From NCBI GenBank assembly GCA_030647115.1, contig JAUSJZ010000040.1, forward strand, positions 1 to 56,874: a stretch of 56,874 nt of DNA, in the 5' to 3' direction. The DNA comes from a bacterium. GTDB lineage: Bacteria; Patescibacteriota; UBA1384; CAILIB01; JAUSJZ01. Shown here piece after piece: positions 1 to 56,874 of the stretch. Every line of letters begins with the position of its first letter. Position 1 is the first letter of the stretch. The translations under genes were made by a program, and so were the position numbers. The notes beneath the pieces were generated by a model. It saw only the letters and a list, made by a program, of their open reading frames with translations, searched no databases and was not told the origin of the DNA.

Positions 1-791
1 CCGGTGCCGTGTTCGTTCACCTTAATGGCCTGTTCGGTGCGATAGAAACGCTCAAAGATGCGATCCATATTGGCCGGCTCAATGCCCATACCGTGATCGG
101 CCACCGCAATTTGCACCTCGTTGCGTACACGGGTAATGATAACTTGGATCTCGCTACCGTGAGGTGAGTACTGAATGGCGTTATCCACCAAATTAGCGAT
201 GTCGTGTTTCAAAAAGATGCGGTCGGCTTTGATTTTAGCGCCGGCCTCGGCCTCATGTATCACTATCTTAATCTGATGTTGGTCAGCCACGGCCTGATAT
301 TCGGCCAGCATCTCTTTAACCAAGGTATTAACATCGATGGTATCGAAAGTCAGATAGCTCTGGCCATCGCCGGAAGTTAGTTTAAAGATGTGGCTCAAAT
401 CTTCGACGGTGTGGTACATCACCTGACAAGAGGCGATAATCTGTTCCAGTCTTTGCCGTTCTTTGTCAGTCAGTTCCGGATTATTTAAAATTGATTCGGC
501 CGACCAACGAATTAAGGCTAGCGGCGTTTTGAGCTGATGCGCCACCAGTGACAAGATCTCGGTCTTGTCTCTTTCGGCCCGTTGGAGACTTTTGATGTGT
601 TTAAGTGCTTCGAGTCGACGGTGATGATTATGTCGCAACCGAGTAGAGTAGATCATTAAAATTATCAGGGTAATCGTTACCGACACCACCGCCACTACCG
701 TGTGGCTGACCATTGTCGGCGAAAGCACTAACAAGACCAACAGCCCAATTGCTACGGCAATTACTGTCAGGTTGAGAGTACGCAGTTTCAT
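1..791 (-). CDS. Sensor histidine kinase, C-terminus cut by window edge
   Basis: The frame is open to the left edge, giving 263 visible residues from the ATG at 789-791. Two membrane segments (about 8-24 and 31-48) are joined by a very short outside loop, so there is no large extracytoplasmic sensor domain. A HisKA dimerisation helix follows, with the phospho-acceptor His85 in SLVAHQLKTP. The HATPase_c domain shows an N box (HDIANLVDNA, 196-205), a G1 box (ADHGMG, 231-236) and an F box (IFERFY, 245-250). Only the last ATP-binding glycine motif is missing, because it lies off the window. In this family the kinase passes phosphate to a response regulator. None is seen upstream, so the partner may lie beyond the left edge. 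Confidence 0.93.
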   Translation of the reverse strand, partial: MKLRTLNLTVIAVAIGLLVLLVLSPTMVSHTVVAVVSVTITLIILMIYSTRLRHNHHRRLEALKHIKSLQRAERDKTEILSLVAHQLKTPLALIRWSAESILNNPELTDKERQRLEQIIASCQVMYHTVEDLSHIFKLTSGDGQSYLTFDTIDVNTLVKEMLAEYQAVADQHQIKIVIHEAEAGAKIKADRIFLKHDIANLVDNAIQYSPHGSEIQVIITRVRNEVQIAVADHGMGIEPANMDRIFERFYRTEQAIKVNEHGT

Positions 792-945
792 TAGATTTAT
801 TGTATCAGTATCGACCACCCGCACGGCAGACGAACAAAAAATGACCTTGGTAGGCCATCTATACTGACGCGGCATAGCCGCTGTAATACGTAATTGATAC
901 TGATTGCTTCATACAGTACGTATTGTGCAAATTGTTGGTTCCGGG

Positions 946-972
946 TGTGAAATGACATTTAGTCATTTCACA
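946..972 (-). terminator. Perfect hairpin abutting the tRNA-Lys 3' end
   Basis: TGTGAAATGAC (946-956) and GTCATTTCACA (962-972) form a perfect 11-bp stem with a 5-base loop. The stem begins at the base after the encoded CCA of tRNA-Lys. No T-run follows on the minus strand, so this is either a weak or factor-dependent terminator or a processing signal. The position suggests a role in tRNA 3'-end formation. Confidence 0.5.
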
Positions 973-1048
973 TGGTGGATCGCCCGGGACTTGAACCCGG
1001 AACCACTGGCTTAAAAGGCCATTGCTCTACCAATTGAGCTAGCGATCC
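973..1048 (-). tRNA. tRNA-Lys (anticodon UUU)
   Basis: The minus strand folds as a full cloverleaf. The acceptor stem is GGATCGC/GCGATCC, the D arm GCTC/GAGC, and the anticodon loop CTTTTAA carries TTT. The variable loop has 5 bases and the T arm is CCGGG-TTCAAGT-CCCGG. The discriminator is A, and the 3' CCA is encoded at 973-975. The only blemish is an A-G mismatch at the outer pair of the anticodon stem. A partial copy of the 5' half lies just upstream (1093-1112). Confidence 0.96.
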
Positions 1049-1060
1049 AAATTATATAAT

Positions 1061-1112
1061 GTTCTTTAGCTCAATTGGTACGCGGAGCGGCCACCAATTG
1101 AACTAGCGATCC
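1061..1112. repeat. tRNA-derived fragments in inverted arrangement
   Basis: On the minus strand, 1112-1093 repeats the first 20 bases of tRNA-Lys with one change. On the plus strand, 1067-1080 carries the same D-arm sequence (TAGCTCAATTGGTA). The two pair as an 11-bp stem (1069-1079 with 1093-1103, one G-T pair) around a 13-base loop. Neither arm continues into a complete cloverleaf, so this is not a functional tRNA gene. It may be debris of a duplication or integration event. Confidence 0.65.
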
Positions 1113-1177
1113 TTAATGGGAAACCAAAACTTACTCTAGCTTAGCTTCAGATTGGCGTCAAGGCAATCACCAGTCAG

Positions 1178-1495
1178 CTAACCCAACCTTAGCAACAGCA
1201 AATAAGTTAACAGATCGACAACTATAGTGAGAACCAAAATATTTTTTATGAATGATCCTGTTGTTATTGGACGATGTGTTATCGTATACAAACCCTTAAC
1301 AAATATGGCACTCGCAATGATATTTAAGAAAACAGTAATGGAAAGAACCCACAGTACTGCTTCTGTCATCGAATCCCCTACCTTCGAATCAAATGATAAA
1401 AGAAAAAGCCCAGCGGTAAAGTACAAAACAAGCAAGTAGGCCAGCAAACCAACAGCCAACATCAGTGAACCCATACAGCTAATTTTTTTATTCAT
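1178..1495 (-). CDS. Small hypothetical membrane protein, three helices
   Basis: 105 residues with no recognised family. Three hydrophobic segments are visible (about 10-33, 47-68 and 84-103). A purine-rich AAGGG lies about 10 bases before the ATG. The gene is more AT-rich than its neighbours. It follows the next membrane protein by 26 bases in the same direction and may be the last gene of the heat-shock transcription unit. Function unknown. Confidence 0.6.
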   Translation of the reverse strand: MNKKISCMGSLMLAVGLLAYLLVLYFTAGLFLLSFDSKVGDSMTEAVLWVLSITVFLNIIASAIFVKGLYTITHRPITTGSFIKNILVLTIVVDLLTYLLLLRLG

Positions 1496-1521
1496 TCGAT
1501 ATATTACCCTTACTTTTTAAA

Positions 1522-2022
1522 CTAATACTCGTCTTTGGCGTGCAGCGAGGAGTAAAGAATCAAAATAACGGGCAACAGAATTAAGAGGTTGTGATAGCGT
1601 CCCAAATATTCGGCGATAACGGCCCGATTGCCCAACAGCTGCTTCTGTTCGTCGTTCATAAAAGTGACGACAGATGACAGCACAAAGGCGATGGTGAAAA
1701 AGGCGTGGCCCAACGTCTCAAACTCGGGTATTCGTTTGCGTTTGGATGACGGTATCAAAGCCGTCAGTAACAGCCACAAGATGACCAGCAGACACGATTT
1801 CACCGCAAATTCGGAGACCGATAGCGAGAAGGAGAAGCCAAAGACCGCCTGTTTGCCCGTTAATAAACCAAATAAATTAGGCCCCCAGGTGATGCTAACC
1901 AGATAAGCCGTGTAAGCCGCCAACAGAGCGCTCATGACCCGACTACGTAAGATCACGAAGGCGAAGGCGAGCCAGAGTACCACGAGAATTACCACAATAA
2001 TATCCCAACTAGGTAGGGTCAT
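1522..2022 (-). CDS. Hypothetical multi-helix membrane protein
   Basis: 166 residues with about five hydrophobic segments (near 7-25, 28-50, 66-88, 103-122 and 145-160) and a short basic loop SSKRKR near 91-96. AAGG sits just before the ATG and could serve as a ribosome site. It lies 45 bases after dnaJ on the same strand with no clear terminator between, so cotranscription is possible. No family recognised. Confidence 0.65.
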   Translation of the reverse strand: MTLPSWDIIVVILVVLWLAFAFVILRSRVMSALLAAYTAYLVSITWGPNLFGLLTGKQAVFGFSFSLSVSEFAVKSCLLVILWLLLTALIPSSKRKRIPEFETLGHAFFTIAFVLSSVVTFMNDEQKQLLGNRAVIAEYLGRYHNLLILLPVILILYSSLHAKDEY

Positions 2023-2067
2023 TTACCTTATTATGAGGCCTCAAAGAGGGTTTGCGCAAGCAGCCAA

Positions 2068-2682
2068 CTAGCGACCGATGTTTTTTAACTGCTCCCAGAG
2101 CGCCCGCTCGGTACGACTCATACGGTTACCGGTGGGCATGACAATGCGCACTACAATTTGGAGATCACCCCGGCCGCGATTATGGGCTTTACCCCGGCCG
2201 CGAAAGGTAAAAGCTTGGCCGTCTTGAGTACCGGGTGGGATAGTTAAGACAATCTTCTCTTCGCCGGTGCGTAGCTCCATCTTATCGCCCATGACGGCTT
2301 GGGCGGGTGAAATTTGGACTTCGGCCTGGATATTGGAGAAAGCGGCCCCAAAGATGTCGTCAAAGATGTCGCCTAGCCCCCCACCGGCGGTACCACCAGT
2401 GAAATCGAAACCAAAGCCACCGGCGCGACCGGCACCACCACCGAAGCCTCCAAAACCACCTGCTCCGGCCGGGCCACCATTACCGACGTGCCCGAACTGA
2501 TCGAACTGGTCGCGTTTCTGCGGGTCAGACAATATTTGATAGGCTTGATTGATCTCCTGAAACTGCTTCGCATCGCCACCCTTATCGGGGTGGTGCTGGT
2601 GCGAGAGTTTACGAAAGGCGCGCTTGATTTCGTCGGTCGAAGCGTCTTTCGCTACTCCTAAAGTTTCGTAGGGGTTCGGCAT
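2068..2682 (-). CDS. dnaJ: Short DnaJ co-chaperone without zinc finger
   Basis: 204 residues from the ATG at 2680-2682; a TTG one codon upstream is the alternative. A J domain (about 4-66) carries the HPD motif (31-33) that stimulates the DnaK ATPase. A Gly/Phe-rich linker (about 66-110) and one C-terminal substrate-binding domain with the motif TIPPGTQDG follow. There is no cysteine, so the CxxCxGxG zinc domain of classical DnaJ (about 375 residues) is absent. The overall layout is like a shortened CbpA-type protein. It starts four bases after the dnaK stop and is clearly the last chaperone gene of the operon. Confidence 0.93.
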
Positions 2683-2685
2683 CAA

Positions 2686-4674
2686 TTACTCTTTTGGTTC
2701 GTCTTTTTTCGGTTCCTCTGGTTTGGTTGGTTCATCGGCTTTTTCACTATCAGCGCCAGCTTCAGCTGGTTTTTCGCCCGCTTGGCTCTCGCCGTCTTTG
2801 TTGTCGCCGTCTTTGCTTTCGTCAGCTTTATCGGCGTCTGCTTTATCACCCTCGGCCTGCTTCTCTTCGTAGAGGTGTTGACCGGCTTTTGATAACGCTT
2901 CGGACAGCGCTTCGGTCTTGGCTTTAATCTCATCTAGGTTATCGGAGTTCTTGGCGTTCTGCAACGCACTGACCGCATCTTCAACCGCCCGCACGTCTTC
3001 AGGCTTCAGTTTCTCTTTGTTCTCTTTGAGGGTCTTCTCGGCCGTGTGGATTAAACTCTCGGCCATATTTTTAGCTTCGACTGACTCGCGCTTGCTCTTG
3101 TCTTCATCGGCGTGTTGGGCAGCATCGGCGCGCATCCGTTCAATCTCTTCGGTTGAGAGACCACTGGAACCCTGAATAGTGATCTTCTGCTCTTTATTGG
3201 TGGCCTTGTCGGTAGCGGTGACGTGTAAGATGCCGTCGGCATCGATATCAAAAGTTACCTCTACTTGAGGGACACCGCGCGGAGCCGGCGGGATACCGTC
3301 GAGTACAAACTGGCCGAGACTGCGGTTATCGCTCGACATCTCACGCTCACCCTGTAAAACGCGAATCTCAACCTGCGGTTGATTATCAGAAGCCGTCGAG
3401 AAGATCTGGGAGTGCTTGGTCGGAATAGTAGTATTGGCTTCAATTAATTTAGCCATCACACCGCCGAGCGTTTCAATACCCAACGAGAGCGGCGTTACAT
3501 CGAGCAACAGTACGTCTTTGACATCACCGGCGAGCACACCCGCTTGAATGGCGGCCCCTAAAGCGACCGCTTCATCGGGGTTGACGCTCTTATTCGGCTC
3601 TTTGCCGAAAAACTCTTTGACTTTGGCCTGTACCAGTGGCATGCGAGTCTGACCGCCGACCAGAATAATTTCGTTGATGTCTTTGGCTTCTAGTTTGGCC
3701 GCTTTGATGGCGGCGCGGCAAGGGGTAATAGTGCGTTCAACCAGAGCGTCGGTCAGTTTCTCAAATTCGGCTCGGGTTACTTTCATAACCAAGTGCTTGG
3801 GTCCTTCGGCGTCGGCCGTGATAAAGGGCAGGTTAATCTCGGTCTCGAGTGAGGAGCTTAACTCGACCTTGGCTTTTTCGGCCGCCTCTTTGATACGCTG
3901 CACGGCATCGGGCTGTTTGGTTAAATCCAAACCTTCATGTTTTTTAAATTCGGCGAGAATGTGATCCATCAAAACCTGGTCAAAGTCATCGCCACCCAAA
4001 TGGGTGTCGCCGTTGGTGGATAACACCTCAAAGCTGGAGCCCTCTTCGCCGGCGCCGATATCCAAAATAGTGATGTCAAAAGTACCGCCACCTAAGTCGT
4101 AGACGGCCACTTTTTCTTCTTTTTTGCGCTCCAAACCATAGGCCAGAGCGGCCGCGGTCGGCTCGTTGATGATGCGCTTAACCTCTAAACCGGCAATCTT
4201 ACCGGCATCTTTGGTACTCTGGCGCTGGCTGTCGTTGAAGTAGGCCGGCACGGTGATAACGGCTTCGGTCACCTTTTCACCGAGGTAGGCTTCGGCATCG
4301 GCCTTTAATTTACCCAAGATGAAAGCGGAGATCTCTTCGGGGCTGTAGTTTTTGTCGCCCATTTTGACCTCAATGGCCCCGTTTTTGCCTTCAGAAGTGG
4401 TGTAAGGGACGCGCTTAAAATCTTGCTGGGACTCTTCGTCTTTGAACTTACGGCCGATGAAACGCTTGACGGACGAGACGGTGTTTTGGGAGTTGGTCAC
4501 GGCCTGGCGTTTGGCAATCTGACCGACGACGCGCTCACCGTTTTTATTGACCGCCACAATTGAGGGGCAGGTATTAGCCCCTTCGGCGGTGGGGATAACT
4601 TTAGCGGTGCCGCCTTCCATAACGGCGACGACGGAGTTGGTTGTTCCTAGATCGATTCCAATTATTTTGCTCAT
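2686..4674 (-). CDS. dnaK: Molecular chaperone DnaK (Hsp70)
   Basis: 662 residues of full-length Hsp70. The nucleotide-binding domain shows IDLGTTNS (7-14), [12 protein letters not shown] (141-152) and [10 protein letters not shown] (191-200). The hydrophobic linker reads [11 protein letters not shown] beta-sandwich substrate domain and a helical lid follow. The tail from about 605 is an unusually long Lys/Asp/Glu/Pro-rich low-complexity stretch ending in DEPKE. DnaK binds exposed hydrophobic peptides in the cytoplasm in ATP-driven cycles with DnaJ and GrpE. The leader between it and the upstream gene contains no G and no Shine-Dalgarno sequence. Confidence 0.98.
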
Positions 4675-4711
4675 AGTTTTTTGTTTATTGTTTGTTTATT
4701 TGGTTTTGGTT
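4675..4711 (-). promoter_or_regulatory. G-free, A/C-rich leader before dnaK
   Basis: The 37 bases between the stop of the 122-residue gene and the dnaK ATG contain only A, C and a few T on the coding strand. There is no anti-16S match. Such unstructured A-rich leaders can support translation without Shine-Dalgarno pairing; that role here is inference. Confidence 0.4.
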
Positions 4712-5080
4712 TTAAACGATCTCCATTGGTATACCACCTGGATTTAAGTCTTTAGGTTGACCTCTATAAAAATACTGTGTTGTTGCTGCCGAGGTCATAG
4801 TCTGGTTGACAACAGGATTATTCATCATCGAGTACTGTCTTGTTGGTGGATCATCATTTTCGGTTGAGTACGCTGGCCAAATGATAGATGGACTTAGATA
4901 GGCCAAATCACTATTGGCACTCCAATGCGCTACAACACTACTGATTGGGATTACTGCTTGTTCTTTATAATTTCTTGGCAACGCTGATTGAATCGTGCCT
5001 GAGATAACCGGCACGAGTGCTAATATAGCTAATTTTTTGTTACATTCTTTCATTAATTCTTGCATTGTGGATTTCTTCAT
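4712..5080 (-). CDS. Unknown 122-residue protein between grpE and dnaK
   Basis: No family recognised. The N-terminus has basic residues, then a hydrophobic stretch (about 18-33, LAILALVPVISGTIQS) that could be a signal or anchor. The rest is polar, with Asn/Thr/Pro/Tyr-rich sequence, several Trp, and a single Cys at 13. Its ATG overlaps the grpE stop as ATGA, which argues for coupled translation and against chance. It is more AT-rich than grpE and dnaK, consistent with late acquisition. No such gene belongs to the standard grpE-dnaK-dnaJ operon. Confidence 0.6.
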   Translation of the reverse strand: MKKSTMQELMKECNKKLAILALVPVISGTIQSALPRNYKEQAVIPISSVVAHWSANSDLAYLSPSIIWPAYSTENDDPPTRQYSMMNNPVVNQTMTSAATTQYFYRGQPKDLNPGGIPMEIV

Positions 5081-5526
5081 TTTGCATCCTTACCGGCGCT
5101 GACGATGACAGCCGCCGGTCGAATGACCGTGTCGTTCATGACGTAAGCCTGATTGATAACCTGGATAACGGTGTTTTCCGGTTGGTCGGACTGACGATGC
5201 TCGATGGCGTGTTGCGAGCCGGCATCAAACATCTCACCGACCTTGACCTCTTTAACGCTAACTCCTTGACGATTGAGCACCTCGAGCAGCTGTTTTTGGA
5301 TATAGGTGACGCCGGTTAACCAGTTACTATTCTGGTCGGCTTCGGGCACGTGTTGTAGGGCGCGGTCGAAGTTGTCGAGAACAGGTAGCAGATCGATAAT
5401 TAGCTCTTGGTTGGCGAACCGGGCAAATTCTCCCTTTTCGCGTTCGGTGCGCTTTTGCAGGTTAGCCAACTCGGCCTGGGCCCGTTTGAGTTGTTCAACG
5501 TGATCTGATTTCTTCTTTTTAACCAT
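5077..5526 (-). CDS. grpE: Nucleotide exchange factor GrpE
   Basis: 149 residues, short for the family. The N-terminal half is a charged coiled coil (about 6-45) followed by LLPVLDNFDRAL, the GrpE dimer four-helix region. The C-terminal beta domain includes FDAGSQHAIEH and ends near VIRPAAVIVSAG. GrpE releases ADP from DnaK. It is the first gene of the minus-strand heat-shock operon. An AGAGGAG lies 18 bases before the ATG, farther than usual, and an in-frame TGA just upstream excludes a longer start. Confidence 0.96.
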   Translation of the reverse strand: MVKKKKSDHVEQLKRAQAELANLQKRTEREKGEFARFANQELIIDLLPVLDNFDRALQHVPEADQNSNWLTGVTYIQKQLLEVLNRQGVSVKEVKVGEMFDAGSQHAIEHRQSDQPENTVIQVINQAYVMNDTVIRPAAVIVSAGKDAK

Positions 5527-5549
5527 GACTCAAAGTTAGTTAACTCCTC

Positions 5550-5579
5550 TAATGTAAAGGACACTTTACATTATGTCAA
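5550..5579 (-). promoter_or_regulatory. grpE operon promoter with overlapping perfect operator
   Basis: On the minus strand, TTGACA (5579-5574) is followed after exactly 17 bases by TACATT (5556-5551). A perfect inverted repeat, TAATGTAAAG / CTTTACATTA (5550-5559 and 5564-5573, 4-base spacer), fills the spacer and the -10 box. This is classic repressor geometry. The sequence does not match CIRCE, the known HrcA site. Confidence 0.75.
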
Positions 5580-5588
5580 GAGGCCAAT

Positions 5589-5676
5589 CCAATGTTAGAC
5601 CCATCCTCTTCACCTCGCCTGGCTTCGCTACGCTATGCCGGGCTCGTGAGTGTTCATCGGATAGGTCTGACATTGG
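5589..5676. repeat. 88-bp imperfect palindrome between grpE and comEC
   Basis: CCAATGTTAGACC (5589-5601) pairs with GGTCTGACATTGG (5664-5676) with one G-T pair, extended inward by CATCC / GGATA. A second stem forms inside from CGCCTGGC and GCCGGGC around a loop containing TTCGCTACGC. The element could be a cruciform, a REP-like repeat or a small non-autonomous mobile element. It lies between divergent genes, so a terminator role is unlikely. Confidence 0.6.
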
Positions 5677-5733
5677 ACTATACCTAACATTCTCGTCATC
5701 CTGTGTTCATCTGTACACTGTTTAAATCAGTAT

Positions 5734-7068
5734 GTGACCCGAATTCACTGGTTTGGTGTCGGCGTAGTCGCCGGCGTTATTTTAGGTTGGCCGCTGGCGG
5801 TGGTTTTTGGTTTGGCCGGTCTTATCAGCCTATTTTTTAAGTCAAAATCGCGCCTCATCTGGTCGTTACTGTTAGTCGGCTCCCTTTTAGGCCAATCAAG
5901 ACTCTGGCAGTACCACCAATCACTCTCGGCGCAAAATATAGCACCCGAACTGAATAAGGCACTTGCGGTGGTCATCGCTCCGCAAGACAACCGTGACGGT
6001 TACGGTTATCTGACCCTGCGGCTGCAGCGACCATTTACCGGTCAGCTGCGGGTCACCATCACCCCCTATGAACACTATCTGCCCGGTGATCTGCTCACAA
6101 TTTCGGGAGCCTCCCAGACACCGGCAATTATTGATGATGGAGCGAAAAGTTTTGATTACCCAACCTATCTGGCTCGGTTTGGCATTACCAAAGTAGTCAA
6201 ACGACCGCAACTGGTTAAAACAGGTACCGTTCAGCGCCGGTGGCTGGCATTACGCTGGCTAACCGGTTTCAGACAGTTTTTGGAACGTCACATCAATCTG
6301 ATGTTGCCCGAACCGGAGGCCGGTTTTCTGGCGGGGTTATTATTGGGCTCTAGGCGCGCTCTATCTGAAGGAACGCTCGCCAATCTCACCCAGACGGGTA
6401 CCATCCACATCATTGCGGTCTCGGGGGCTAACGTCGTGATAGTCGCCGGTATCTGTTTACAACTCTGCCGTCTCGTTACCGGCCACCGCTGGTGGTCTTT
6501 CTGGCTCACCTGGGGTGTTATCGGTGGTTTTGTCGTTTTGACGGGAGTCTCGGCGGCGGCGGTCAGAGGTGGACTCGTGGCCAGCCTGACCCTCATCGCC
6601 AGTCACACCGCGCGGGGGAACCAGAAACTACCGTTAATAATTCTACCGGCCGCCCTGACCCTACTGGCTAACCCCTACTTCAAATACGACATCGGTTGGC
6701 AGTTCTCGTTCGCCGCCTTCACCGGCATTGTGCTGGCCGCACCCGTTATTCAACAACTACTGCAACGTTGGCCCCGTTGCCCGCCCTTAATCGCTCAACC
6801 GCTTGTCGAAACCACTTCCGCCAACATCTTCTTGACGCCGGTTTTGATCTGGCAATTGAATGCCCTCTCGTTCAGTTCTTTTCTGATTAATCCGCTGGTT
6901 TTATGGCTCGTACCACTAGCCACTATGGCCGGAGCCGGCGGGTTGTTGGCTGGCTTCGTGCTGCCAAACACCCTGGTTCGGTTGATCGTTTGGCTGCCAC
7001 TGCACTTAATCTTACAAATAATCGCGTTCGGAGCGCGCCTGCCATGGTACGTCGATTGGTCATCTTAA
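5734..7068 (+). CDS. comEC: ComEC competence channel, N-terminal part
   Basis: 444 residues from a GTG. Two N-terminal membrane helices come first, then an OB-like (DUF4131) domain (about 75-150). The Competence membrane domain follows with the signature GTIHIIAVSGAN (222-233) and about seven hydrophobic helices. In the family this forms the inner-membrane channel that carries single-stranded DNA into the cytoplasm. The metallo-beta-lactamase domain that normally ends the same polypeptide is encoded by the next gene in another frame, overlapping by 25 bases. Confidence 0.92.
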   Translation: MTRIHWFGVGVVAGVILGWPLAVVFGLAGLISLFFKSKSRLIWSLLLVGSLLGQSRLWQYHQSLSAQNIAPELNKALAVVIAPQDNRDGYGYLTLRLQRPFTGQLRVTITPYEHYLPGDLLTISGASQTPAIIDDGAKSFDYPTYLARFGITKVVKRPQLVKTGTVQRRWLALRWLTGFRQFLERHINLMLPEPEAGFLAGLLLGSRRALSEGTLANLTQTGTIHIIAVSGANVVIVAGICLQLCRLVTGHRWWSFWLTWGVIGGFVVLTGVSAAAVRGGLVASLTLIASHTARGNQKLPLIILPAALTLLANPYFKYDIGWQFSFAAFTGIVLAAPVIQQLLQRWPRCPPLIAQPLVETTSANIFLTPVLIWQLNALSFSSFLINPLVLWLVPLATMAGAGGLLAGFVLPNTLVRLIVWLPLHLILQIIAFGARLPWYVDWSS

Positions 7069-7895
7069 TTATATTCCTGGCGCCGTTTTTAAGCTGGCGC
7101 TTCGGGCGGCCACAACCACAGCTAACCATGTTTGATGTTGGTCAGGGGCTCTCTGTTTTGGTTGAGGATGAGACCGGCTGGCAGCTGTTATTTGACGGCG
7201 GGCCGGACAATTCGGTGTTGGCTCAACTGGGAACAACCCTCGCCCCCACCGATGATTATATTGACGTGGTGGTCATCTCGCACCAGCACCGCGATCATTA
7301 TGTGGGGTTGATAGAAGTACTGCGGCGCTATCGAGTGGGGGAATTGTGGCTGACCAGAGCCGACAGTAAAGACCCGGCCTGGCAAGAATTGCTGGCCGTG
7401 GCCAAACAGAAACAGATTCCCCTGTTGGAGATTAAAGAGGGGATGCTACGTTATTTAGCTTCCGGTCGGGTTATTCGGGGCTATCATCCACCGGCCAATC
7501 CACGGGGTGATGAAGCTCACGACTACGCCGTCGTTCTGACCGTCGAACATCTCACCACTGAAGATTCACCTCTCGGCCCGTCAAAATTCAAGACTGATCT
7601 GGTATTAACCGGGGATGCCGAAGCCCGACACGAGCAGTATATCGGTCACTGTCAGATCAGCCGGGTTTTACCCTGCCCTACCACCGGTGCCATCTTACAG
7701 GCCGGCCACCACGGCTCCAAAACCTCTACCAGTGAGCCATGGCTGAAATTGTTGCAACCGAACGTGGTGCTGATAAGTGCCGGTCAAGACAATAGTTACG
7801 GGCACCCGCATCAAGAGGTCTTGGAACGGCTGGAGCGGCTCAAAATTAACTATCGGCGTACCGATCTTAACGGCACCATTAAAATACCGCTCTAA
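7044..7895 (+). CDS. ComEC-type metallo-beta-lactamase domain, separate gene
   Basis: 283 residues from the ATG at 7044. The open frame extends upstream to 6903, but that part lies inside comEC and has no domain character. A membrane segment (about 4-16) is followed by MFDVGQG and DGG, the metal motif SHQHRDH (79-85), LTGDAE, and GHHGSKTSTSE, the standard motif set of the ComEC C-terminus, where the domain is thought to act as a nuclease. The start lies 25 bases inside comEC. This may be a natural split with its own membrane anchor, or a frameshifted single gene. Confidence 0.88.
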   Translation: MVRRLVILIIFLAPFLSWRFGRPQPQLTMFDVGQGLSVLVEDETGWQLLFDGGPDNSVLAQLGTTLAPTDDYIDVVVISHQHRDHYVGLIEVLRRYRVGELWLTRADSKDPAWQELLAVAKQKQIPLLEIKEGMLRYLASGRVIRGYHPPANPRGDEAHDYAVVLTVEHLTTEDSPLGPSKFKTDLVLTGDAEARHEQYIGHCQISRVLPCPTTGAILQAGHHGSKTSTSEPWLKLLQPNVVLISAGQDNSYGHPHQEVLERLERLKINYRRTDLNGTIKIPL

Positions 7896-7905
7896 TCTGA
7901 TAACC

Positions 7906-7934
7906 TTGACCCGACCGACAGAAAAAGTTATAAC
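7906..7934 (+). promoter_or_regulatory. yebC promoter, leaderless type
   Basis: TTGACC (7906-7911), a 17-base spacer and TATAAC (7929-7934) lie in line. The yebC ATG follows the -10 box after only 8 bases, so transcription should begin at or next to the start codon. Confidence 0.7.
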
Positions 7935-7942
7935 TGTAACGT

Positions 7943-8662
7943 ATGTCCGGACACTCTAAATGGCACTCCATCAAACATAAAAAGGCCGCGACCGACGCCA
8001 AACGCGGTCAGTCTTTTACCAAACTAGCTAACATTATTTCGGCTGCCGCTCGCACCGGTGGCGGAGACCCAAACGCTAACTTGCGTCTGAAAATTGCCAT
8101 TGAGTCAGCCCGTAAAGATAACTTACCCAAAGAAAATATTGAACGAGCTATTAAACGCGGTACCGGTGAATTGGGCGGCGCCATTATTGAAGAATTTACG
8201 ATTGAGGCCTTCGCCTCCGGTAACATTGGTTTGTTGATTGAAGTCATCACCGACAATCGTAATCGCACCCTAGCCGAAGTGCGCAATATTATTAGTAAGG
8301 CCGGCGGTCGGGTCGCCGATAACGGCTCCGTCGCTCACCTCTTCGAGCAAAAGGGGGTCATCCGCGCCGCTCTTGATACTTTAACCGCTGAACAGGAAGA
8401 GGCCGTTATTGACTCCGGGGCGCTCGATTATGATCTCACCGACGGCACCCTAACTATTACTGCCACCCGCAACGACCTCAACGTCGTGAAAACCGCCGTT
8501 GAAGCGGTCAATATCAACCCCGAAACGGCGCAGTTGGAGTTTGTTGCTAGTGTCCCACTGCCAATCGAGGCCGAGATCGAAACCAAATTGTTGAATCTTT
8601 TAGAAACGCTTGATAATAACGACGACGTCGCCAACGTCTCTACCAATGCCGAAGGAATCTAA
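7943..8662 (+). CDS. yebC: YebC/PmpR/TACO1 family protein
   Basis: 239 residues, the usual family length. The N-terminus MSGHSKWHSIKHKKAATDAK is diagnostic. It is followed by the conserved FTKLANIISAAARTGGGDP block and the two alpha/beta domains. Members are reported as DNA-binding regulators or as factors that help ribosomes through difficult sequences; which applies here cannot be read from sequence. The gene overlaps ruvC, the usual neighbour in many bacteria, by 17 bases. Confidence 0.97.
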   Translation: MSGHSKWHSIKHKKAATDAKRGQSFTKLANIISAAARTGGGDPNANLRLKIAIESARKDNLPKENIERAIKRGTGELGGAIIEEFTIEAFASGNIGLLIEVITDNRNRTLAEVRNIISKAGGRVADNGSVAHLFEQKGVIRAALDTLTAEQEEAVIDSGALDYDLTDGTLTITATRNDLNVVKTAVEAVNINPETAQLEFVASVPLPIEAEIETKLLNLLETLDNNDDVANVSTNAEGI

Positions 8663-9179
8663 GTCAGACGGCATCAATTCGTACCGCATTATGGGGGTCG
8701 ACCCGGGTACGGCTCGAGTTGGCTGGGGTATTATTGATGTTGATCGGGGTCGTGAGACGGCCGTTAAGTACGGCTGCATTGAAACCCCCAAACATAAAGA
8801 GGCCGCCGACCGTCTGCTACAAATTCGCCGCGAGCTTTTATCGCTAATTAAAGAATTCAAACCCGATTTTGCCGTCGTGGAGCGGCTCTTCTTCAGCCGT
8901 AACCAGAAAACCGCCATCGCCGTAGCGGAGGCTCGCGGCGTCATTACTATGACCCTGGCCGAACAGACCATCGGGTATCAACAGCTGACCCCGAACGAGA
9001 TTAAAAGTTCGGTAACCGGTAACGGTAAAGCCGATAAAAAACAAATTCAACACATGGTGCAACAGATTTTAAATCTAAATGAGATACCGCAACCCGATGA
9101 CGCGGCCGACGGTTTGGCGCTGGCGCTCTGTTATCGTCACATCACCGAGCTACACCGCGACAACATGAAGCGGCATTAA
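8646..9179 (+). CDS. ruvC: Holliday junction resolvase RuvC
   Basis: 177 residues from the ATG at 8646, which overlaps the end of yebC. A TTG at 8610 and an ATG at 8691 are alternatives, and no ribosome site decides between them. The RNase H-like fold shows Asp19 in GVDPG, Glu79 in VVERLFF and the C-terminal Asp pair in QPDDAADGLALA. RuvC cuts four-way junctions as a dimer together with RuvAB. ruvA and ruvB are not in this window. Confidence 0.95.
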   Translation: MPKESKSDGINSYRIMGVDPGTARVGWGIIDVDRGRETAVKYGCIETPKHKEAADRLLQIRRELLSLIKEFKPDFAVVERLFFSRNQKTAIAVAEARGVITMTLAEQTIGYQQLTPNEIKSSVTGNGKADKKQIQHMVQQILNLNEIPQPDDAADGLALALCYRHITELHRDNMKRH

Positions 9180-9194
9180 TAGAGCCTGGGTAAT

Positions 9195-9220
9195 GAAAAG
9201 CCCCGGGGTGAACCGGGGTG
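9195..9220 (-). terminator. Intrinsic terminator of the vanW operon
   Basis: On the minus strand a CCCCGG / CCGGGG stem (9213-9218 with 9201-9206) with a 6-base loop is followed by C and four T. It lies between the convergent ends of ruvC and the 81-residue gene. Confidence 0.7.
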
Positions 9221-9227
9221 CAGGTGG

Positions 9228-9473
9228 CTAGCGCCCATCATAGCGGCTGCGGCGCGGACTGTCGTCACTCGGTCCGCCGCGCCGCAGGGCTTCGGCCAGA
9301 TTCGGGTCGCGGCTGGCTCGATCCCAGTTGATTTTCGGCGGCGGCGGCGGAGCATCAGGTTGCCGCCGTGACCACTCCAGACGCTCCTCGTGCGAGCGAT
9401 CGTGTTTGTCTTGGGTGCTGGGGCCGTGCGACGAACCATTGACGCGTATGGTCGATCGTTTCTGGCGACTCAT
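9228..9473 (-). CDS. Unknown 81-residue hydrophilic protein
   Basis: The ATG at 9471-9473 is preceded at about 6 bases by AAGGAG, one of the clearest ribosome sites in the window. The upstream extension of the frame to 9668 lies inside vanW and is not used. The product is highly charged, rich in Arg, Asp, Ser and Pro, with a run of five prolines near residue 40 and no hydrophobic segment. It probably is intrinsically disordered. It is the last gene of the operon and follows vanW by 25 bases. No family recognised. Confidence 0.6.
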   Translation of the reverse strand: MSRQKRSTIRVNGSSHGPSTQDKHDRSHEERLEWSRRQPDAPPPPPKINWDRASRDPNLAEALRRGGPSDDSPRRSRYDGR

Positions 9474-9498
9474 TGCTGTCTCCTTTAGACATTTTGCC

Positions 9499-11430
9499 TT
9501 ACGGTGCCGGTTGAGCGTTGGGGTCGGTCTGACCCTCGGGCAAAGGCTGTGGTACGGCTGTGCCAACCAGATACTGCTCGGGTATCGGTCGATAAAATGA
9601 TTCAAAGGTCTGCTTATCGGCGCGGCCGTCGGGGTAGGTAATAGTATAATCAAACCGGGTTTTGGCACCGGGAACGCCCTTCTCGACCAATTCCATGGTC
9701 ATACTGGGTTTAGACGGGTCGGGTTGAAATTGCGGGTCGGGTGGGGCTTTGGTGTAATCGATCACCGCTTTCGAGACCGTCACCTTGCGACCGTCGTTGG
9801 TACCGTAAAGTTCAAAATTGACACTCTTATTACCAGTCACATACGCCTGTATCAAGACCGCGTGACCGGTGTCGTTCTTGAATTTGAGGTTCGGCTCCGG
9901 TATAAAAACGGTGGCGTCGTAACCGACCATGCCATTACCGATGTTGGCCAACGAGCTATCCCAGTTGACGCGCACCCCCTTTACCGGTGACGGTTTTTCG
10001 TAGTAAGCCACCCGGCGTGAGTGATTGGATCGGCTGGTAATAGGTAACCCGGCGTCAATGACCGCTCGGAACAGGGTGGTCGTCGGCTGACATAAACCGC
10101 CACCAAACTGACGCTCCAATTTATTGTTGGATATTACCAACTCGGGTAAGTAGCCGCTGCCGGCGTTGACCTCGCCCAAAACTTTGACCAGATCAAATTC
10201 TTCGTCTGGCTTTAAGATAGTACCGTTCACTTTGGCTGCCCCGAGCGCGATATTATGTTTACGATTTGCGGGGCTAGTAGAGTAGCTGGTTTCGGCCCGA
10301 CCGATTAACTCTTTAATACCCAGTTCGGCCAGTTTAGCGTCGTTGATAGCCGGCTCCAGTACCTCTACCGCTAGCGCCACTTTATCCACCGCTTCACCGA
10401 AGGAACGTTTCGTTAAGCCATCGACGATAGCGGCCACACTCGCCTCTGCTTGCACTTGGTAACCCTTAGAACTGGGGGTATTCACCGTTAATTTACCGTC
10501 GACAAACTGCACCTGGGCATTAGTAGCGTCTCTGTTTATCTGGTCGGTAGCCAGCGCCCGTATATAAGCCATAATTTTATCTTCATTGACGGTAGCCAGT
10601 AACAGCTCTTTGCCTGCTTGACCGGCCGCCCGAGCCTGGGCGTAAAGCGAGTCTTCAGCCGTGACTGTAGTCGTAGTAATATAGCTGCCGAGCTGGGCCG
10701 GCTCAATACTAAAGCTCTGGCCGTCAAAAGTTAAACCCAACGGAGCCGCAATTATCTGTTCGGCCTGTTGCTTGGCAAAGGCACCGTCGGCCACGGTAAA
10801 GCGAGGTGAAAAGTCGGCCAGCTGCACGATCAGCGGTTTGTTCGAGAAATGATTGATGTTGGCCATAATAGCACTCTCCACCGCCTCGTGGTTGAGCATC
10901 TTACCGGCCACTCCAGGTACGACACTCACCGTACCGTTTTTGATGGTTAGGCTAACTTCTTTGGCGTCGGTCTCGTAAAGGGCGTAGAGCTGGCTCTGAA
11001 GAACAGCGCGCAGTTGGAGTTGATCGTAACGCAGCTGCGGGTCAAACTGTTTACGGGCTACTAAAGCCAATTTCTGTTGCCACCACTGGTGCCAGAGCGA
11101 ACCGGTCTTACCGTACTGATAAACCTGTTGTACGGTAGCGACGACATTATAATCTACTCCCAACTCCGCTAAAGTTAACTCTACCGGCTGTTCACTACCG
11201 ACAGTCACGGTAACGGTCTTGACCCGATTGGCTGCATCCTCAAGCTTACTCCTAGCCCGAGCGACGGTTAAACCGCCAACTTTTAGGCCACCCACCTCGG
11301 CCCGAGCCACAATTCGGTGGCGCATCGCGAACAAGTAACCCCAACTCACCAGTACCAGTAAAAGCAGGGTAGCAACCAATATTAAGACCAGACGTTGCCG
11401 CCGACTGCGCTTTAGTTTAACTAATGACAT
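9499..11430 (-). CDS. VanW family cell-wall protein, membrane-anchored
   Basis: 643 residues. A basic N-terminus and one membrane helix (14-34) place the rest outside. Residues about 45-370 look like repeated PG_binding_4-type domains. A VanW domain (about 385-540) has the hallmark GGGLCQ (443-448) and RSNHSRRVAYYE. The C-terminus is a Pro/Gln-rich tail. VanW proteins are linked to peptidoglycan, but their reaction is not established. It is the third gene of an operon, overlapping the upstream GT4 gene by 14 bases. Confidence 0.9.
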   Translation of the reverse strand: MSLVKLKRSRRQRLVLILVATLLLLVLVSWGYLFAMRHRIVARAEVGGLKVGGLTVARARSKLEDAANRVKTVTVTVGSEQPVELTLAELGVDYNVVATVQQVYQYGKTGSLWHQWWQQKLALVARKQFDPQLRYDQLQLRAVLQSQLYALYETDAKEVSLTIKNGTVSVVPGVAGKMLNHEAVESAIMANINHFSNKPLIVQLADFSPRFTVADGAFAKQQAEQIIAAPLGLTFDGQSFSIEPAQLGSYITTTTVTAEDSLYAQARAAGQAGKELLLATVNEDKIMAYIRALATDQINRDATNAQVQFVDGKLTVNTPSSKGYQVQAEASVAAIVDGLTKRSFGEAVDKVALAVEVLEPAINDAKLAELGIKELIGRAETSYSTSPANRKHNIALGAAKVNGTILKPDEEFDLVKVLGEVNAGSGYLPELVISNNKLERQFGGGLCQPTTTLFRAVIDAGLPITSRSNHSRRVAYYEKPSPVKGVRVNWDSSLANIGNGMVGYDATVFIPEPNLKFKNDTGHAVLIQAYVTGNKSVNFELYGTNDGRKVTVSKAVIDYTKAPPDPQFQPDPSKPSMTMELVEKGVPGAKTRFDYTITYPDGRADKQTFESFYRPIPEQYLVGTAVPQPLPEGQTDPNAQPAP

Positions 11431-12559
11431 GCTGATATATTTTTAATAGCTGCTTCGCACACTTACTCCAACTATACGACCGGGCAATTTTTTTGCCAAG
11501 TGATTGCTGTTTTATTTTTGTTTTGGTGAACGCTGACTGCGGTAACATTTTAGACATGGCTTGGGTAATGGTCGTGACATTAGTCGGGTCAACCAACAGC
11601 GCGGCACCCCTCGCTAGTTCGCGCATCGAGGAACGGTTACTGGTAATTACCGGGCAACCGACAGCGTAAGCCTCTAAAATGGGCAGACCGAAACCCTCTT
11701 TGAGCGAACAGAAGACCAAGGCCGTGGCCTGATGGTAAAGCGCCCGTAAAGTCTCGTTATTGACCACGCCGGCAATGAGCACCCGATTTTTTATGGATTC
11801 GTGTTCATTGAGCCATTGTTCGGTCACTCCACTAACTCCGAAGCGCCCTACCAGCACCAATTTATGCGGCAACGATTTGGTTTTGGCCACCAACTTGGCA
11901 AAGGCCTGCAGGGTCAAAATAACGTTCTTGTGCTTAAAATCACTCGCCACCACTAAAAAGAACGGATTCACCAAATTGAGCAGGGCTAGTTCGGCGTTAA
12001 GCTCGCGCTGCCTAACCTCGGCCCAGAAATAGTCGCTGACCCCGAGCACAATAACCTGCAGCCGATGACCCAACTTGAGACCGTTTTGATGGGCGAACTG
12101 TCTGATATCGGTGGCCGAGTCTTGCGAATCGGTGATGATGGCGGCCGCCTGCCGCAAAGACCGCTTTAAGACCTGCCCGTACAGCCAGCGTTTGCCCCAG
12201 AACATGCGCCGACCGGGGTAGTTAAGCAGCGTTAAATCGTGGATGGTCGTCACCGCTCTGGTACGCAAACCGCGGGGGATGTTAAAGTTGGGAAAGTGAA
12301 TCAAATCTAGCCCATAGCGGTCGAGTTCGCGGGCCCAGCCAAACTGTTCGCGCCAGGAGTAATAACCGACTTCGGTGACGTGAAACGAAATCTGCTTATT
12401 TTTAGCTAAGCTCAGTTCAATGGTTTGCCGATAATCAGGTTGCACGAACAGGTGCCACTCGATAGTCGGGTCTAGCTTTACGGCCGCCTGCAGCAATTCG
12501 TTGACGTAGCGCCCAATACCGGTCGGGCCGAGTTTTCGGGCATCCAAGCCTATTCTCAT
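11417..12559 (-). CDS. GT4-family glycosyltransferase
   Basis: 380 residues from the ATG at 12557-12559, which overlaps the upstream stop as ATGA. The longer frame to 12652 lies inside the previous gene. A GT-B fold is indicated by RKLGPTGIGRYVNELL at the N-terminus and by the nucleotide-sugar motif KEGFGLPILEAYAVGCPV. It probably transfers a hexose from a nucleotide sugar to a lipid-linked glycan at the cytoplasmic face. Donor and acceptor cannot be read. Confidence 0.92.
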   Translation of the reverse strand: MRIGLDARKLGPTGIGRYVNELLQAAVKLDPTIEWHLFVQPDYRQTIELSLAKNKQISFHVTEVGYYSWREQFGWARELDRYGLDLIHFPNFNIPRGLRTRAVTTIHDLTLLNYPGRRMFWGKRWLYGQVLKRSLRQAAAIITDSQDSATDIRQFAHQNGLKLGHRLQVIVLGVSDYFWAEVRQRELNAELALLNLVNPFFLVVASDFKHKNVILTLQAFAKLVAKTKSLPHKLVLVGRFGVSGVTEQWLNEHESIKNRVLIAGVVNNETLRALYHQATALVFCSLKEGFGLPILEAYAVGCPVITSNRSSMRELARGAALLVDPTNVTTITQAMSKMLPQSAFTKTKIKQQSLGKKIARSYSWSKCAKQLLKIYQHVIS

Positions 12560-13752
12560 TGTTCTGTTGTTACTGTATCCACCTTGAACGGCGTCAGGGC
12601 CAGCGCCAAGAGAAACAGACCAAACGGCCAGAGTAAGCTGTTTAAAAACCAACTGTTGACCAATAAAGCGGCGATGACCGAACGACGCGCGGCTAATTGA
12701 CTGCGACTGAATTTGGCTTTGGTCGATGATTGCACCCGATTGGTCGTCGGTTGCGCTTGGCTGGCTTCAGCCAGCAGCCAGCCGAGAGCGAGCACCAGAC
12801 CGAACAGACCGGTAGTGGCCCAGATTGTCAGTAGTGAACTGTCGGAGGCATTAGCGGCTAGGGCTATTTTACCGAGCCGCGGTTGGTAGCGCCCCAAAAT
12901 AGTGGTCGCCGCTTGATAATTGTTGTAGCCCACTCCTAAAATTGGCTGTCGGTCAATAACCATGGTAGCCGTCTGCCAACTGTCAAAACGGGCTCGACTG
13001 GTCTGGTCTAAGGCCAAGGCCCCGGTTAAGCGAGTCGAAATGGCGGGCACAAAGAGCGCCACCCCGGTTGCGAGCAAGACCACAACTAGCACGTAGCGCC
13101 AGTTAATGGCGGTGACAAAGATGACCAAACCGACCGCTAAGGCCAACAGACCCGAGCGCGAATTGGTTAATAAGAGAGCCACCAGTTGGATGGCCGCTGC
13201 CGACAGGTAATAATACCGGGCTTTGCCAGCACCCTGCCAGATTAAGGCCAGCGTCATCAGTAATGTCAACACCAAGACAATGGCCGCGTAATTGGGGTCA
13301 AAGAAGGTACTAAAGAGACGACCCGAGTGAGGATCAAAGCCGGTTAGCTCGGTCAACCGTAACGAGATGCTGGGCAACAGTTGAAGTTGGATAAACCCCA
13401 ATATGGCAATACCGGTGCCGATAACACAGGCCATCAAATAAGCACGCTGTTTTAAGACGATACCGACCAATCCAAACCAAACGCCATAAATTACCAGCCG
13501 TAACAGGTAAAAGTAAGCCTCGGGTTGCCCCTGCCACCCCACCACAGTGAAGCCCCAGATGGTCGAAACAATTGCCACTAGCAGCCAACCGATCAACCAC
13601 GGGTTCAGTTGCGGTCGTTGCCGACGAAAAAGAGCGACCGCGATAATAATAAAGAGCGCCAAATCCAACAAATTAACCCGACCCCAGATTGAACCGGGCC
13701 AGAAATAGCGGTTTAACTGCCCCACTAAAAAAGAGAAGATCAACAAATTCAT
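12556..13752 (-). CDS. O-antigen ligase / polymerase-like membrane protein
   Basis: 398 residues from the ATG at 13750-13752; the upstream frame to 13866 runs through the divergent gene. It has ten or more hydrophobic helices and a central outside region containing the Wzy_C-like motif GVGYNNY, typical of WaaL/O-antigen polymerase proteins. These join or polymerise lipid-linked glycans on the outer face of the membrane. A TATACT box ends 7 bases before the ATG, which implies a leaderless message. It heads the operon with GT4, vanW and the 81-residue gene. Confidence 0.85.
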   Translation of the reverse strand: MNLLIFSFLVGQLNRYFWPGSIWGRVNLLDLALFIIIAVALFRRQRPQLNPWLIGWLLVAIVSTIWGFTVVGWQGQPEAYFYLLRLVIYGVWFGLVGIVLKQRAYLMACVIGTGIAILGFIQLQLLPSISLRLTELTGFDPHSGRLFSTFFDPNYAAIVLVLTLLMTLALIWQGAGKARYYYLSAAAIQLVALLLTNSRSGLLALAVGLVIFVTAINWRYVLVVVLLATGVALFVPAISTRLTGALALDQTSRARFDSWQTATMVIDRQPILGVGYNNYQAATTILGRYQPRLGKIALAANASDSSLLTIWATTGLFGLVLALGWLLAEASQAQPTTNRVQSSTKAKFSRSQLAARRSVIAALLVNSWFLNSLLWPFGLFLLALALTPFKVDTVTTEQ

Positions 13753-13760
13753 TTTCTTCA

Positions 13761-13791
13761 GTATACTAGAGGTAATAAATAATTCACCTCT
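13761..13791. promoter_or_regulatory. Divergent promoter region with inverted repeat
   Basis: AGTATACT is self-complementary and can give a -10 box in both directions. AGAGGT (13768-13773) and ACCTCT (13786-13791) form a perfect inverted repeat ending just before the plus-strand ATG. It could be an operator or a hairpin over the start of the plus-strand message. Confidence 0.4.
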
Positions 13792-13792
13792 G

Positions 13793-14347
13793 ATGAAAAA
13801 AACCACCCTCGTTTTAATCTTCGCCCTGCTCGGAGCCGGTCTCGCCGGTTGGTACGCCCAACGCAATCGTATCGCCGACGGTCATACCTATCAGGCCCTC
13901 TACGCCAGTATGGTTAACCCGCCCGAGACTTTGACTTCGCCCCGCACTTATAATCAGACTCTGGTCGAGACGACCGACCCGACGGTCTTGGCTAATCTGG
14001 CCCAAGCGAACGGAGTGAGCGGTATCAACGGAGTACGATACGACGTACTGCCAGACTCCTATCACATCCAGGTCACCGTCAACATCGCCGGTGCCATCAC
14101 TGACGCCACTAAAACGGAACTGAAGCAGACCGTCAACGATTATCTCATTGAACGCAGCGATACCCTCGCCCAAAAGCTCTTCGCCCCCGAGACTACGATT
14201 AGACCACAGGTGGTGTTTACCAAAGAATTACCGGTTCAGACCAATTTGGGTGGAAACCCTTCGGTCGCTATGTTATACGGCTTAATTGCCGGCGCCCTCT
14301 TCGGCTGGTTCATCGGTTTGAGTTTTGACAGTAAGAGGAGGAACTAA
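13793..14347 (+). CDS. Two-helix membrane protein, possible Wzz-like chain-length factor
   Basis: 184 residues. One membrane helix at the N-terminus (about 4-21) and one at the C-terminus (about 158-176, LYGLIAGALFGWFIGLSF) enclose a 135-residue extracytoplasmic domain with predicted alternating strands and a helix. A basic tail (KRRN) follows. This is the topology of Wzz/YveK polysaccharide co-polymerases, which set glycan chain length. It stands directly beside a polymerase/ligase-like gene, which supports the idea. The sequence itself shows no decisive Wzz motif. Confidence 0.6.
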   Translation: MKKTTLVLIFALLGAGLAGWYAQRNRIADGHTYQALYASMVNPPETLTSPRTYNQTLVETTDPTVLANLAQANGVSGINGVRYDVLPDSYHIQVTVNIAGAITDATKTELKQTVNDYLIERSDTLAQKLFAPETTIRPQVVFTKELPVQTNLGGNPSVAMLYGLIAGALFGWFIGLSFDSKRRN

Positions 14348-14363
14348 AAAATCAGGTAGCGCG

Positions 14364-14630
14364 CTAACGCTGGTAGATATCTCTTCGATGTTGCACTTTT
14401 AAGATAATTAGCTTGCGTCTGTGCACGTCAAAGATAATACGGTAATCACCGATCCGAAACCGGTACTGACCGTCAAGATCTGAATCCGCCATTTTTACAG
14501 CATATTCCAGAGGGTCAGGTTGATGTACATAAAACAGCAGCTTTTTAGCAATACGCTGTTGCGTAGTCACCCCCAGCCGGTTCATCTGTTTTTGGGCCGA
14601 TGGTTTAAAAACGATTTTGTATGTCGGCAC
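14364..14630 (-). CDS. RelE/ParE-superfamily toxin
   Basis: 88 residues from a GTG whose G is shared with the antitoxin stop (TAGTG). The family pattern is clear: YKIVFKPSAQKQMNRL helix, then DLDGQYRFRIGDYRIIFDV and a C-terminal KVQHRRDIYQR. RelE-type toxins cut mRNA on the ribosome; the Arg/His-rich C-terminus (HRRDIY) fits. It forms a type II module with the upstream Phd-like gene. A GC-rich palindrome at the stop followed by six T may terminate it. Confidence 0.92.
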   Translation of the reverse strand: MPTYKIVFKPSAQKQMNRLGVTTQQRIAKKLLFYVHQPDPLEYAVKMADSDLDGQYRFRIGDYRIIFDVHRRKLIILKVQHRRDIYQR

Positions 14631-14875
14631 TAGAGGATGTCTTTAAATACTTCCACAAATGGAACCTCTTCTGTTTCGGCGCGAGCGGTAATAATAGATT
14701 TTATATATTCTGGATTTTGCACTGCCAACCAATCCTCAAGCAAGTCTGCATCTACAACGGCAGCATCTTTTTTACCACGCCGTTGAATAATAACAATGTC
14801 GCCGCTAGAGACAGCCTCCAGTGTTGCGGAAAAATTAGCCCGGGCGTTTCTCATATTGGTTGTTTTGATTGACAT
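14630..14875 (-). CDS. Phd/YefM-family antitoxin
   Basis: 81 residues. The N-terminal half (MSIKTTNMRNARANFSATLE and VIIQRRGKKDAAVV) matches the Phd/YefM DNA-binding fold. The acidic C-terminus (AETEEVPFVEVFKDIL) should wrap the toxin. It precedes and is translationally coupled to the toxin. The promoter region holds a perfect palindrome consistent with autorepression. Confidence 0.92.
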   Translation of the reverse strand: MSIKTTNMRNARANFSATLEAVSSGDIVIIQRRGKKDAAVVDADLLEDWLAVQNPEYIKSIITARAETEEVPFVEVFKDIL

Positions 14876-14888
14876 GATACAAAATTAG

Positions 14889-14931
14889 TTGTGTACACAA
14901 ACATAGTACACGAGACGCTGCTGCTAGTCAA
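14889..14931 (-). promoter_or_regulatory. Toxin-antitoxin promoter and operator
   Basis: On the minus strand, TTGACT (14931-14926), 17 bases and TACTAT (14908-14903) form the promoter. TTGTGTACACAA (14889-14900) is a perfect palindrome just downstream. GTGTAC (14891-14896) and GTACAC (14906-14911) form a second inverted pair that reaches into the -10 box. This suits binding of a Phd dimer pair. Confidence 0.65.
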
Positions 14932-15033
14932 GGTTGATAAACTAGTAAAAACGATACAGCTTGAAACTGCCACCCGGCTGCTTTTTTAGTTTTCATTTTT
15001 TTGAATTAATAGTACGCTAGCAGTGAGGTAATA

Positions 15034-15540
15034 ATGATGGAAAAAGCGGTCTGGTGCTACCTTTTACGAGAGATAGATGGTGTGATGCAGGTCTGTCTGG
15101 CACCCAAACTCAAACTGGTCGGCAGCCAGAACTACGTCGCCGGCAAGCTGAACGCCGCCGGTGGTCACCTGGAACCTAACGAAGAACCGGTTGGGGCGGC
15201 CATCAGAGAGATCGCCGAAGAACAAGGTGTGGTGGTTCGAGGAGTGGACCTCGAGCCGAAGGGGCTGGTCGTCTTTCTCTTTCCCGGTCACGAACAGCTT
15301 GATTTGCTCTGTTATGTCTTTACCACCAAGCGGTGGCAAGGTGAGCCGCAAGCGACCACTGCCTTAGGTGAACCGGAATGGCATGTGCTCGACCAATTAC
15401 CGTTTGATCGGCTACCCGATTCCGACCGTTACTGGCTACCGCTGGCACTCACCGGAGGCCTGACCAGTGTAGTCTTTCACCTTGATGGTGATTATCACGT
15501 ACTCTCACACCAGCTAATTCCCCGCTCCGATACCGCCTAG
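15034..15540 (+). CDS. NUDIX hydrolase
   Basis: 168 residues. The Nudix box is complete (about 43-65, beginning GGHLEPNEEPVGAAIREIAEEQGV and containing the REIAEEQG core). The architecture resembles MutT/8-oxo-dGTP or dinucleotide pyrophosphatases; the substrate is not evident. GAGGT lies a few bases before the ATG-ATG start. It is a single gene with its own terminator overlapping the stop codon. Confidence 0.9.
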   Translation: MMEKAVWCYLLREIDGVMQVCLAPKLKLVGSQNYVAGKLNAAGGHLEPNEEPVGAAIREIAEEQGVVVRGVDLEPKGLVVFLFPGHEQLDLLCYVFTTKRWQGEPQATTALGEPEWHVLDQLPFDRLPDSDRYWLPLALTGGLTSVVFHLDGDYHVLSHQLIPRSDTA

Positions 15541-15555
15541 CCGGCGGTATTTTTG
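15530..15555 (+). terminator. Intrinsic terminator of the NUDIX gene
   Basis: ATACCGCC (15530-15537) and GGCGGTAT (15543-15550) form a perfect 8-bp stem with a 5-base loop, followed by four further T. The stem includes the gene's stop codon region. Confidence 0.85.
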
Positions 15556-15577
15556 ATTCGGTTAGATAAAAGCTGGC

Positions 15578-17236
15578 CTAATTCAACGGCCCCAGTGAGA
15601 TATTCTGGTCGCCGGCCCAGTAGTAGTAAAGTTCAGTATTAGTGACGGCGCCGACGGCATCCATGGCTTCGGGTGAGAGACCCGATACTCGGCCGGTCCA
15701 GATAGCCGGACCCGATTCTTCGACCGAAACGACTACCTGTTTACCGTTGCTGGGGTTAGTGACAATCACCCGTTTGTGACGGTGCCAACTCTTGGCAGTG
15801 CTATTAAGATTACGACAGTAAGTACCGGTACGCCCGAAACTATCGAGGTTACCGGAATCTTCATACCACTCACAGTAGTTCCAGCGCATGGTGATGTAGT
15901 AGCGCTCTTGGTCAATGGAGGCCGGTGAAGCCTCCGAACCAAAAGCCCCGTACCCACCCGCCATACCGTTACGGGAGGCCGTCGGCGTACTGGAGTCGGC
16001 GTAGTGTTTGTCAGCTCCGGCATTTGTGCGACCCAAATCGGCCTCGGCTTTATTGAGATACAAGTGTTGCTCTTTGGCGGTCTTACCTCTATCAATCGGA
16101 ATGTTGTAACCTTCAAAAGTAGTCAGACCATTTGTTAGCTCCCCCCCATCACCCGAGAACTGAAAACCGGTCTCACCCATATCTTGCTGGTCGCCGTCTT
16201 TAATACCAAAAATCCTTTTTTGGATGGTCTCGTTGGTCACTTTCTTGTGTTTGCCGTCAACGATGTAATATTTAGTGTCGCCGCCGGTTTTGATGTAACG
16301 CGATAACTTGGAGCCTTCACTATATTTATAAACAATTGACCGCGGCAGATCAACAATCTGACTGGTGTTGTAACCCCAGGCGTTCATGATGGTCTCATCG
16401 GGCACCAGATGACGGGTATCGGCATCCATAAACCAGACGTCAGTCTCACCCGTCGCCCGAATCAGAGCGTTCGGCCGAATGGGATTGTCCTGCGCTAAGG
16501 TGTCGCGCGTCGAACCGTTGATATGGGTGACATTCTCCCACTTGTAGCCGTTCGTCAAAACAGCCGAGTCCGAGATGACGTGTCGTCGTTTACCGTTCTC
16601 CACCGCGTAAACATTACCGTCATTCTCCACCACATTGGCAACCTTCGGGCCAACCGGTATGGATTTAGCCGCGGCCGAGACGGCCGTTCCCTCGCGGGAG
16701 TAGCCCCAAGCCGCCATAGACGTATCGTCGGCAAAGGGTCGACGGACACCATCCTCAAGCAGATAAACCTTATTGTCATTGGGGATGCGCACCGTGCGTG
16801 GAGCCGACAGTTCAGCACCGGTAGACAGGCGATCGTGAGTAGAGGTATTAACGTCGGTCAGACTGGCGAAGGTGACCCCGTAAAAGGCGAGTGACTCGGC
16901 GTTTGGTACGTAGCGCTTCTGCCCGTTTTCGACAAAATAGACCGCTCCACCCCACTGAATAAGACGGGTGAGTCGGGGACCGTTAGGGTGGCCATTCAAC
17001 TCGGCTTTAGAGATGCGTCGCACCATACCGGCGTTAAAACCCCAACCCTGCATGACGTCGGCCGTGGGAATATAACGTTTGCTGCTACCCTCAATAAGAT
17101 AGACTTTGGAGTCCCCAACCGCTTGCACCAAATCGCCGTCGTTAGCCGCTTGGGCGCTTAACGGTTGCACCAACAAACTGCCGCTCAACATGAGACCGGC
17201 CAATAGGGTCAAACCAAAAAACTTCTTGGTTGCCAT
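15578..17236 (-). CDS. Secreted six-repeat protein with RlpA-like C-terminus
   Basis: 552 residues. A signal peptide (about 1-31, ending SAQA) is followed by six degenerate repeats of 50-60 residues. Each has the pattern V-Y-hydrophobic-(E/D)-x-G-x-(K/R)-R, a Pro/Asp turn, then a W/Y-G-(F/Y) element. The C-terminal region (about 488-532) reads RVIVTNPSNGKQVVVSVEES, then GPAIWTGRVSGLSPEAMDAV. This matches the double-psi beta-barrel of RlpA, with Glu where RlpA usually has Asp. A cell-wall-binding or wall-cleaving surface protein is inferred. It is a single gene, divergent from the flippase. Confidence 0.8.
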   Translation of the reverse strand: MATKKFFGLTLLAGLMLSGSLLVQPLSAQAANDGDLVQAVGDSKVYLIEGSSKRYIPTADVMQGWGFNAGMVRRISKAELNGHPNGPRLTRLIQWGGAVYFVENGQKRYVPNAESLAFYGVTFASLTDVNTSTHDRLSTGAELSAPRTVRIPNDNKVYLLEDGVRRPFADDTSMAAWGYSREGTAVSAAAKSIPVGPKVANVVENDGNVYAVENGKRRHVISDSAVLTNGYKWENVTHINGSTRDTLAQDNPIRPNALIRATGETDVWFMDADTRHLVPDETIMNAWGYNTSQIVDLPRSIVYKYSEGSKLSRYIKTGGDTKYYIVDGKHKKVTNETIQKRIFGIKDGDQQDMGETGFQFSGDGGELTNGLTTFEGYNIPIDRGKTAKEQHLYLNKAEADLGRTNAGADKHYADSSTPTASRNGMAGGYGAFGSEASPASIDQERYYITMRWNYCEWYEDSGNLDSFGRTGTYCRNLNSTAKSWHRHKRVIVTNPSNGKQVVVSVEESGPAIWTGRVSGLSPEAMDAVGAVTNTELYYYWAGDQNISLGPLN

Positions 17237-17271
17237 GTGTATAAACAGTATAACTGGGCACTGCGGGTTGC

Positions 17272-17284
17272 TACAATAGTTTTA
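17272..17284 (+). promoter_or_regulatory. -10 box of leaderless flippase message
   Basis: TACAAT (17272-17277) ends 7 bases before the ATG at 17285, so the message should start at or next to the ATG. No good -35 is seen. The same GCTACAATAG string occurs before the DUF4012 gene. Confidence 0.5.
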
Positions 17285-18739
17285 ATGTACGAGGTGAAAG
17301 AGGCTCCCTCAAAAATCGCCCACAATACCGTCATCCAAATTATTGGGCGGGTTCTTTTTTTGGCTTTAAGTCTCATTAATTTTAAGGTCATCTCTGTTTA
17401 TCTGGGTCCGACCTTGTTTGGAGACTACGGTAACGTCTTTAACTTCGTGGCGCTGTTTACGGTTTTGGCCGACTTCGGTCTCTTTACCGTGGCGGTACGG
17501 GAGATATCCAAAAAACCAAATAGCAGACAGGTTATTTTAGAGAATGTTTTCACTTTACGGCTGGTTTTAGCGCTCGCAACTTCGGTTCTGGCCATGGGAG
17601 TAGCCTATTTACTCGCCTGGCTCTTACCGAATTCCGGTTATCCACACCTGATACCGGCGCTGTATATTGGGGTATTTAACATGGTCATCTTCTTTATGGG
17701 TTACGTGGTCGATGCCGCCTTTCACGTTGAGCTCAAAATGTACTTTATCTCTTTGGTGGAGTTAATCGGCAAGGCGGTAGCCGTAGTCGGCGCCATCTTA
17801 GCGATTGTCTTCAAAGCCGGTTTTTTGTGGATAGTGGCCGCTGTCGCTCTAGGTACCTTGGTCTCGTTTGTTGCCCGGCTGATGTATGTCAAACCTTATT
17901 TCAAGCTCAAGTTGGGCTTTGACTACAAAATGTGGCGTTGGCTGATGGCCATGGCCGTACCGCTCGGCATCGTCTTTGCCCTAAACAATCTCTATTTCAA
18001 GATCGATAGCATCATGCTGTATCTCATCTCGGGCAGTTACGCCACCGGTATTTACACCGCCGCCTACCGGGTGCTCGAGACCATTGTCTTTATCTCCGTC
18101 TTCTTTATCGCCGCTCTGACCCCTTATTTGAGCAACTATTTGGAGCAGAAGCATAATGAGGCCCGCAAACTAATTACGGTTGGAGTAGAGATTTTGTTAG
18201 CCACCGGTGCCATTATCACCGTGGCGCTCTTGTTCTACTCTGAAGAAGTGATTCTCTTTCTGTCAGGCAACGCTTACCTGCCGGCAGCGGTGCCCCTTAC
18301 CTTATTGGCGTTTGTCGTTACTTTTCTCTACGTCAACAGCCTACTGGGTCAGGTACTCGTTTTACTCGACCGTCGCAAACTGTTGATCACCGTCTCGGGC
18401 GCCATCTTACTGCTGAACGTCGCCTTGAATTTTTATCTGATACCCAAATTCACCTTTGTCGGTACGGCCGCCTCAACCCTTATTTGTGAAACCTTACTGT
18501 TGGGGACCAACCTGATAATCATCCGTTGGAACGACCTGCTCAATTTTAGAAAGAAAAAGTTTGCCTACCTCGGTCTGTCGTTAAGTCTGGCGACCATTTT
18601 ATTTGCCGCCGCCAAAAGCATTAATCTCTTTTGGATAATTCCGTTCTTTGGCATACCGGCGCTCTATTTCTGGCTCCTGTGGCGGCAGGGTGTCTTGCCC
18701 CTCAATTACATCAGCCAACAGACGGCTAAAGCGCTGTAA
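17285..18739 (+). CDS. Polysaccharide flippase (Wzx/MATE-like)
   Basis: 484 residues from the ATG at 17285; an upstream GTG at 17237 is less likely given the promoter position. It has 12-14 hydrophobic helices. The N-terminus IAHNTVIQIIGRVLFLALSL and the helix-4 loop VYLGPTLFGDYGNVFNF are typical of the MOP-superfamily flippases that move lipid-linked repeat units across the membrane. The next glycosyltransferase gene begins at the base after its stop, so the three plus-strand genes form an operon. Confidence 0.9.
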   Translation: MYEVKEAPSKIAHNTVIQIIGRVLFLALSLINFKVISVYLGPTLFGDYGNVFNFVALFTVLADFGLFTVAVREISKKPNSRQVILENVFTLRLVLALATSVLAMGVAYLLAWLLPNSGYPHLIPALYIGVFNMVIFFMGYVVDAAFHVELKMYFISLVELIGKAVAVVGAILAIVFKAGFLWIVAAVALGTLVSFVARLMYVKPYFKLKLGFDYKMWRWLMAMAVPLGIVFALNNLYFKIDSIMLYLISGSYATGIYTAAYRVLETIVFISVFFIAALTPYLSNYLEQKHNEARKLITVGVEILLATGAIITVALLFYSEEVILFLSGNAYLPAAVPLTLLAFVVTFLYVNSLLGQVLVLLDRRKLLITVSGAILLLNVALNFYLIPKFTFVGTAASTLICETLLLGTNLIIIRWNDLLNFRKKKFAYLGLSLSLATILFAAAKSINLFWIIPFFGIPALYFWLLWRQGVLPLNYISQQTAKAL

Positions 18740-20074
18740 ATGTCCAAAAAGATTCTGCTTATAAGCAACGATGTGGTGGGGGAGACGATGGCCGGCCCGG
18801 GTATTCGTTATACCGAACTGGCTCGTGAGCTGGGTAAAGAACATCAGGTCTTGTTGGCCGCTCCGGCTCCTTCTACTACCCCCGACCCCGATATAAAGCT
18901 CATCACTTACGCCCACGGCGACTGGTCTTCGTTAGTACCTCAAGTCAGCCGTTCGGAGGTCATCGTCGCTCAATCACTGCACCCGACGCTACTGAAAGCG
19001 GTGCGTGGCAGTGGAGCGCGTTACATCGCCGATTTATACGACCCCATTGTGTTAGAGAATTTGGAGGCTCAAAAAGTGCTCGATTTAAACGTGCAGTCGG
19101 CTCACAACCGGTTCTTTCTCTCTATCGCTAACGCCCAACTGGCCTTAGCCGACCATATCTTATGTGCTTCTGACCGGCAACGTGATTACTGGCTCGGTAA
19201 TCTCACCGCTCTGGGTCGTCTGACACCCGACCTCTACCGCGACGACCCTTCGCTGACTTCGCTCATCTCACTGCTGCCTTTCGGTTACGCCAATCAGAAC
19301 CCCAAAATCACTGCCCCCGATGCTTTAGAACTGTTTATCCCTCATTTTAACCCCAAAAAAGACCACGTCATTATCTGGGGCGGCGGCGTCTGGAACTGGT
19401 TCGACCCGCTGACTTTAATTAAGGCCATTCACCAAATTGGCAAAAAGAGAAATGACATCAAGTTGTTGTTTTTAGGTACCAAACATCCCAACCCGCATAC
19501 TCCCGAGATGAAGATGATCACCAAAGCCCACGCCCTGGCCGAGGAGTTACGTCTGAAAGATAGTCTGGTGTTCTTTAACGAAGGCTGGGTACCTTACGAT
19601 CAGTTGGCCAATTTTCTGGCGCCCGCTTCGATTGGGGCCTCGCTCCATTTCGATCACGCCGAAACGAGAATGTCCTTTCGAACCCGAATCTTGAGTTACA
19701 TCTGGGCCGGTCTGCCCATTTTGGCGACCCGCGGTGATGCTTTAAGCGATTTTGTGGAACGGGAAGGTCTAGGTCTGACCGTCGATTATCAAGATGAAGT
19801 CGGAGTGCAGAAAGCGATCGTTCAGTTAGTGGATGATGCCGATTTACGACGCAGCATCAAAGAGAATATGGCTCGGGTCTGGCCCATCTTCACCTGGGAT
19901 CGGCTCATCAAACCACTCTCGGCCCGCATTGAACAAGATGCCTTTGCCAACCAGCGGGTAAACCAGTACGATTACTGGCGCTTAGTCAGCCAGTATTATT
20001 TGGCCGGGGCCAATAAGGTACGCTCTACTAAAGGTCTGGGCGGGATAATTGGTAAGCTGAAGCGTAAGCCATGA
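18740..20074 (+). CDS. GT4-like glycosyltransferase
   Basis: 444 residues. The N-terminal half begins KILLISNDVVGETMAGPGIR, the nucleotide-fold and acceptor-loop pattern of GT-B enzymes. The C-terminal half contains FFNEGWVPYDQLANFL and an EREGLGL region in place of the usual EX7E motif. It begins exactly after the flippase stop and its own stop overlaps the next start (ATGA), so the three genes are coupled. Probably adds a sugar to the lipid-linked unit; the specificity is unknown. Confidence 0.88.
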   Translation: MSKKILLISNDVVGETMAGPGIRYTELARELGKEHQVLLAAPAPSTTPDPDIKLITYAHGDWSSLVPQVSRSEVIVAQSLHPTLLKAVRGSGARYIADLYDPIVLENLEAQKVLDLNVQSAHNRFFLSIANAQLALADHILCASDRQRDYWLGNLTALGRLTPDLYRDDPSLTSLISLLPFGYANQNPKITAPDALELFIPHFNPKKDHVIIWGGGVWNWFDPLTLIKAIHQIGKKRNDIKLLFLGTKHPNPHTPEMKMITKAHALAEELRLKDSLVFFNEGWVPYDQLANFLAPASIGASLHFDHAETRMSFRTRILSYIWAGLPILATRGDALSDFVEREGLGLTVDYQDEVGVQKAIVQLVDDADLRRSIKENMARVWPIFTWDRLIKPLSARIEQDAFANQRVNQYDYWRLVSQYYLAGANKVRSTKGLGGIIGKLKRKP

Positions 20075-20916
20075 GTAAACAGGTAGTACCGGTGGTTTCA
20101 ATCATTATTGTCAACTACAAAACGGCCAAACTGACCAGTGACGCCGTTAATAGCCTATTAACCGATACCTCCCTCTCTATCCACGGCGCCGAAGGGCGAA
20201 CCCCCATCGAAATTATCGTCATTGATAACGCCTCGGCCGACGGTTCAGCCGCCAAATTGGAACAAGATTTTGGTGATCGCATCACGCTACTTACGACCGA
20301 GCGAAACCTCGGTTTTGGCCCAGCCAATAATTTGGGTGCTACCCAGGCTAAGGGCCTGTATCTCTTCTTCTTGAATAGCGACACGCTGGAGCTGCACGGT
20401 GCCGTCACCACCTTGGTCGCTTTCTTAGACCGTCACCCGGGGTACGGTGTGGTCGGGCCGAAAGTACTCTTGCCAGATAAAGAGACCATTCAGCCCGCCA
20501 GCTTTGGTCGGTTCCCCACTCTCACTCGTACCCTAAGACGCACCAGCGCTGTCAAAAAACCCCAACTCGATCTGCGCTTTGTCTGCACCGACACCGACTG
20601 GGTAACCGGTGCGGCCCTCATGATCACCGCCGCCGTTTTCTGGAACACGGGCGGATTTGATCAGCGTTACTTTATGTACTTTGAAGATCAAGATGTCTGT
20701 GCCAACGTTATCAAGATGGGGGCAAAAATAGCCGTCGTACACGATGCGGCCATCGTTCATTTCGGTGGTCAGAGTTTACCCAATGGTAAGAAAAAGTATG
20801 AATATTACGATCACAGCCAAGAACAGTTCTTCCTCAAACACTACGGCTGGCTAAAGACCGGACTGATGGTCTGCTTACGTTTCCCTTGGAAAATTTGGCG
20901 CTCTCTAGCGCGTTAA
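20071..20916 (+). CDS. GT2 glycosyltransferase, WbbL (rhamnosyltransferase)-like
   Basis: 281 residues. GT-A features are visible: VSIIIVNYKT at the N-terminus, VIDNASADGS, NLGFGPANNLG, and the metal motif LNSDT near 105. Later come VTGAALMI, GGFDQRYFMYFEDQDVC and HFGGQS. This pattern is typical of WbbL-type enzymes that add rhamnose or a similar sugar to a membrane-bound acceptor. It is the last gene of the flippase operon, converging on the next cluster. Confidence 0.9.
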   Translation: MSKQVVPVVSIIIVNYKTAKLTSDAVNSLLTDTSLSIHGAEGRTPIEIIVIDNASADGSAAKLEQDFGDRITLLTTERNLGFGPANNLGATQAKGLYLFFLNSDTLELHGAVTTLVAFLDRHPGYGVVGPKVLLPDKETIQPASFGRFPTLTRTLRRTSAVKKPQLDLRFVCTDTDWVTGAALMITAAVFWNTGGFDQRYFMYFEDQDVCANVIKMGAKIAVVHDAAIVHFGGQSLPNGKKKYEYYDHSQEQFFLKHYGWLKTGLMVCLRFPWKIWRSLAR

Positions 20917-20947
20917 GCAGTCAAGATAACCGTAAAGATACGGGTAC

Positions 20948-23599
20948 TTATAACCTTTCTTTATTTTTATGGCGCCAGGCAAAGTGGCAGAGTACCAGCA
21001 AATAACCCAAAGCGATTAATTGCCAGCCAGTATAACGAACCTGGGGCTGAAAGACTAGATCGGCTTCAGTAGTGCCGGCGGGTAACTGCCAGGCCATACC
21101 CAGCCCATTAACCGGCACGGGTCGCAGCCGCTTACTACCGTCATTTAACACCCAGTCATCATCGTAAGCCATGCGAAAGATTAACCAGCGCGGGGCGGCC
21201 ACATTGGCTTTAACACTGTAGTCACTGGCTGATTTCTTCGTAAAGACAATATAATCGGCCGCTGTTTTTACCGGCTCGACAATAGTAGCACTAATAGCCG
21301 GTACTGGCTCATGGGGCAAGACGAGTGCTTGGGCTAACCCGGTCGCTCCGTCACCTCTAATAGTTAATACCCCCTCATCAGCATTAGTTGGGGGTAAGGT
21401 TAGTTTCTGCCACCGCCACTCGCCATCAACGTCGTTGCTATCGGTTTTAATAACCTGCTCAAATTGGCCGTAATTCACGGTCACCGTTCTGGCGGTTAGT
21501 CCAAACCAGAGCTTAAGATACAGGGGTGATGCGGTCAATTTCGCCGGTAGGACAACCGATACGGTCCCAGCCGAGGCGCCATTTTGAGTAAAAAGATAAG
21601 GCTCTTTGGTGTAGGCTAAGCTCGAAGCCACCCACCAGGAGCCGCTCGGGCGGACCCAACCAGTCGCAACCGATGCCGCTGGAGTGAAGTTCAGCTGCGA
21701 TAATACGTTTAACTCCTGATTGTTGGACGCCAGTCTATCATCTTGCTCACCAATATAAGGTAGAGACTCAACTTTTGCTCTATCACTTAGTGTCAAATCT
21801 TCTAAATAAAAGACGGCATCCCCGTTGGCTCGAGCTAGCGTGCGCCAGTCATAGGCCGCCGTCACCGGGTTGTCGGCCAAACTGATAAGTGACGGGGTAT
21901 TTTTCACCGCGAAACGCTCGACTCCGGGTAACGTAGTGACCGACACCACCTGTGGCTGGTAACTCAATAATTCATGGTAATTAACGTTATACCAACGATC
22001 GGCCAACAGCGGTTGATTACGAGGGATAGCAAACAGGTCGGGAAATTCCGATTCTAAATCAACTCGAATAAAAATGTTATTACCGGCTACCGCCTGCATC
22101 AGACCGGCTAAATAAGGATCTTTAGCGTAGAGACTCATGACTAAAGCACTTCTGAAGGAGACACTGGGCGACGGCAGATCTAGCACCGACGCTTCGGCCG
22201 GTATCTGGGAGCGGTTGGTCGAGAGCGCGTAAACATCGGCATTGGTCGCTCCGGGCGACTGGTCGTCTTTGAATTTGATAAAACCCAAAGGTGGTAAAAA
22301 GAGCGAGCGGGTAGTGCGGTTAATTTCGGGTTCGGCTGAAGCCGTCAGCAGACGGTAGCTGTCGGGAATAGTGGCCGGCCCCATAAAGTGAGACCACCCT
22401 TTTTGCCAATAAGGTGCAGCCAACCCAATGACCAGCAGTACGCTCGCTAACACGGGTAACGACCGACGGTTGGTTTTACTCCACCAATAGTTTATGGTCA
22501 CTGCAGCTAGCCAAGAGAGACTAAGGGTAATTAAAAATGACCAGTGGTAGACCTCACGGAATAGATTGGTGAATGGCAAATTGAGATAGATCCACCTAAA
22601 GATATTACCCGCCGGTTCGGCCGGACCGAGCGCCATCAACCAAGCCAATGCCAAAATGAAACTAAACAGTCGTACCTCGCGGCGACGGTTGGCTAAGGCC
22701 GGTGCCATAATTGCCAGTAAGACCACTCCAAAACTACCACCGACGAACCACTTACTCTTGAGCAAGAGGTCAAAGAAACTAAAAGTAATGTGATGGTCGG
22801 CGCCAATGAGCGTCCTAATGAGACTATGCGGTAATGAAGCTATGGTAGCGTAAGAGCTACCCAAATTATTGATGTTCGCCGCCACGATCACTCCATTGCG
22901 CAGCACCACACTCAACCACGGCAATTGAACTAGAGCGGCTGACGCGATCATGAGCAAGATGAGACCAAAACCTCGTCTGAAGTAGTTAATGTTTGGAGCC
23001 GTTACTAAATCTACCAGCAGAATAATCAAGAGCATGACGGCGAATTGGGGCTGGGCGCTGATAAGGACAAACAGTACGGGCATGAAATAGCCCCACCAGA
23101 CGACCCGTCGTTGTTCAACGGTGATGAACCAAGCCCGCAAGAACCACGGTGCCAGCGCAATGGCAATTAAATAGAAGATGAATCCCACCACGACCCTAAT
23201 AAAAATGAGGGGTGAGATGACATATATAATACCACCGATGACGGCCGGGAAGAGCGCCAGACCCCGGTTCTTTAAGAGCCAGGTCATACCGACTCCACCA
23301 ACCACAATGGTACCCAATACAATCAGTTTTAGGGTCAGCAACACGGGCATAGTAGTCACTAGACCGAAACCGGAGATCAGCAACAGGGGTATCCAAGCCA
23401 TATTGATACCGACCGCCTGACCCAGAAAGAAGTCGTTCCAGGCGGTAGTGGCATCGTGCCAGGTCTTGGTCCAATCAAATAAGGCAAACCCCCAGTCATA
23501 TTTTAAATTCAAATTGGCACTGGTCAGTAAGGGCCAACAGACAACTAGGCCGATGAGCAGAAAAAGCAACCAAATTAACCAGATCTTACTCCTGTTCAT
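20948..23599 (-). CDS. Large AftD/YfhO-like membrane protein (883 residues)
   Basis: Starting at the ATG 23597-23599 (a start 15 bases upstream is possible). About 11-12 membrane helices in the first 400 residues are followed by a large extracytoplasmic part and a last helix near the C-terminus. The segment NLFREVYHWSFLITL corresponds to the FRDPAKFF motif of the two neighbouring paralogues. That arrangement resembles the membrane arabinosyltransferase AftD and YfhO families (GT-C fold), which use polyprenyl-phosphate sugars. Activity is inferred. It is the last gene of a seven-gene operon and overlaps the preceding small gene by 14 bases. Confidence 0.75.
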   Translation of the reverse strand: MNRSKIWLIWLLFLLIGLVVCWPLLTSANLNLKYDWGFALFDWTKTWHDATTAWNDFFLGQAVGINMAWIPLLLISGFGLVTTMPVLLTLKLIVLGTIVVGGVGMTWLLKNRGLALFPAVIGGIIYVISPLIFIRVVVGFIFYLIAIALAPWFLRAWFITVEQRRVVWWGYFMPVLFVLISAQPQFAVMLLIILLVDLVTAPNINYFRRGFGLILLMIASAALVQLPWLSVVLRNGVIVAANINNLGSSYATIASLPHSLIRTLIGADHHITFSFFDLLLKSKWFVGGSFGVVLLAIMAPALANRRREVRLFSFILALAWLMALGPAEPAGNIFRWIYLNLPFTNLFREVYHWSFLITLSLSWLAAVTINYWWSKTNRRSLPVLASVLLVIGLAAPYWQKGWSHFMGPATIPDSYRLLTASAEPEINRTTRSLFLPPLGFIKFKDDQSPGATNADVYALSTNRSQIPAEASVLDLPSPSVSFRSALVMSLYAKDPYLAGLMQAVAGNNIFIRVDLESEFPDLFAIPRNQPLLADRWYNVNYHELLSYQPQVVSVTTLPGVERFAVKNTPSLISLADNPVTAAYDWRTLARANGDAVFYLEDLTLSDRAKVESLPYIGEQDDRLASNNQELNVLSQLNFTPAASVATGWVRPSGSWWVASSLAYTKEPYLFTQNGASAGTVSVVLPAKLTASPLYLKLWFGLTARTVTVNYGQFEQVIKTDSNDVDGEWRWQKLTLPPTNADEGVLTIRGDGATGLAQALVLPHEPVPAISATIVEPVKTAADYIVFTKKSASDYSVKANVAAPRWLIFRMAYDDDWVLNDGSKRLRPVPVNGLGMAWQLPAGTTEADLVFQPQVRYTGWQLIALGYLLVLCHFAWRHKNKERL

Positions 23600-23876
23600 A
23601 ACCGAGTATCCCAATTAAAGAGGTACTGATGGTCAGCAACAGTAACAGGTTAGCAAAGGGCCACAGCCACCGCAACCCGACACTACTTTGGAAAAGGAGT
23701 ATTACTAAAATAACCAGAGTGATAGCCACCAACAGCCACCGTACATAAGGGCGCGTCGCCTTAAACCAAAAAGAGAGCTGACTGATAACCGTATAACTAA
23801 CCAACAAAGGAACCGAGAAGGTGAGCCCCAGCGAGACGGCGGTAATTAATAACCAGACGATTGTTTTAGGTATCAC
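23586..23876 (-). CDS. Small membrane protein, 96 residues
   Basis: Three hydrophobic segments (about 6-30, 44-66 and 71-90), with basic residues between the first two. No family recognised. It overlaps its neighbours at both ends (11 bases with the 119-residue gene, 14 with the large one), which supports it being a real, coupled gene. It could be an accessory subunit of the large membrane proteins, but this is only context. Confidence 0.65.
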   Translation of the reverse strand: MIPKTIVWLLITAVSLGLTFSVPLLVSYTVISQLSFWFKATRPYVRWLLVAITLVILVILLFQSSVGLRWLWPFANLLLLLTISTSLIGILGYEQE

Positions 23877-24225
23877 GTCGCTGCTTGATGAAAGCTACTA
23901 CTAAGGCCGTCGTAATGAAGAACAGCACCCAGGTACCTAGATCTTGAGTCAGACCACTGCCCGGCCGTAACCAGGTTACTAACATGAGGGCGACTGTTCC
24001 TAAAAAGCCAGCCGCCATCGAAAATTCAAACGGTATCAGCAAACCAAGCGAGGCCACAAACCAGTAGATTAAAAACTGACGTTCGGGACTAGTCAACTGA
24101 CCGGTTAACTTTGAGAAGACAACCTCACCAAAATAGACCAGAATAAAAGCTAACCCCAACCACTGCCACCGTAAGGGTCGTTGGCGCATGTCATGCTCCA
24201 GTTGTGACTTTAGTCGGCCAATCAT
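23866..24225 (-). CDS. Small membrane protein, 119 residues
   Basis: A charged N-terminus (about 1-20) is followed by four hydrophobic segments (near 21-38, 50-65, 68-86 and 95-112) and a basic tail. No family recognised. Its ATG overlaps the stop of the 941-residue gene as ATGA, and its end overlaps the next small gene. Like that one it sits between two of the large AftD/YfhO-like proteins. Confidence 0.65.
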   Translation of the reverse strand: MIGRLKSQLEHDMRQRPLRWQWLGLAFILVYFGEVVFSKLTGQLTSPERQFLIYWFVASLGLLIPFEFSMAAGFLGTVALMLVTWLRPGSGLTQDLGTWVLFFITTALVVAFIKQRRDT

Positions 24226-27047
24226 CTTTTAAATCGTTGTCGTTTCTTTTTGAGACCAATAAATAACACCACAATTAAGCTTGACAGCGAGATTAACAGA
24301 CCCCAGTGGAAAGGCGCTTTATTGCCAAATTCAATTCTAAATTGAGTGGCTTGGGTATTAGCCGGCAGCAACCAGGCATTAGCAAAACCGTTCACCTCTA
24401 AATGTTCTAACGGGGTGACCCCTTTAATACGCCAGCCTTTGTTAAAAGCTTGGTTCAGCACCAGGTAATAGGGTTGAGCAGCGGCGGCCACCGTACCTTC
24501 ATACAAACCCGGTTTAAGCCGCTCAAAGTTGATGGTTGGTGGTGTACTGGTGGACTCATTGAGCGAGTTGGTGAGAGCAATATATTCGGGTACGGTGTTA
24601 AACAGTTGTTGTACCGTCAAATCGGCCAGCGCCACTTTAGATGCGACTACCTCACCATCCACCATAGTCGGGTTAGCTAACAGCAGTAACTCGCCCGGCT
24701 GTTCGGAATTAACTTCGACCAAAATGGTCAGCTCTTGCCAGGCACTGTTTTTAGGAAGACTGGCACCGGTCAATTCACCGTCATCATGCAAAAACTTGGC
24801 CTCCAGCCCAATACCGGACTCGGTTCGCGTCAGCGCTTTTACCCGATAGAGACCGGGTTTAATAAGACCTAGTTTGACACTCATACAACCAGGGGCTTCT
24901 TCACTGGAGTAGACCATTTGGACATTGGTTTTACCCCCATTTTCATCGGCCTGATAAAAACTGTCCGGAAATATCAAACGGCCGCGGGCATCTTGGCAGG
25001 GCACCCACTTGGTCTCTTCAAATTTGCCCGAATAAGCCAAATTAGGTGGATTACCAAAATTTAAGGAGAGACTATGTGACCCCACGGTCAGGTTTTGCAC
25101 GTCCTTAGTGTCGATAATTTGGTTATCAATGCGCAACAAATAGGCGGCTAATTCCGGTTGAAATTGTAACGTGCCTTTAAAGTTGGCGGGGTTCTGCCAC
25201 TGCCACACGGCGGTATCACCGTTTAACTGTAATTCTTTCAGATTTAGACTGATGCCCCGCAGTCGCTCTGAAGTAGAAGATTGCCGTTGAGCTCCGTCGG
25301 CCCGATTACTCAACAAGAGCAAATCTTCAGCGGTGAGAGCCGGGTTGAATTTGGCCACCAGTTCTTTGTCTAACGCCACCGTCTGTTTGGCGGTGTAGAG
25401 CTCATCTTTAGCTCCTTCGTTGGCAAAAACCCTAATGGCCGGGGCACCACTATCAACTTCTTTCAGCCAGGTTTTACCGGCCACCAGTTGTAAGAAATAA
25501 TCAGCCAGGCCGTAGTGACGGTATATTTCATTCTCGGTATCAAGGGGTAAACCGACCCATTTGACGCCGGCCTGATCTAACAACCAATCGGCATAAGGGT
25601 GATTGAGCAGATTTTCCGGTAAGGCATCGGCCCCTTTAAACGGGCTCCATTCACCTTCGGCCACGTCTTTCAGACTAATGGCCGGATGCGTTTGGGTATA
25701 GGGAATATACCGTTGCATTACCGGTACCCAGAGGCTCCGGCTGAAACCGGGGTCATTCGCCAGAAATGGTTGAAAAGCCAGATATTCTGCCGGCACCTGA
25801 TGTGGTACAAAGGTACCGTGTCTGGTTTGAGACCAGAACGGATAAAGCGGTAGCCACAACATCATTAAAATTAGACCAGCTCCCAATATTCGACGTTGCA
25901 ACGGTAGTCTATCAACCAAGTAGAGCGCCCCCAAACCAGCCGCTGGAGCCAACCCCAGTAACAACAGAGCAAAAAATTTAGCCGGGTCACGAAATAAGAT
26001 AAACCCCGGCACGTGGGTAAAGAGCCAGGCATAGGTACCGGCGAAGGGCTCGTTACCACCCTTGAGCAGAAAGACACCCATTACTATGAGCGTAAATAGC
26101 AATAAACTAAACCGGTTACGCCGCCACTGCCACAGAGATACTAAAGCCAATAAAAGAGTCAGGTAGAACAACGGTTGAATGGGGTTGAGTATCCCTTCTG
26201 ACCAGGGCCACCAGACGTGGTTAGCCGCTAACCCGTGCGCAACGGTGGCGTAGCTTAGGGAACCGATCCAACCAACATCGGTGTAATTGGTGGGCACCCC
26301 TGCCGCCCCGGCCGTACCCGTCAGTATGGGCCAGAGCCAGTAGGCCGAAAGGAGAGCAGCCAACACCACTACCGCCACCAGCAATACGGCTAGCTTCCCC
26401 AGACGTCGTTCTCTCTGGACAGTAATGGTGAGTTGATAAATAAGCGTCAGCAGACCGGCTAAAAGAGTGATGGCTAACATACGCAGGTCATAGATAGCCT
26501 GAACGGCGATAGTCAGACTCAACCACGCGACGGTTGAGCGTTGGCGTTGCGCTACCAGCTTACTTACCAGATAGAGAGTGAGCGGTGCCAACGCATAACT
26601 GACCGCCAGCGTCATTTGGCCCCCCTGAACGGTGTTGAGAGAGAAAGAATTAAGGGTATAAAGTAGAGCGGTAATAAATGCCCCCAAACGTCGCTTCGTA
26701 ATTAGGTAGCCCCACTGCCAGGCACCAACCCAAGCAAAGACAATAAACGGTACGAACCAGAAGAGACGCGCGGTAATGGAAGGACTAACCTGAAAATTTT
26801 GCCACAGCAGCCCGTACCACCAGTGGATGGCGTTGTGAGCAGCACTGATACTTAAGGGTGAACCGAAGTTGCGCGCCGCATCGAAGATTAACAGATGCTG
26901 ATAATATTCAACCGCGCGGGAAGGTAAGATATGCCACCAGTCACCGTAACTTAAGAAGCCGGGAATAAACCAGGGCCAAAAGACCAGACCTAAAACAACA
27001 ACCGACAACAAGGCCCACCACCAAGCTTTTATCTTTACCGGAAACAT
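24222..27047 (-). CDS. Large AftD/YfhO-like membrane protein (941 residues)
   Basis: An N-terminal helix is followed by the outside loop LSYGDWWHI, then about 11 further helices to residue 400 with GFILFRDPAKFFALLLLGLA. The Asp in the first outside loop is in the place of the catalytic Asp of GT-C enzymes. Residues about 410-910 are extracytoplasmic, with carbohydrate-binding-like beta-rich stretches, and a final helix precedes a basic tail (KKKRQRFKR). It probably transfers sugar from a lipid donor on the outer face. It lies 9 bases after the 965-residue paralogue. Confidence 0.78.
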   Translation of the reverse strand: MFPVKIKAWWWALLSVVVLGLVFWPWFIPGFLSYGDWWHILPSRAVEYYQHLLIFDAARNFGSPLSISAAHNAIHWWYGLLWQNFQVSPSITARLFWFVPFIVFAWVGAWQWGYLITKRRLGAFITALLYTLNSFSLNTVQGGQMTLAVSYALAPLTLYLVSKLVAQRQRSTVAWLSLTIAVQAIYDLRMLAITLLAGLLTLIYQLTITVQRERRLGKLAVLLVAVVVLAALLSAYWLWPILTGTAGAAGVPTNYTDVGWIGSLSYATVAHGLAANHVWWPWSEGILNPIQPLFYLTLLLALVSLWQWRRNRFSLLLFTLIVMGVFLLKGGNEPFAGTYAWLFTHVPGFILFRDPAKFFALLLLGLAPAAGLGALYLVDRLPLQRRILGAGLILMMLWLPLYPFWSQTRHGTFVPHQVPAEYLAFQPFLANDPGFSRSLWVPVMQRYIPYTQTHPAISLKDVAEGEWSPFKGADALPENLLNHPYADWLLDQAGVKWVGLPLDTENEIYRHYGLADYFLQLVAGKTWLKEVDSGAPAIRVFANEGAKDELYTAKQTVALDKELVAKFNPALTAEDLLLLSNRADGAQRQSSTSERLRGISLNLKELQLNGDTAVWQWQNPANFKGTLQFQPELAAYLLRIDNQIIDTKDVQNLTVGSHSLSLNFGNPPNLAYSGKFEETKWVPCQDARGRLIFPDSFYQADENGGKTNVQMVYSSEEAPGCMSVKLGLIKPGLYRVKALTRTESGIGLEAKFLHDDGELTGASLPKNSAWQELTILVEVNSEQPGELLLLANPTMVDGEVVASKVALADLTVQQLFNTVPEYIALTNSLNESTSTPPTINFERLKPGLYEGTVAAAAQPYYLVLNQAFNKGWRIKGVTPLEHLEVNGFANAWLLPANTQATQFRIEFGNKAPFHWGLLISLSSLIVVLFIGLKKKRQRFKR

Positions 27048-27056
27048 AATTCCATT

Positions 27057-29954
27057 CTAGCCCTTTGTTGCCTTTAAATCACGCCACCACGATCTGGCCA
27101 GATAGGCTAAGCTCCCTAAAATACTGATCAGTGACAACGCACTGAAGAAGTAGATCTGGTTGGCCGGTACATAGACTAGAGCAAAGTCACCATTTAAACC
27201 GGCCGGTACCCACCAACCATTCAAGCCGAAGTTAGAATCAAAATGATCGGCGATTATCTTACCGGTACCCAGATGTTGTAACCGCCAATTACTATCAAAA
27301 ACGGCACTATAGTTAACTACCCCACCACTATTATTCTCGGAGACGCTAAAGGTGCGCCGCGCCTCATTGTGGCGTTGGTAATTGCCGACCTTAAAACTGA
27401 CCGCATTATCATTATAGTTACTGCTTTGTAAGACCACGTTGGTTAAGTACTGATAATCATCTGACAAGTGAAAAAGCGGCAATTGTTGCACCAGCGCATT
27501 AGAGAAACCACTATCCCCTTCAACTTTCAAACTGATGCGAAAACGATCGTATTGGCGATCTGTCCGATAAACAGTGAAGACATCAGCTTGGGTAAGAGGA
27601 ACCTGATCACCGTAGCGCGGTTCGTATTCACCCGTCAGAGAGACTCCGGAACCGGTCACCTTACCCTTGAAATGGGCGATGAAGAGACCCTGCGATTCAC
27701 TGTCTGGCAAGGTACGTTGTAGACAGGCTCGAATGCCATACTTATCGGTTATACCGGTAACCCGGTCGAAGAGAGCGCGGTCACTCTCTAAGCGACCGAC
27801 GCAGCTGAACCAAGACTTACTGTTCTTACCCAAGTCGGGTACCACCGAAGCAGACTCGTCCGCCGTAGTCAGATCAATGCTTAAGACGTGCTCTCCGGTC
27901 GTAAGCTGACTGACATCATATTGGTTGTAGGTTTTAGTACCGAATTGCTTGGTGTCGCTCACCGTTAGCTGATTTTGGTCTAAACGATAAGCCAAATTAC
28001 CGTCCGGTTTCGGTAAATAAAGACGATAGTCACCGTCTTTAGGTACGGTTAACGGCCAGCTCACTACTCCTTGGGAGATCTTACTTAAATCGTGTTTGGG
28101 AGCTAATAAAATCAAACTGGCCTTATCAACGTAGTTACTGTAATTCTCTTGCACCATATTAATCATCACCACCGCATTTTGACGAACATCGGGTTTAATA
28201 AGATCGACAAACCCGTCAATATTAGTGCTCTCGGTGATTATCAACCCCGCCGAACCGTAAACCGGACCCGGGCTGTTCTGATACTCGAAGATAGTAGTCA
28301 CTGTCCCCGCCTCGTCGGTTATGGTACGCTCACTGCTAAAAAGCTTGGTATTGCGCCAGTCATTCAAATATTGCGCCTGACTCTTGTTGGTATATTGATA
28401 TATCTCATTGGCCGGGTCACCGGGGATAGCCACTAAAGAGACATTGTCGGAATCTAACAGAAAGGGTAATAATTTATTACTGGCCAGCTCCTCCACTCCC
28501 CGTCGCATCAGGGGAAAATTTTTCCAGTTGTTATATTGCAACGTGTTGGCATCAAGGGTTGATAGCTGGTTAGTAAAGAGAGTATTACGATAAAGGCGGG
28601 GTACCCATAGTATTCGGCTTTCAGTGGCATCATCGGCAATCTGTTCGCGGAGAACTTGACTGACAGCCGTAAACCGTTGCTGTTTTATGAAAGTACCGTC
28701 AATGCGTTGCTGCCATAAATCAAGGTGTCCAAAGATAAAGATCGCCGTAAAAAAAGCAATACTAACACTCACTGCCAGCTGCCAATGCCGACGACTGATG
28801 TATTTAAAGGCCCGTTGCCACCCGAGGGCAAAGAGCAGGCTATAACAGAAGGCAATGAGGGTAAAAAACTTGGCTGGGTCACGAAAGACCTTAAAACCCG
28901 GCAGATGATCAAACAAGTAAGCGTAAGTAATACCATAGGGTGCATTGATACCCTTGGCCAGAAAGATGCCGACTGTGGCTAAGACAATTAATGATAATAC
29001 CAGGCGGCGTTCTTTTTTAACGAACAGGCTGAAGAGAATAAAGATTAAGATCAGACCATACAACATGTTCGGGTCGTATCTAGTACCGGTCACTACGGTC
29101 GGCCACCAGAGATGGTGCAAAAACAGAGCGTGTTGAAGAGTCGAATAGCTCAAGGAGTAAACCCAACCGACATTGTCGTAACCGGCCAAAGTTATACCAC
29201 CGGCACTACTTTTGACCCCGAACATACCGTAAAGCCAGTAGAGATTTTGCAGTAAAAATAGGCCGATTGTTAGCAGTAAGCTCTTAATGAACTGCTTACT
29301 CGATGGCCGAGTAATCGGCCAGCGGGCCAGTAACCAGACCAACATTATAGGTACCGTCAAAATAAAAAAACGAGGGTCATACAATATCTGTAATTGGATA
29401 ATCAACGTCAGGACAATCACCCGTGATAGTTTCGGTTTGGCCATCAATCGATCTTGGGCCAGAATTATCCACGGTATCAGACCGTAGCCGACAGCCCCCA
29501 ACATTTGGCCGCCGGTAAAAATGATTAGAGCATAACTATTGAACAGATATAAGGTCGCGGCCAGAAAAGCAGCTAAACGTGATTGCCATAAATGTTTAGC
29601 CAAGCACCACATACCGGTGAGGGTAACAAGCAGACTGAAACCAAAATAGAAGATAATACTTAAGGAACTGAAATCTAACTTGGTCAACAGATAAACCAGA
29701 CCGATGACGAACCGCAGGGGGGTGCTGTGCAGTGTCAGCCCCAAATAACTGGTAATGCCGTAACTCTCTTCTAACAGTTGCGGCCAGAAGGCATATTCGT
29801 TGACCCGTTCCGGGTTGATGTAAAACCAGTCGCCGGCCGAAATTACCCCCGGGCCAAACCACCGCCCAAAACCAACCGCTACCATTAACAGCAAAACCAA
29901 CTGGTAGCGATAGGTAAACAAAAAACGACCCCACTTTTGGAGAGTTTTCATCAC
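27057..29954 (-). CDS. Large AftD/YfhO-like membrane protein (965 residues)
   Basis: Same plan as the next gene downstream: a first helix (about 13-30), the outside loop ISAGDWFYI, about 11 helices, then GFKVFRDPAKFFTLIAF near 360. A roughly 500-residue extracytoplasmic region and a C-terminal helix follow. The shared GDW loop and FRDPAKFF motif mark the two as paralogues. A GT-C glycosyltransferase role is inferred from topology and surroundings. It starts at the base after the stop of the upstream GT4 gene. Confidence 0.78.
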   Translation of the reverse strand: MMKTLQKWGRFLFTYRYQLVLLLMVAVGFGRWFGPGVISAGDWFYINPERVNEYAFWPQLLEESYGITSYLGLTLHSTPLRFVIGLVYLLTKLDFSSLSIIFYFGFSLLVTLTGMWCLAKHLWQSRLAAFLAATLYLFNSYALIIFTGGQMLGAVGYGLIPWIILAQDRLMAKPKLSRVIVLTLIIQLQILYDPRFFILTVPIMLVWLLARWPITRPSSKQFIKSLLLTIGLFLLQNLYWLYGMFGVKSSAGGITLAGYDNVGWVYSLSYSTLQHALFLHHLWWPTVVTGTRYDPNMLYGLILIFILFSLFVKKERRLVLSLIVLATVGIFLAKGINAPYGITYAYLFDHLPGFKVFRDPAKFFTLIAFCYSLLFALGWQRAFKYISRRHWQLAVSVSIAFFTAIFIFGHLDLWQQRIDGTFIKQQRFTAVSQVLREQIADDATESRILWVPRLYRNTLFTNQLSTLDANTLQYNNWKNFPLMRRGVEELASNKLLPFLLDSDNVSLVAIPGDPANEIYQYTNKSQAQYLNDWRNTKLFSSERTITDEAGTVTTIFEYQNSPGPVYGSAGLIITESTNIDGFVDLIKPDVRQNAVVMINMVQENYSNYVDKASLILLAPKHDLSKISQGVVSWPLTVPKDGDYRLYLPKPDGNLAYRLDQNQLTVSDTKQFGTKTYNQYDVSQLTTGEHVLSIDLTTADESASVVPDLGKNSKSWFSCVGRLESDRALFDRVTGITDKYGIRACLQRTLPDSESQGLFIAHFKGKVTGSGVSLTGEYEPRYGDQVPLTQADVFTVYRTDRQYDRFRISLKVEGDSGFSNALVQQLPLFHLSDDYQYLTNVVLQSSNYNDNAVSFKVGNYQRHNEARRTFSVSENNSGGVVNYSAVFDSNWRLQHLGTGKIIADHFDSNFGLNGWWVPAGLNGDFALVYVPANQIYFFSALSLISILGSLAYLARSWWRDLKATKG

Positions 29955-31088
29955 CTAAAAAAAGGTTTTCCTCATCTTGTCTACCGAGGCGTCAATCGAA
30001 TATTTTTCCCCCTGTAGTCGCAACCGTTTCTGCCAGCCCAGAAAAACTTGATGATTTTTCTGCCAGAGATTATAGACGTCAGCCAACCTGGCGGCGATTG
30101 TCTTTGAATCAAGCGGGTCAATGAACCACCCCGTCTTACCTTCGCTAATCATCAAAACCGGACCTTCGGCTTTAGAGGCCAATACCGGCGCACCGGTCGC
30201 CATGGCTTCCACAATCACCAGACCGAAAGGCTCTTGGCGCGATGGCAGAAAAAAGACGTCACACGATTGAAAATACGGTACCGGTTGGGTGGTATAGCCG
30301 ACCAAATCGATCTGTTTGGGGTATTTCTCTTTCAGCTCTTTAAGATAATGCTCCATCGAGCCGGAACCGATAAAGCGAAAACAGACGTCTTCAGCCCCAC
30401 TCTTTTTCAAGAACCGGGCGATACCTTTAGCCGCTAGGTCGGGTGCTTTCTGCACCTCAAATCGCCCGGCAAAGAGAAAAGTTAATGTCTTCGGGTCGCG
30501 TTGGTCCGGTTTCGCTACGAATTTATCGACGTCGACCCCGCTCGGTATAAAATTAATATGCGGCAGTCGCCATTTTTTTAATTTCTGATATTCGCCGGGG
30601 TTAAGCGCCATAAAACCATCAAATGACGGCATGGTCAAGTAGCGCGAGATGGTAGCCACATACCAGTTATGCCAGCGATTCTCGTAAAACAAGGGGGCGT
30701 GGATACCGACGATTACCTTGGTACCAAAGCGGCGTTTAAGGCGTCTGATAAGTAAATCTTGACCGATAAAACCGAAGATAAAGTGCACCGCATCGGCCCA
30801 TTCAAAGGCCTCGGCCAAGACCTGTTCCGCTTGCTTATCGGGCACGCGAGCCGCCCCACCCCAAGCCGAACGGGTATGCACTTCGGTATAGCTAATCGAG
30901 CCTAACCGCTGGCGTACTTCAACCTCGGGCAAGTCGTTGTTGCCGAAGTCGCCGGTGATAATTTTGACCTCATAACCGGCTTTTTTTAATCTGGTAGTGA
31001 CATCGATATGCCAACGCTCACAGCCACCACCGTGCATGAGATGGACGGGGCTGTAAAAGAGTATTTTGTTGACTTTTCGTTCACTCAT
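29955..31088 (-). CDS. GT4-family glycosyltransferase
   Basis: 377 residues. GT-B landmarks are YSPVHLMHGGGCERWH near the N-terminus, FIPSGVDVDKF, LFAGRFEVQKAPDL and the donor-binding motif RQEPFGLVIVEAMATGAPV. It overlaps the upstream GT4 gene by 8 bases and abuts the 965-residue membrane protein. It probably adds a hexose to the lipid-linked glycan in the cytoplasm before the outer-face enzymes act. Confidence 0.93.
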   Translation of the reverse strand: MSERKVNKILFYSPVHLMHGGGCERWHIDVTTRLKKAGYEVKIITGDFGNNDLPEVEVRQRLGSISYTEVHTRSAWGGAARVPDKQAEQVLAEAFEWADAVHFIFGFIGQDLLIRRLKRRFGTKVIVGIHAPLFYENRWHNWYVATISRYLTMPSFDGFMALNPGEYQKLKKWRLPHINFIPSGVDVDKFVAKPDQRDPKTLTFLFAGRFEVQKAPDLAAKGIARFLKKSGAEDVCFRFIGSGSMEHYLKELKEKYPKQIDLVGYTTQPVPYFQSCDVFFLPSRQEPFGLVIVEAMATGAPVLASKAEGPVLMISEGKTGWFIDPLDSKTIAARLADVYNLWQKNHQVFLGWQKRLRLQGEKYSIDASVDKMRKTFF

Positions 31089-32298
31089 TATTTTTTTGTC
31101 GAATTAGCGACTGCCACTTTTGCTCGTACTGCGCGACGATCACAGACCAATCATACACTTTTTTAACCCGTTCCAAAGCGGAGTCTGACATCTGCTTAAT
31201 CTGTTTGGGCTCACGCAGCAATTTATCTAGAGCGGTTGCTAAACGTTCGACATCATCGACCGGGAAGGTATAACCGACCTCTTTGGTCACAATATCGATG
31301 ATGCCGCCGGTGGCGCTAGCGACAAGGGGCAAACCGGCCGCCATGGCCTCTAACAACGTCTGTCCAAACGGCTCCGCCCGCGTCGGTGAGACAAAGATAC
31401 CGGCTTCAGCGTAGTAACGACCCACTTTTTTATTATCCACAAACCCCCAAAACCGAACCTTGGACTCCAATTGCAATTCTCTGGCCAACTTTTTCAGGTT
31501 GTCTTCTTCAGGGCCATTACCGACCACCCAGAGACGCGCCCGAGGGTGAAAGCGGACGATCCTAGACCAGGCCGACAACAAGACATCGATACCCTTTCGT
31601 TTAATGAGATAACAGACCGCCAAGACAATCTGGTTATTGTGTTTGATGCCGGCGGGCGGAGAAGCATATTTAGAGATATCGATACCGGCCGGAACCACCG
31701 ACACCTTTGTTTTCGGCAGACTCTGACGGTAGTAAACCGCGGCCTCGGCCGTCACCGCAAAGAGATGATCGACGTGTTGCAGGGTGCGTCGGTACAAATT
31801 AGCCGCCGGTTGGCTAAGCAACCCAATTACGGGTCGGCTCAACTTTAAACGCCAATCGTCTGGTGTGCCGAGAGCGGTGGCCAGGTCAGCCTCTTCATCG
31901 GGTGGTTTCATGGCCGGCCCCATGGTAAAAGGGATATTTTTAAAAGACCCCTTGGCCGCCAACAGGTTCGGGGAGAGCGGGCTAATGGGAGCAAAATGGT
32001 GCACCACCTCAATGTCTTCGTCGGCAATTATTTTGGCCGCTAGTTTGGCTACCTGTCGGTAAAACTGGACCTTGCGCCAAATTTCGACCAGCGCGTTCGT
32101 CGTTCTAGCCTGACCAAAAATCGAAATGAGATGCACGTTGGGGTGGATTTGTCGGTCGTTCAGATCGGCCACGCCACAGATAGCCCAAACTTCATGGCCC
32201 CGCTCACCCAGCGCTTTTAAGGCGTAGTACGGCCAAGACGGCTCCGAACCGCGCTTATCGGAGACAAAGTAATGGGCTGGAGCAAAAAGAATTTTCAT
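31081..32298 (-). CDS. GT4-family glycosyltransferase, first gene of operon
   Basis: 405 residues. FAPAHYFVSDKRGSEPSWPYYAL at the N-terminus, VVPAGIDISKY, VCYLIKRKGIDVLL and TRAEPFGQTLLEAMAAGLPLV are the standard GT4 signatures. It is the first gene of the seven-gene operon that runs to 20948. A TATAGAAT box lies 3-5 bases before the ATG, so the message is probably leaderless or nearly so. Confidence 0.93.
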   Translation of the reverse strand: MKILFAPAHYFVSDKRGSEPSWPYYALKALGERGHEVWAICGVADLNDRQIHPNVHLISIFGQARTTNALVEIWRKVQFYRQVAKLAAKIIADEDIEVVHHFAPISPLSPNLLAAKGSFKNIPFTMGPAMKPPDEEADLATALGTPDDWRLKLSRPVIGLLSQPAANLYRRTLQHVDHLFAVTAEAAVYYRQSLPKTKVSVVPAGIDISKYASPPAGIKHNNQIVLAVCYLIKRKGIDVLLSAWSRIVRFHPRARLWVVGNGPEEDNLKKLARELQLESKVRFWGFVDNKKVGRYYAEAGIFVSPTRAEPFGQTLLEAMAAGLPLVASATGGIIDIVTKEVGYTFPVDDVERLATALDKLLREPKQIKQMSDSALERVKKVYDWSVIVAQYEQKWQSLIRQKNNE

Positions 32299-32369
32299 AC
32301 TATTCTATAATTCCATACCTTGTCTTTTTTACCTAGAGACGGAGTTTTGCAACGGATTCTTAATAAGGT

Positions 32370-33278
32370 ATGGTGGATATTGTGATTCACCATCATAAAG
32401 CCGGGCACAAAGCGTCAACTCACTATCAGACCGAGTCGGTCAAAGAGGGTCTCTCTTATTATCGTCTGGTCGGTGAGACCTATCATCATAATCGGCTCAA
32501 ACAGAAGCTGCACCGTTTAGTGGTGCAAAAAATCAATCAACTGAAAAAAAACGGTCAGACGACAGTCAAGCTACTCGATATCGGCTGCGACACCGGCGCC
32601 GATCTGTTTATGCTCCCGAAAGTTGCGGGCGTAACCGTAGCCCGATTCGGCACCGACATCTCAAAGGGGGCTATCGAACAGGCCACCGGTTTGGCCACCA
32701 AACGGGGCGAGAAAAACATTACGTTTCAAACGGTCAACGCCAACGAGCCCCAGCCGTTCGCCGACCACTCCTTTGATATCGTCACCTCTTCGGAGTTAAT
32801 TGAGCACATCGAAGACCCGGTCAAACTGCTTAATGAGATGGCCCGCCTGTTGCGCCCCCAAGGTATCGCCATCGTCACCACCCCGAATGAGCGATCGGTG
32901 CAAAAATTTATCTTAGAGAAGACTCTGCCCGCGAAAATCAGCCGTAGTTTAGAGTCGAGCCGTTCGGAAGGTTTCTACCGCCACGGGCCGACCACCCAGC
33001 TAAAACACGATGACTGGGATGAAGAGGCCCACATTAGCATTTACGGTGCCACCCAGTGGAAGAAGATCATTAAGAAATCACGTCTTAAATTAGATAAAAT
33101 GCAGGGGTCTAGCTTTTACGGCGGCCTGCCCGCTTTTGAGCGCTACCCGCTCTTAATGGGCCTGATGATTATCTTTGACGGTTTTATCAACCTCTTTGGG
33201 GCACTGCAACCGCACCTGCAGACCTGCGTCATTATGCAGCTAAGTCTGCGCAATGACTCGCAGACCGTCGCCCATTAG
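32370..33278 (+). CDS. SAM-dependent methyltransferase
   Basis: 302 residues. Class I Rossmann motifs: LLDIGCDTGAD (motif I), FGTDISKGAIEQA, FDIVTSSELIEHIEDP (acidic post-motif) and LLRPQGIAIVTTPNE. The C-terminus has a weakly hydrophobic helix. The place among sugar genes suggests methylation of a glycan or lipid-linked intermediate. Its 3' end overlaps the convergent methyltransferase gene by 39 bases. Confidence 0.88.
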   Translation: MVDIVIHHHKAGHKASTHYQTESVKEGLSYYRLVGETYHHNRLKQKLHRLVVQKINQLKKNGQTTVKLLDIGCDTGADLFMLPKVAGVTVARFGTDISKGAIEQATGLATKRGEKNITFQTVNANEPQPFADHSFDIVTSSELIEHIEDPVKLLNEMARLLRPQGIAIVTTPNERSVQKFILEKTLPAKISRSLESSRSEGFYRHGPTTQLKHDDWDEEAHISIYGATQWKKIIKKSRLKLDKMQGSSFYGGLPAFERYPLLMGLMIIFDGFINLFGALQPHLQTCVIMQLSLRNDSQTVAH

Positions 33279-34235
33279 CCACCGATCGGCCACTATTTTA
33301 TTGATCGGTTTATTCAAACCGGCTTCGAGTATATCTAACACGGTGATTTTAGGTTCATGATAACCGGTTTCTCCGACGGTCTGGTTGACCGGTTGGTTCT
33401 GATGCGCTACCGGCTGCACCCAATATGACTTTTGGGCCCGCTCCCAGGCACCGGTCAGACGCAGTAGTTTGACCGCAATTGTTAACAAACCGAACATCTT
33501 GCTACGTATCAGACCCTCCCGCGATAAGATATTAAAATGCGAAGTGGTCGTCTGTTTGATCTTAAAACCATTCCCAACGAGAGCCCGACGCAAGGTTTTC
33601 GGTCGAAAAAGGTGGATATGGAACGGCATATCAAAACCGACCCAACGATCGGTCGTCAGTTTACGGTAGATACTGTCATAGTTGGGGGTATCGATTATCA
33701 ACAGCCCGCCCGGTTTTAACCAGTGCTGGAAACGTTTTAGCGTTGCCTGAAAATCGGGGACGTGCTCAATGAGGTCAAAAGCCGTAATGACGTCGAATGA
33801 ATGAGCCGGTAGCTCGACCGCGTCGACCGAACCAACTTTTACATCAATGTCAAAATTGTCTTTAGCATAAGCGGCCGCGTCGGCCGAATATTCGATACCG
33901 GTAACCTGATGACCGGCCTGCTTCGCAAAGTGAAGAAAGTAACCTTTAGAGCAACCGACATCAAGTAATTTCGATTGGGCCGGTATGACCCGCTGGAGCT
34001 CCTGATAAAATTGCCGCGCCTGCTTGGCAAAATGCTCACTGTAAAAGGCATCGTAGTGATAGTCTTTGGTGTAAAAAGCGGCTAATTCGGTCTCGGTTGG
34101 CCGCGGGTTCATATAAACATGACCGCAGTCTTGACATTCGTTGATAAAAAACCAAGGCGAGTCGGTCCCTTTGGTCAATTCAAACCGCACCACCGAGGCC
34201 GCCGCCCCACAGAGCGCACAATTAACTGGTTGCAT
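33240..34235 (-). CDS. SAM-dependent methyltransferase with zinc ribbon
   Basis: 331 residues. An N-terminal CxxC pair (CALCG, CQDCGH) is followed by VYMNPRPTETEL, typical of zinc-binding methyltransferases in sugar gene clusters. Class I motifs follow: LLDVGCSKGYFL, GIEYSADAA, VITAFDLIEHVPD and LKPGGLLIIDTPN. It is the last gene of a four-gene minus operon and overlaps the convergent methyltransferase gene tail to tail. Probably modifies a sugar of the surface glycan. Confidence 0.9.
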   Translation of the reverse strand: MQPVNCALCGAAASVVRFELTKGTDSPWFFINECQDCGHVYMNPRPTETELAAFYTKDYHYDAFYSEHFAKQARQFYQELQRVIPAQSKLLDVGCSKGYFLHFAKQAGHQVTGIEYSADAAAYAKDNFDIDVKVGSVDAVELPAHSFDVITAFDLIEHVPDFQATLKRFQHWLKPGGLLIIDTPNYDSIYRKLTTDRWVGFDMPFHIHLFRPKTLRRALVGNGFKIKQTTTSHFNILSREGLIRSKMFGLLTIAVKLLRLTGAWERAQKSYWVQPVAHQNQPVNQTVGETGYHEPKITVLDILEAGLNKPINKIVADRWLMGDGLRVIAQT

Positions 34236-36558
34236 GGTGGCTCTTTAACAGCTGTTCTTCTTCGGCCGGTGTCGCTGCTAATTCTACCCCCTGGGCCAGA
34301 TCAAATTCTCGCTTGGCAATAGCCTCCCAAGAGAACCGCTCCACAAACTTAGCTCCCATATCGGCCAGTTCGGCCCGCTTGGCTTCAGGCAGAGTTAAGA
34401 GGTCAATGGCTGCTTTAACGGCCCCTTTTACATCACCCGTTTCGACAAAAGAGACCGCTTCACAGCTACGAATGCTCTCTTTGTAGACCGGCAGATCGTA
34501 ACAGAGGGGCAAAATGTGACAGCCTAAGGCCTCCTGCGGTACAATCCCCCAACCCTCCATCGTTGATAAAAACCAGGCCGTCTTCGATTGCTTAATGAGG
34601 CGATATTTCTCGGCTTCGGTGACAATACCCTTAAACACCCAATGGTCGAGCAACCCCTTCTGGGTCAACCGGTTTTCCAGATCGAGCTTCATTTCGGGAG
34701 TACAGGCCCCAACCGAGACAAGCTTGAAATTGGGAAAGCGTCTGACCAGAGCCGGCAACATATTAACGTAATCGTAGACCCCTTTGGTTTCAACGTGCCG
34801 TCCAATAAAGATGGCATCGTATTTTTTACTCTGGTTTGGTATCTGCCGTAACATACTTAAGTCGATACCCGTATAATTGACGGGCAGTTGACCTCTAATG
34901 CCTTGTTTATTTAAATCGTGAGCCAGGTCTTTCGAGATGGTCATGACCCGATCGACGTGATTGTGGATAAAATTATTCAGCACCGCCGCCCAAACTCGAC
35001 TATCGGTATTTTCGTTGCAATAGACCACCCGTTTGCCGGTCAGTAGTTTTAAAGTGGCCGCTCCAAAAGAAGTCACCAAAATTTCCGAATAGGGTAGATA
35101 GACAATGTCGTAGCGGTCGACTAAACGCCACCCGTACCAGGTAATTTTTACCATCGCTATCAGCCAGTTCAGGCTGCGCCCTAGTTTAAACGTCTTCTGC
35201 TCCAACCAAACAACGAAGCGGGGAATATGATAGGTAATTAGCTTGATTGAGTCCGACTCTACCCCTTTCATGATCGACGGGTCGCTGTCTAAGATGAGCA
35301 ATTGGCCGTCAGCGACACTGAATCTCTTTAAAATCTCGTAGGCCCGTCTAAAACCGCCAGCCGAGATATCTTTCTCACCCGGGTTCCACAGTACCGCCAA
35401 GATGCGGTTGGCCGCCCGATTGACTAACTGCAGTTTCATGGCCGTAAAAGCCCGCTCGAAGATGGCCGGCCATTCATTGGCACGGTGCATCTGTTTTAAG
35501 CCGGCTTGATAGGTGTGGGCCCGGTCTAAGGCAGTGATAATTTTAACGGCTAATTCGGTCGGTTCTTTAACCACTTCACCCGCCCGGTGTTTGACTAACT
35601 CCAATGAAACCTCGGGTACATCAGAGACTATCGGCACCACCCCGGTAGCGACGTATTCGCGTACCTTCATGGGGTCACAGTAATAGGTATAAGAGTCTTG
35701 TCGATTATACAGCGCCACCCCGGCCGTGGCGCGGGCCAATAAGTTTAGCGTCTGTTGATGCGATTTCTGGCCTAAGAAAGTAACATCTGACAGGTGATGC
35801 TGACGCACAATCTGTTGCAAGGCCGTGGCGTCGGGCCCCGAACCGATTATTTCTAACTTCGCGGCCGGTCTTTGCGCCTTAATATCGGGCCAGGCTTGCA
35901 GCAGATCTTGGAGCCCTTTAGTCAAGGTCAGATGCCCGACGAAGACCACCAGATTAGGGTCTTTCTTAGTAACAGTTAAGTGCAGATTGGCCGGTACGCC
36001 GTTAGGAACGTGGATAAGTGATTCGGCGCTCGAGCCTAACTGTTGCCGAACTTTGATCGCCCGTCGGCTAACGTTCCAGACAAAGTGGGCGCGGCGCGCC
36101 GACCAATCGTCAATGGTGCGGTAGATCTTGTTTAAGATTGGGTTATGGAAACGTTTAGGCGAGTAATCGACCGAGTAGAGCACCCAGGTTTTGATGGCGC
36201 GCCGTGGTACGGCCAAACTGGCACCGAGATAGTTCAAGGGGTTAGCCGCTATCAATAGATCTAAAACACCGTGCTGACGCAACAATCGTCGTAAAAATTT
36301 TTTGGTGTACCTGATATCGGCCCAGTAACGCCCCAGCCCAAAGTTAAACCGCTTCTGACTGACGCGATTTAATTCGACCCCCCGACCGAAGGTAATCTCT
36401 TCGATAGTCGTGTTGGAGCCAATGTCGAGCGGTAATTTAAGGACGTAAACACGAGCCGTCTCCTGCCCGGCGAGCCAATGAGCCAGGGCATCGGGTGGGC
36501 CGTAGAGCTCACTGGCGTGGGTAATGACCACGGCCGTCGCCACTGGTTGCTTGTTCAT
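34222..36558 (-). CDS. Bifunctional protein with two GT4 domains
   Basis: 778 residues, twice the usual length. Domain 1 (about 1-385) has HASELYGPPDALAHWL, HVPNGVPANL, VFVGHLTLTKGLQDLL and CDPMKVREYVATGVVPIV. Domain 2 (about 388-765) starts ILAVLWNPGEKDISAGGFRR, with AIFIGRHVETKGVYDYV and STMEGWGIVPQEALGCHILP. Both are GT-B fold. The fusion suggests two sugars added in sequence. It overlaps both neighbours (4 and 14 bases) in the operon. Confidence 0.92.
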   Translation of the reverse strand: MNKQPVATAVVITHASELYGPPDALAHWLAGQETARVYVLKLPLDIGSNTTIEEITFGRGVELNRVSQKRFNFGLGRYWADIRYTKKFLRRLLRQHGVLDLLIAANPLNYLGASLAVPRRAIKTWVLYSVDYSPKRFHNPILNKIYRTIDDWSARRAHFVWNVSRRAIKVRQQLGSSAESLIHVPNGVPANLHLTVTKKDPNLVVFVGHLTLTKGLQDLLQAWPDIKAQRPAAKLEIIGSGPDATALQQIVRQHHLSDVTFLGQKSHQQTLNLLARATAGVALYNRQDSYTYYCDPMKVREYVATGVVPIVSDVPEVSLELVKHRAGEVVKEPTELAVKIITALDRAHTYQAGLKQMHRANEWPAIFERAFTAMKLQLVNRAANRILAVLWNPGEKDISAGGFRRAYEILKRFSVADGQLLILDSDPSIMKGVESDSIKLITYHIPRFVVWLEQKTFKLGRSLNWLIAMVKITWYGWRLVDRYDIVYLPYSEILVTSFGAATLKLLTGKRVVYCNENTDSRVWAAVLNNFIHNHVDRVMTISKDLAHDLNKQGIRGQLPVNYTGIDLSMLRQIPNQSKKYDAIFIGRHVETKGVYDYVNMLPALVRRFPNFKLVSVGACTPEMKLDLENRLTQKGLLDHWVFKGIVTEAEKYRLIKQSKTAWFLSTMEGWGIVPQEALGCHILPLCYDLPVYKESIRSCEAVSFVETGDVKGAVKAAIDLLTLPEAKRAELADMGAKFVERFSWEAIAKREFDLAQGVELAATPAEEEQLLKSHHATS

Positions 36559-37292
36559 CGCGGTTTGGTGGCCGTTACGATTAAGTGGACAAAACCGGCC
36601 CCTCGGTTAAACTCGCGCTGGACCAGACGCGGCATAAAGCCCGCCGTCAATTTCTCGATACGCACCAACCGCATTGGATAATAAAAAAAGACCGAGAGAG
36701 CGTGCCACATCCGCCCCTTGATGAAGATTTGAATCGGTTGATAGCCAACTTGGTGGAGCATTTTAGCCAGTGAGTCGGCTCGGTAATGTCGATGCCCCAA
36801 AAACCACCAGGCCGGGTCTAAGATAGTCGATAACCAATTGGCGTGCGGCGTCGTGAGTACCAAAGTACCTCCCGGTTTAAGAACGCGGTAGATCTCGGCC
36901 AGCGCTCGCGGTTCGGTTTTAGGTGGAATATGCTCTAGCACCTCGAACAGGGCGACTTTAGTAAAGGTATTGTCGGCGAAGGGCAGCTGGTGGCTGACAT
37001 CGGCTACTTCGTATGAAATATTATGATACTTATTTATTTTGTTATTCTCGGCAATGAACGGCGCATCCATATCGACCCCCACCATTTTTTTTACCTTTTG
37101 GTGCAGTTGGTACTCCAACCAGCCACCCTTGCAACCGATATCCAAAACAATGTCATCTGGTTGAGCCTCTAACAGCTCCAACCCGGTCTTGGCATAGGCT
37201 ACCGGGGCGTGGGTACGCTCTTCGGTCTCGGGTCGAGCAATCAACCCGGTTTTGCTTTTACCGGCTTTGGTTTTACGTGTGCCTTTCGTCAT
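36555..37292 (-). CDS. SAM-dependent methyltransferase
   Basis: 245 residues from the ATG overlapping the upstream stop (ATGA at 37289-37292); an upstream start adds five residues. Class I motifs: VLDIGCKGGWL, VGVDMDAPFI, FTKVALFEVLEHIPP and LKPGGTLVLTTPHAN. The N-terminal 25 residues are Lys/Thr-rich. Its stop overlaps the start of the double GT4 gene. Methylation of a glycan intermediate is likely. Confidence 0.9.
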   Translation of the reverse strand: MTKGTRKTKAGKSKTGLIARPETEERTHAPVAYAKTGLELLEAQPDDIVLDIGCKGGWLEYQLHQKVKKMVGVDMDAPFIAENNKINKYHNISYEVADVSHQLPFADNTFTKVALFEVLEHIPPKTEPRALAEIYRVLKPGGTLVLTTPHANWLSTILDPAWWFLGHRHYRADSLAKMLHQVGYQPIQIFIKGRMWHALSVFFYYPMRLVRIEKLTAGFMPRLVQREFNRGAGFVHLIVTATKPR

Positions 37293-38314
37293 TTGGTCTG
37301 TTGCCAACCCTGTCGACTTTCAATCTCGACCCCCCTTACTTTGGCCAAAATCACTTCGGAGCCATAAACCCATAGCGTGACCCAACATAGTAGTGGATGG
37401 ACAAACCAGGCTACATCACGTTTTTTGGCAAATCCAATAAAAGACTGCAAAATAACCGGAATAATCAAAACACTGTAGATAATAAAGATGTACAGGCCCC
37501 GGTTGCTGACGTTTGATTGGTAGGTACGCATACCCACCTTCGAATAATAGAGAAAGTCTTTAATGCGGCGGCGCTGCTTGCGGGCAAAGGTACGAACGGT
37601 AGCCGAGAACTTATGCACGATACCGATTTTCACTTTGGTAAACTTGATCGGTTTCTTCTCGGCCAATTCAGAGATGTTATCGTTATCAAATAGGTACTCA
37701 CCGACTTTGGCTTTATCAAAAATAGAGGCCCGTAAGAGTGAGCCGTTGGAGCCTAAAGTCGGCACCTTACCCTTCGAGAGGGTCAGCTCCAGCCACTTCG
37801 GTTTATCAACGTAAGGTATCGGCAGTTTGGTCCAGGTATTCGAGAGCAGACACATACGGTCGTAGTTGCCGGTGAAGAAAACGGCCGGGTCCACCAACCC
37901 CATCATGGCCGTATAGCGACTGATGAGCGGATCTTGATGACGGTAGGTATACCAGAGCGGTTCGGAACCGACCACTTCTTTATCGGCTAGCATCGGCTCT
38001 AGAATGCGTTTCAACCAGTCTGGTTCTTCAATAAAGTTGTCGGAGTCTATAAAGAGGAAGTATTCACCCTTGGCCTCCTTGACGGCTACCGCTTTGCCGG
38101 CTTCAGAAGTCAGCAACGGGTTTTTAAAGACCCGGGCGTCAAAAGATTTAGCTACTTTGACCGTGTCGTCGGTCGAGTTGGCATCGGCGATGACTATTTC
38201 TAATTTTGACTGATCGTAGTCTTGGGCCCGAACGTAACCGAGACACTCTTTCAAAATTGAGGCGCAGTTGAGGGTCGGCATAATAACACTAACCACCGGC
38301 CAAATTTCTTTCAT
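37289..38314 (-). CDS. GT2 glycosyltransferase with membrane helices
   Basis: 341 residues. The GT-A core (about 8-230) has VSVIMPTLNCASIL, IVIADANSTDDT, AKGEYFLFIDSDNFIEEPDWL and a later arginine-rich RKQRRR stretch. Two or three C-terminal hydrophobic helices (about 275-330) anchor it. It heads the minus operon GT2-methyltransferase-double GT4-methyltransferase. A TAAGAT box ends 7 bases before the ATG, implying a leaderless message. Confidence 0.9.
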   Translation of the reverse strand: MKEIWPVVSVIMPTLNCASILKECLGYVRAQDYDQSKLEIVIADANSTDDTVKVAKSFDARVFKNPLLTSEAGKAVAVKEAKGEYFLFIDSDNFIEEPDWLKRILEPMLADKEVVGSEPLWYTYRHQDPLISRYTAMMGLVDPAVFFTGNYDRMCLLSNTWTKLPIPYVDKPKWLELTLSKGKVPTLGSNGSLLRASIFDKAKVGEYLFDNDNISELAEKKPIKFTKVKIGIVHKFSATVRTFARKQRRRIKDFLYYSKVGMRTYQSNVSNRGLYIFIIYSVLIIPVILQSFIGFAKKRDVAWFVHPLLCWVTLWVYGSEVILAKVRGVEIESRQGWQQTK

Positions 38315-38400
38315 AAATATAATCTTACTTCTACACCCGACTTTACCAGATATCGTCGGGGTTGGCGAGCTTTACCCAAACGTTAAAATGTGACATTATT

Positions 38401-38421
38401 TTAGTGTCTAGTAGTCACTAA
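38401..38421. promoter_or_regulatory. Inverted repeat upstream of a methyltransferase gene
   Basis: TTAGTG (38401-38406) and CACTAA (38416-38421) form a 6-bp inverted repeat with a 9-base spacer, ending 4 bases before the ATG at 38426. It may be a repressor site. It shares only the outermost bases with CIRCE. Confidence 0.3.
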
Positions 38422-38425
38422 TTGT

Positions 38426-39145
38426 ATGCCCGACTCTTATCTCGAAGAACACATCGCCGCCCTGCCCGAAAACGAATGGCGCACCTGGAGCTTGAATTCG
38501 CTCGTTTTAACAATGCTACCGCCTCGAGGTAAGATTTTGGATTACGGCTGCGGTTCGGGCCAACTTTTGAAACGACTGGCCAAATTTACCAACCACCCGC
38601 TCGAGTTGAACGGGTTTGAAATTAGCCAACCGCTCATTAAACAGGCCATACTCAATGCCCCCGACACCATGAATATCACCAATCAGCCCAGCCTGTTAAC
38701 CACCAACTATTTCGATAACATCTATTTGCTCGACGTCATCGAGCACATTGAAGACGATCAAGCCGTTCTGGCCAGCCTTTACGGTACCTTAAAACCGGGC
38801 GGTAGAATATTGATCGCCGTACCGGCCCACCAATCGCTCTTCCACGATTTTGACCGTGAGTTGGGTCACTGGCGCCGTTACGATTGGGCCGAATTGCAAG
38901 AGAAGGTCATTGCAGCCGGTTTTGAAATTGAACAACAACGGTGGTGGAACCGTTTGGGCGAGGCCGTCGTGCGCTATCAGATTAACCATCAAAAGGAGCG
39001 TCCGAAGACCCTGCGAGCCGGCAGCCGAACGGTGGCCCAAAAAATTATCAATCAAGCTCTGTTGGCCTGGTTTTGGCTCTTCGAGAACCGGTTTGCTCCG
39101 GCCAACGGCCTAACTCTAATTGTCGTCGCATGCAAGCCAAACTAA
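38426..39145 (+). CDS. SAM-dependent methyltransferase
   Basis: 239 residues. Motifs: ILDYGCGSGQLL, LNGFEISQPLIKQA, FDNIYLLDVIEHIEDD, LKPGGRILIAVPAH and WRRYDWAELQEKV. The ending FWLFENRFAPANGLTLIVVACKPN is common in methyltransferases found next to GT2-GtrA genes. It overlaps the following GtrA-GT2 gene by 16 bases. Confidence 0.9.
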   Translation: MPDSYLEEHIAALPENEWRTWSLNSLVLTMLPPRGKILDYGCGSGQLLKRLAKFTNHPLELNGFEISQPLIKQAILNAPDTMNITNQPSLLTTNYFDNIYLLDVIEHIEDDQAVLASLYGTLKPGGRILIAVPAHQSLFHDFDRELGHWRRYDWAELQEKVIAAGFEIEQQRWWNRLGEAVVRYQINHQKERPKTLRAGSRTVAQKIINQALLAWFWLFENRFAPANGLTLIVVACKPN

Positions 39146-40278
39146 ACTTGTTACAGAAGGCGGTCATCCGTTTTGGTTTAGTAGGCGTCTTGGCTACCTT
39201 AATCGATTTCTCAACCTATTTTCTGTTGTCATACTGGCAGCTGGCCAGCCCGACCGTTGCCAATATGGTGGCCTTTCTCTTCTCCCTTATCTGCACCTTC
39301 CCCATCCACCAGCGGTGGACGTTCGCCGCCGAATCACACTCCTTGCGCAAACAGCTGATCAAATATTTCGTCGCCGCTGTCGGAGGAGTCATCATTTCAA
39401 CCACTTTCATTTATATCACTACTGCTTGGTATCTATGGAACGCGGTATTAGCCAAGGTAGCGGCTGTGGGTCTCACTTTCATTTGGAATTTTAACATCAA
39501 CAAAAGATGGACCTTCAAGACTAAACCAATCGTCCAATTGTCGTTTAATGAAGATCTCGATTTAGCCATTGTCGTACCGGCCTACAACGAAGCGCAGCGC
39601 ATCACGGCCACTATCGAGGCCTTTATTGCCTACCTCAACCGGCATCCGTGGCAATATGAGATAGTTATCGTCAACGACGGCAGCAAAGATGATACCGGCC
39701 GCGTCATTGCCGAACTGGCGCGTAAGCACCCGACTGTCCGTTCGCTGACACTGGCCAAAAATAGTGGTAAAGGTAAGGCGACCCAAACGGGTATGTTGGC
39801 GGCGTCGGCCCGGCTGATTCTACTCGCCGACGCCGATCACTCCACCCCCATCACCGAGCTCGACAAGTTGATGCCTCTTTTAGACCGCGACGGTTTTGAC
39901 ATCGCCATCGGCTCGCGCTACGAGGAGCCCGACCAGATGACTACCCCGCCACCACTGTTGCGCCGCATCGTTAGCCGCTTGGGTAACCTATTTATCCAAG
40001 GTATTTTGCTGCCCGGCATTAAAGATACCCAGTGCGGCTTTAAACTGTTTCGTAACCGGCCGGCCAAAGAGATCTTTTCGCGGCTGAAGATTAGACGGTT
40101 CGGGTTTGACGTTGAGGTGTTGGTGATTGCCCGCCACCACCGTTATCAAGTAGCCGTGGTGCCGGTTCAATGGGCTCACGCCGAAGGCAGCACCGTGCGC
40201 CAATTTTCCAACACCTTTAACTTTTTCAAAGAAGTTATGCTCATCACCCTTAATCTCATCACCGGTCGTTACTCGTAA
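39130..40278 (+). CDS. GtrA-GT2 fusion glycosyltransferase
   Basis: 382 residues from the ATG at 39130; the frame is open to 39073, but that part is inside the methyltransferase gene. Residues about 1-125 form a GtrA domain with four helices (IRFGLVGVLATLIDFSTYFL, WNFNINKRWTF). Residues about 145-375 form a DPM1-like GT2 domain (VVPAYNEAQRI, VNDGSKDDT, LLADADHSTPI, KDTQCGFKLF). Such enzymes make polyprenyl-phosphate sugars, and GtrA is thought to flip them. The product would be a suitable donor for the GT-C-like proteins here. Confidence 0.92.
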   Translation: MQAKLNLLQKAVIRFGLVGVLATLIDFSTYFLLSYWQLASPTVANMVAFLFSLICTFPIHQRWTFAAESHSLRKQLIKYFVAAVGGVIISTTFIYITTAWYLWNAVLAKVAAVGLTFIWNFNINKRWTFKTKPIVQLSFNEDLDLAIVVPAYNEAQRITATIEAFIAYLNRHPWQYEIVIVNDGSKDDTGRVIAELARKHPTVRSLTLAKNSGKGKATQTGMLAASARLILLADADHSTPITELDKLMPLLDRDGFDIAIGSRYEEPDQMTTPPPLLRRIVSRLGNLFIQGILLPGIKDTQCGFKLFRNRPAKEIFSRLKIRRFGFDVEVLVIARHHRYQVAVVPVQWAHAEGSTVRQFSNTFNFFKEVMLITLNLITGRYS

Positions 40279-42369
40279 TTATCGTCGCTCCAATATTTGG
40301 CCACCGGTTTGACTGACACCAGCCACCGGCTGGTAACCGTAACTAAGCATATTTTCGACGGTGGCCCCGTAGCGATTATTAGGCGCCAGCCACAACCAAC
40401 GTGGTTGGTACTTCTCTAGATACGCACCCAAAGTGACCGCATCGGTCACCGCCAGCAGGTCGGGTTTTAAAACCTTGTAAATCTGTTCGGTGTCTTTGAC
40501 CGCAAAGTTCAAAATCGGTTTCGGGCCCATGGCCGCGTTCACCCGACAGTGGGCGTAAAAAGGATACATAATCTCGCGCACCTGATTGTAGAGATCGACC
40601 GGGCTGTTCGGATCTTCGGTGTTAGGCGGTAGGACAAAGAAGCAGCTGTCGAAGCGGGCCCGTAACCGGCGAATCTGGGCCACACTGTTAATTTCGGCCT
40701 GCGGTAACGAACGATCAACCGGCACATCGGCCAGTACTCCCAAACCGGTCGGCAGTGAAATTAAGGTCAAGACAATCAACCAGACTTTCGGGTAGGACCA
40801 ACGTGAAATGACAAACGCCGTCAAAATTGAGAGCGGAATAAAGGCCGTAAAGAGAAACTGCCACTGATTACCCAACGTAAACCACAGCAGCAATGTCGCT
40901 AAAATGGCGCTGACCGAGACCGAGAATAAGAGCAAGACCAGCGAGCGCTGGGCGGCGGTGAGCGACCTGGCAAACAGGGGTGCCAAGAGACCGATTACCT
41001 TAAACGAAATGGCTACCAGCATAAACCCGAGCGAGATATACCAAAAATAATGCACCAGACTGGGCGGCAAATTATAGTCACGCCAAAACCGCAGTTGAGC
41101 GATGATACCAGGTGAGGCCTGCTCAATATATTGGTGGATGGCCGGGACATTATCTAAGGCTCCCACCGGGTGTGATAACGGGCTAAACATCACGTTTATC
41201 TCCTTCGGAATAAACAGTTGGGCGCGGTTGTGCCAGATAAGCGGTAGCCCGGTGCTTAAAACACCCACCAGTAGCCACCAGACGGCCCCCAAAGTTTTAG
41301 TGACGGTTCGTTGACGGCCAATTAAACTGACCATAATTTCTAAGATCAGATAGATAATAACCCCACCGACGAAGGCCATAAAGGCCTGGGCCTTCATCAG
41401 AATCAAGATTCCGGCCGCCGCTCCCGCCAAGACATAGGTCAGCTGCTTGGCCCTAATTTTAGGCTGCATGAGCGCCTGCCAGAATAAAACCAGGGCTAGC
41501 AGTAAAAACAGGGCAGCGAACTGGTGCGAATTACCGTTAATGTAGGCGTGTTTATGATCGGTAAAGACGGTCATCCACCACCGCGTCGGCTCGTAACGGT
41601 AGGCTACCGGAAAGAGATAACCCAACGTATCCCACCAGAAAAAGATCACCACGGCCATGAGCGAGACAAACCGGTTTTGAGTTAAACAGCGGGTTAAGAC
41701 GTAAATAGCAAGGCCGACGGCGAGGCCGATAGCGGTCGGCAATAACATAAAATTTATCAGCAGCGGGTTGAGGCCGAGACTATGATAAGCCGTCTGGAGT
41801 ACGGTTCCAAAATAATGGTACTGCAACCAAATATTCTGCCAGTAAGGGTGAATGGGCGGCACCTGTTCAAAGATAGTCGTGGCGTGACCGGTCATCATCA
41901 ACCGCTCTCCACCCAACCACATCGACATAATGACCCCGTCATTTTTGTCTACCAGACCAGTGGCCAGAGTCGGTAGTGTCCAGTCCAGGGGCATCAAGAG
42001 AAAAAAGACGAGCAGCCATAAGTGTGAGCGGCGCCAATTTTTGATATCTTCTCTAAGAGCCGTCACGGCTCCACCCCAATAGGCCAACCCGGCTACTAGC
42101 ACTGCTCCGACCAGAAAACCGACCTCACCCCAACCAAGCGCCACCGCCAAGTAACGCCAAAGAAATAGATATAGATTACCGACCATAAACGATAGGGCAA
42201 CATTAAACAGACCAAGCTTAATATGCAGTTTTTGTAACACAAAGCGACCGGGCAGTATTACTAAGACAGTTGTCACCAACCCGAACCAGACCCCGTTTGT
42301 TGCCACCAACCAAACATTCGCCAGGCTCAAATTGGTCACTCTGGCCAGATGCTGTTGCAGTAAAGTCAT
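40279..42369 (-). CDS. Multi-helix membrane protein, possible GT-C glycosyltransferase
   Basis: 696 residues with about 14 hydrophobic helices, starting LLQQHLARVTNLSLANVWLV. An outside loop after about helix 5 contains TGLVDKNDGVIMSMWLGGE, placing acidic residues where GT-C enzymes have theirs. The 170-residue C-terminal domain is soluble (RARFDSCFFVLPPNTEDP to the end). No close family recognised. Its stop abuts that of the convergent GtrA-GT2 gene with no gap. Confidence 0.7.
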   Translation of the reverse strand: MTLLQQHLARVTNLSLANVWLVATNGVWFGLVTTVLVILPGRFVLQKLHIKLGLFNVALSFMVGNLYLFLWRYLAVALGWGEVGFLVGAVLVAGLAYWGGAVTALREDIKNWRRSHLWLLVFFLLMPLDWTLPTLATGLVDKNDGVIMSMWLGGERLMMTGHATTIFEQVPPIHPYWQNIWLQYHYFGTVLQTAYHSLGLNPLLINFMLLPTAIGLAVGLAIYVLTRCLTQNRFVSLMAVVIFFWWDTLGYLFPVAYRYEPTRWWMTVFTDHKHAYINGNSHQFAALFLLLALVLFWQALMQPKIRAKQLTYVLAGAAAGILILMKAQAFMAFVGGVIIYLILEIMVSLIGRQRTVTKTLGAVWWLLVGVLSTGLPLIWHNRAQLFIPKEINVMFSPLSHPVGALDNVPAIHQYIEQASPGIIAQLRFWRDYNLPPSLVHYFWYISLGFMLVAISFKVIGLLAPLFARSLTAAQRSLVLLLFSVSVSAILATLLLWFTLGNQWQFLFTAFIPLSILTAFVISRWSYPKVWLIVLTLISLPTGLGVLADVPVDRSLPQAEINSVAQIRRLRARFDSCFFVLPPNTEDPNSPVDLYNQVREIMYPFYAHCRVNAAMGPKPILNFAVKDTEQIYKVLKPDLLAVTDAVTLGAYLEKYQPRWLWLAPNNRYGATVENMLSYGYQPVAGVSQTGGQILERR

Positions 42370-42469
42370 ACTGTAATTTTAGCAGCAACCCGTCTTTTAC
42401 AAACTACGTTGGTCTGATTGATCTGATTGTCTTTCTTTGAAATTTTATTGGTAGAAAAACATTCTTCCT

Positions 42470-45193
42470 TTAAGAGTGGTTTTCGTCAGCTTTGGCATAT
42501 TTTAAATGACTGACAACAGACAAATAAACTAGAATTAGGAGTGATGACAGGGTTACTATTAACCCAACATGATAAAATTTTTCTGTTCTGTAAGACCATC
42601 TTATGGTGTTGTCGGTTGCATCATTAATTGTTGCTAAACCATAGTAATTCCCGGCGATGAGTTTACCTGTAGATGGTATCCAATCTCTGTCGTATTGCAT
42701 CTGCATATTAACAATCCCTTTTGATAATCCACTCATTATTACTTCAGTGTTTGAGCTGTCATTGAATTCTTTAATAAATGAAGATTGAATGTTGCTACTC
42801 TGTTTCTGGAGTTGATTGACATAACGTTCGACTTCTACTTTTGTTGTTAAGAATGCATCAGAAGGTACTAGCAGAACTTTTTCTATCGTTAGAGAACCCT
42901 TATCTGTCTCTTCTATTTTAAAACTGCTGTCGGTAGTTGTTATATTAATAGGCCCTACTATATGCCAGTTATTGATAACTGGTGAGTCTTTTTTATTAGA
43001 GTCTAATTCAATAAGAGTCTGTTCATTCATGGCTACTTTACCCTTACCCCATCTATTAAATGCTTGCACATATTTTACAAAAACGTAGTAGCTTTGATTG
43101 TCTTTTATTTTATCTTCAAGCGAATAGCTGATCGTATCGGGCACATTTGTCACTATAACCGAACCAGTCTGAGTCAGTATTCCTGATTCGCTAGTTAGGC
43201 TTTTAATACTACCTAGTGCAGACCACCCAATTTCCTCAGGCAAAATCTTTCTTTTTAATATTGGCTTAATTTCATATTGGTCACTAAATACCCTACCTAA
43301 TAAATCGTCTATTGTATAATTATTTTGAATAATCAGATTGCAGGTAATACATTTTTTTAAAATATCTAGCGGATCATTCTCCTGCTGATTAAGCATTACC
43401 ACCGGTTTATTTTGATATGTCTTATAGAAATTTAAATCACCTACCAACAGTATTCCGTTTTCATTGGAGACGGCTTTGAACAATTTAAGGTTTTTATAAA
43501 TTTCATATCCAACTGGTGCACTGTCAATTTTAATAAAATCTTTATCATCTCTTATGGCGTCGTTTATTTTTTTTACTATGTCCTTGTCGAGAACAGAACT
43601 ATCCACTATAAACAACTCTGCACCGGTGTTTTTCAACATATTTAACCCTTCGACCTGATTCGTATTTAGAACACCCATTGCGTATCGTAAATATTGACTG
43701 ATGAGTCCAAAAGTACTATTTATGGTGACATTTTCACCATTCAGTCTAAGCATTGAATCATATGGTGTTTTATAGATACTGCCAGTTTTTATTTGTGGAG
43801 ACCAATCGTAACCGGTAGCAATATCTTGATTTTGCGGTAAATAAATAACTCTGGTTCGACTGGAATAGTTCTCTTTTAACCAATCATTTAACTTAAAATA
43901 CTTAGTTGGTACGTCTATCGCTTTGATTCTCTCATTGGCATTTCCTCGCAAAATAACCGGACATGCCCAAATAAATAATAAGATCATACTTAATGCAAAA
44001 ATAAATTTCTTTGGTTTCTGCTTACAAAGAATCTCCAATATTGCCGCTAGGCCTATGGCATAGGCTAACACGACAAATATTTCATACCTGGTTACCGATC
44101 TATTGAAGTTCATTAAAGGCAGGTGTTGAAAAAAATAATAATTAATTTTGGCAAATGGTACACCAGTACCAACTGCAAATACGCCAGCTGCTAACGCCGT
44201 TATTATTAAGATTTTTTTATACCTTATTTTTCCCCAAAAAAGACCAAACCAAGCAAGTATAATTACTAAAACAAGTGGAACAATTGTTATTTCTCCAGCA
44301 GACATTGAGGGACTCCCCGTTATTATATCCTTCCACTTATTTGTCATTGGATAGCTAGTATTAATAGATTCTGTTGCTTCATTACCAATGTTGTGATTCA
44401 ACTTTAAGGGGAAGAGAACATAGGCCATCAATAGCAATAACCACATAATTGTTAATGCAGTTATTTTAAACAGTTTTTTTAGTACAATTGTGTTTCCTTG
44501 TTTTTTAAATTTAATAATCGTAACAATAAAATAAATAATTGTCCCATAACTGACGATAACCAAAGTTCCAATACCGGCAGTAAAAAGTAATGAATATAAT
44601 AATATTAGTTGATAGTGATAATACTTGATTGTTAATTTATTACCATCTGATAATGCTTTAGTAAAATAATACAATGTAGATATTAACAACAATATTAATC
44701 CTTGTTCTAAACTGTAAACAATGCCCACAAACATATAGGAAACAGCTTTATAGGGTACCAATACAAAATAACTGGCCGCAACGAAAGATAATAAATACAG
44801 ATTTTTTCTAAAACCAAATACTGGTAATAACCTCAAAATAGCTAAATACTGGACAATGATAGTGCCTACATAAAATATTCCAAAACCATACCGACCAAAT
44901 ACTTGCTGTAATAGAGCTATAAAACCAAAAAATGGTAAAAATAATGGAAAACTGTAAGTAAATATATCTGGTAGACCAGGGTTGATATAAATAGAATGGG
45001 TTGAATATCCGAGTGAGGCATTAGTGGCCCACGCATGTCGCCATACTTTCAACCAAGAACCAATATCGTATGATGATTTTATTTCGCCGCCAATGACGAC
45101 ATCTCCTCTGAAAAGTTCGCTGACAATAATATAACCAACGATTGCTGCTGCAATCACATATAGAACTAATGACCAGCTAGGTGTCTTTCTCAT
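42470..45193 (-). CDS. Large AftD/YfhO-like membrane protein, AT-rich (907 residues)
   Basis: An N-terminal helix, then an outside loop with IGGEIKSSYDIGSWLKVWRH, about 11 further helices, and the segment PLMNFNRSVTRYEIFVVLAYA in the position of the FRDPAKFF motif. A roughly 450-residue extracytoplasmic region and a last helix near 880 follow. The plan matches the 883-965-residue proteins above, but codon use is markedly more AT-rich than in any neighbour, which suggests transfer. It overlaps the upstream GT4 gene by 17 bases. Confidence 0.75.
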   Translation of the reverse strand: MRKTPSWSLVLYVIAAAIVGYIIVSELFRGDVVIGGEIKSSYDIGSWLKVWRHAWATNASLGYSTHSIYINPGLPDIFTYSFPLFLPFFGFIALLQQVFGRYGFGIFYVGTIIVQYLAILRLLPVFGFRKNLYLLSFVAASYFVLVPYKAVSYMFVGIVYSLEQGLILLLISTLYYFTKALSDGNKLTIKYYHYQLILLYSLLFTAGIGTLVIVSYGTIIYFIVTIIKFKKQGNTIVLKKLFKITALTIMWLLLLMAYVLFPLKLNHNIGNEATESINTSYPMTNKWKDIITGSPSMSAGEITIVPLVLVIILAWFGLFWGKIRYKKILIITALAAGVFAVGTGVPFAKINYYFFQHLPLMNFNRSVTRYEIFVVLAYAIGLAAILEILCKQKPKKFIFALSMILLFIWACPVILRGNANERIKAIDVPTKYFKLNDWLKENYSSRTRVIYLPQNQDIATGYDWSPQIKTGSIYKTPYDSMLRLNGENVTINSTFGLISQYLRYAMGVLNTNQVEGLNMLKNTGAELFIVDSSVLDKDIVKKINDAIRDDKDFIKIDSAPVGYEIYKNLKLFKAVSNENGILLVGDLNFYKTYQNKPVVMLNQQENDPLDILKKCITCNLIIQNNYTIDDLLGRVFSDQYEIKPILKRKILPEEIGWSALGSIKSLTSESGILTQTGSVIVTNVPDTISYSLEDKIKDNQSYYVFVKYVQAFNRWGKGKVAMNEQTLIELDSNKKDSPVINNWHIVGPINITTTDSSFKIEETDKGSLTIEKVLLVPSDAFLTTKVEVERYVNQLQKQSSNIQSSFIKEFNDSSNTEVIMSGLSKGIVNMQMQYDRDWIPSTGKLIAGNYYGLATINDATDNTIRWSYRTEKFYHVGLIVTLSSLLILVYLSVVSHLKYAKADENHS

Positions 45194-46304
45194 TGGTTGA
45201 GTTCACTACATTGTTGATTGCCCGGTCTAAGGCAGCCTCTGTCTTATCCCAGGTTCTGGTCTGACTGACTTCCCAGGCCTGCTGACGTAATCGAGCGTAT
45301 TTGGTCGGGTTTTGCCACAACTCCACCACCGACTCGGCCAGCGCCGCCGGATTATTACTTTTACTCAACAACCCCGTTTGATTGTGTAGATTACTGTCTC
45401 TAACCCCGGCGATATTATAGGTAACTCCGACCGTGCCTAGGGCATTGGCCTCCGGTACCGTCAGACCCCAACCTTCTTTGATGGAGGTAATCAAGACCAG
45501 ATGGGCTCGCTGCATCAACTCCTTTTTCTGGTCGGTCGAGACAAACCCCCAGAATTTAACCTGTTTCAAAATGCCTAACCGCTCTGCCAGTCGTTGTAAG
45601 TACTGTTCATACATCTTCACACCACTTCCTAAAATCCATAATTTTGCTTCTGGTACTTCTTTAACCACCTGCTGCAAGGTCTGTAGGGCATGGTCGGGTC
45701 GCTTGAGGGGCACTAATCGGGCGGCGAAGATAAGAGTCAGCTCTTTCTCTTTGGTGGCAAGGGCTGGCAGTTTGGCGAGCGGTTTGGTGTCACAGGCCAG
45801 TGGTAGGGTGACTATTAGTGCCCGATAACCAAATTGCCGCAAATCGGCCGTCGTTGAGGAAGAGATGGAGACCGCCGGTACATCGCGATATTGTCGAATA
45901 AAACTTGGCTCTAACCACTGATAGAGATAACCGAACGGCCACGGTAGCATAAATTTGGCAATCGGGCCGGCCACTTCGTTGGCGTAGAACAAGACCGGAC
46001 ACTTAGCCCAACGGGGAGCAAAAAATGGCAGACCGTGAGTTTGGTCTATTATGAGGTCAATTTCGGTCGAATGTTGGCGGTACCATCGTTTGGCAGAGCC
46101 TTGCACCGTTAACGGACCCCCGGCCCGAATTACCTTGATGCCATCTAGGGTCTCTTCGGCTTTGGCACCGGTGTAGGTCATGGCAAACCAGGTAACGCTA
46201 TCACCCAACTTAATTCGGTGTTTCAACAACTCACCGACAATATACTCGGCGCCGCCGCTTTTGGGGTTTTTGGGATCGCGCCAATTTAGAAGTAGGATCT
46301 GCAC
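45177..46304 (-). CDS. GT4-family glycosyltransferase
   Basis: 375 residues. ILLLNWRDPKNPKSGGAEYIV at the N-terminus is a common start of this subfamily. Further signs are LIFAARLVPLKRPDHALQ, WGFVSTDQKKELM and SIKEGWGLTVPEANALGTVGV. It lies 4 bases after gmhB and overlaps the AT-rich membrane protein gene. It is a candidate for using the nucleotide-heptose made by its upstream neighbours. Confidence 0.92.
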   Translation of the reverse strand: MQILLLNWRDPKNPKSGGAEYIVGELLKHRIKLGDSVTWFAMTYTGAKAEETLDGIKVIRAGGPLTVQGSAKRWYRQHSTEIDLIIDQTHGLPFFAPRWAKCPVLFYANEVAGPIAKFMLPWPFGYLYQWLEPSFIRQYRDVPAVSISSSTTADLRQFGYRALIVTLPLACDTKPLAKLPALATKEKELTLIFAARLVPLKRPDHALQTLQQVVKEVPEAKLWILGSGVKMYEQYLQRLAERLGILKQVKFWGFVSTDQKKELMQRAHLVLITSIKEGWGLTVPEANALGTVGVTYNIAGVRDSNLHNQTGLLSKSNNPAALAESVVELWQNPTKYARLRQQAWEVSQTRTWDKTEAALDRAINNVVNSTNEKDT

Positions 46305-46308
46305 ATTG

Positions 46309-46890
46309 TTATCGTAACAAATTAACCGCCTCTTTCATTGAGGCTACGTTTTTGGCGAATGAACAGACTTCATTCGCTGAAAATTCGTAATTAACTATTA
46401 TTAAATTATTGATACCAGCTGCTTGTCCGGCTGCTACGTCCTTTACCCGATCACCAATCACCCAGGAATTTGAGAGGTCAAGGTTGTGTTTTTGGGCTAG
46501 CTGAAGCACTAAACCGGGCGCCGGCTTACGACAACCGCAAGCTGGGTGATAGTAGTTGTGATTGACAACTCTGGCCCGATTATCACTATGCAGACAAGTC
46601 GCAACATCGGTGATGATTACCCCGAACTGTTTCAGCTGCCGGGTCATTAAATCGTTCGTTGCCACAACAATGCCCTCATGAGCAATTTTACCGTAAGCCA
46701 CACCCGGTTGATTGGTCACCACAAAGAGTGCGTAGCGTGGGTCTAATTGCTGTAATGCTTCAACTACACCATCGATAAAAACAAAATCAGCCGGTACCCG
46801 CGGGCTGTCAAAGGCCGCATCAGCGTAAGCGGGCATCGTATTGATAGTACCGTCACGATCGAGAAAGATTGCCGACTGTTTAACGGTCAT
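46309..46890 (-). CDS. gmhB: Heptose bisphosphate phosphatase, GmhB-like HAD
   Basis: 193 residues from the ATG at 46888-46890; a GTG two codons earlier is possible. HAD motif I is FLDRDGTI (9-16), motif II VVTNQPGVAYG, and the zinc-site motifs are CLHS and HPACGCRKPAPG, with GDRVKDVAAGQAAG as motif IV. GmhB removes the 1- or 7-phosphate from D-glycero-D-manno-heptose bisphosphate. Histidinol-phosphate phosphatases share the fold, but the neighbours gmhA and hddA favour heptose. Confidence 0.88.
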   Translation of the reverse strand: MTVKQSAIFLDRDGTINTMPAYADAAFDSPRVPADFVFIDGVVEALQQLDPRYALFVVTNQPGVAYGKIAHEGIVVATNDLMTRQLKQFGVIITDVATCLHSDNRARVVNHNYYHPACGCRKPAPGLVLQLAQKHNLDLSNSWVIGDRVKDVAAGQAAGINNLIIVNYEFSANEVCSFAKNVASMKEAVNLLR

Positions 46891-46899
46891 TGTCACGAA

Positions 46900-47973
46900 T
46901 TATATACGATTAGCGCCGCCCGGCTGCTTAGCCAGACTAACGTTTTTACAGTGCCAGACGGCGTTATCTTCTTCAGAATATTCAATGATACGCTGTCGCG
47001 TCTCGGGGTCGTCACACAAGATTAAGAAACAACCGCCGCCGCCCGCTCCCATAATGCGTATCAGTTTTACCGCCTCTAAATCACGAACCCGATTGTAAAA
47101 CGGTTGGGCGTGGGCGGGAATAACACCCGGGTCCATGGTAATTTTCAGCTCCCAAGACTGCTTGGCCGCCGCAGCGAAACGATCAATCTGGTAATCGACC
47201 AGCGCTCGGGCGGCATCACGAGTCATTTCAGACATCTGTCGCATCAGCGCCACACTCGGTTTCTGGCCGTCAATGTGTTGCGCGGCCGTTGCCATCCGTT
47301 CGTTAATGCGAAAGATCATCAAAGAATCAGATAGCCAAGCGACCGACTCGGCCGGAAAAGTATAGGCCTCTTCGTAAACGGGTCTAGTGTAAACCCAACC
47401 GCTAACATCCACCGCCCGTCTAATGGGCATGGAGATGAGGGGTGAACCGGTGAGATTGATAGCCAACGAGCCTAGATAATCTTGTACGCCATTGCTTTTA
47501 CCTAAAGATAAATTGTTTTCGGTCGGGCCGGTTTCGAGAAAAGCGGCGAGGCGCACCTCATCTTGGGGGGATAGCGGTACCGACCAGTGTTTCCAAGACC
47601 AGAGGGCGTGATTGAGCGAGAGCATGAGGGCGCAAGAACCACCGAGACCCATCTGGGCCGGTACGTCGGCGTTGACATCAATCTGGCACGGGCCGACTTT
47701 GTGGTGGAGTACGGCTGCCCGCACGTAATCGTGTTTAATGTCGTGGGGGTCAGCCACCGTATCGCGGGTGTCGCCCGCTTTGACGAAATAAGTGCGGTTA
47801 TCGTAAGAATGGTAGATTCTGGTCTCGACGGCCCACTGCAGCGCCACGGCCAGCATAAAACCATCGACACCGTAATCAATAATGGCGTCACGGCGATCCA
47901 TACTACCCAAACTGGCCCGCACGCTTTTGCCCGCCCGAATGCCGTTCATGTGGATTGATTCGCGATAACTCAT
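46900..47973 (-). CDS. hddA: GHMP kinase, heptose-7-phosphate kinase (HddA-like)
   Basis: 357 residues from the ATG at 47971-47973. The ATP loop PAQMGLGGSCALMLSL (105-120) is the GHMP signature, and IMGAGGGGCFLIL near the C-terminus is the third motif. This GHMP group contains D-glycero-alpha-D-manno-heptose 7-phosphate kinase. It is followed 9 bases on by gmhB and is divergent from gmhA, so the three successive enzymes are together. Fucokinase-type activity is a less likely alternative. Confidence 0.87.
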   Translation of the reverse strand: MSYRESIHMNGIRAGKSVRASLGSMDRRDAIIDYGVDGFMLAVALQWAVETRIYHSYDNRTYFVKAGDTRDTVADPHDIKHDYVRAAVLHHKVGPCQIDVNADVPAQMGLGGSCALMLSLNHALWSWKHWSVPLSPQDEVRLAAFLETGPTENNLSLGKSNGVQDYLGSLAINLTGSPLISMPIRRAVDVSGWVYTRPVYEEAYTFPAESVAWLSDSLMIFRINERMATAAQHIDGQKPSVALMRQMSEMTRDAARALVDYQIDRFAAAAKQSWELKITMDPGVIPAHAQPFYNRVRDLEAVKLIRIMGAGGGGCFLILCDDPETRQRIIEYSEEDNAVWHCKNVSLAKQPGGANRI

Positions 47974-48036
47974 AGCCACAGCTTAGCCGAAACGTTATTA
48001 ATTTGCTACTATAAAAGCCAATCACTAATTTAATTT

Positions 48037-48612
48037 ATGGAAAACGCCACTCCTCAAACCTTCGTCAATGAGTATTTTGATAGCTTTGCCCGTCTAGTGA
48101 CCGAGGCCAAAACCCTGGCGCCCGATCTCAACACCGCTAAACACGTCTTACAAACCGCCGGTGAAAACGGCCAGACCATCTATCTTGTCGGTAACGGTGG
48201 CAGCGCCGCCATGGCTAGTCACCTCGCGGTTGATCTAACCAAAAGCGCCAAACTGCGAGCGATGACCTTTAACGACTCCTCCCTTTTTACCTGTTTAGCG
48301 AACGATCGTGGCCACGAAAACTGGATGGCCGAAGCAATCAGACACTACGGACGACCCAATGATGTTTTAATTGCCATCTCCTCTTCCGGCAACTCGGCCA
48401 ACGTGCGCAATGCCTGCGTTGCCGCCAAAGAGCTAAACTTCGCTCACGTTATCACTTTCTCCGGTTTCAAGGCGGACAATCCCTTGCGTCAGCTAGGTGA
48501 TCTCAATTTTTATGTCTCCGATTCGGGCTACAATCACGTCGAAAATATGCATCAGTTCCTGTTAACGTCGATTGTTGACCTCATTATCGGTAAGAGAGAG
48601 TACTCCTCGTAA
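48037..48612 (+). CDS. gmhA: Phosphoheptose isomerase (GmhA-like SIS protein)
   Basis: 191 residues, the family length. The SIS domain shows LVGNGGSAAMASHLAVDL (50-67), FTCLANDRGHENW, LIAISSSGNSANV and the C-terminal active-site segment VENMHQFLLTSIVDLI. GmhA converts sedoheptulose 7-phosphate to D-glycero-D-manno-heptose 7-phosphate. TACTAT at 48007-48012 is a possible -10 box. No ribosome site is visible. Divergent from hddA. Confidence 0.93.
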   Translation: MENATPQTFVNEYFDSFARLVTEAKTLAPDLNTAKHVLQTAGENGQTIYLVGNGGSAAMASHLAVDLTKSAKLRAMTFNDSSLFTCLANDRGHENWMAEAIRHYGRPNDVLIAISSSGNSANVRNACVAAKELNFAHVITFSGFKADNPLRQLGDLNFYVSDSGYNHVENMHQFLLTSIVDLIIGKREYSS

Positions 48613-48639
48613 AAAAAGGTCCCGCGGGGTGCGGGTACC
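48611..48639 (-). terminator. Strong intrinsic terminator of the 57-residue gene
   Basis: On the minus strand, GGT-A-CCCGC pairs with GCGGG-ACC (one bulged base, 5-base loop) and is followed by seven T. It sits at the convergent end of gmhA. Confidence 0.85.
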
Positions 48640-48661
48640 TTGAGAACGGTCGAGCTCGAAC

Positions 48662-48835
48662 CTACAGCTTCGACTCGAAGAGGTCGCAGTGCAGGTGCGG
48701 TCGGTGCTCGGCGACGGCTTCGGAGATAGCGGTCAGGTCGGTGCCTTTCAGCTGGTTGACCTGCTGCCAGGCCTCGACCACCACCTTGTCGGCCGCCGGC
48801 CCTTCCACGAGAGCCAGAAAGTGTTCAGCATTCAC
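48662..48835 (-). CDS. Unknown 57-residue protein with complete expression signals
   Basis: From a GTG at 48833-48835. GGAGGA lies 7 bases upstream, a near-perfect promoter lies before it, and a terminator lies 23 bases after the stop. The product begins MNAEHFLALVEGPAADKVVV and ends in CDLFESKL. It is acidic, largely helical in pattern, with one Trp and one Cys, and no membrane or signal segment. No family recognised. The complete set of signals makes it a convincing gene despite its length. Confidence 0.75.
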   Translation of the reverse strand: MNAEHFLALVEGPAADKVVVEAWQQVNQLKGTDLTAISEAVAEHRPHLHCDLFESKL

Positions 48836-48857
48836 GGCGTTTTCCTCCGATTAAGCT

Positions 48858-48886
48858 AATATAGCCGCTTTGGCCACGCCTGACAA
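48858..48886 (-). promoter_or_regulatory. Promoter of the 57-residue gene
   Basis: TTGTCA (48886-48881), exactly 17 bases, TATATT (48863-48858) on the minus strand. The CCACGC / GCGTGG inverted repeat at 48874-48895 brackets the -35 box and could be an operator. Confidence 0.75.
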
Positions 48887-48900
48887 ATAGCGTGGTTTTT
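48874..48900 (+). terminator. Plus-strand hairpin with T-run
   Basis: CCACGC (48874-48879) and GCGTGG (48890-48895) form a stem with a 10-base loop, followed by TTTTT (48896-48900). On the plus strand this looks like a terminator that would stop transcription from gmhA before it enters the opposing GT2 gene. Confidence 0.5.
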
Positions 48901-48901
48901 G

Positions 48902-49648
48902 TTACTTGCCGACCAGTTTAAAGTGCGGCTGATCGTAGTAGTGCAATATATGTAAGCGATACCAGACGGCCAGCATGTCATTAAACATTTTACGGATGGC
49001 TTTCAGGTTAGCCGCCCCACCACCGGCATCGTTAAAGTGCATATTCACCGGTGCCTCAAAGAACCGCTTGTAGCCCAGTTTTTTGGCAATCACCAACAAC
49101 TCCAAATCAAAGGCGTACTGCTTGACCGTAGCTCGGGGCATGACATCCTCAATTAGCTTCCGCTTGGCCACTTTCAAACCGGTCTGGGTGTCACTGACAT
49201 CGAGCCGAAAGAGCAGCCGAATCAGCATGCGCCAACCCCAACTGAAGATACGGCGCGATTTGGGGTAATTTACCTTACTGGCCGGGTGCACTTTACTACC
49301 CACCACAATATCGGCATCAAAGATCTCGAGCAGTTTAACGAACCGGTCAATATGATCGGGGTGAAAGTCACCGCCGGCATCAAAGAAGGTGACAATCTCA
49401 CCCTGACTGTGTTTGACTCCATAATAGATGGCGTAGCCCTTGCCGCGGTTGGGAGTGTAAGAGAGCACCCGCAGGTAAGAGCAGTTGACCGTTTTGGCTT
49501 TGGCGGCCGTCTCGTCGGGGCTGCCATCAACGACCACAATTATCTCTTTTGAATAGTCCAGTTTATCGAGCTCATCACGAAGATTGCGAATCGTTCGGGC
49601 AATGTTCGCCTCTTCTTTATAGGCCGGTATAATAACCGATAATTTCAT
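48902..49648 (-). CDS. GT2 glycosyltransferase, DPM1-like
   Basis: 248 residues. KLSVIIPAYKEEANI, VVVDGSPDET, NRGKGYAIYYGV and FFDAGGDFH (the metal site, with GG between the two Asp residues) give the GT-A core. DTQTGLKVAKRKLIE and FDLELLVIAKKLGYK are typical of polyprenyl-phosphate sugar synthases. No C-terminal membrane helix is present. Its start overlaps the UDP-glucose dehydrogenase stop by one base (TAATG), so it belongs to the UDP-xylose operon. Confidence 0.92.
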   Translation of the reverse strand: MKLSVIIPAYKEEANIARTIRNLRDELDKLDYSKEIIVVVDGSPDETAAKAKTVNCSYLRVLSYTPNRGKGYAIYYGVKHSQGEIVTFFDAGGDFHPDHIDRFVKLLEIFDADIVVGSKVHPASKVNYPKSRRIFSWGWRMLIRLLFRLDVSDTQTGLKVAKRKLIEDVMPRATVKQYAFDLELLVIAKKLGYKRFFEAPVNMHFNDAGGGAANLKAIRKMFNDMLAVWYRLHILHYYDQPHFKLVGK

Positions 49649-51069
49649 TAGAATCGGGGGGTAGCCGCGTCAGACCAGACCGGTTGTGGGGTGAGGGTGG
49701 CTGTATCAGTTGTAGCAGAAATGGGGACATTGACGCTAGTGTTTACACCGGTATCAACCCGCGGACGACCGATGGAGGCGTAGGTAAACCCTTCGGCCGC
49801 CATCTCGTGCGGCTCGTAGACGTTACGGGTGTCAAAGATTACGGGCGCGCGCATTAACTTCTTCATCGTCACCTTGTCGAGCGAGATAAACTCATTCCAC
49901 TCGGTCAAAATCATCAAGGCGTCGGCGTCAGTGATAGCCTCGTAGGGGTTTGGATGATAATTTACGTCTTTAAATAACTCCCGGGCTTTCTCTTGGGCTA
50001 CCGGGTCAAAGGCGTGAATTTCGGCCCCTTTAGCCTGCAGTGCCGGAATCACCGTGGTCGAAGCGGCATCGCGCAGATCGTCGGTTTCGGGTTTGAAAGC
50101 CAGCCCCCAGATAGCCACTCTCTTACCCGCCACCGAGCCCATCAGCTCTTCCAGTCGTGGCACTAACAGTTGGCGGTGCTCGTTGTTAACAACATCAACC
50201 ATGCGTAACACTTTCAAATCGACCCCGTGGTCAGCGGCGATGGAGACGATTCCTCTGATATCTTTGGGAAAACACGAACCGCCGTAACCGGGGCCGGCGG
50301 CTAAAAAGGCCTGTTTGCCGATGCGGCGGTCAAGTTTCATGCCCTCACTCACCTTTTCAATATCGGCCCCGACCTTTTCACAGAGCCACGACAAATTGTT
50401 GATAAAACTGATACTCATGGCCAAGAAAGAGTTAGAGGCGTACTTGATCATCTCGGCCGTCTGCACGTCGGTAAACAAGATGGGCGCATCAAAAGGGCGG
50501 TATAGCTCTTCCATCACGGCCCGACTACCCGGGTGACCGTCACCGATAACAATGCGGTCGGGATGCAGACAGTCACTCACCGCCTGACCTTCACGCAAAA
50601 ACTCGGGGTTAGAGACGACATCAAAATCGCCCCGGTAGTTGGTACTGATAATCTCTCGGACTTGGTTGGCGGTACCGACCGGTACGGTGGATTTGTTGAC
50701 GATAACCCGAAAGAACTGCTGCTCGGACGGCAACGAAGCCAGCGCTCGGCCCACATCGGTACTCGCCGCTCGCATGGAGCTCATATCAACCGAACCGTCA
50801 TCGGCCGAAGGGGTATCGACCGCGTTAAAGATTACCTGGGCCTCGCGTACCGCTTCGAGATGCTCGGTGGTAAAGTGCAGGCGAGAGGCCGCAATGTTAC
50901 GGGTGATCAGTTCGGCTAAACCCGGTTCGTAAATAGGGGACTTGCCTTCTCGCAACAAGGCTATCTTGGCGGCATTGATATCCACACAAATAACGTTGTT
51001 GCCGAGTTCGGCGAAGATGGTACCCGTGACCAAACCGACGTAACCGGTACCGATAATGGCGATGTTCAT
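49648..51069 (-). CDS. UDP-glucose 6-dehydrogenase
   Basis: 473 residues. The NAD site is GTGYVGL (7-13), the linker KSTVPVGT (126-133), and the catalytic Cys266 lies in GGSCFPKD. The C-terminal UDP-binding domain contains WGLAFKPETDDLRDA. The last 40 residues are a Thr/Ser/Pro-rich extension. The enzyme oxidises UDP-glucose to UDP-glucuronate, the substrate of the adjacent decarboxylase. It overlaps that gene as ATGA. Confidence 0.96.
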   Translation of the reverse strand: MNIAIIGTGYVGLVTGTIFAELGNNVICVDINAAKIALLREGKSPIYEPGLAELITRNIAASRLHFTTEHLEAVREAQVIFNAVDTPSADDGSVDMSSMRAASTDVGRALASLPSEQQFFRVIVNKSTVPVGTANQVREIISTNYRGDFDVVSNPEFLREGQAVSDCLHPDRIVIGDGHPGSRAVMEELYRPFDAPILFTDVQTAEMIKYASNSFLAMSISFINNLSWLCEKVGADIEKVSEGMKLDRRIGKQAFLAAGPGYGGSCFPKDIRGIVSIAADHGVDLKVLRMVDVVNNEHRQLLVPRLEELMGSVAGKRVAIWGLAFKPETDDLRDAASTTVIPALQAKGAEIHAFDPVAQEKARELFKDVNYHPNPYEAITDADALMILTEWNEFISLDKVTMKKLMRAPVIFDTRNVYEPHEMAAEGFTYASIGRPRVDTGVNTSVNVPISATTDTATLTPQPVWSDAATPRF

Positions 51070-52040
51070 GCTAAATTTTTATTGCTCTTCATTGATTCAA
51101 TCATACGTTGCAGCCCCACTTCAAGGTTGATAGTCGGCTCCCAGTGTAAATTATCTCGCGCCACTTTTATATCGGGCTGACGTTGCTTCGGGTCGTCGCT
51201 TGGCAACGGAGCGGTGGTTAGTTTGGATATTGAGTGGGTGAGTTCAATTACCTTTTCGGCCAACTGCTTGATGGTAAACTCACCGGGGTTGCCGATGTTC
51301 ACCGGACCTTCAAAATCGCTTTCGAGCATCGCTAGCTGGCCCTTCACCTGATCATCAACGTAACAGAACGAGCGGGTCTGCGAACCGTCACCGAATAAAG
51401 TTATGGGTTCGCCGGCCAGAGCCTGTTTAATAAAATTGGTCATCACCCGGCCGTCTGACGGGCGCATGCGGGGACCGTAGGTATTGAAGATGCGAGTGAC
51501 ACCGGTGTTCACCTTAAACAGCTTGCGATAGCTAAAAATTAAAGCCTCGGCGAACCGTTTACCTTCGTCGTAACAGCTGCGCTCACCGTAAGAGTTAACA
51601 TTGCCCCAGTAAGTCTCGCGTTGGGGGTGCTCAAGTGGGTCACCGTAGACTTCAGAGGTCGAGGTGTGGGTGAAACGAGCGCCGTCGCGACGGGCGAGTG
51701 CCAGCAGATGATCAACCCCGGCTGCACAGACCCGCATGGTCTCAAGCGGCTTCTCTTGATAATCGATAGGGGAGGCCGGACAGGCTAAATTGGCGATCTT
51801 CGTAAAGTGCTGTCCGGTGATGGCCGGCGGTAAGGGTTCAATAATATCGTGTTCGATGAAGGTAAATAGCGGGTTGCCCTCAAGCTGGGCCAGGTTTCCC
51901 CTATTACCGGTAATAAAGTTATCCACAGCCACCACTTCATAACCCTTGGCTATCAGGGCATCCGTCAGATGAGAGCCTAAAAAGCCGGCCGCGCCGGTCA
52001 CTAAAACTTTACCCGGTTGATCAGTCGATGGTGTCGCCAT
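51066..52040 (-). CDS. UDP-glucuronate decarboxylase (UDP-xylose synthase)
   Basis: 324 residues of an extended short-chain dehydrogenase. The NAD loop is GAAGFLG (16-22), the catalytic pair Y157xxxK161 lies in CYDEGKR, and HTSTSEVYGDP contains the catalytic Ser/Thr. The sequence RSCYDEGKR and TYGPRMRPSDGRV are typical of UXS1. The reaction is UDP-glucuronate to UDP-xylose plus CO2. It overlaps the upstream flippase gene by 20 bases. Confidence 0.94.
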   Translation of the reverse strand: MATPSTDQPGKVLVTGAAGFLGSHLTDALIAKGYEVVAVDNFITGNRGNLAQLEGNPLFTFIEHDIIEPLPPAITGQHFTKIANLACPASPIDYQEKPLETMRVCAAGVDHLLALARRDGARFTHTSTSEVYGDPLEHPQRETYWGNVNSYGERSCYDEGKRFAEALIFSYRKLFKVNTGVTRIFNTYGPRMRPSDGRVMTNFIKQALAGEPITLFGDGSQTRSFCYVDDQVKGQLAMLESDFEGPVNIGNPGEFTIKQLAEKVIELTHSISKLTTAPLPSDDPKQRQPDIKVARDNLHWEPTINLEVGLQRMIESMKSNKNLA

Positions 52041-53385
52041 AACTTGTTTTCATTAGTAGGCTTAACTGTTCTCGCTTCCCTATTAGATAGATGAATATTT
52101 GTAGCATCAGCAAAGTGGTCTGGGTGACAATGACCATCTGGATGACCTGCACCAAACTACCGTGGAAGAGGGTGATTAAGACAATCTCCATTACCGACAT
52201 TACCCCCAGGGGAATTAAGAAGGAGTAGTCTTTCAGAGCCAAGAAGTAATTGGTCATAACGTTGACTAAACCGTAGACCAAGAAGATGACGGTCATGGGG
52301 ACTAAATACTGGGAGACGTGCACGTAGTCGGGTGTCAAGAGACCGACAATTGCCGCCGGCGCCGCCGCAAAGATACCTAAGATAACTACCGACGATAGCA
52401 TGACAGCTACTAAAGTTGTCAACAGCAATTTATAGTGTTTTACCCCCTGTTTTAACCGCTCGGCAATCATGGGGAACATTACCGTCACCACCGGCCCGGT
52501 GACGTAGAAGACCAACTTGGCCAGGGTTGAGAGGGTGGCGTATTCACCGGCATTGTCGGGCGTTAACCCGGTACCCATCATTGAGAATTTCTTCACTAGA
52601 ATTATATCGACATTCATCAACAGCGACATAAAGATAAACATGACCATGGTCGGCCAGGCGTATTTGATAATCGCCGCTCCGTCTAATTTGACCGCCTCAA
52701 ACTTAGCCCGCGCCAAATCGCGCAACGGCCAAAACGATAGTAGATAAGCGACCAATGTGCCGGCCACAATGGCTCCCAAAGCGGCCGCCACCGTACCCGG
52801 ATGCGATATTTTTAGGGTATGGCCCAAAACACCGGCGATCGCTTGGTTAATTCCTAAACCGGTCAGGGGAACCAGTAATACCAACCCGAACAAAATACGA
52901 GCAAACGAATCGGCCACCATATTGAAAGAGAGACCGGCGAACTGCTGCCGCCCCTGTAAAATACCGCGATTGATTGGTACCAATAACTGATACAAGAACA
53001 TGGAACCGATGACGACCACCGCCCCTTTCAGAGCCGGGTCATCAGCCGCATTAAAAAAAGCACCGATGGCGTGCGGGAATAACAGAAACAGGGCAAAGAT
53101 GAGCAGCCCGATGGGGGCCAACCGCCGGGTGAGGGTGGATAACAGCGCTTTGAGGTGGGGATGACTACCTTCGGCCTGATAATCGGCACTGTAGCGGGCC
53201 GCGACAGTCTGAACGGTACCGACCGGCACGTTCAAAATAGCCACCGCTCCGAGCAGCGCCGTATAGGTGGCGAAGTCGGCCGGCGTGAGCGCCCGGTTGA
53301 TAAAAAGATTGTAGACGTAGTTCAAGGCGCTCATCAGCAGGGTGCCGAGAATGAGTATCAGACTGCCAGACAAAAATTTCTTCAT
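52021..53385 (-). CDS. Polysaccharide flippase (MOP superfamily), second copy
   Basis: 454 residues, about 12-14 hydrophobic helices. The N-terminal helix-loop NYVYNLFINRALTPADFATY and the later VAARYSADYQAEG are typical of Wzx-like exporters. It is only distantly similar to the flippase at 17-19 kb. It heads the operon flippase-UXS-UGD-GT2, suggesting it moves a unit containing the xylose or uronate made there. Confidence 0.9.
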   Translation of the reverse strand: MKKFLSGSLILILGTLLMSALNYVYNLFINRALTPADFATYTALLGAVAILNVPVGTVQTVAARYSADYQAEGSHPHLKALLSTLTRRLAPIGLLIFALFLLFPHAIGAFFNAADDPALKGAVVVIGSMFLYQLLVPINRGILQGRQQFAGLSFNMVADSFARILFGLVLLVPLTGLGINQAIAGVLGHTLKISHPGTVAAALGAIVAGTLVAYLLSFWPLRDLARAKFEAVKLDGAAIIKYAWPTMVMFIFMSLLMNVDIILVKKFSMMGTGLTPDNAGEYATLSTLAKLVFYVTGPVVTVMFPMIAERLKQGVKHYKLLLTTLVAVMLSSVVILGIFAAAPAAIVGLLTPDYVHVSQYLVPMTVIFLVYGLVNVMTNYFLALKDYSFLIPLGVMSVMEIVLITLFHGSLVQVIQMVIVTQTTLLMLQIFIYLIGKREQLSLLMKTSYGDTID

Positions 53386-53401
53386 GGTTTTAATTGTAAG
53401 C

Positions 53402-53415
53402 TACAATAGAGTCGT
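53402..53415 (+). promoter_or_regulatory. -10 box of leaderless DUF4012 message
   Basis: TACAAT (53402-53407) is followed by the ATG after 8 bases. The box is in the same GCTACAATAG context as before the flippase gene. No clear -35 is seen. Confidence 0.45.
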
Positions 53416-55398
53416 ATGCAAAGGAGGTCATTAGACGGAGTGCGGCCCCCTTCTTCTTTGGGTGTTAAGACACCCCCTGTTGCTGTTGCTCAAAAACCGT
53501 CTGCGACGGCCCAGGCGACTCCGCCCAGTCCGTCGGGACAGCAACGACCGGTTGGCTGGGAGTTCGGCTCCGGCCGAACCGGTACTCCAATCTGGCGCTG
53601 GCGGCCCCAACCACACCACCGCGCCTGGTTTCGTTTTGGAGCATCAGGCTTATTATTATCAATGGCCCTACTCTTGGTACTCTTCTTACATAACGACCAG
53701 AACCTTAAAGTAGCGCTCACCGGCGCGGGCACCGGGGTAGAATCGCTCTTAGCCGGCTCGCAGTACGCTCTCTTCGAACCCGATAAAGCCCGCGCCGCCT
53801 TTGACGTCTCGGCCAGTAGTTTTGACTCCTCGGCTGACGCTATCAAAGACTTAGACAGCCTCTCCAAATCGCTCTTCATCGCCCCCTACGCCCGCGATTC
53901 GATCCAACTATTACGCATTGGGCGGCACGCCTCGAAAGCCGGTCAGGCTTTTACCCGCGCCCTGGCCGACCGGCCACCGACGGCCACCCCCACCACCATG
54001 AACGAAGCCATCAGCCAGAAAACCACTTATATCAGTGGCTGGCAGGCCAAACACCAGGACGACCTCAACGAAGCGCTGGCCAATTTAGCGGCCATGCAAC
54101 AGCTCTTAGGTAAAGTGAATCTAGATCATCTACCGAGGGCCCTGCGGGAGCAGTTAGGCACTTGGCAAGATCGTATCCCGACCCTGACCAAAAGGGCCCA
54201 GGCGACGGTCAACTTGCTTCAAGCCACCCCCGAACTCTTCGGTAGTTTGGGCCCACGGCGCTACGTCGTCTTATTTCAGAACAACACCGAACTGCGCCCA
54301 ACGGGCGGTTTCATTGGCAGCTACGCCACTTTAGAATTTGACCAACAACAGGTTACTAACTTCTACGTCCAAACGAATATCTGGAAGTCGGACACCGCTT
54401 TCTCGGCCAAATATCCCATTAAACCGCCGTACCCCATTGATCAGGCAACCACCGTCTGGGCGATGCGCGACGCCAACTGGGATATAGACTTTCCCGGCAC
54501 GGCCAAACAGGTATTAGACTTCTACCACAAAATGTACGGCCAGCCGGCTCACGGCGTCATCGGCATTGACACCAGTATTATTTTGCAGCTGCTCAATGTC
54601 ACCGGCCCCATCGATTTTCCCGAATATCAGACCCAACTCGACAGCTCCAATTTTCTGTCAGTCGTCCAATACAAGGTCGAGATCGAATATTTCAAGAACA
54701 AGGCCAACAAGGTGGATAACGAGCCGAAACAGATTATCTCTGATTTTATGCCTAAGTTCTTCGCCAAGTTAAGTACCCTGAAGGGTGAACAGGCAGCCGC
54801 CGTGAACAAGATTTTAGTAGAGGCGTTGGCCCGTAAGAGTATCCAAATATATACTATTCAACCGGATGCCGAACAGGCGTTGGTGACCTTAGATGTCGCC
54901 GGTCAGGTGAAAACCACCAGTAGCGATTATTTATATCTGAACAACGCTAATATGGGCGGGGGTAAATCGAGTCTGAACGTCACCCAAGAGGTCAATTTGA
55001 AACAGAATAGTGCCGGGCGGCCGCTCGAAAATACGCTCGAAATTACCCGCACCCACCACGGTAACGGGGTCTGGCCCGACGCCGACAACGTCAACTACCT
55101 GCGCATCATGGTACCGCGCGGTTCGACCCTGGTGAAAACCGATGGGGCTTTTGAACTCCACGCCACCACCGAAGAAGATGGCAAAACGGTCTTTGCCGGC
55201 TGGTTTAACACTCCCGTCGCCAGTAAACGGTTCGCGACCATTACTTATCGTCTGCCCGATACCATCGGCAAAGACAATTATTCGCTCTTGCTGCAACGCC
55301 AGCCGGGCGATAACGCCACCACCTATCATTTTGAATCATCTTTGTTACCCAACCAGTCGGTGGTTCTGAACACCGATACTTTGTTAAAAAAGAAATAG
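53416..55398 (+). CDS. DUF4012 membrane-anchored extracellular protein
   Basis: 660 residues. A Pro/Ser/Gln-rich cytoplasmic N-terminus (1-70) precedes one membrane helix (about 72-91). A helical region (about 100-270) is followed by the DUF4012 core with RRYVVLFQNNTELRPTGGFI near 280. The C-terminus is beta-rich and basic. DUF4012 proteins are common near surface polysaccharide genes in Patescibacteria and Actinobacteria; the function is not known. A perfect AGGAGG lies in codons 3-4 and could serve a GTG start at 53440. Confidence 0.9.
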   Translation: MQRRSLDGVRPPSSLGVKTPPVAVAQKPSATAQATPPSPSGQQRPVGWEFGSGRTGTPIWRWRPQPHHRAWFRFGASGLLLSMALLLVLFLHNDQNLKVALTGAGTGVESLLAGSQYALFEPDKARAAFDVSASSFDSSADAIKDLDSLSKSLFIAPYARDSIQLLRIGRHASKAGQAFTRALADRPPTATPTTMNEAISQKTTYISGWQAKHQDDLNEALANLAAMQQLLGKVNLDHLPRALREQLGTWQDRIPTLTKRAQATVNLLQATPELFGSLGPRRYVVLFQNNTELRPTGGFIGSYATLEFDQQQVTNFYVQTNIWKSDTAFSAKYPIKPPYPIDQATTVWAMRDANWDIDFPGTAKQVLDFYHKMYGQPAHGVIGIDTSIILQLLNVTGPIDFPEYQTQLDSSNFLSVVQYKVEIEYFKNKANKVDNEPKQIISDFMPKFFAKLSTLKGEQAAAVNKILVEALARKSIQIYTIQPDAEQALVTLDVAGQVKTTSSDYLYLNNANMGGGKSSLNVTQEVNLKQNSAGRPLENTLEITRTHHGNGVWPDADNVNYLRIMVPRGSTLVKTDGAFELHATTEEDGKTVFAGWFNTPVASKRFATITYRLPDTIGKDNYSLLLQRQPGDNATTYHFESSLLPNQSVVLNTDTLLKKK

Positions 55399-55413
55399 GC
55401 GCCGCGGGGCGCC
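55391..55413 (-). terminator. Intrinsic terminator of the DUF218 gene
   Basis: GGCGCC (55398-55403) and GGCGCC (55408-55413) pair around a 4-base loop. On the minus strand they are followed by TATTTC and then TTTTTT. It overlaps the stop region of the convergent DUF4012 gene. Confidence 0.75.
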
Positions 55414-55444
55414 CTAAGGTTAGAGTTGGATCGGGAAAGGCAAG

Positions 55445-56161
55445 TTACGGACCCGTCCGGGCGAAACCGTAACCTTGTGAACCAAAGTTGTATCGACCAC
55501 CGCGTAGATCCTCGATCCCCTTTCTCTCCCTCTCCGCTGTTCGACAATAGGCCTTGGAAATCAGCAGTTCCTGCAAGGTTGCGCACAGTTTTGGCTCGTA
55601 ATGCATCAAGACCATCTCGGAAGCCACAAACTCTACTCGGCAACAGGCCAGACTGGGCTCGGCCGCCAGAGCAGACTGTAAGAACTCGCGACAGCGGGGT
55701 AAATGGACCGTTACCGAAACGATAGTAACGTTGTGCAGCTTATTGTCACGAGCGAGAAATAGGGTCTGAACGAGATCATCCCGAGTATTCTTGTTTTGGT
55801 CTTGGATAACGACTCGAGTGGAATCGGACAAGACCACCTGCTGGGTGAAGCGGCCAAGCATGATCTTTCCCTCGCTCAAAGTGGGATCCGGATCGCTAAG
55901 CAGATAGTTGGGCCGGCCGGCCGCAAATACCAGTACGGCGGGAGGTTGTCCTTGATCGTGGAGCCAAACCGCCGCCCGAACATTGTACTCACCACCGGCG
56001 ATAACCACCCGACCATCGTCGCTGTTGCACTCGATTCCCGGTATACGCTCACCCGGGTGTCCGCCCTGCTCGGACAACTGCTCAATCGCCTGGGTCGGCT
56101 CCCATACTCCCTCAACCTTCTCGATGCCTCGGCCAAATACACACAGCACACTGGGTGACAT
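55445..56161 (-). CDS. DUF218 (YdcF/SanA-like) protein
   Basis: 238 residues from the ATG at 56159-56161, with GAGAGG about 10 bases upstream; a TTG two codons earlier is less likely. The fold order fits DUF218: VLCVFGRGIE at the start, VVIAGGEYNVRAAVWLHDQG, VLVFAAGRPN, SEGKIMLGRF, NKNTRDDLVQT and VSVTVHLPRCREFL. DUF218 proteins bind S-adenosylmethionine or act in envelope functions; no reaction is assigned. The usual N-terminal membrane helix is absent, so it is probably cytoplasmic. Confidence 0.75.
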   Translation of the reverse strand: MSPSVLCVFGRGIEKVEGVWEPTQAIEQLSEQGGHPGERIPGIECNSDDGRVVIAGGEYNVRAAVWLHDQGQPPAVLVFAAGRPNYLLSDPDPTLSEGKIMLGRFTQQVVLSDSTRVVIQDQNKNTRDDLVQTLFLARDNKLHNVTIVSVTVHLPRCREFLQSALAAEPSLACCRVEFVASEMVLMHYEPKLCATLQELLISKAYCRTAERERKGIEDLRGGRYNFGSQGYGFARTGP

Positions 56162-56193
56162 GGACAAATCCTCTCTGCTCTATGAGCAACTAA

Positions 56194-56222
56194 ATACTAC
56201 TACACTAGCCGGCAATTGTCAA
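56194..56222 (-). promoter_or_regulatory. Promoter of the DUF218 gene
   Basis: On the minus strand a perfect TTGACA (56222-56217) is followed after 17 bases by TAGTAT (56199-56194). The -35 box overlaps that of the divergent tRNA-Ser promoter almost completely. Confidence 0.7.
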
Positions 56223-56244
56223 TCTGGTGGTTACCTGACATACT
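56216..56244 (+). promoter_or_regulatory. Possible promoter of tRNA-Ser
   Basis: TTGTCA (56216-56221), 17 bases, CATACT (56239-56244), 28 bases before the tRNA. It shares its -35 with the divergent DUF218 promoter, so the two may compete. Confidence 0.5.
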
Positions 56245-56272
56245 CTAAAAGATCAGTCGGATGGTCACACCG

Positions 56273-56362
56273 GGAGAGGTGCTGGAGTGGTTGATCAGGA
56301 TAGTCTCGAAAACTATTGGGGGCGTAAGCCCCTCGTGGGTTCAAATCCCACCCTCTCCGCCA
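56273..56362 (+). tRNA. tRNA-Ser (anticodon CGA)
   Basis: A 90-base class II tRNA. The acceptor stem is GGAGAGG/CCTCTCC, the anticodon stem ATAGT/ACTAT with loop CTCGAAA (anticodon CGA), followed by a long variable arm (GGGGGC...GCCCC) and the T arm GTGGG-TTCAAAT-CCCAC. The discriminator is G, and CCA is encoded at 56360-56362. It reads the TCG codon. Its 3' 22 bases are shared with the end of the serine recombinase gene on the other strand. Confidence 0.96.
56341..56362. mobile_element. Probable attachment-site core at tRNA-Ser 3' end
   Basis: The tRNA T-arm/acceptor end and the 3' end of the recombinase gene share these bases. Integrases that use tRNA genes typically recombine in the 3' end and restore the tRNA. 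The exact core cannot be set without the other end of the element, which lies beyond the right edge. Confidence 0.5.
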
Positions 56363-56874
56363 AACGTGACGATGGGTTTTTGTAAGTCCAATATTGCGCT
56401 ATAGAAAGGGCTTATTGGGGTGTTCGAATAACCATTTCGGCCATACGGCATACCAGAGGGGAATATCGAACACAACAAGACTCTAATCTGGTGGAGGGTG
56501 GACGTGGCAAAGGTCTCCGCCACGTTGTTAAGTTTTTCCTGGATGAAGTCTGTGATCTTCTCCAGATTGTATTTTGTTAACAGCTCATCATCTTTAGCAA
56601 TCTGAACCACTTTGATCTTATCTTCCAACAGTTTGTTCTGCTCCTTAAACATCTCATCGGTATATACTCCCGTGAGATTTTTCTCAATCAGTGCCTGTCG
56701 CAGCTCGTATAGGCTCTTTAACTCCTCATCGGCCTCCTCCCGTCTCTTCTGCAAATCAGCCACTCGCTGGTAGTACTTCCGGCGCAACCAGGTGACGAGC
56801 AGCTCCACGGTTTTTTCTGTAAAAGCGATACTGTGCAGAAGTTCGGTTGTCTCCACTGTTAAGTCCTTTCTCCC
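56341..56874 (-). CDS. Large serine recombinase, C-terminal part, cut by window edge
   Basis: 177 visible residues; the frame is open to the right edge, so a GTG at 56856 is not the true start. A long coiled coil (about residues 30-95 of the visible part, with YYQRVADLQKRREEADEELK) has the TGVYTDEMFKEQNKLLEDKI pattern seen between the zinc ribbon and the tail of large serine recombinases. The tail SIFPSGMPYGRNGYSNTPIS, then PFYSAIL, also fits that family. The catalytic domain and zinc ribbon would lie to the right. Its last six codons and stop are the complement of the tRNA-Ser 3' end. Confidence 0.75.
   Translation of the reverse strand, partial: GRKDLTVETTELLHSIAFTEKTVELLVTWLRRKYYQRVADLQKRREEADEELKSLYELRQALIEKNLTGVYTDEMFKEQNKLLEDKIKVVQIAKDDELLTKYNLEKITDFIQEKLNNVAETFATSTLHQIRVLLCSIFPSGMPYGRNGYSNTPISPFYSAILDLQKPIVTFGGEGGI

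Follow-up and report, generated by a model that had tools for sequence, protein, structure and literature searches.

Why does a protein-coding gene end antisense inside a tRNA gene at the right edge of the window, by which we mean the whole 56,874-nucleotide stretch analysed here, and what continues beyond that edge? A tRNA-Ser(CGA) gene, identified with ARAGORN, occupies positions 56273..56362 on the plus strand. On the minus strand a reading frame (56341..56874) stays open to the contig end and comprises the C-terminal 177 codons of a gene whose 5′ part lies beyond the contig. The encoded protein ends in ...VTFGGEGGI; the TGA stop codon is located in the tRNA T-loop, and the last 22 bp of the gene lie inside the tRNA gene, spanning its CCA end through to the T-loop. 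In the source genome (617 kb, 86% complete, 48 contigs) the window corresponds to contig C20, and the sole other tRNA present in the window is a tRNA-Lys(TTT) at 973-1048 on the minus strand.

Comparison of the 177 residues with Pfam gave no family above the cut-off, since the window holds only the part C-terminal to the zinc ribbon, and PHROG integrase family 95 was matched weakly (E 0.0096). Judged by homology the gene is a large serine recombinase, as a sequence-only reading of the locus had claimed, because the fragment is 52% identical over 168 amino acids (E 2e-55) to a nearly complete protein encoded on another contig of this genome, C47 (L004:4178-5770), that carries Resolvase, Recombinase (PF07508) and Zn_ribbon_recom (PF13408) domains. 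The fragment aligns to the C-terminal third of this protein, and the region corresponding to PF07508 and PF13408 lies past the contig end of the window. The resolvase catalytic domain is also outside the window and was found in the same-genome paralogue and in intact relatives, with S20 of the recombinase of a phage genome described below (L180) being invariant in 25 sequences. The missing N-terminal half was searched for elsewhere in the source genome and not found. Matches in the PDB are the TP901-1, A118 and SPbeta integrases, and the best relatives from cultured phages and plasmids, among the matches listed, are less than 30% identical. The C47 recombinase likewise ends antisense inside a tRNA gene, in this case tRNA-Ala(GGC). 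Just upstream of that tRNA, at 4040-4200 of the C47 locus, part of the tRNA-Ala 5′ end is duplicated and GC-rich repeats (gcggctccgcc) occur.

A protein-seeded search that was blind to tRNAs yielded 25 loci, mostly from Patescibacteria (23 genomes plus extra copies). Among 30 oriented recombinase genes, 29 adjoin the 3′ end of a tRNA or tmRNA gene and read into it; the remaining one (G017a) is at a contig edge with no recognisable tRNA adjoining. The overlap of tRNA and recombinase is thus real and not a matter of chance. The targets are tmRNA and tRNAs of 11 isotypes (Glu, Lys, Gly, Gln, Pro, Ser, Leu, Phe, His, Arg and Ala), and a parsimony count over 28 genes of the recombinase tree requires a minimum of 15 isotype changes, from which it follows that target switching is frequent. 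Among 380 surveyed genomes of the phylum, 29 contain a match at E <= 1e-60. Most of the distant members (30-37% identity) end in tRNA genes too, including those for Ile and Tyr. A sister family of Patescibacteria serine recombinases at about this distance (~30-37% identity; L126-L138 and L063) also runs antisense into tRNA 3′ ends; the in-gene attP proposed below is claimed for the main family and not for this sister family.

Within 10 kb, the tRNA end was not found again as a long direct repeat. This null result first suggested that there is no second end, or that the crossover is at the CCA, and both ideas were dropped when the ends emerged with larger flanks. Repeats of the acceptor tip followed by a common continuation, ATGCACTTTCnTTYGAACACCTTTT, occur 5-28 kb upstream of the recombinase ends; in 55 genomes the motif matched 25 times and its reversed control 0 times. 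Searching with a translated far-end profile added seven further cases, and far ends were located for 16 elements of 5.5-41 kb. For the window, contig C1 of the same genome reads TGGCGG-ACTGGATGCACTTTCATTCGAAC around base 955, i.e. it matches the window attL and the tRNA 3′ end at TGGCGGA and then continues into the conserved far-end sequence. This is probably the far end of the window element, a match in which TGGCGGA could be common to other tRNA-Ser genes. The sequence-only reading was therefore right in seeing a mobile element boundary at tRNA-Ser, in placing the element to the right of the window, of which the right edge is one end of the integrated element, and in expecting a second end. 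The element itself is unassembled, with the N-terminal half of the recombinase and the element middle missing.

To align the 16 attL/attR pairs, the TYGAAC motif itself served as the register, with coordinate 1 as the complement of tRNA A76; two or three of the far ends (G011, G026b and perhaps G020) are fossil joined ends and not true attR. Both ends agree at coordinates 3, 5 and 6 in 16/16 pairs and at 4 in 15/16, and agreement falls on both sides, which leaves coordinates 5-6, corresponding to tRNA nt 72-71, as the sole dinucleotide identical in all pairs. The shared block at the acceptor tip measures ~4-12 bp, a short core between attL and attR of the kind found with large serine recombinases; of the expected repeat of the tRNA 3′ end this short block is what exists, and the expectation of a long repeat would have failed. 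Left of coordinate 3 the attL and attR bases differ in G026a, G396, G025, G217 and G075, so the CCA end in attL comes from the element; the target tRNA genes of G026a and G396 apparently lack an encoded CCA. On this basis the crossover in the window is predicted at 56357..56358 (CC on the plus strand, GG on the minus strand; tRNA nt 71-72), a position that also fits the serine-integrase site geometry (PMC3783163). From the same att analysis, nt 1-71 of the tRNA are host DNA and nt 73-76 are predicted to be element-supplied. The attL, with an extent based on the geometry of characterised integrases, would cover 56338..56382, consisting of a host half-site at ~56338-56357 that includes the T-loop and an element half-site at ~56358-56382 that includes the codons for ...VTFG. 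It had been claimed that the attachment site provides both the tRNA 3′ end and the GGEGGI tail of the recombinase. The first part holds approximately for nt 73-76 (the CCA and the discriminator), which the element supplies along with the shared dinucleotide. The second does not: given the crossover position, the EGGI-stop codons (56341..56356, minus strand) would be host tRNA sequence added to the recombinase on integration, and the conserved C-terminus of the gene itself is found at the element's other end.

In attP the zinc-ribbon motif of the A118 integrase occupies half-site positions 16-24, and in attB positions 11-19, which amounts to a shift of 5 bp (PMC3783163). In our elements TYGAAC is found at coordinates 24-29 of the far end. 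In the tRNA it is complementary to the T-loop and is found at coordinates 19-24, so that the motif lies 5 bp farther out in the element, the same attP/attB offset as in A118, measured here from one half-site. With the centre at 5/6, the motif occupies half-site positions 19-24 in attP and 14-19 in attB, inside the published intervals, so that the core defined by sequence identity and the core defined by geometry coincide. Because TYGAAC displays this zinc-ribbon spacing, we propose that the recombinase probably reads the universal tRNA T-loop. In the window the motif is TTGAAC at 56339..56344 on the minus strand, the complement of the T-loop GTTCAA and the proposed zinc-ribbon contact in attB; the same motif is 5 bp farther out in the far end of the 16 elements. 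If the T-loop is what is read, the use of nearly every tRNA gene by a single enzyme family would be accounted for, and these integrases might be retargetable through two core bases.

When the recombinase 3′ end is joined to the far end, the reading frame continues for another 20-45 codons of a conserved helix, with the C-terminus ...FG-G/S-L/P-D/N-ALSFEHLLxWLxQLxxxYx-stop. A natural joined gene is present in a phage genome, IMG/VR contig IMGVR_UViG_3300033153_006387 (L180), which has identical direct terminal repeats of 114 bp and closes to a circle of 14,410 bp. The contig harbors terminase and helicase genes, and no tRNA was found in the part scanned. Its recombinase is 42% identical, and its reading frame aligns nearly gap-free across the tail. 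This phage genome is the smallest autonomous-looking carrier of the recombinase family. Fossil joined 3′ fragments occur in G011 and on contig C26 of G203. Since the joined frame stays open and a circular phage carries the joined gene, comparison of these sequences indicates that the integrase gene contains attP and that integration swaps the C-terminus for host tRNA codons.

The right edge of the window is thus best read, with a probability of roughly 0.8, as the attL of a Patescibacteria element whose serine recombinase has its attP within its own gene, recognises the T-loop and exchanges its tail upon integration. In the free circle the gene would span attP and encode a longer enzyme with a conserved amphipathic helix at its end (FE-H/P-LLxWLxxL-M/R-xxY), with recEnd-TTTGGNNN-..TGCACTTTC..TYGAAC expected at the junction of excised circles and recEnd-TTTGGCGG-ACTGGATGCACTTTC predicted for the window element. 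The full-length enzyme produced from the circle would recognise the nearly universal T-loop (TYGAAC on the opposite strand) with the zinc ribbon on one half-site, integrate at a tRNA that matches its core at nt 71-72, and exchange strands at the dinucleotide at the acceptor-stem tip, tRNA nt 72/71. A matching CCA end and discriminator in attP would restore the tRNA; the helix-coding piece would move to the far end (attR), and the truncated recombinase would become fused to antisense tRNA codons. The helix-less enzyme would probably favour stable residence: loss of the helix would alter activity, most likely locking the element in place for as long as neither a second copy nor an accessory factor intervenes. 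That the protein is a self-trimming integrase, of which the full-length form inserts in any core-matched tRNA or tmRNA gene and the helix-less form is switched off or works in another mode, thereby recording the integrated state, is a proposal to which we give even chances. In the predicted structure of the joined enzyme the tail helix is loosely placed (pLDDT ~35-56), which is too weak to define a docking site.

The same architecture could also operate with a neutral tail swap, in which both enzyme forms act alike and directionality follows from site geometry and an accessory factor alone. Ordinary serine integrases set direction by site geometry and an RDF (PMC3783163), and the replaced tails are free to vary in length and sequence. 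The factor might be encoded by the gene that immediately precedes that of the recombinase, for which a conserved protein of 100-140 amino acids is predicted in about 24 loci (L065-L084); it gave no convincing match in Pfam, and that it is a candidate directionality factor or regulator is a guess. The helix is, however, conserved across distant members including the phage and is therefore under selection, and we regard a neutral swap as possible but rather doubtful. A different view would be that the far end is conserved solely as an attP half-site, the open frame being a by-product and no longer protein being made. Its first 30 bp need conservation for binding under any model, and it is the TTYGAA motif itself that encodes Phe-Glu, but the open frame and the residue conservation run well past the half-site: over coordinates 32-64 the joined frame is open in 34/34 far ends, as compared to 1/34 and 11/34 for the other frames, codon position 2 is the least variable, and the E, W and L positions are conserved. 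Together with the intact joined gene of the circular phage genome, this makes the half-site view improbable. Classical tRNA restoration in the style of tyrosine integrases, with a long tRNA 3′-end copy in attP and GGEGGI as the element's own C-terminus, is the natural reading of the overlap and accounts for the tRNA-matching bases common to attL and attR (12 in G007), but it is very improbable given that in most elements a long copy of the tRNA end is absent from the 10-56 kb upstream, that the shared block is usually 4-9 bp and stays below 20 bp in most of the 16 elements, and that the codons after FG vary with the target tRNA while the conserved C-terminus is at the other end.

Like the A118 integrase, TP901-1 and SPbeta YokA, the Patescibacteria proteins combine Resolvase and Recombinase domains with a zinc ribbon and a coiled-coil; unlike these, the family has an in-gene attP and many tRNA and tmRNA targets. 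Integrases that disrupt their own gene, called suicidal, have been termed exclusively archaeal (PMC8371274). The archaeal SSV-type tyrosine integrases share with the tail-swapping recombinases an att site in the integrase gene and its disruption on integration, indicated here by the 34 far ends and the circular phage. In contrast to the archaeal enzymes, serine chemistry is used, the hosts are bacteria, and just the C-terminal tail is lost, with antisense tRNA codons in its place. Being Resolvase-type serine recombinases, the proteins work in a similar way to the suicidal integrases and are not members of that class. The logic of an integrase that cuts its own gene, known as an archaeal tyrosine-recombinase peculiarity, would thus recur in bacteria on the basis of an unrelated chemistry. 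Integration by serine recombinases at tRNA genes has been described as rare (PMC3218068). Mycobacterial AICEs (tRNA-Leu) and phage phiRSM1 (tRNA-Ser) also use a serine recombinase to integrate at a tRNA; each of these groups uses one tRNA, whereas the single family described here targets tmRNA as well as tRNAs of 11 isotypes, apparently via the T-loop. We found no report in the open-access literature of tRNA-site serine recombination or a self-disrupting integrase in Patescibacteria. The conserved ends provide a ready means of delimiting mobile elements in these bacteria.

An empty site in relatives had been suggested as a check; as judged from gene order, two loci lack the element. Genome G203 has a tRNA-Gln/tRNA-Glu(CTC) pair between flanking genes that enclose a 5.5-kb element in its congener G181, with the orientation of the pair differing between the two genomes. 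Conversely, G181 has a tRNA-Ser(GGA) between flanks that are split by a 15.7-kb element in G203, with 3.3 kb beside attR unmatched. Remnants without a recombinase were observed as well. One of 1.6 kb in the source genome (L109, contig C42, reverse complement ~1430-3098) has a matching tip at tRNA-Glu(TTC) and comprises the far end TTTTGGTAGCCCC, into which a palindrome of ~35 bp is inserted, a single cargo gene and then the tRNA; it is possibly a non-autonomous derivative. Another, of 3.2 kb (L176, contig C15 of G203, 20000-32000), is located at tRNA-Ser(CGA), the target tRNA of the window.

Some complete elements look like integrative conjugative elements. The element of G008, inserted at tmRNA, encodes a coupling ATPase, a T4SS pilin, PrgI, VirB4, an M23 peptidase and a type I restriction system, and thus has an integrase, a T4SS and a coupling protein within its att ends, a combination expected of such elements. 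T4SS loci with the same pilin, PrgI, VirB4, coupling ATPase and M23 peptidase have been described for Patescibacteria (PMC12102498); relaxases are mostly missing from them, which makes these conjugation-type secretion systems puzzling, and recombinase, integrase and tRNA are absent from the text of that paper. In contrast to those loci, the T4SS modules found here are situated between att ends and together with a Replic_Relax-like protein, which is recurrent in the elements and scores barely over the PF13814 cut-off (26.9 and 26.0 as compared to 25.3 bits). Homologues of the coupling ATPase are also encoded on contigs C18 and C28 of the source genome. Additionally, reverse transcriptases of the diversity-generating-retroelement type together with bAvd (Pfam RVT_1 and bAvd) recur in the elements of G016, G019, G075, G026 and G017.
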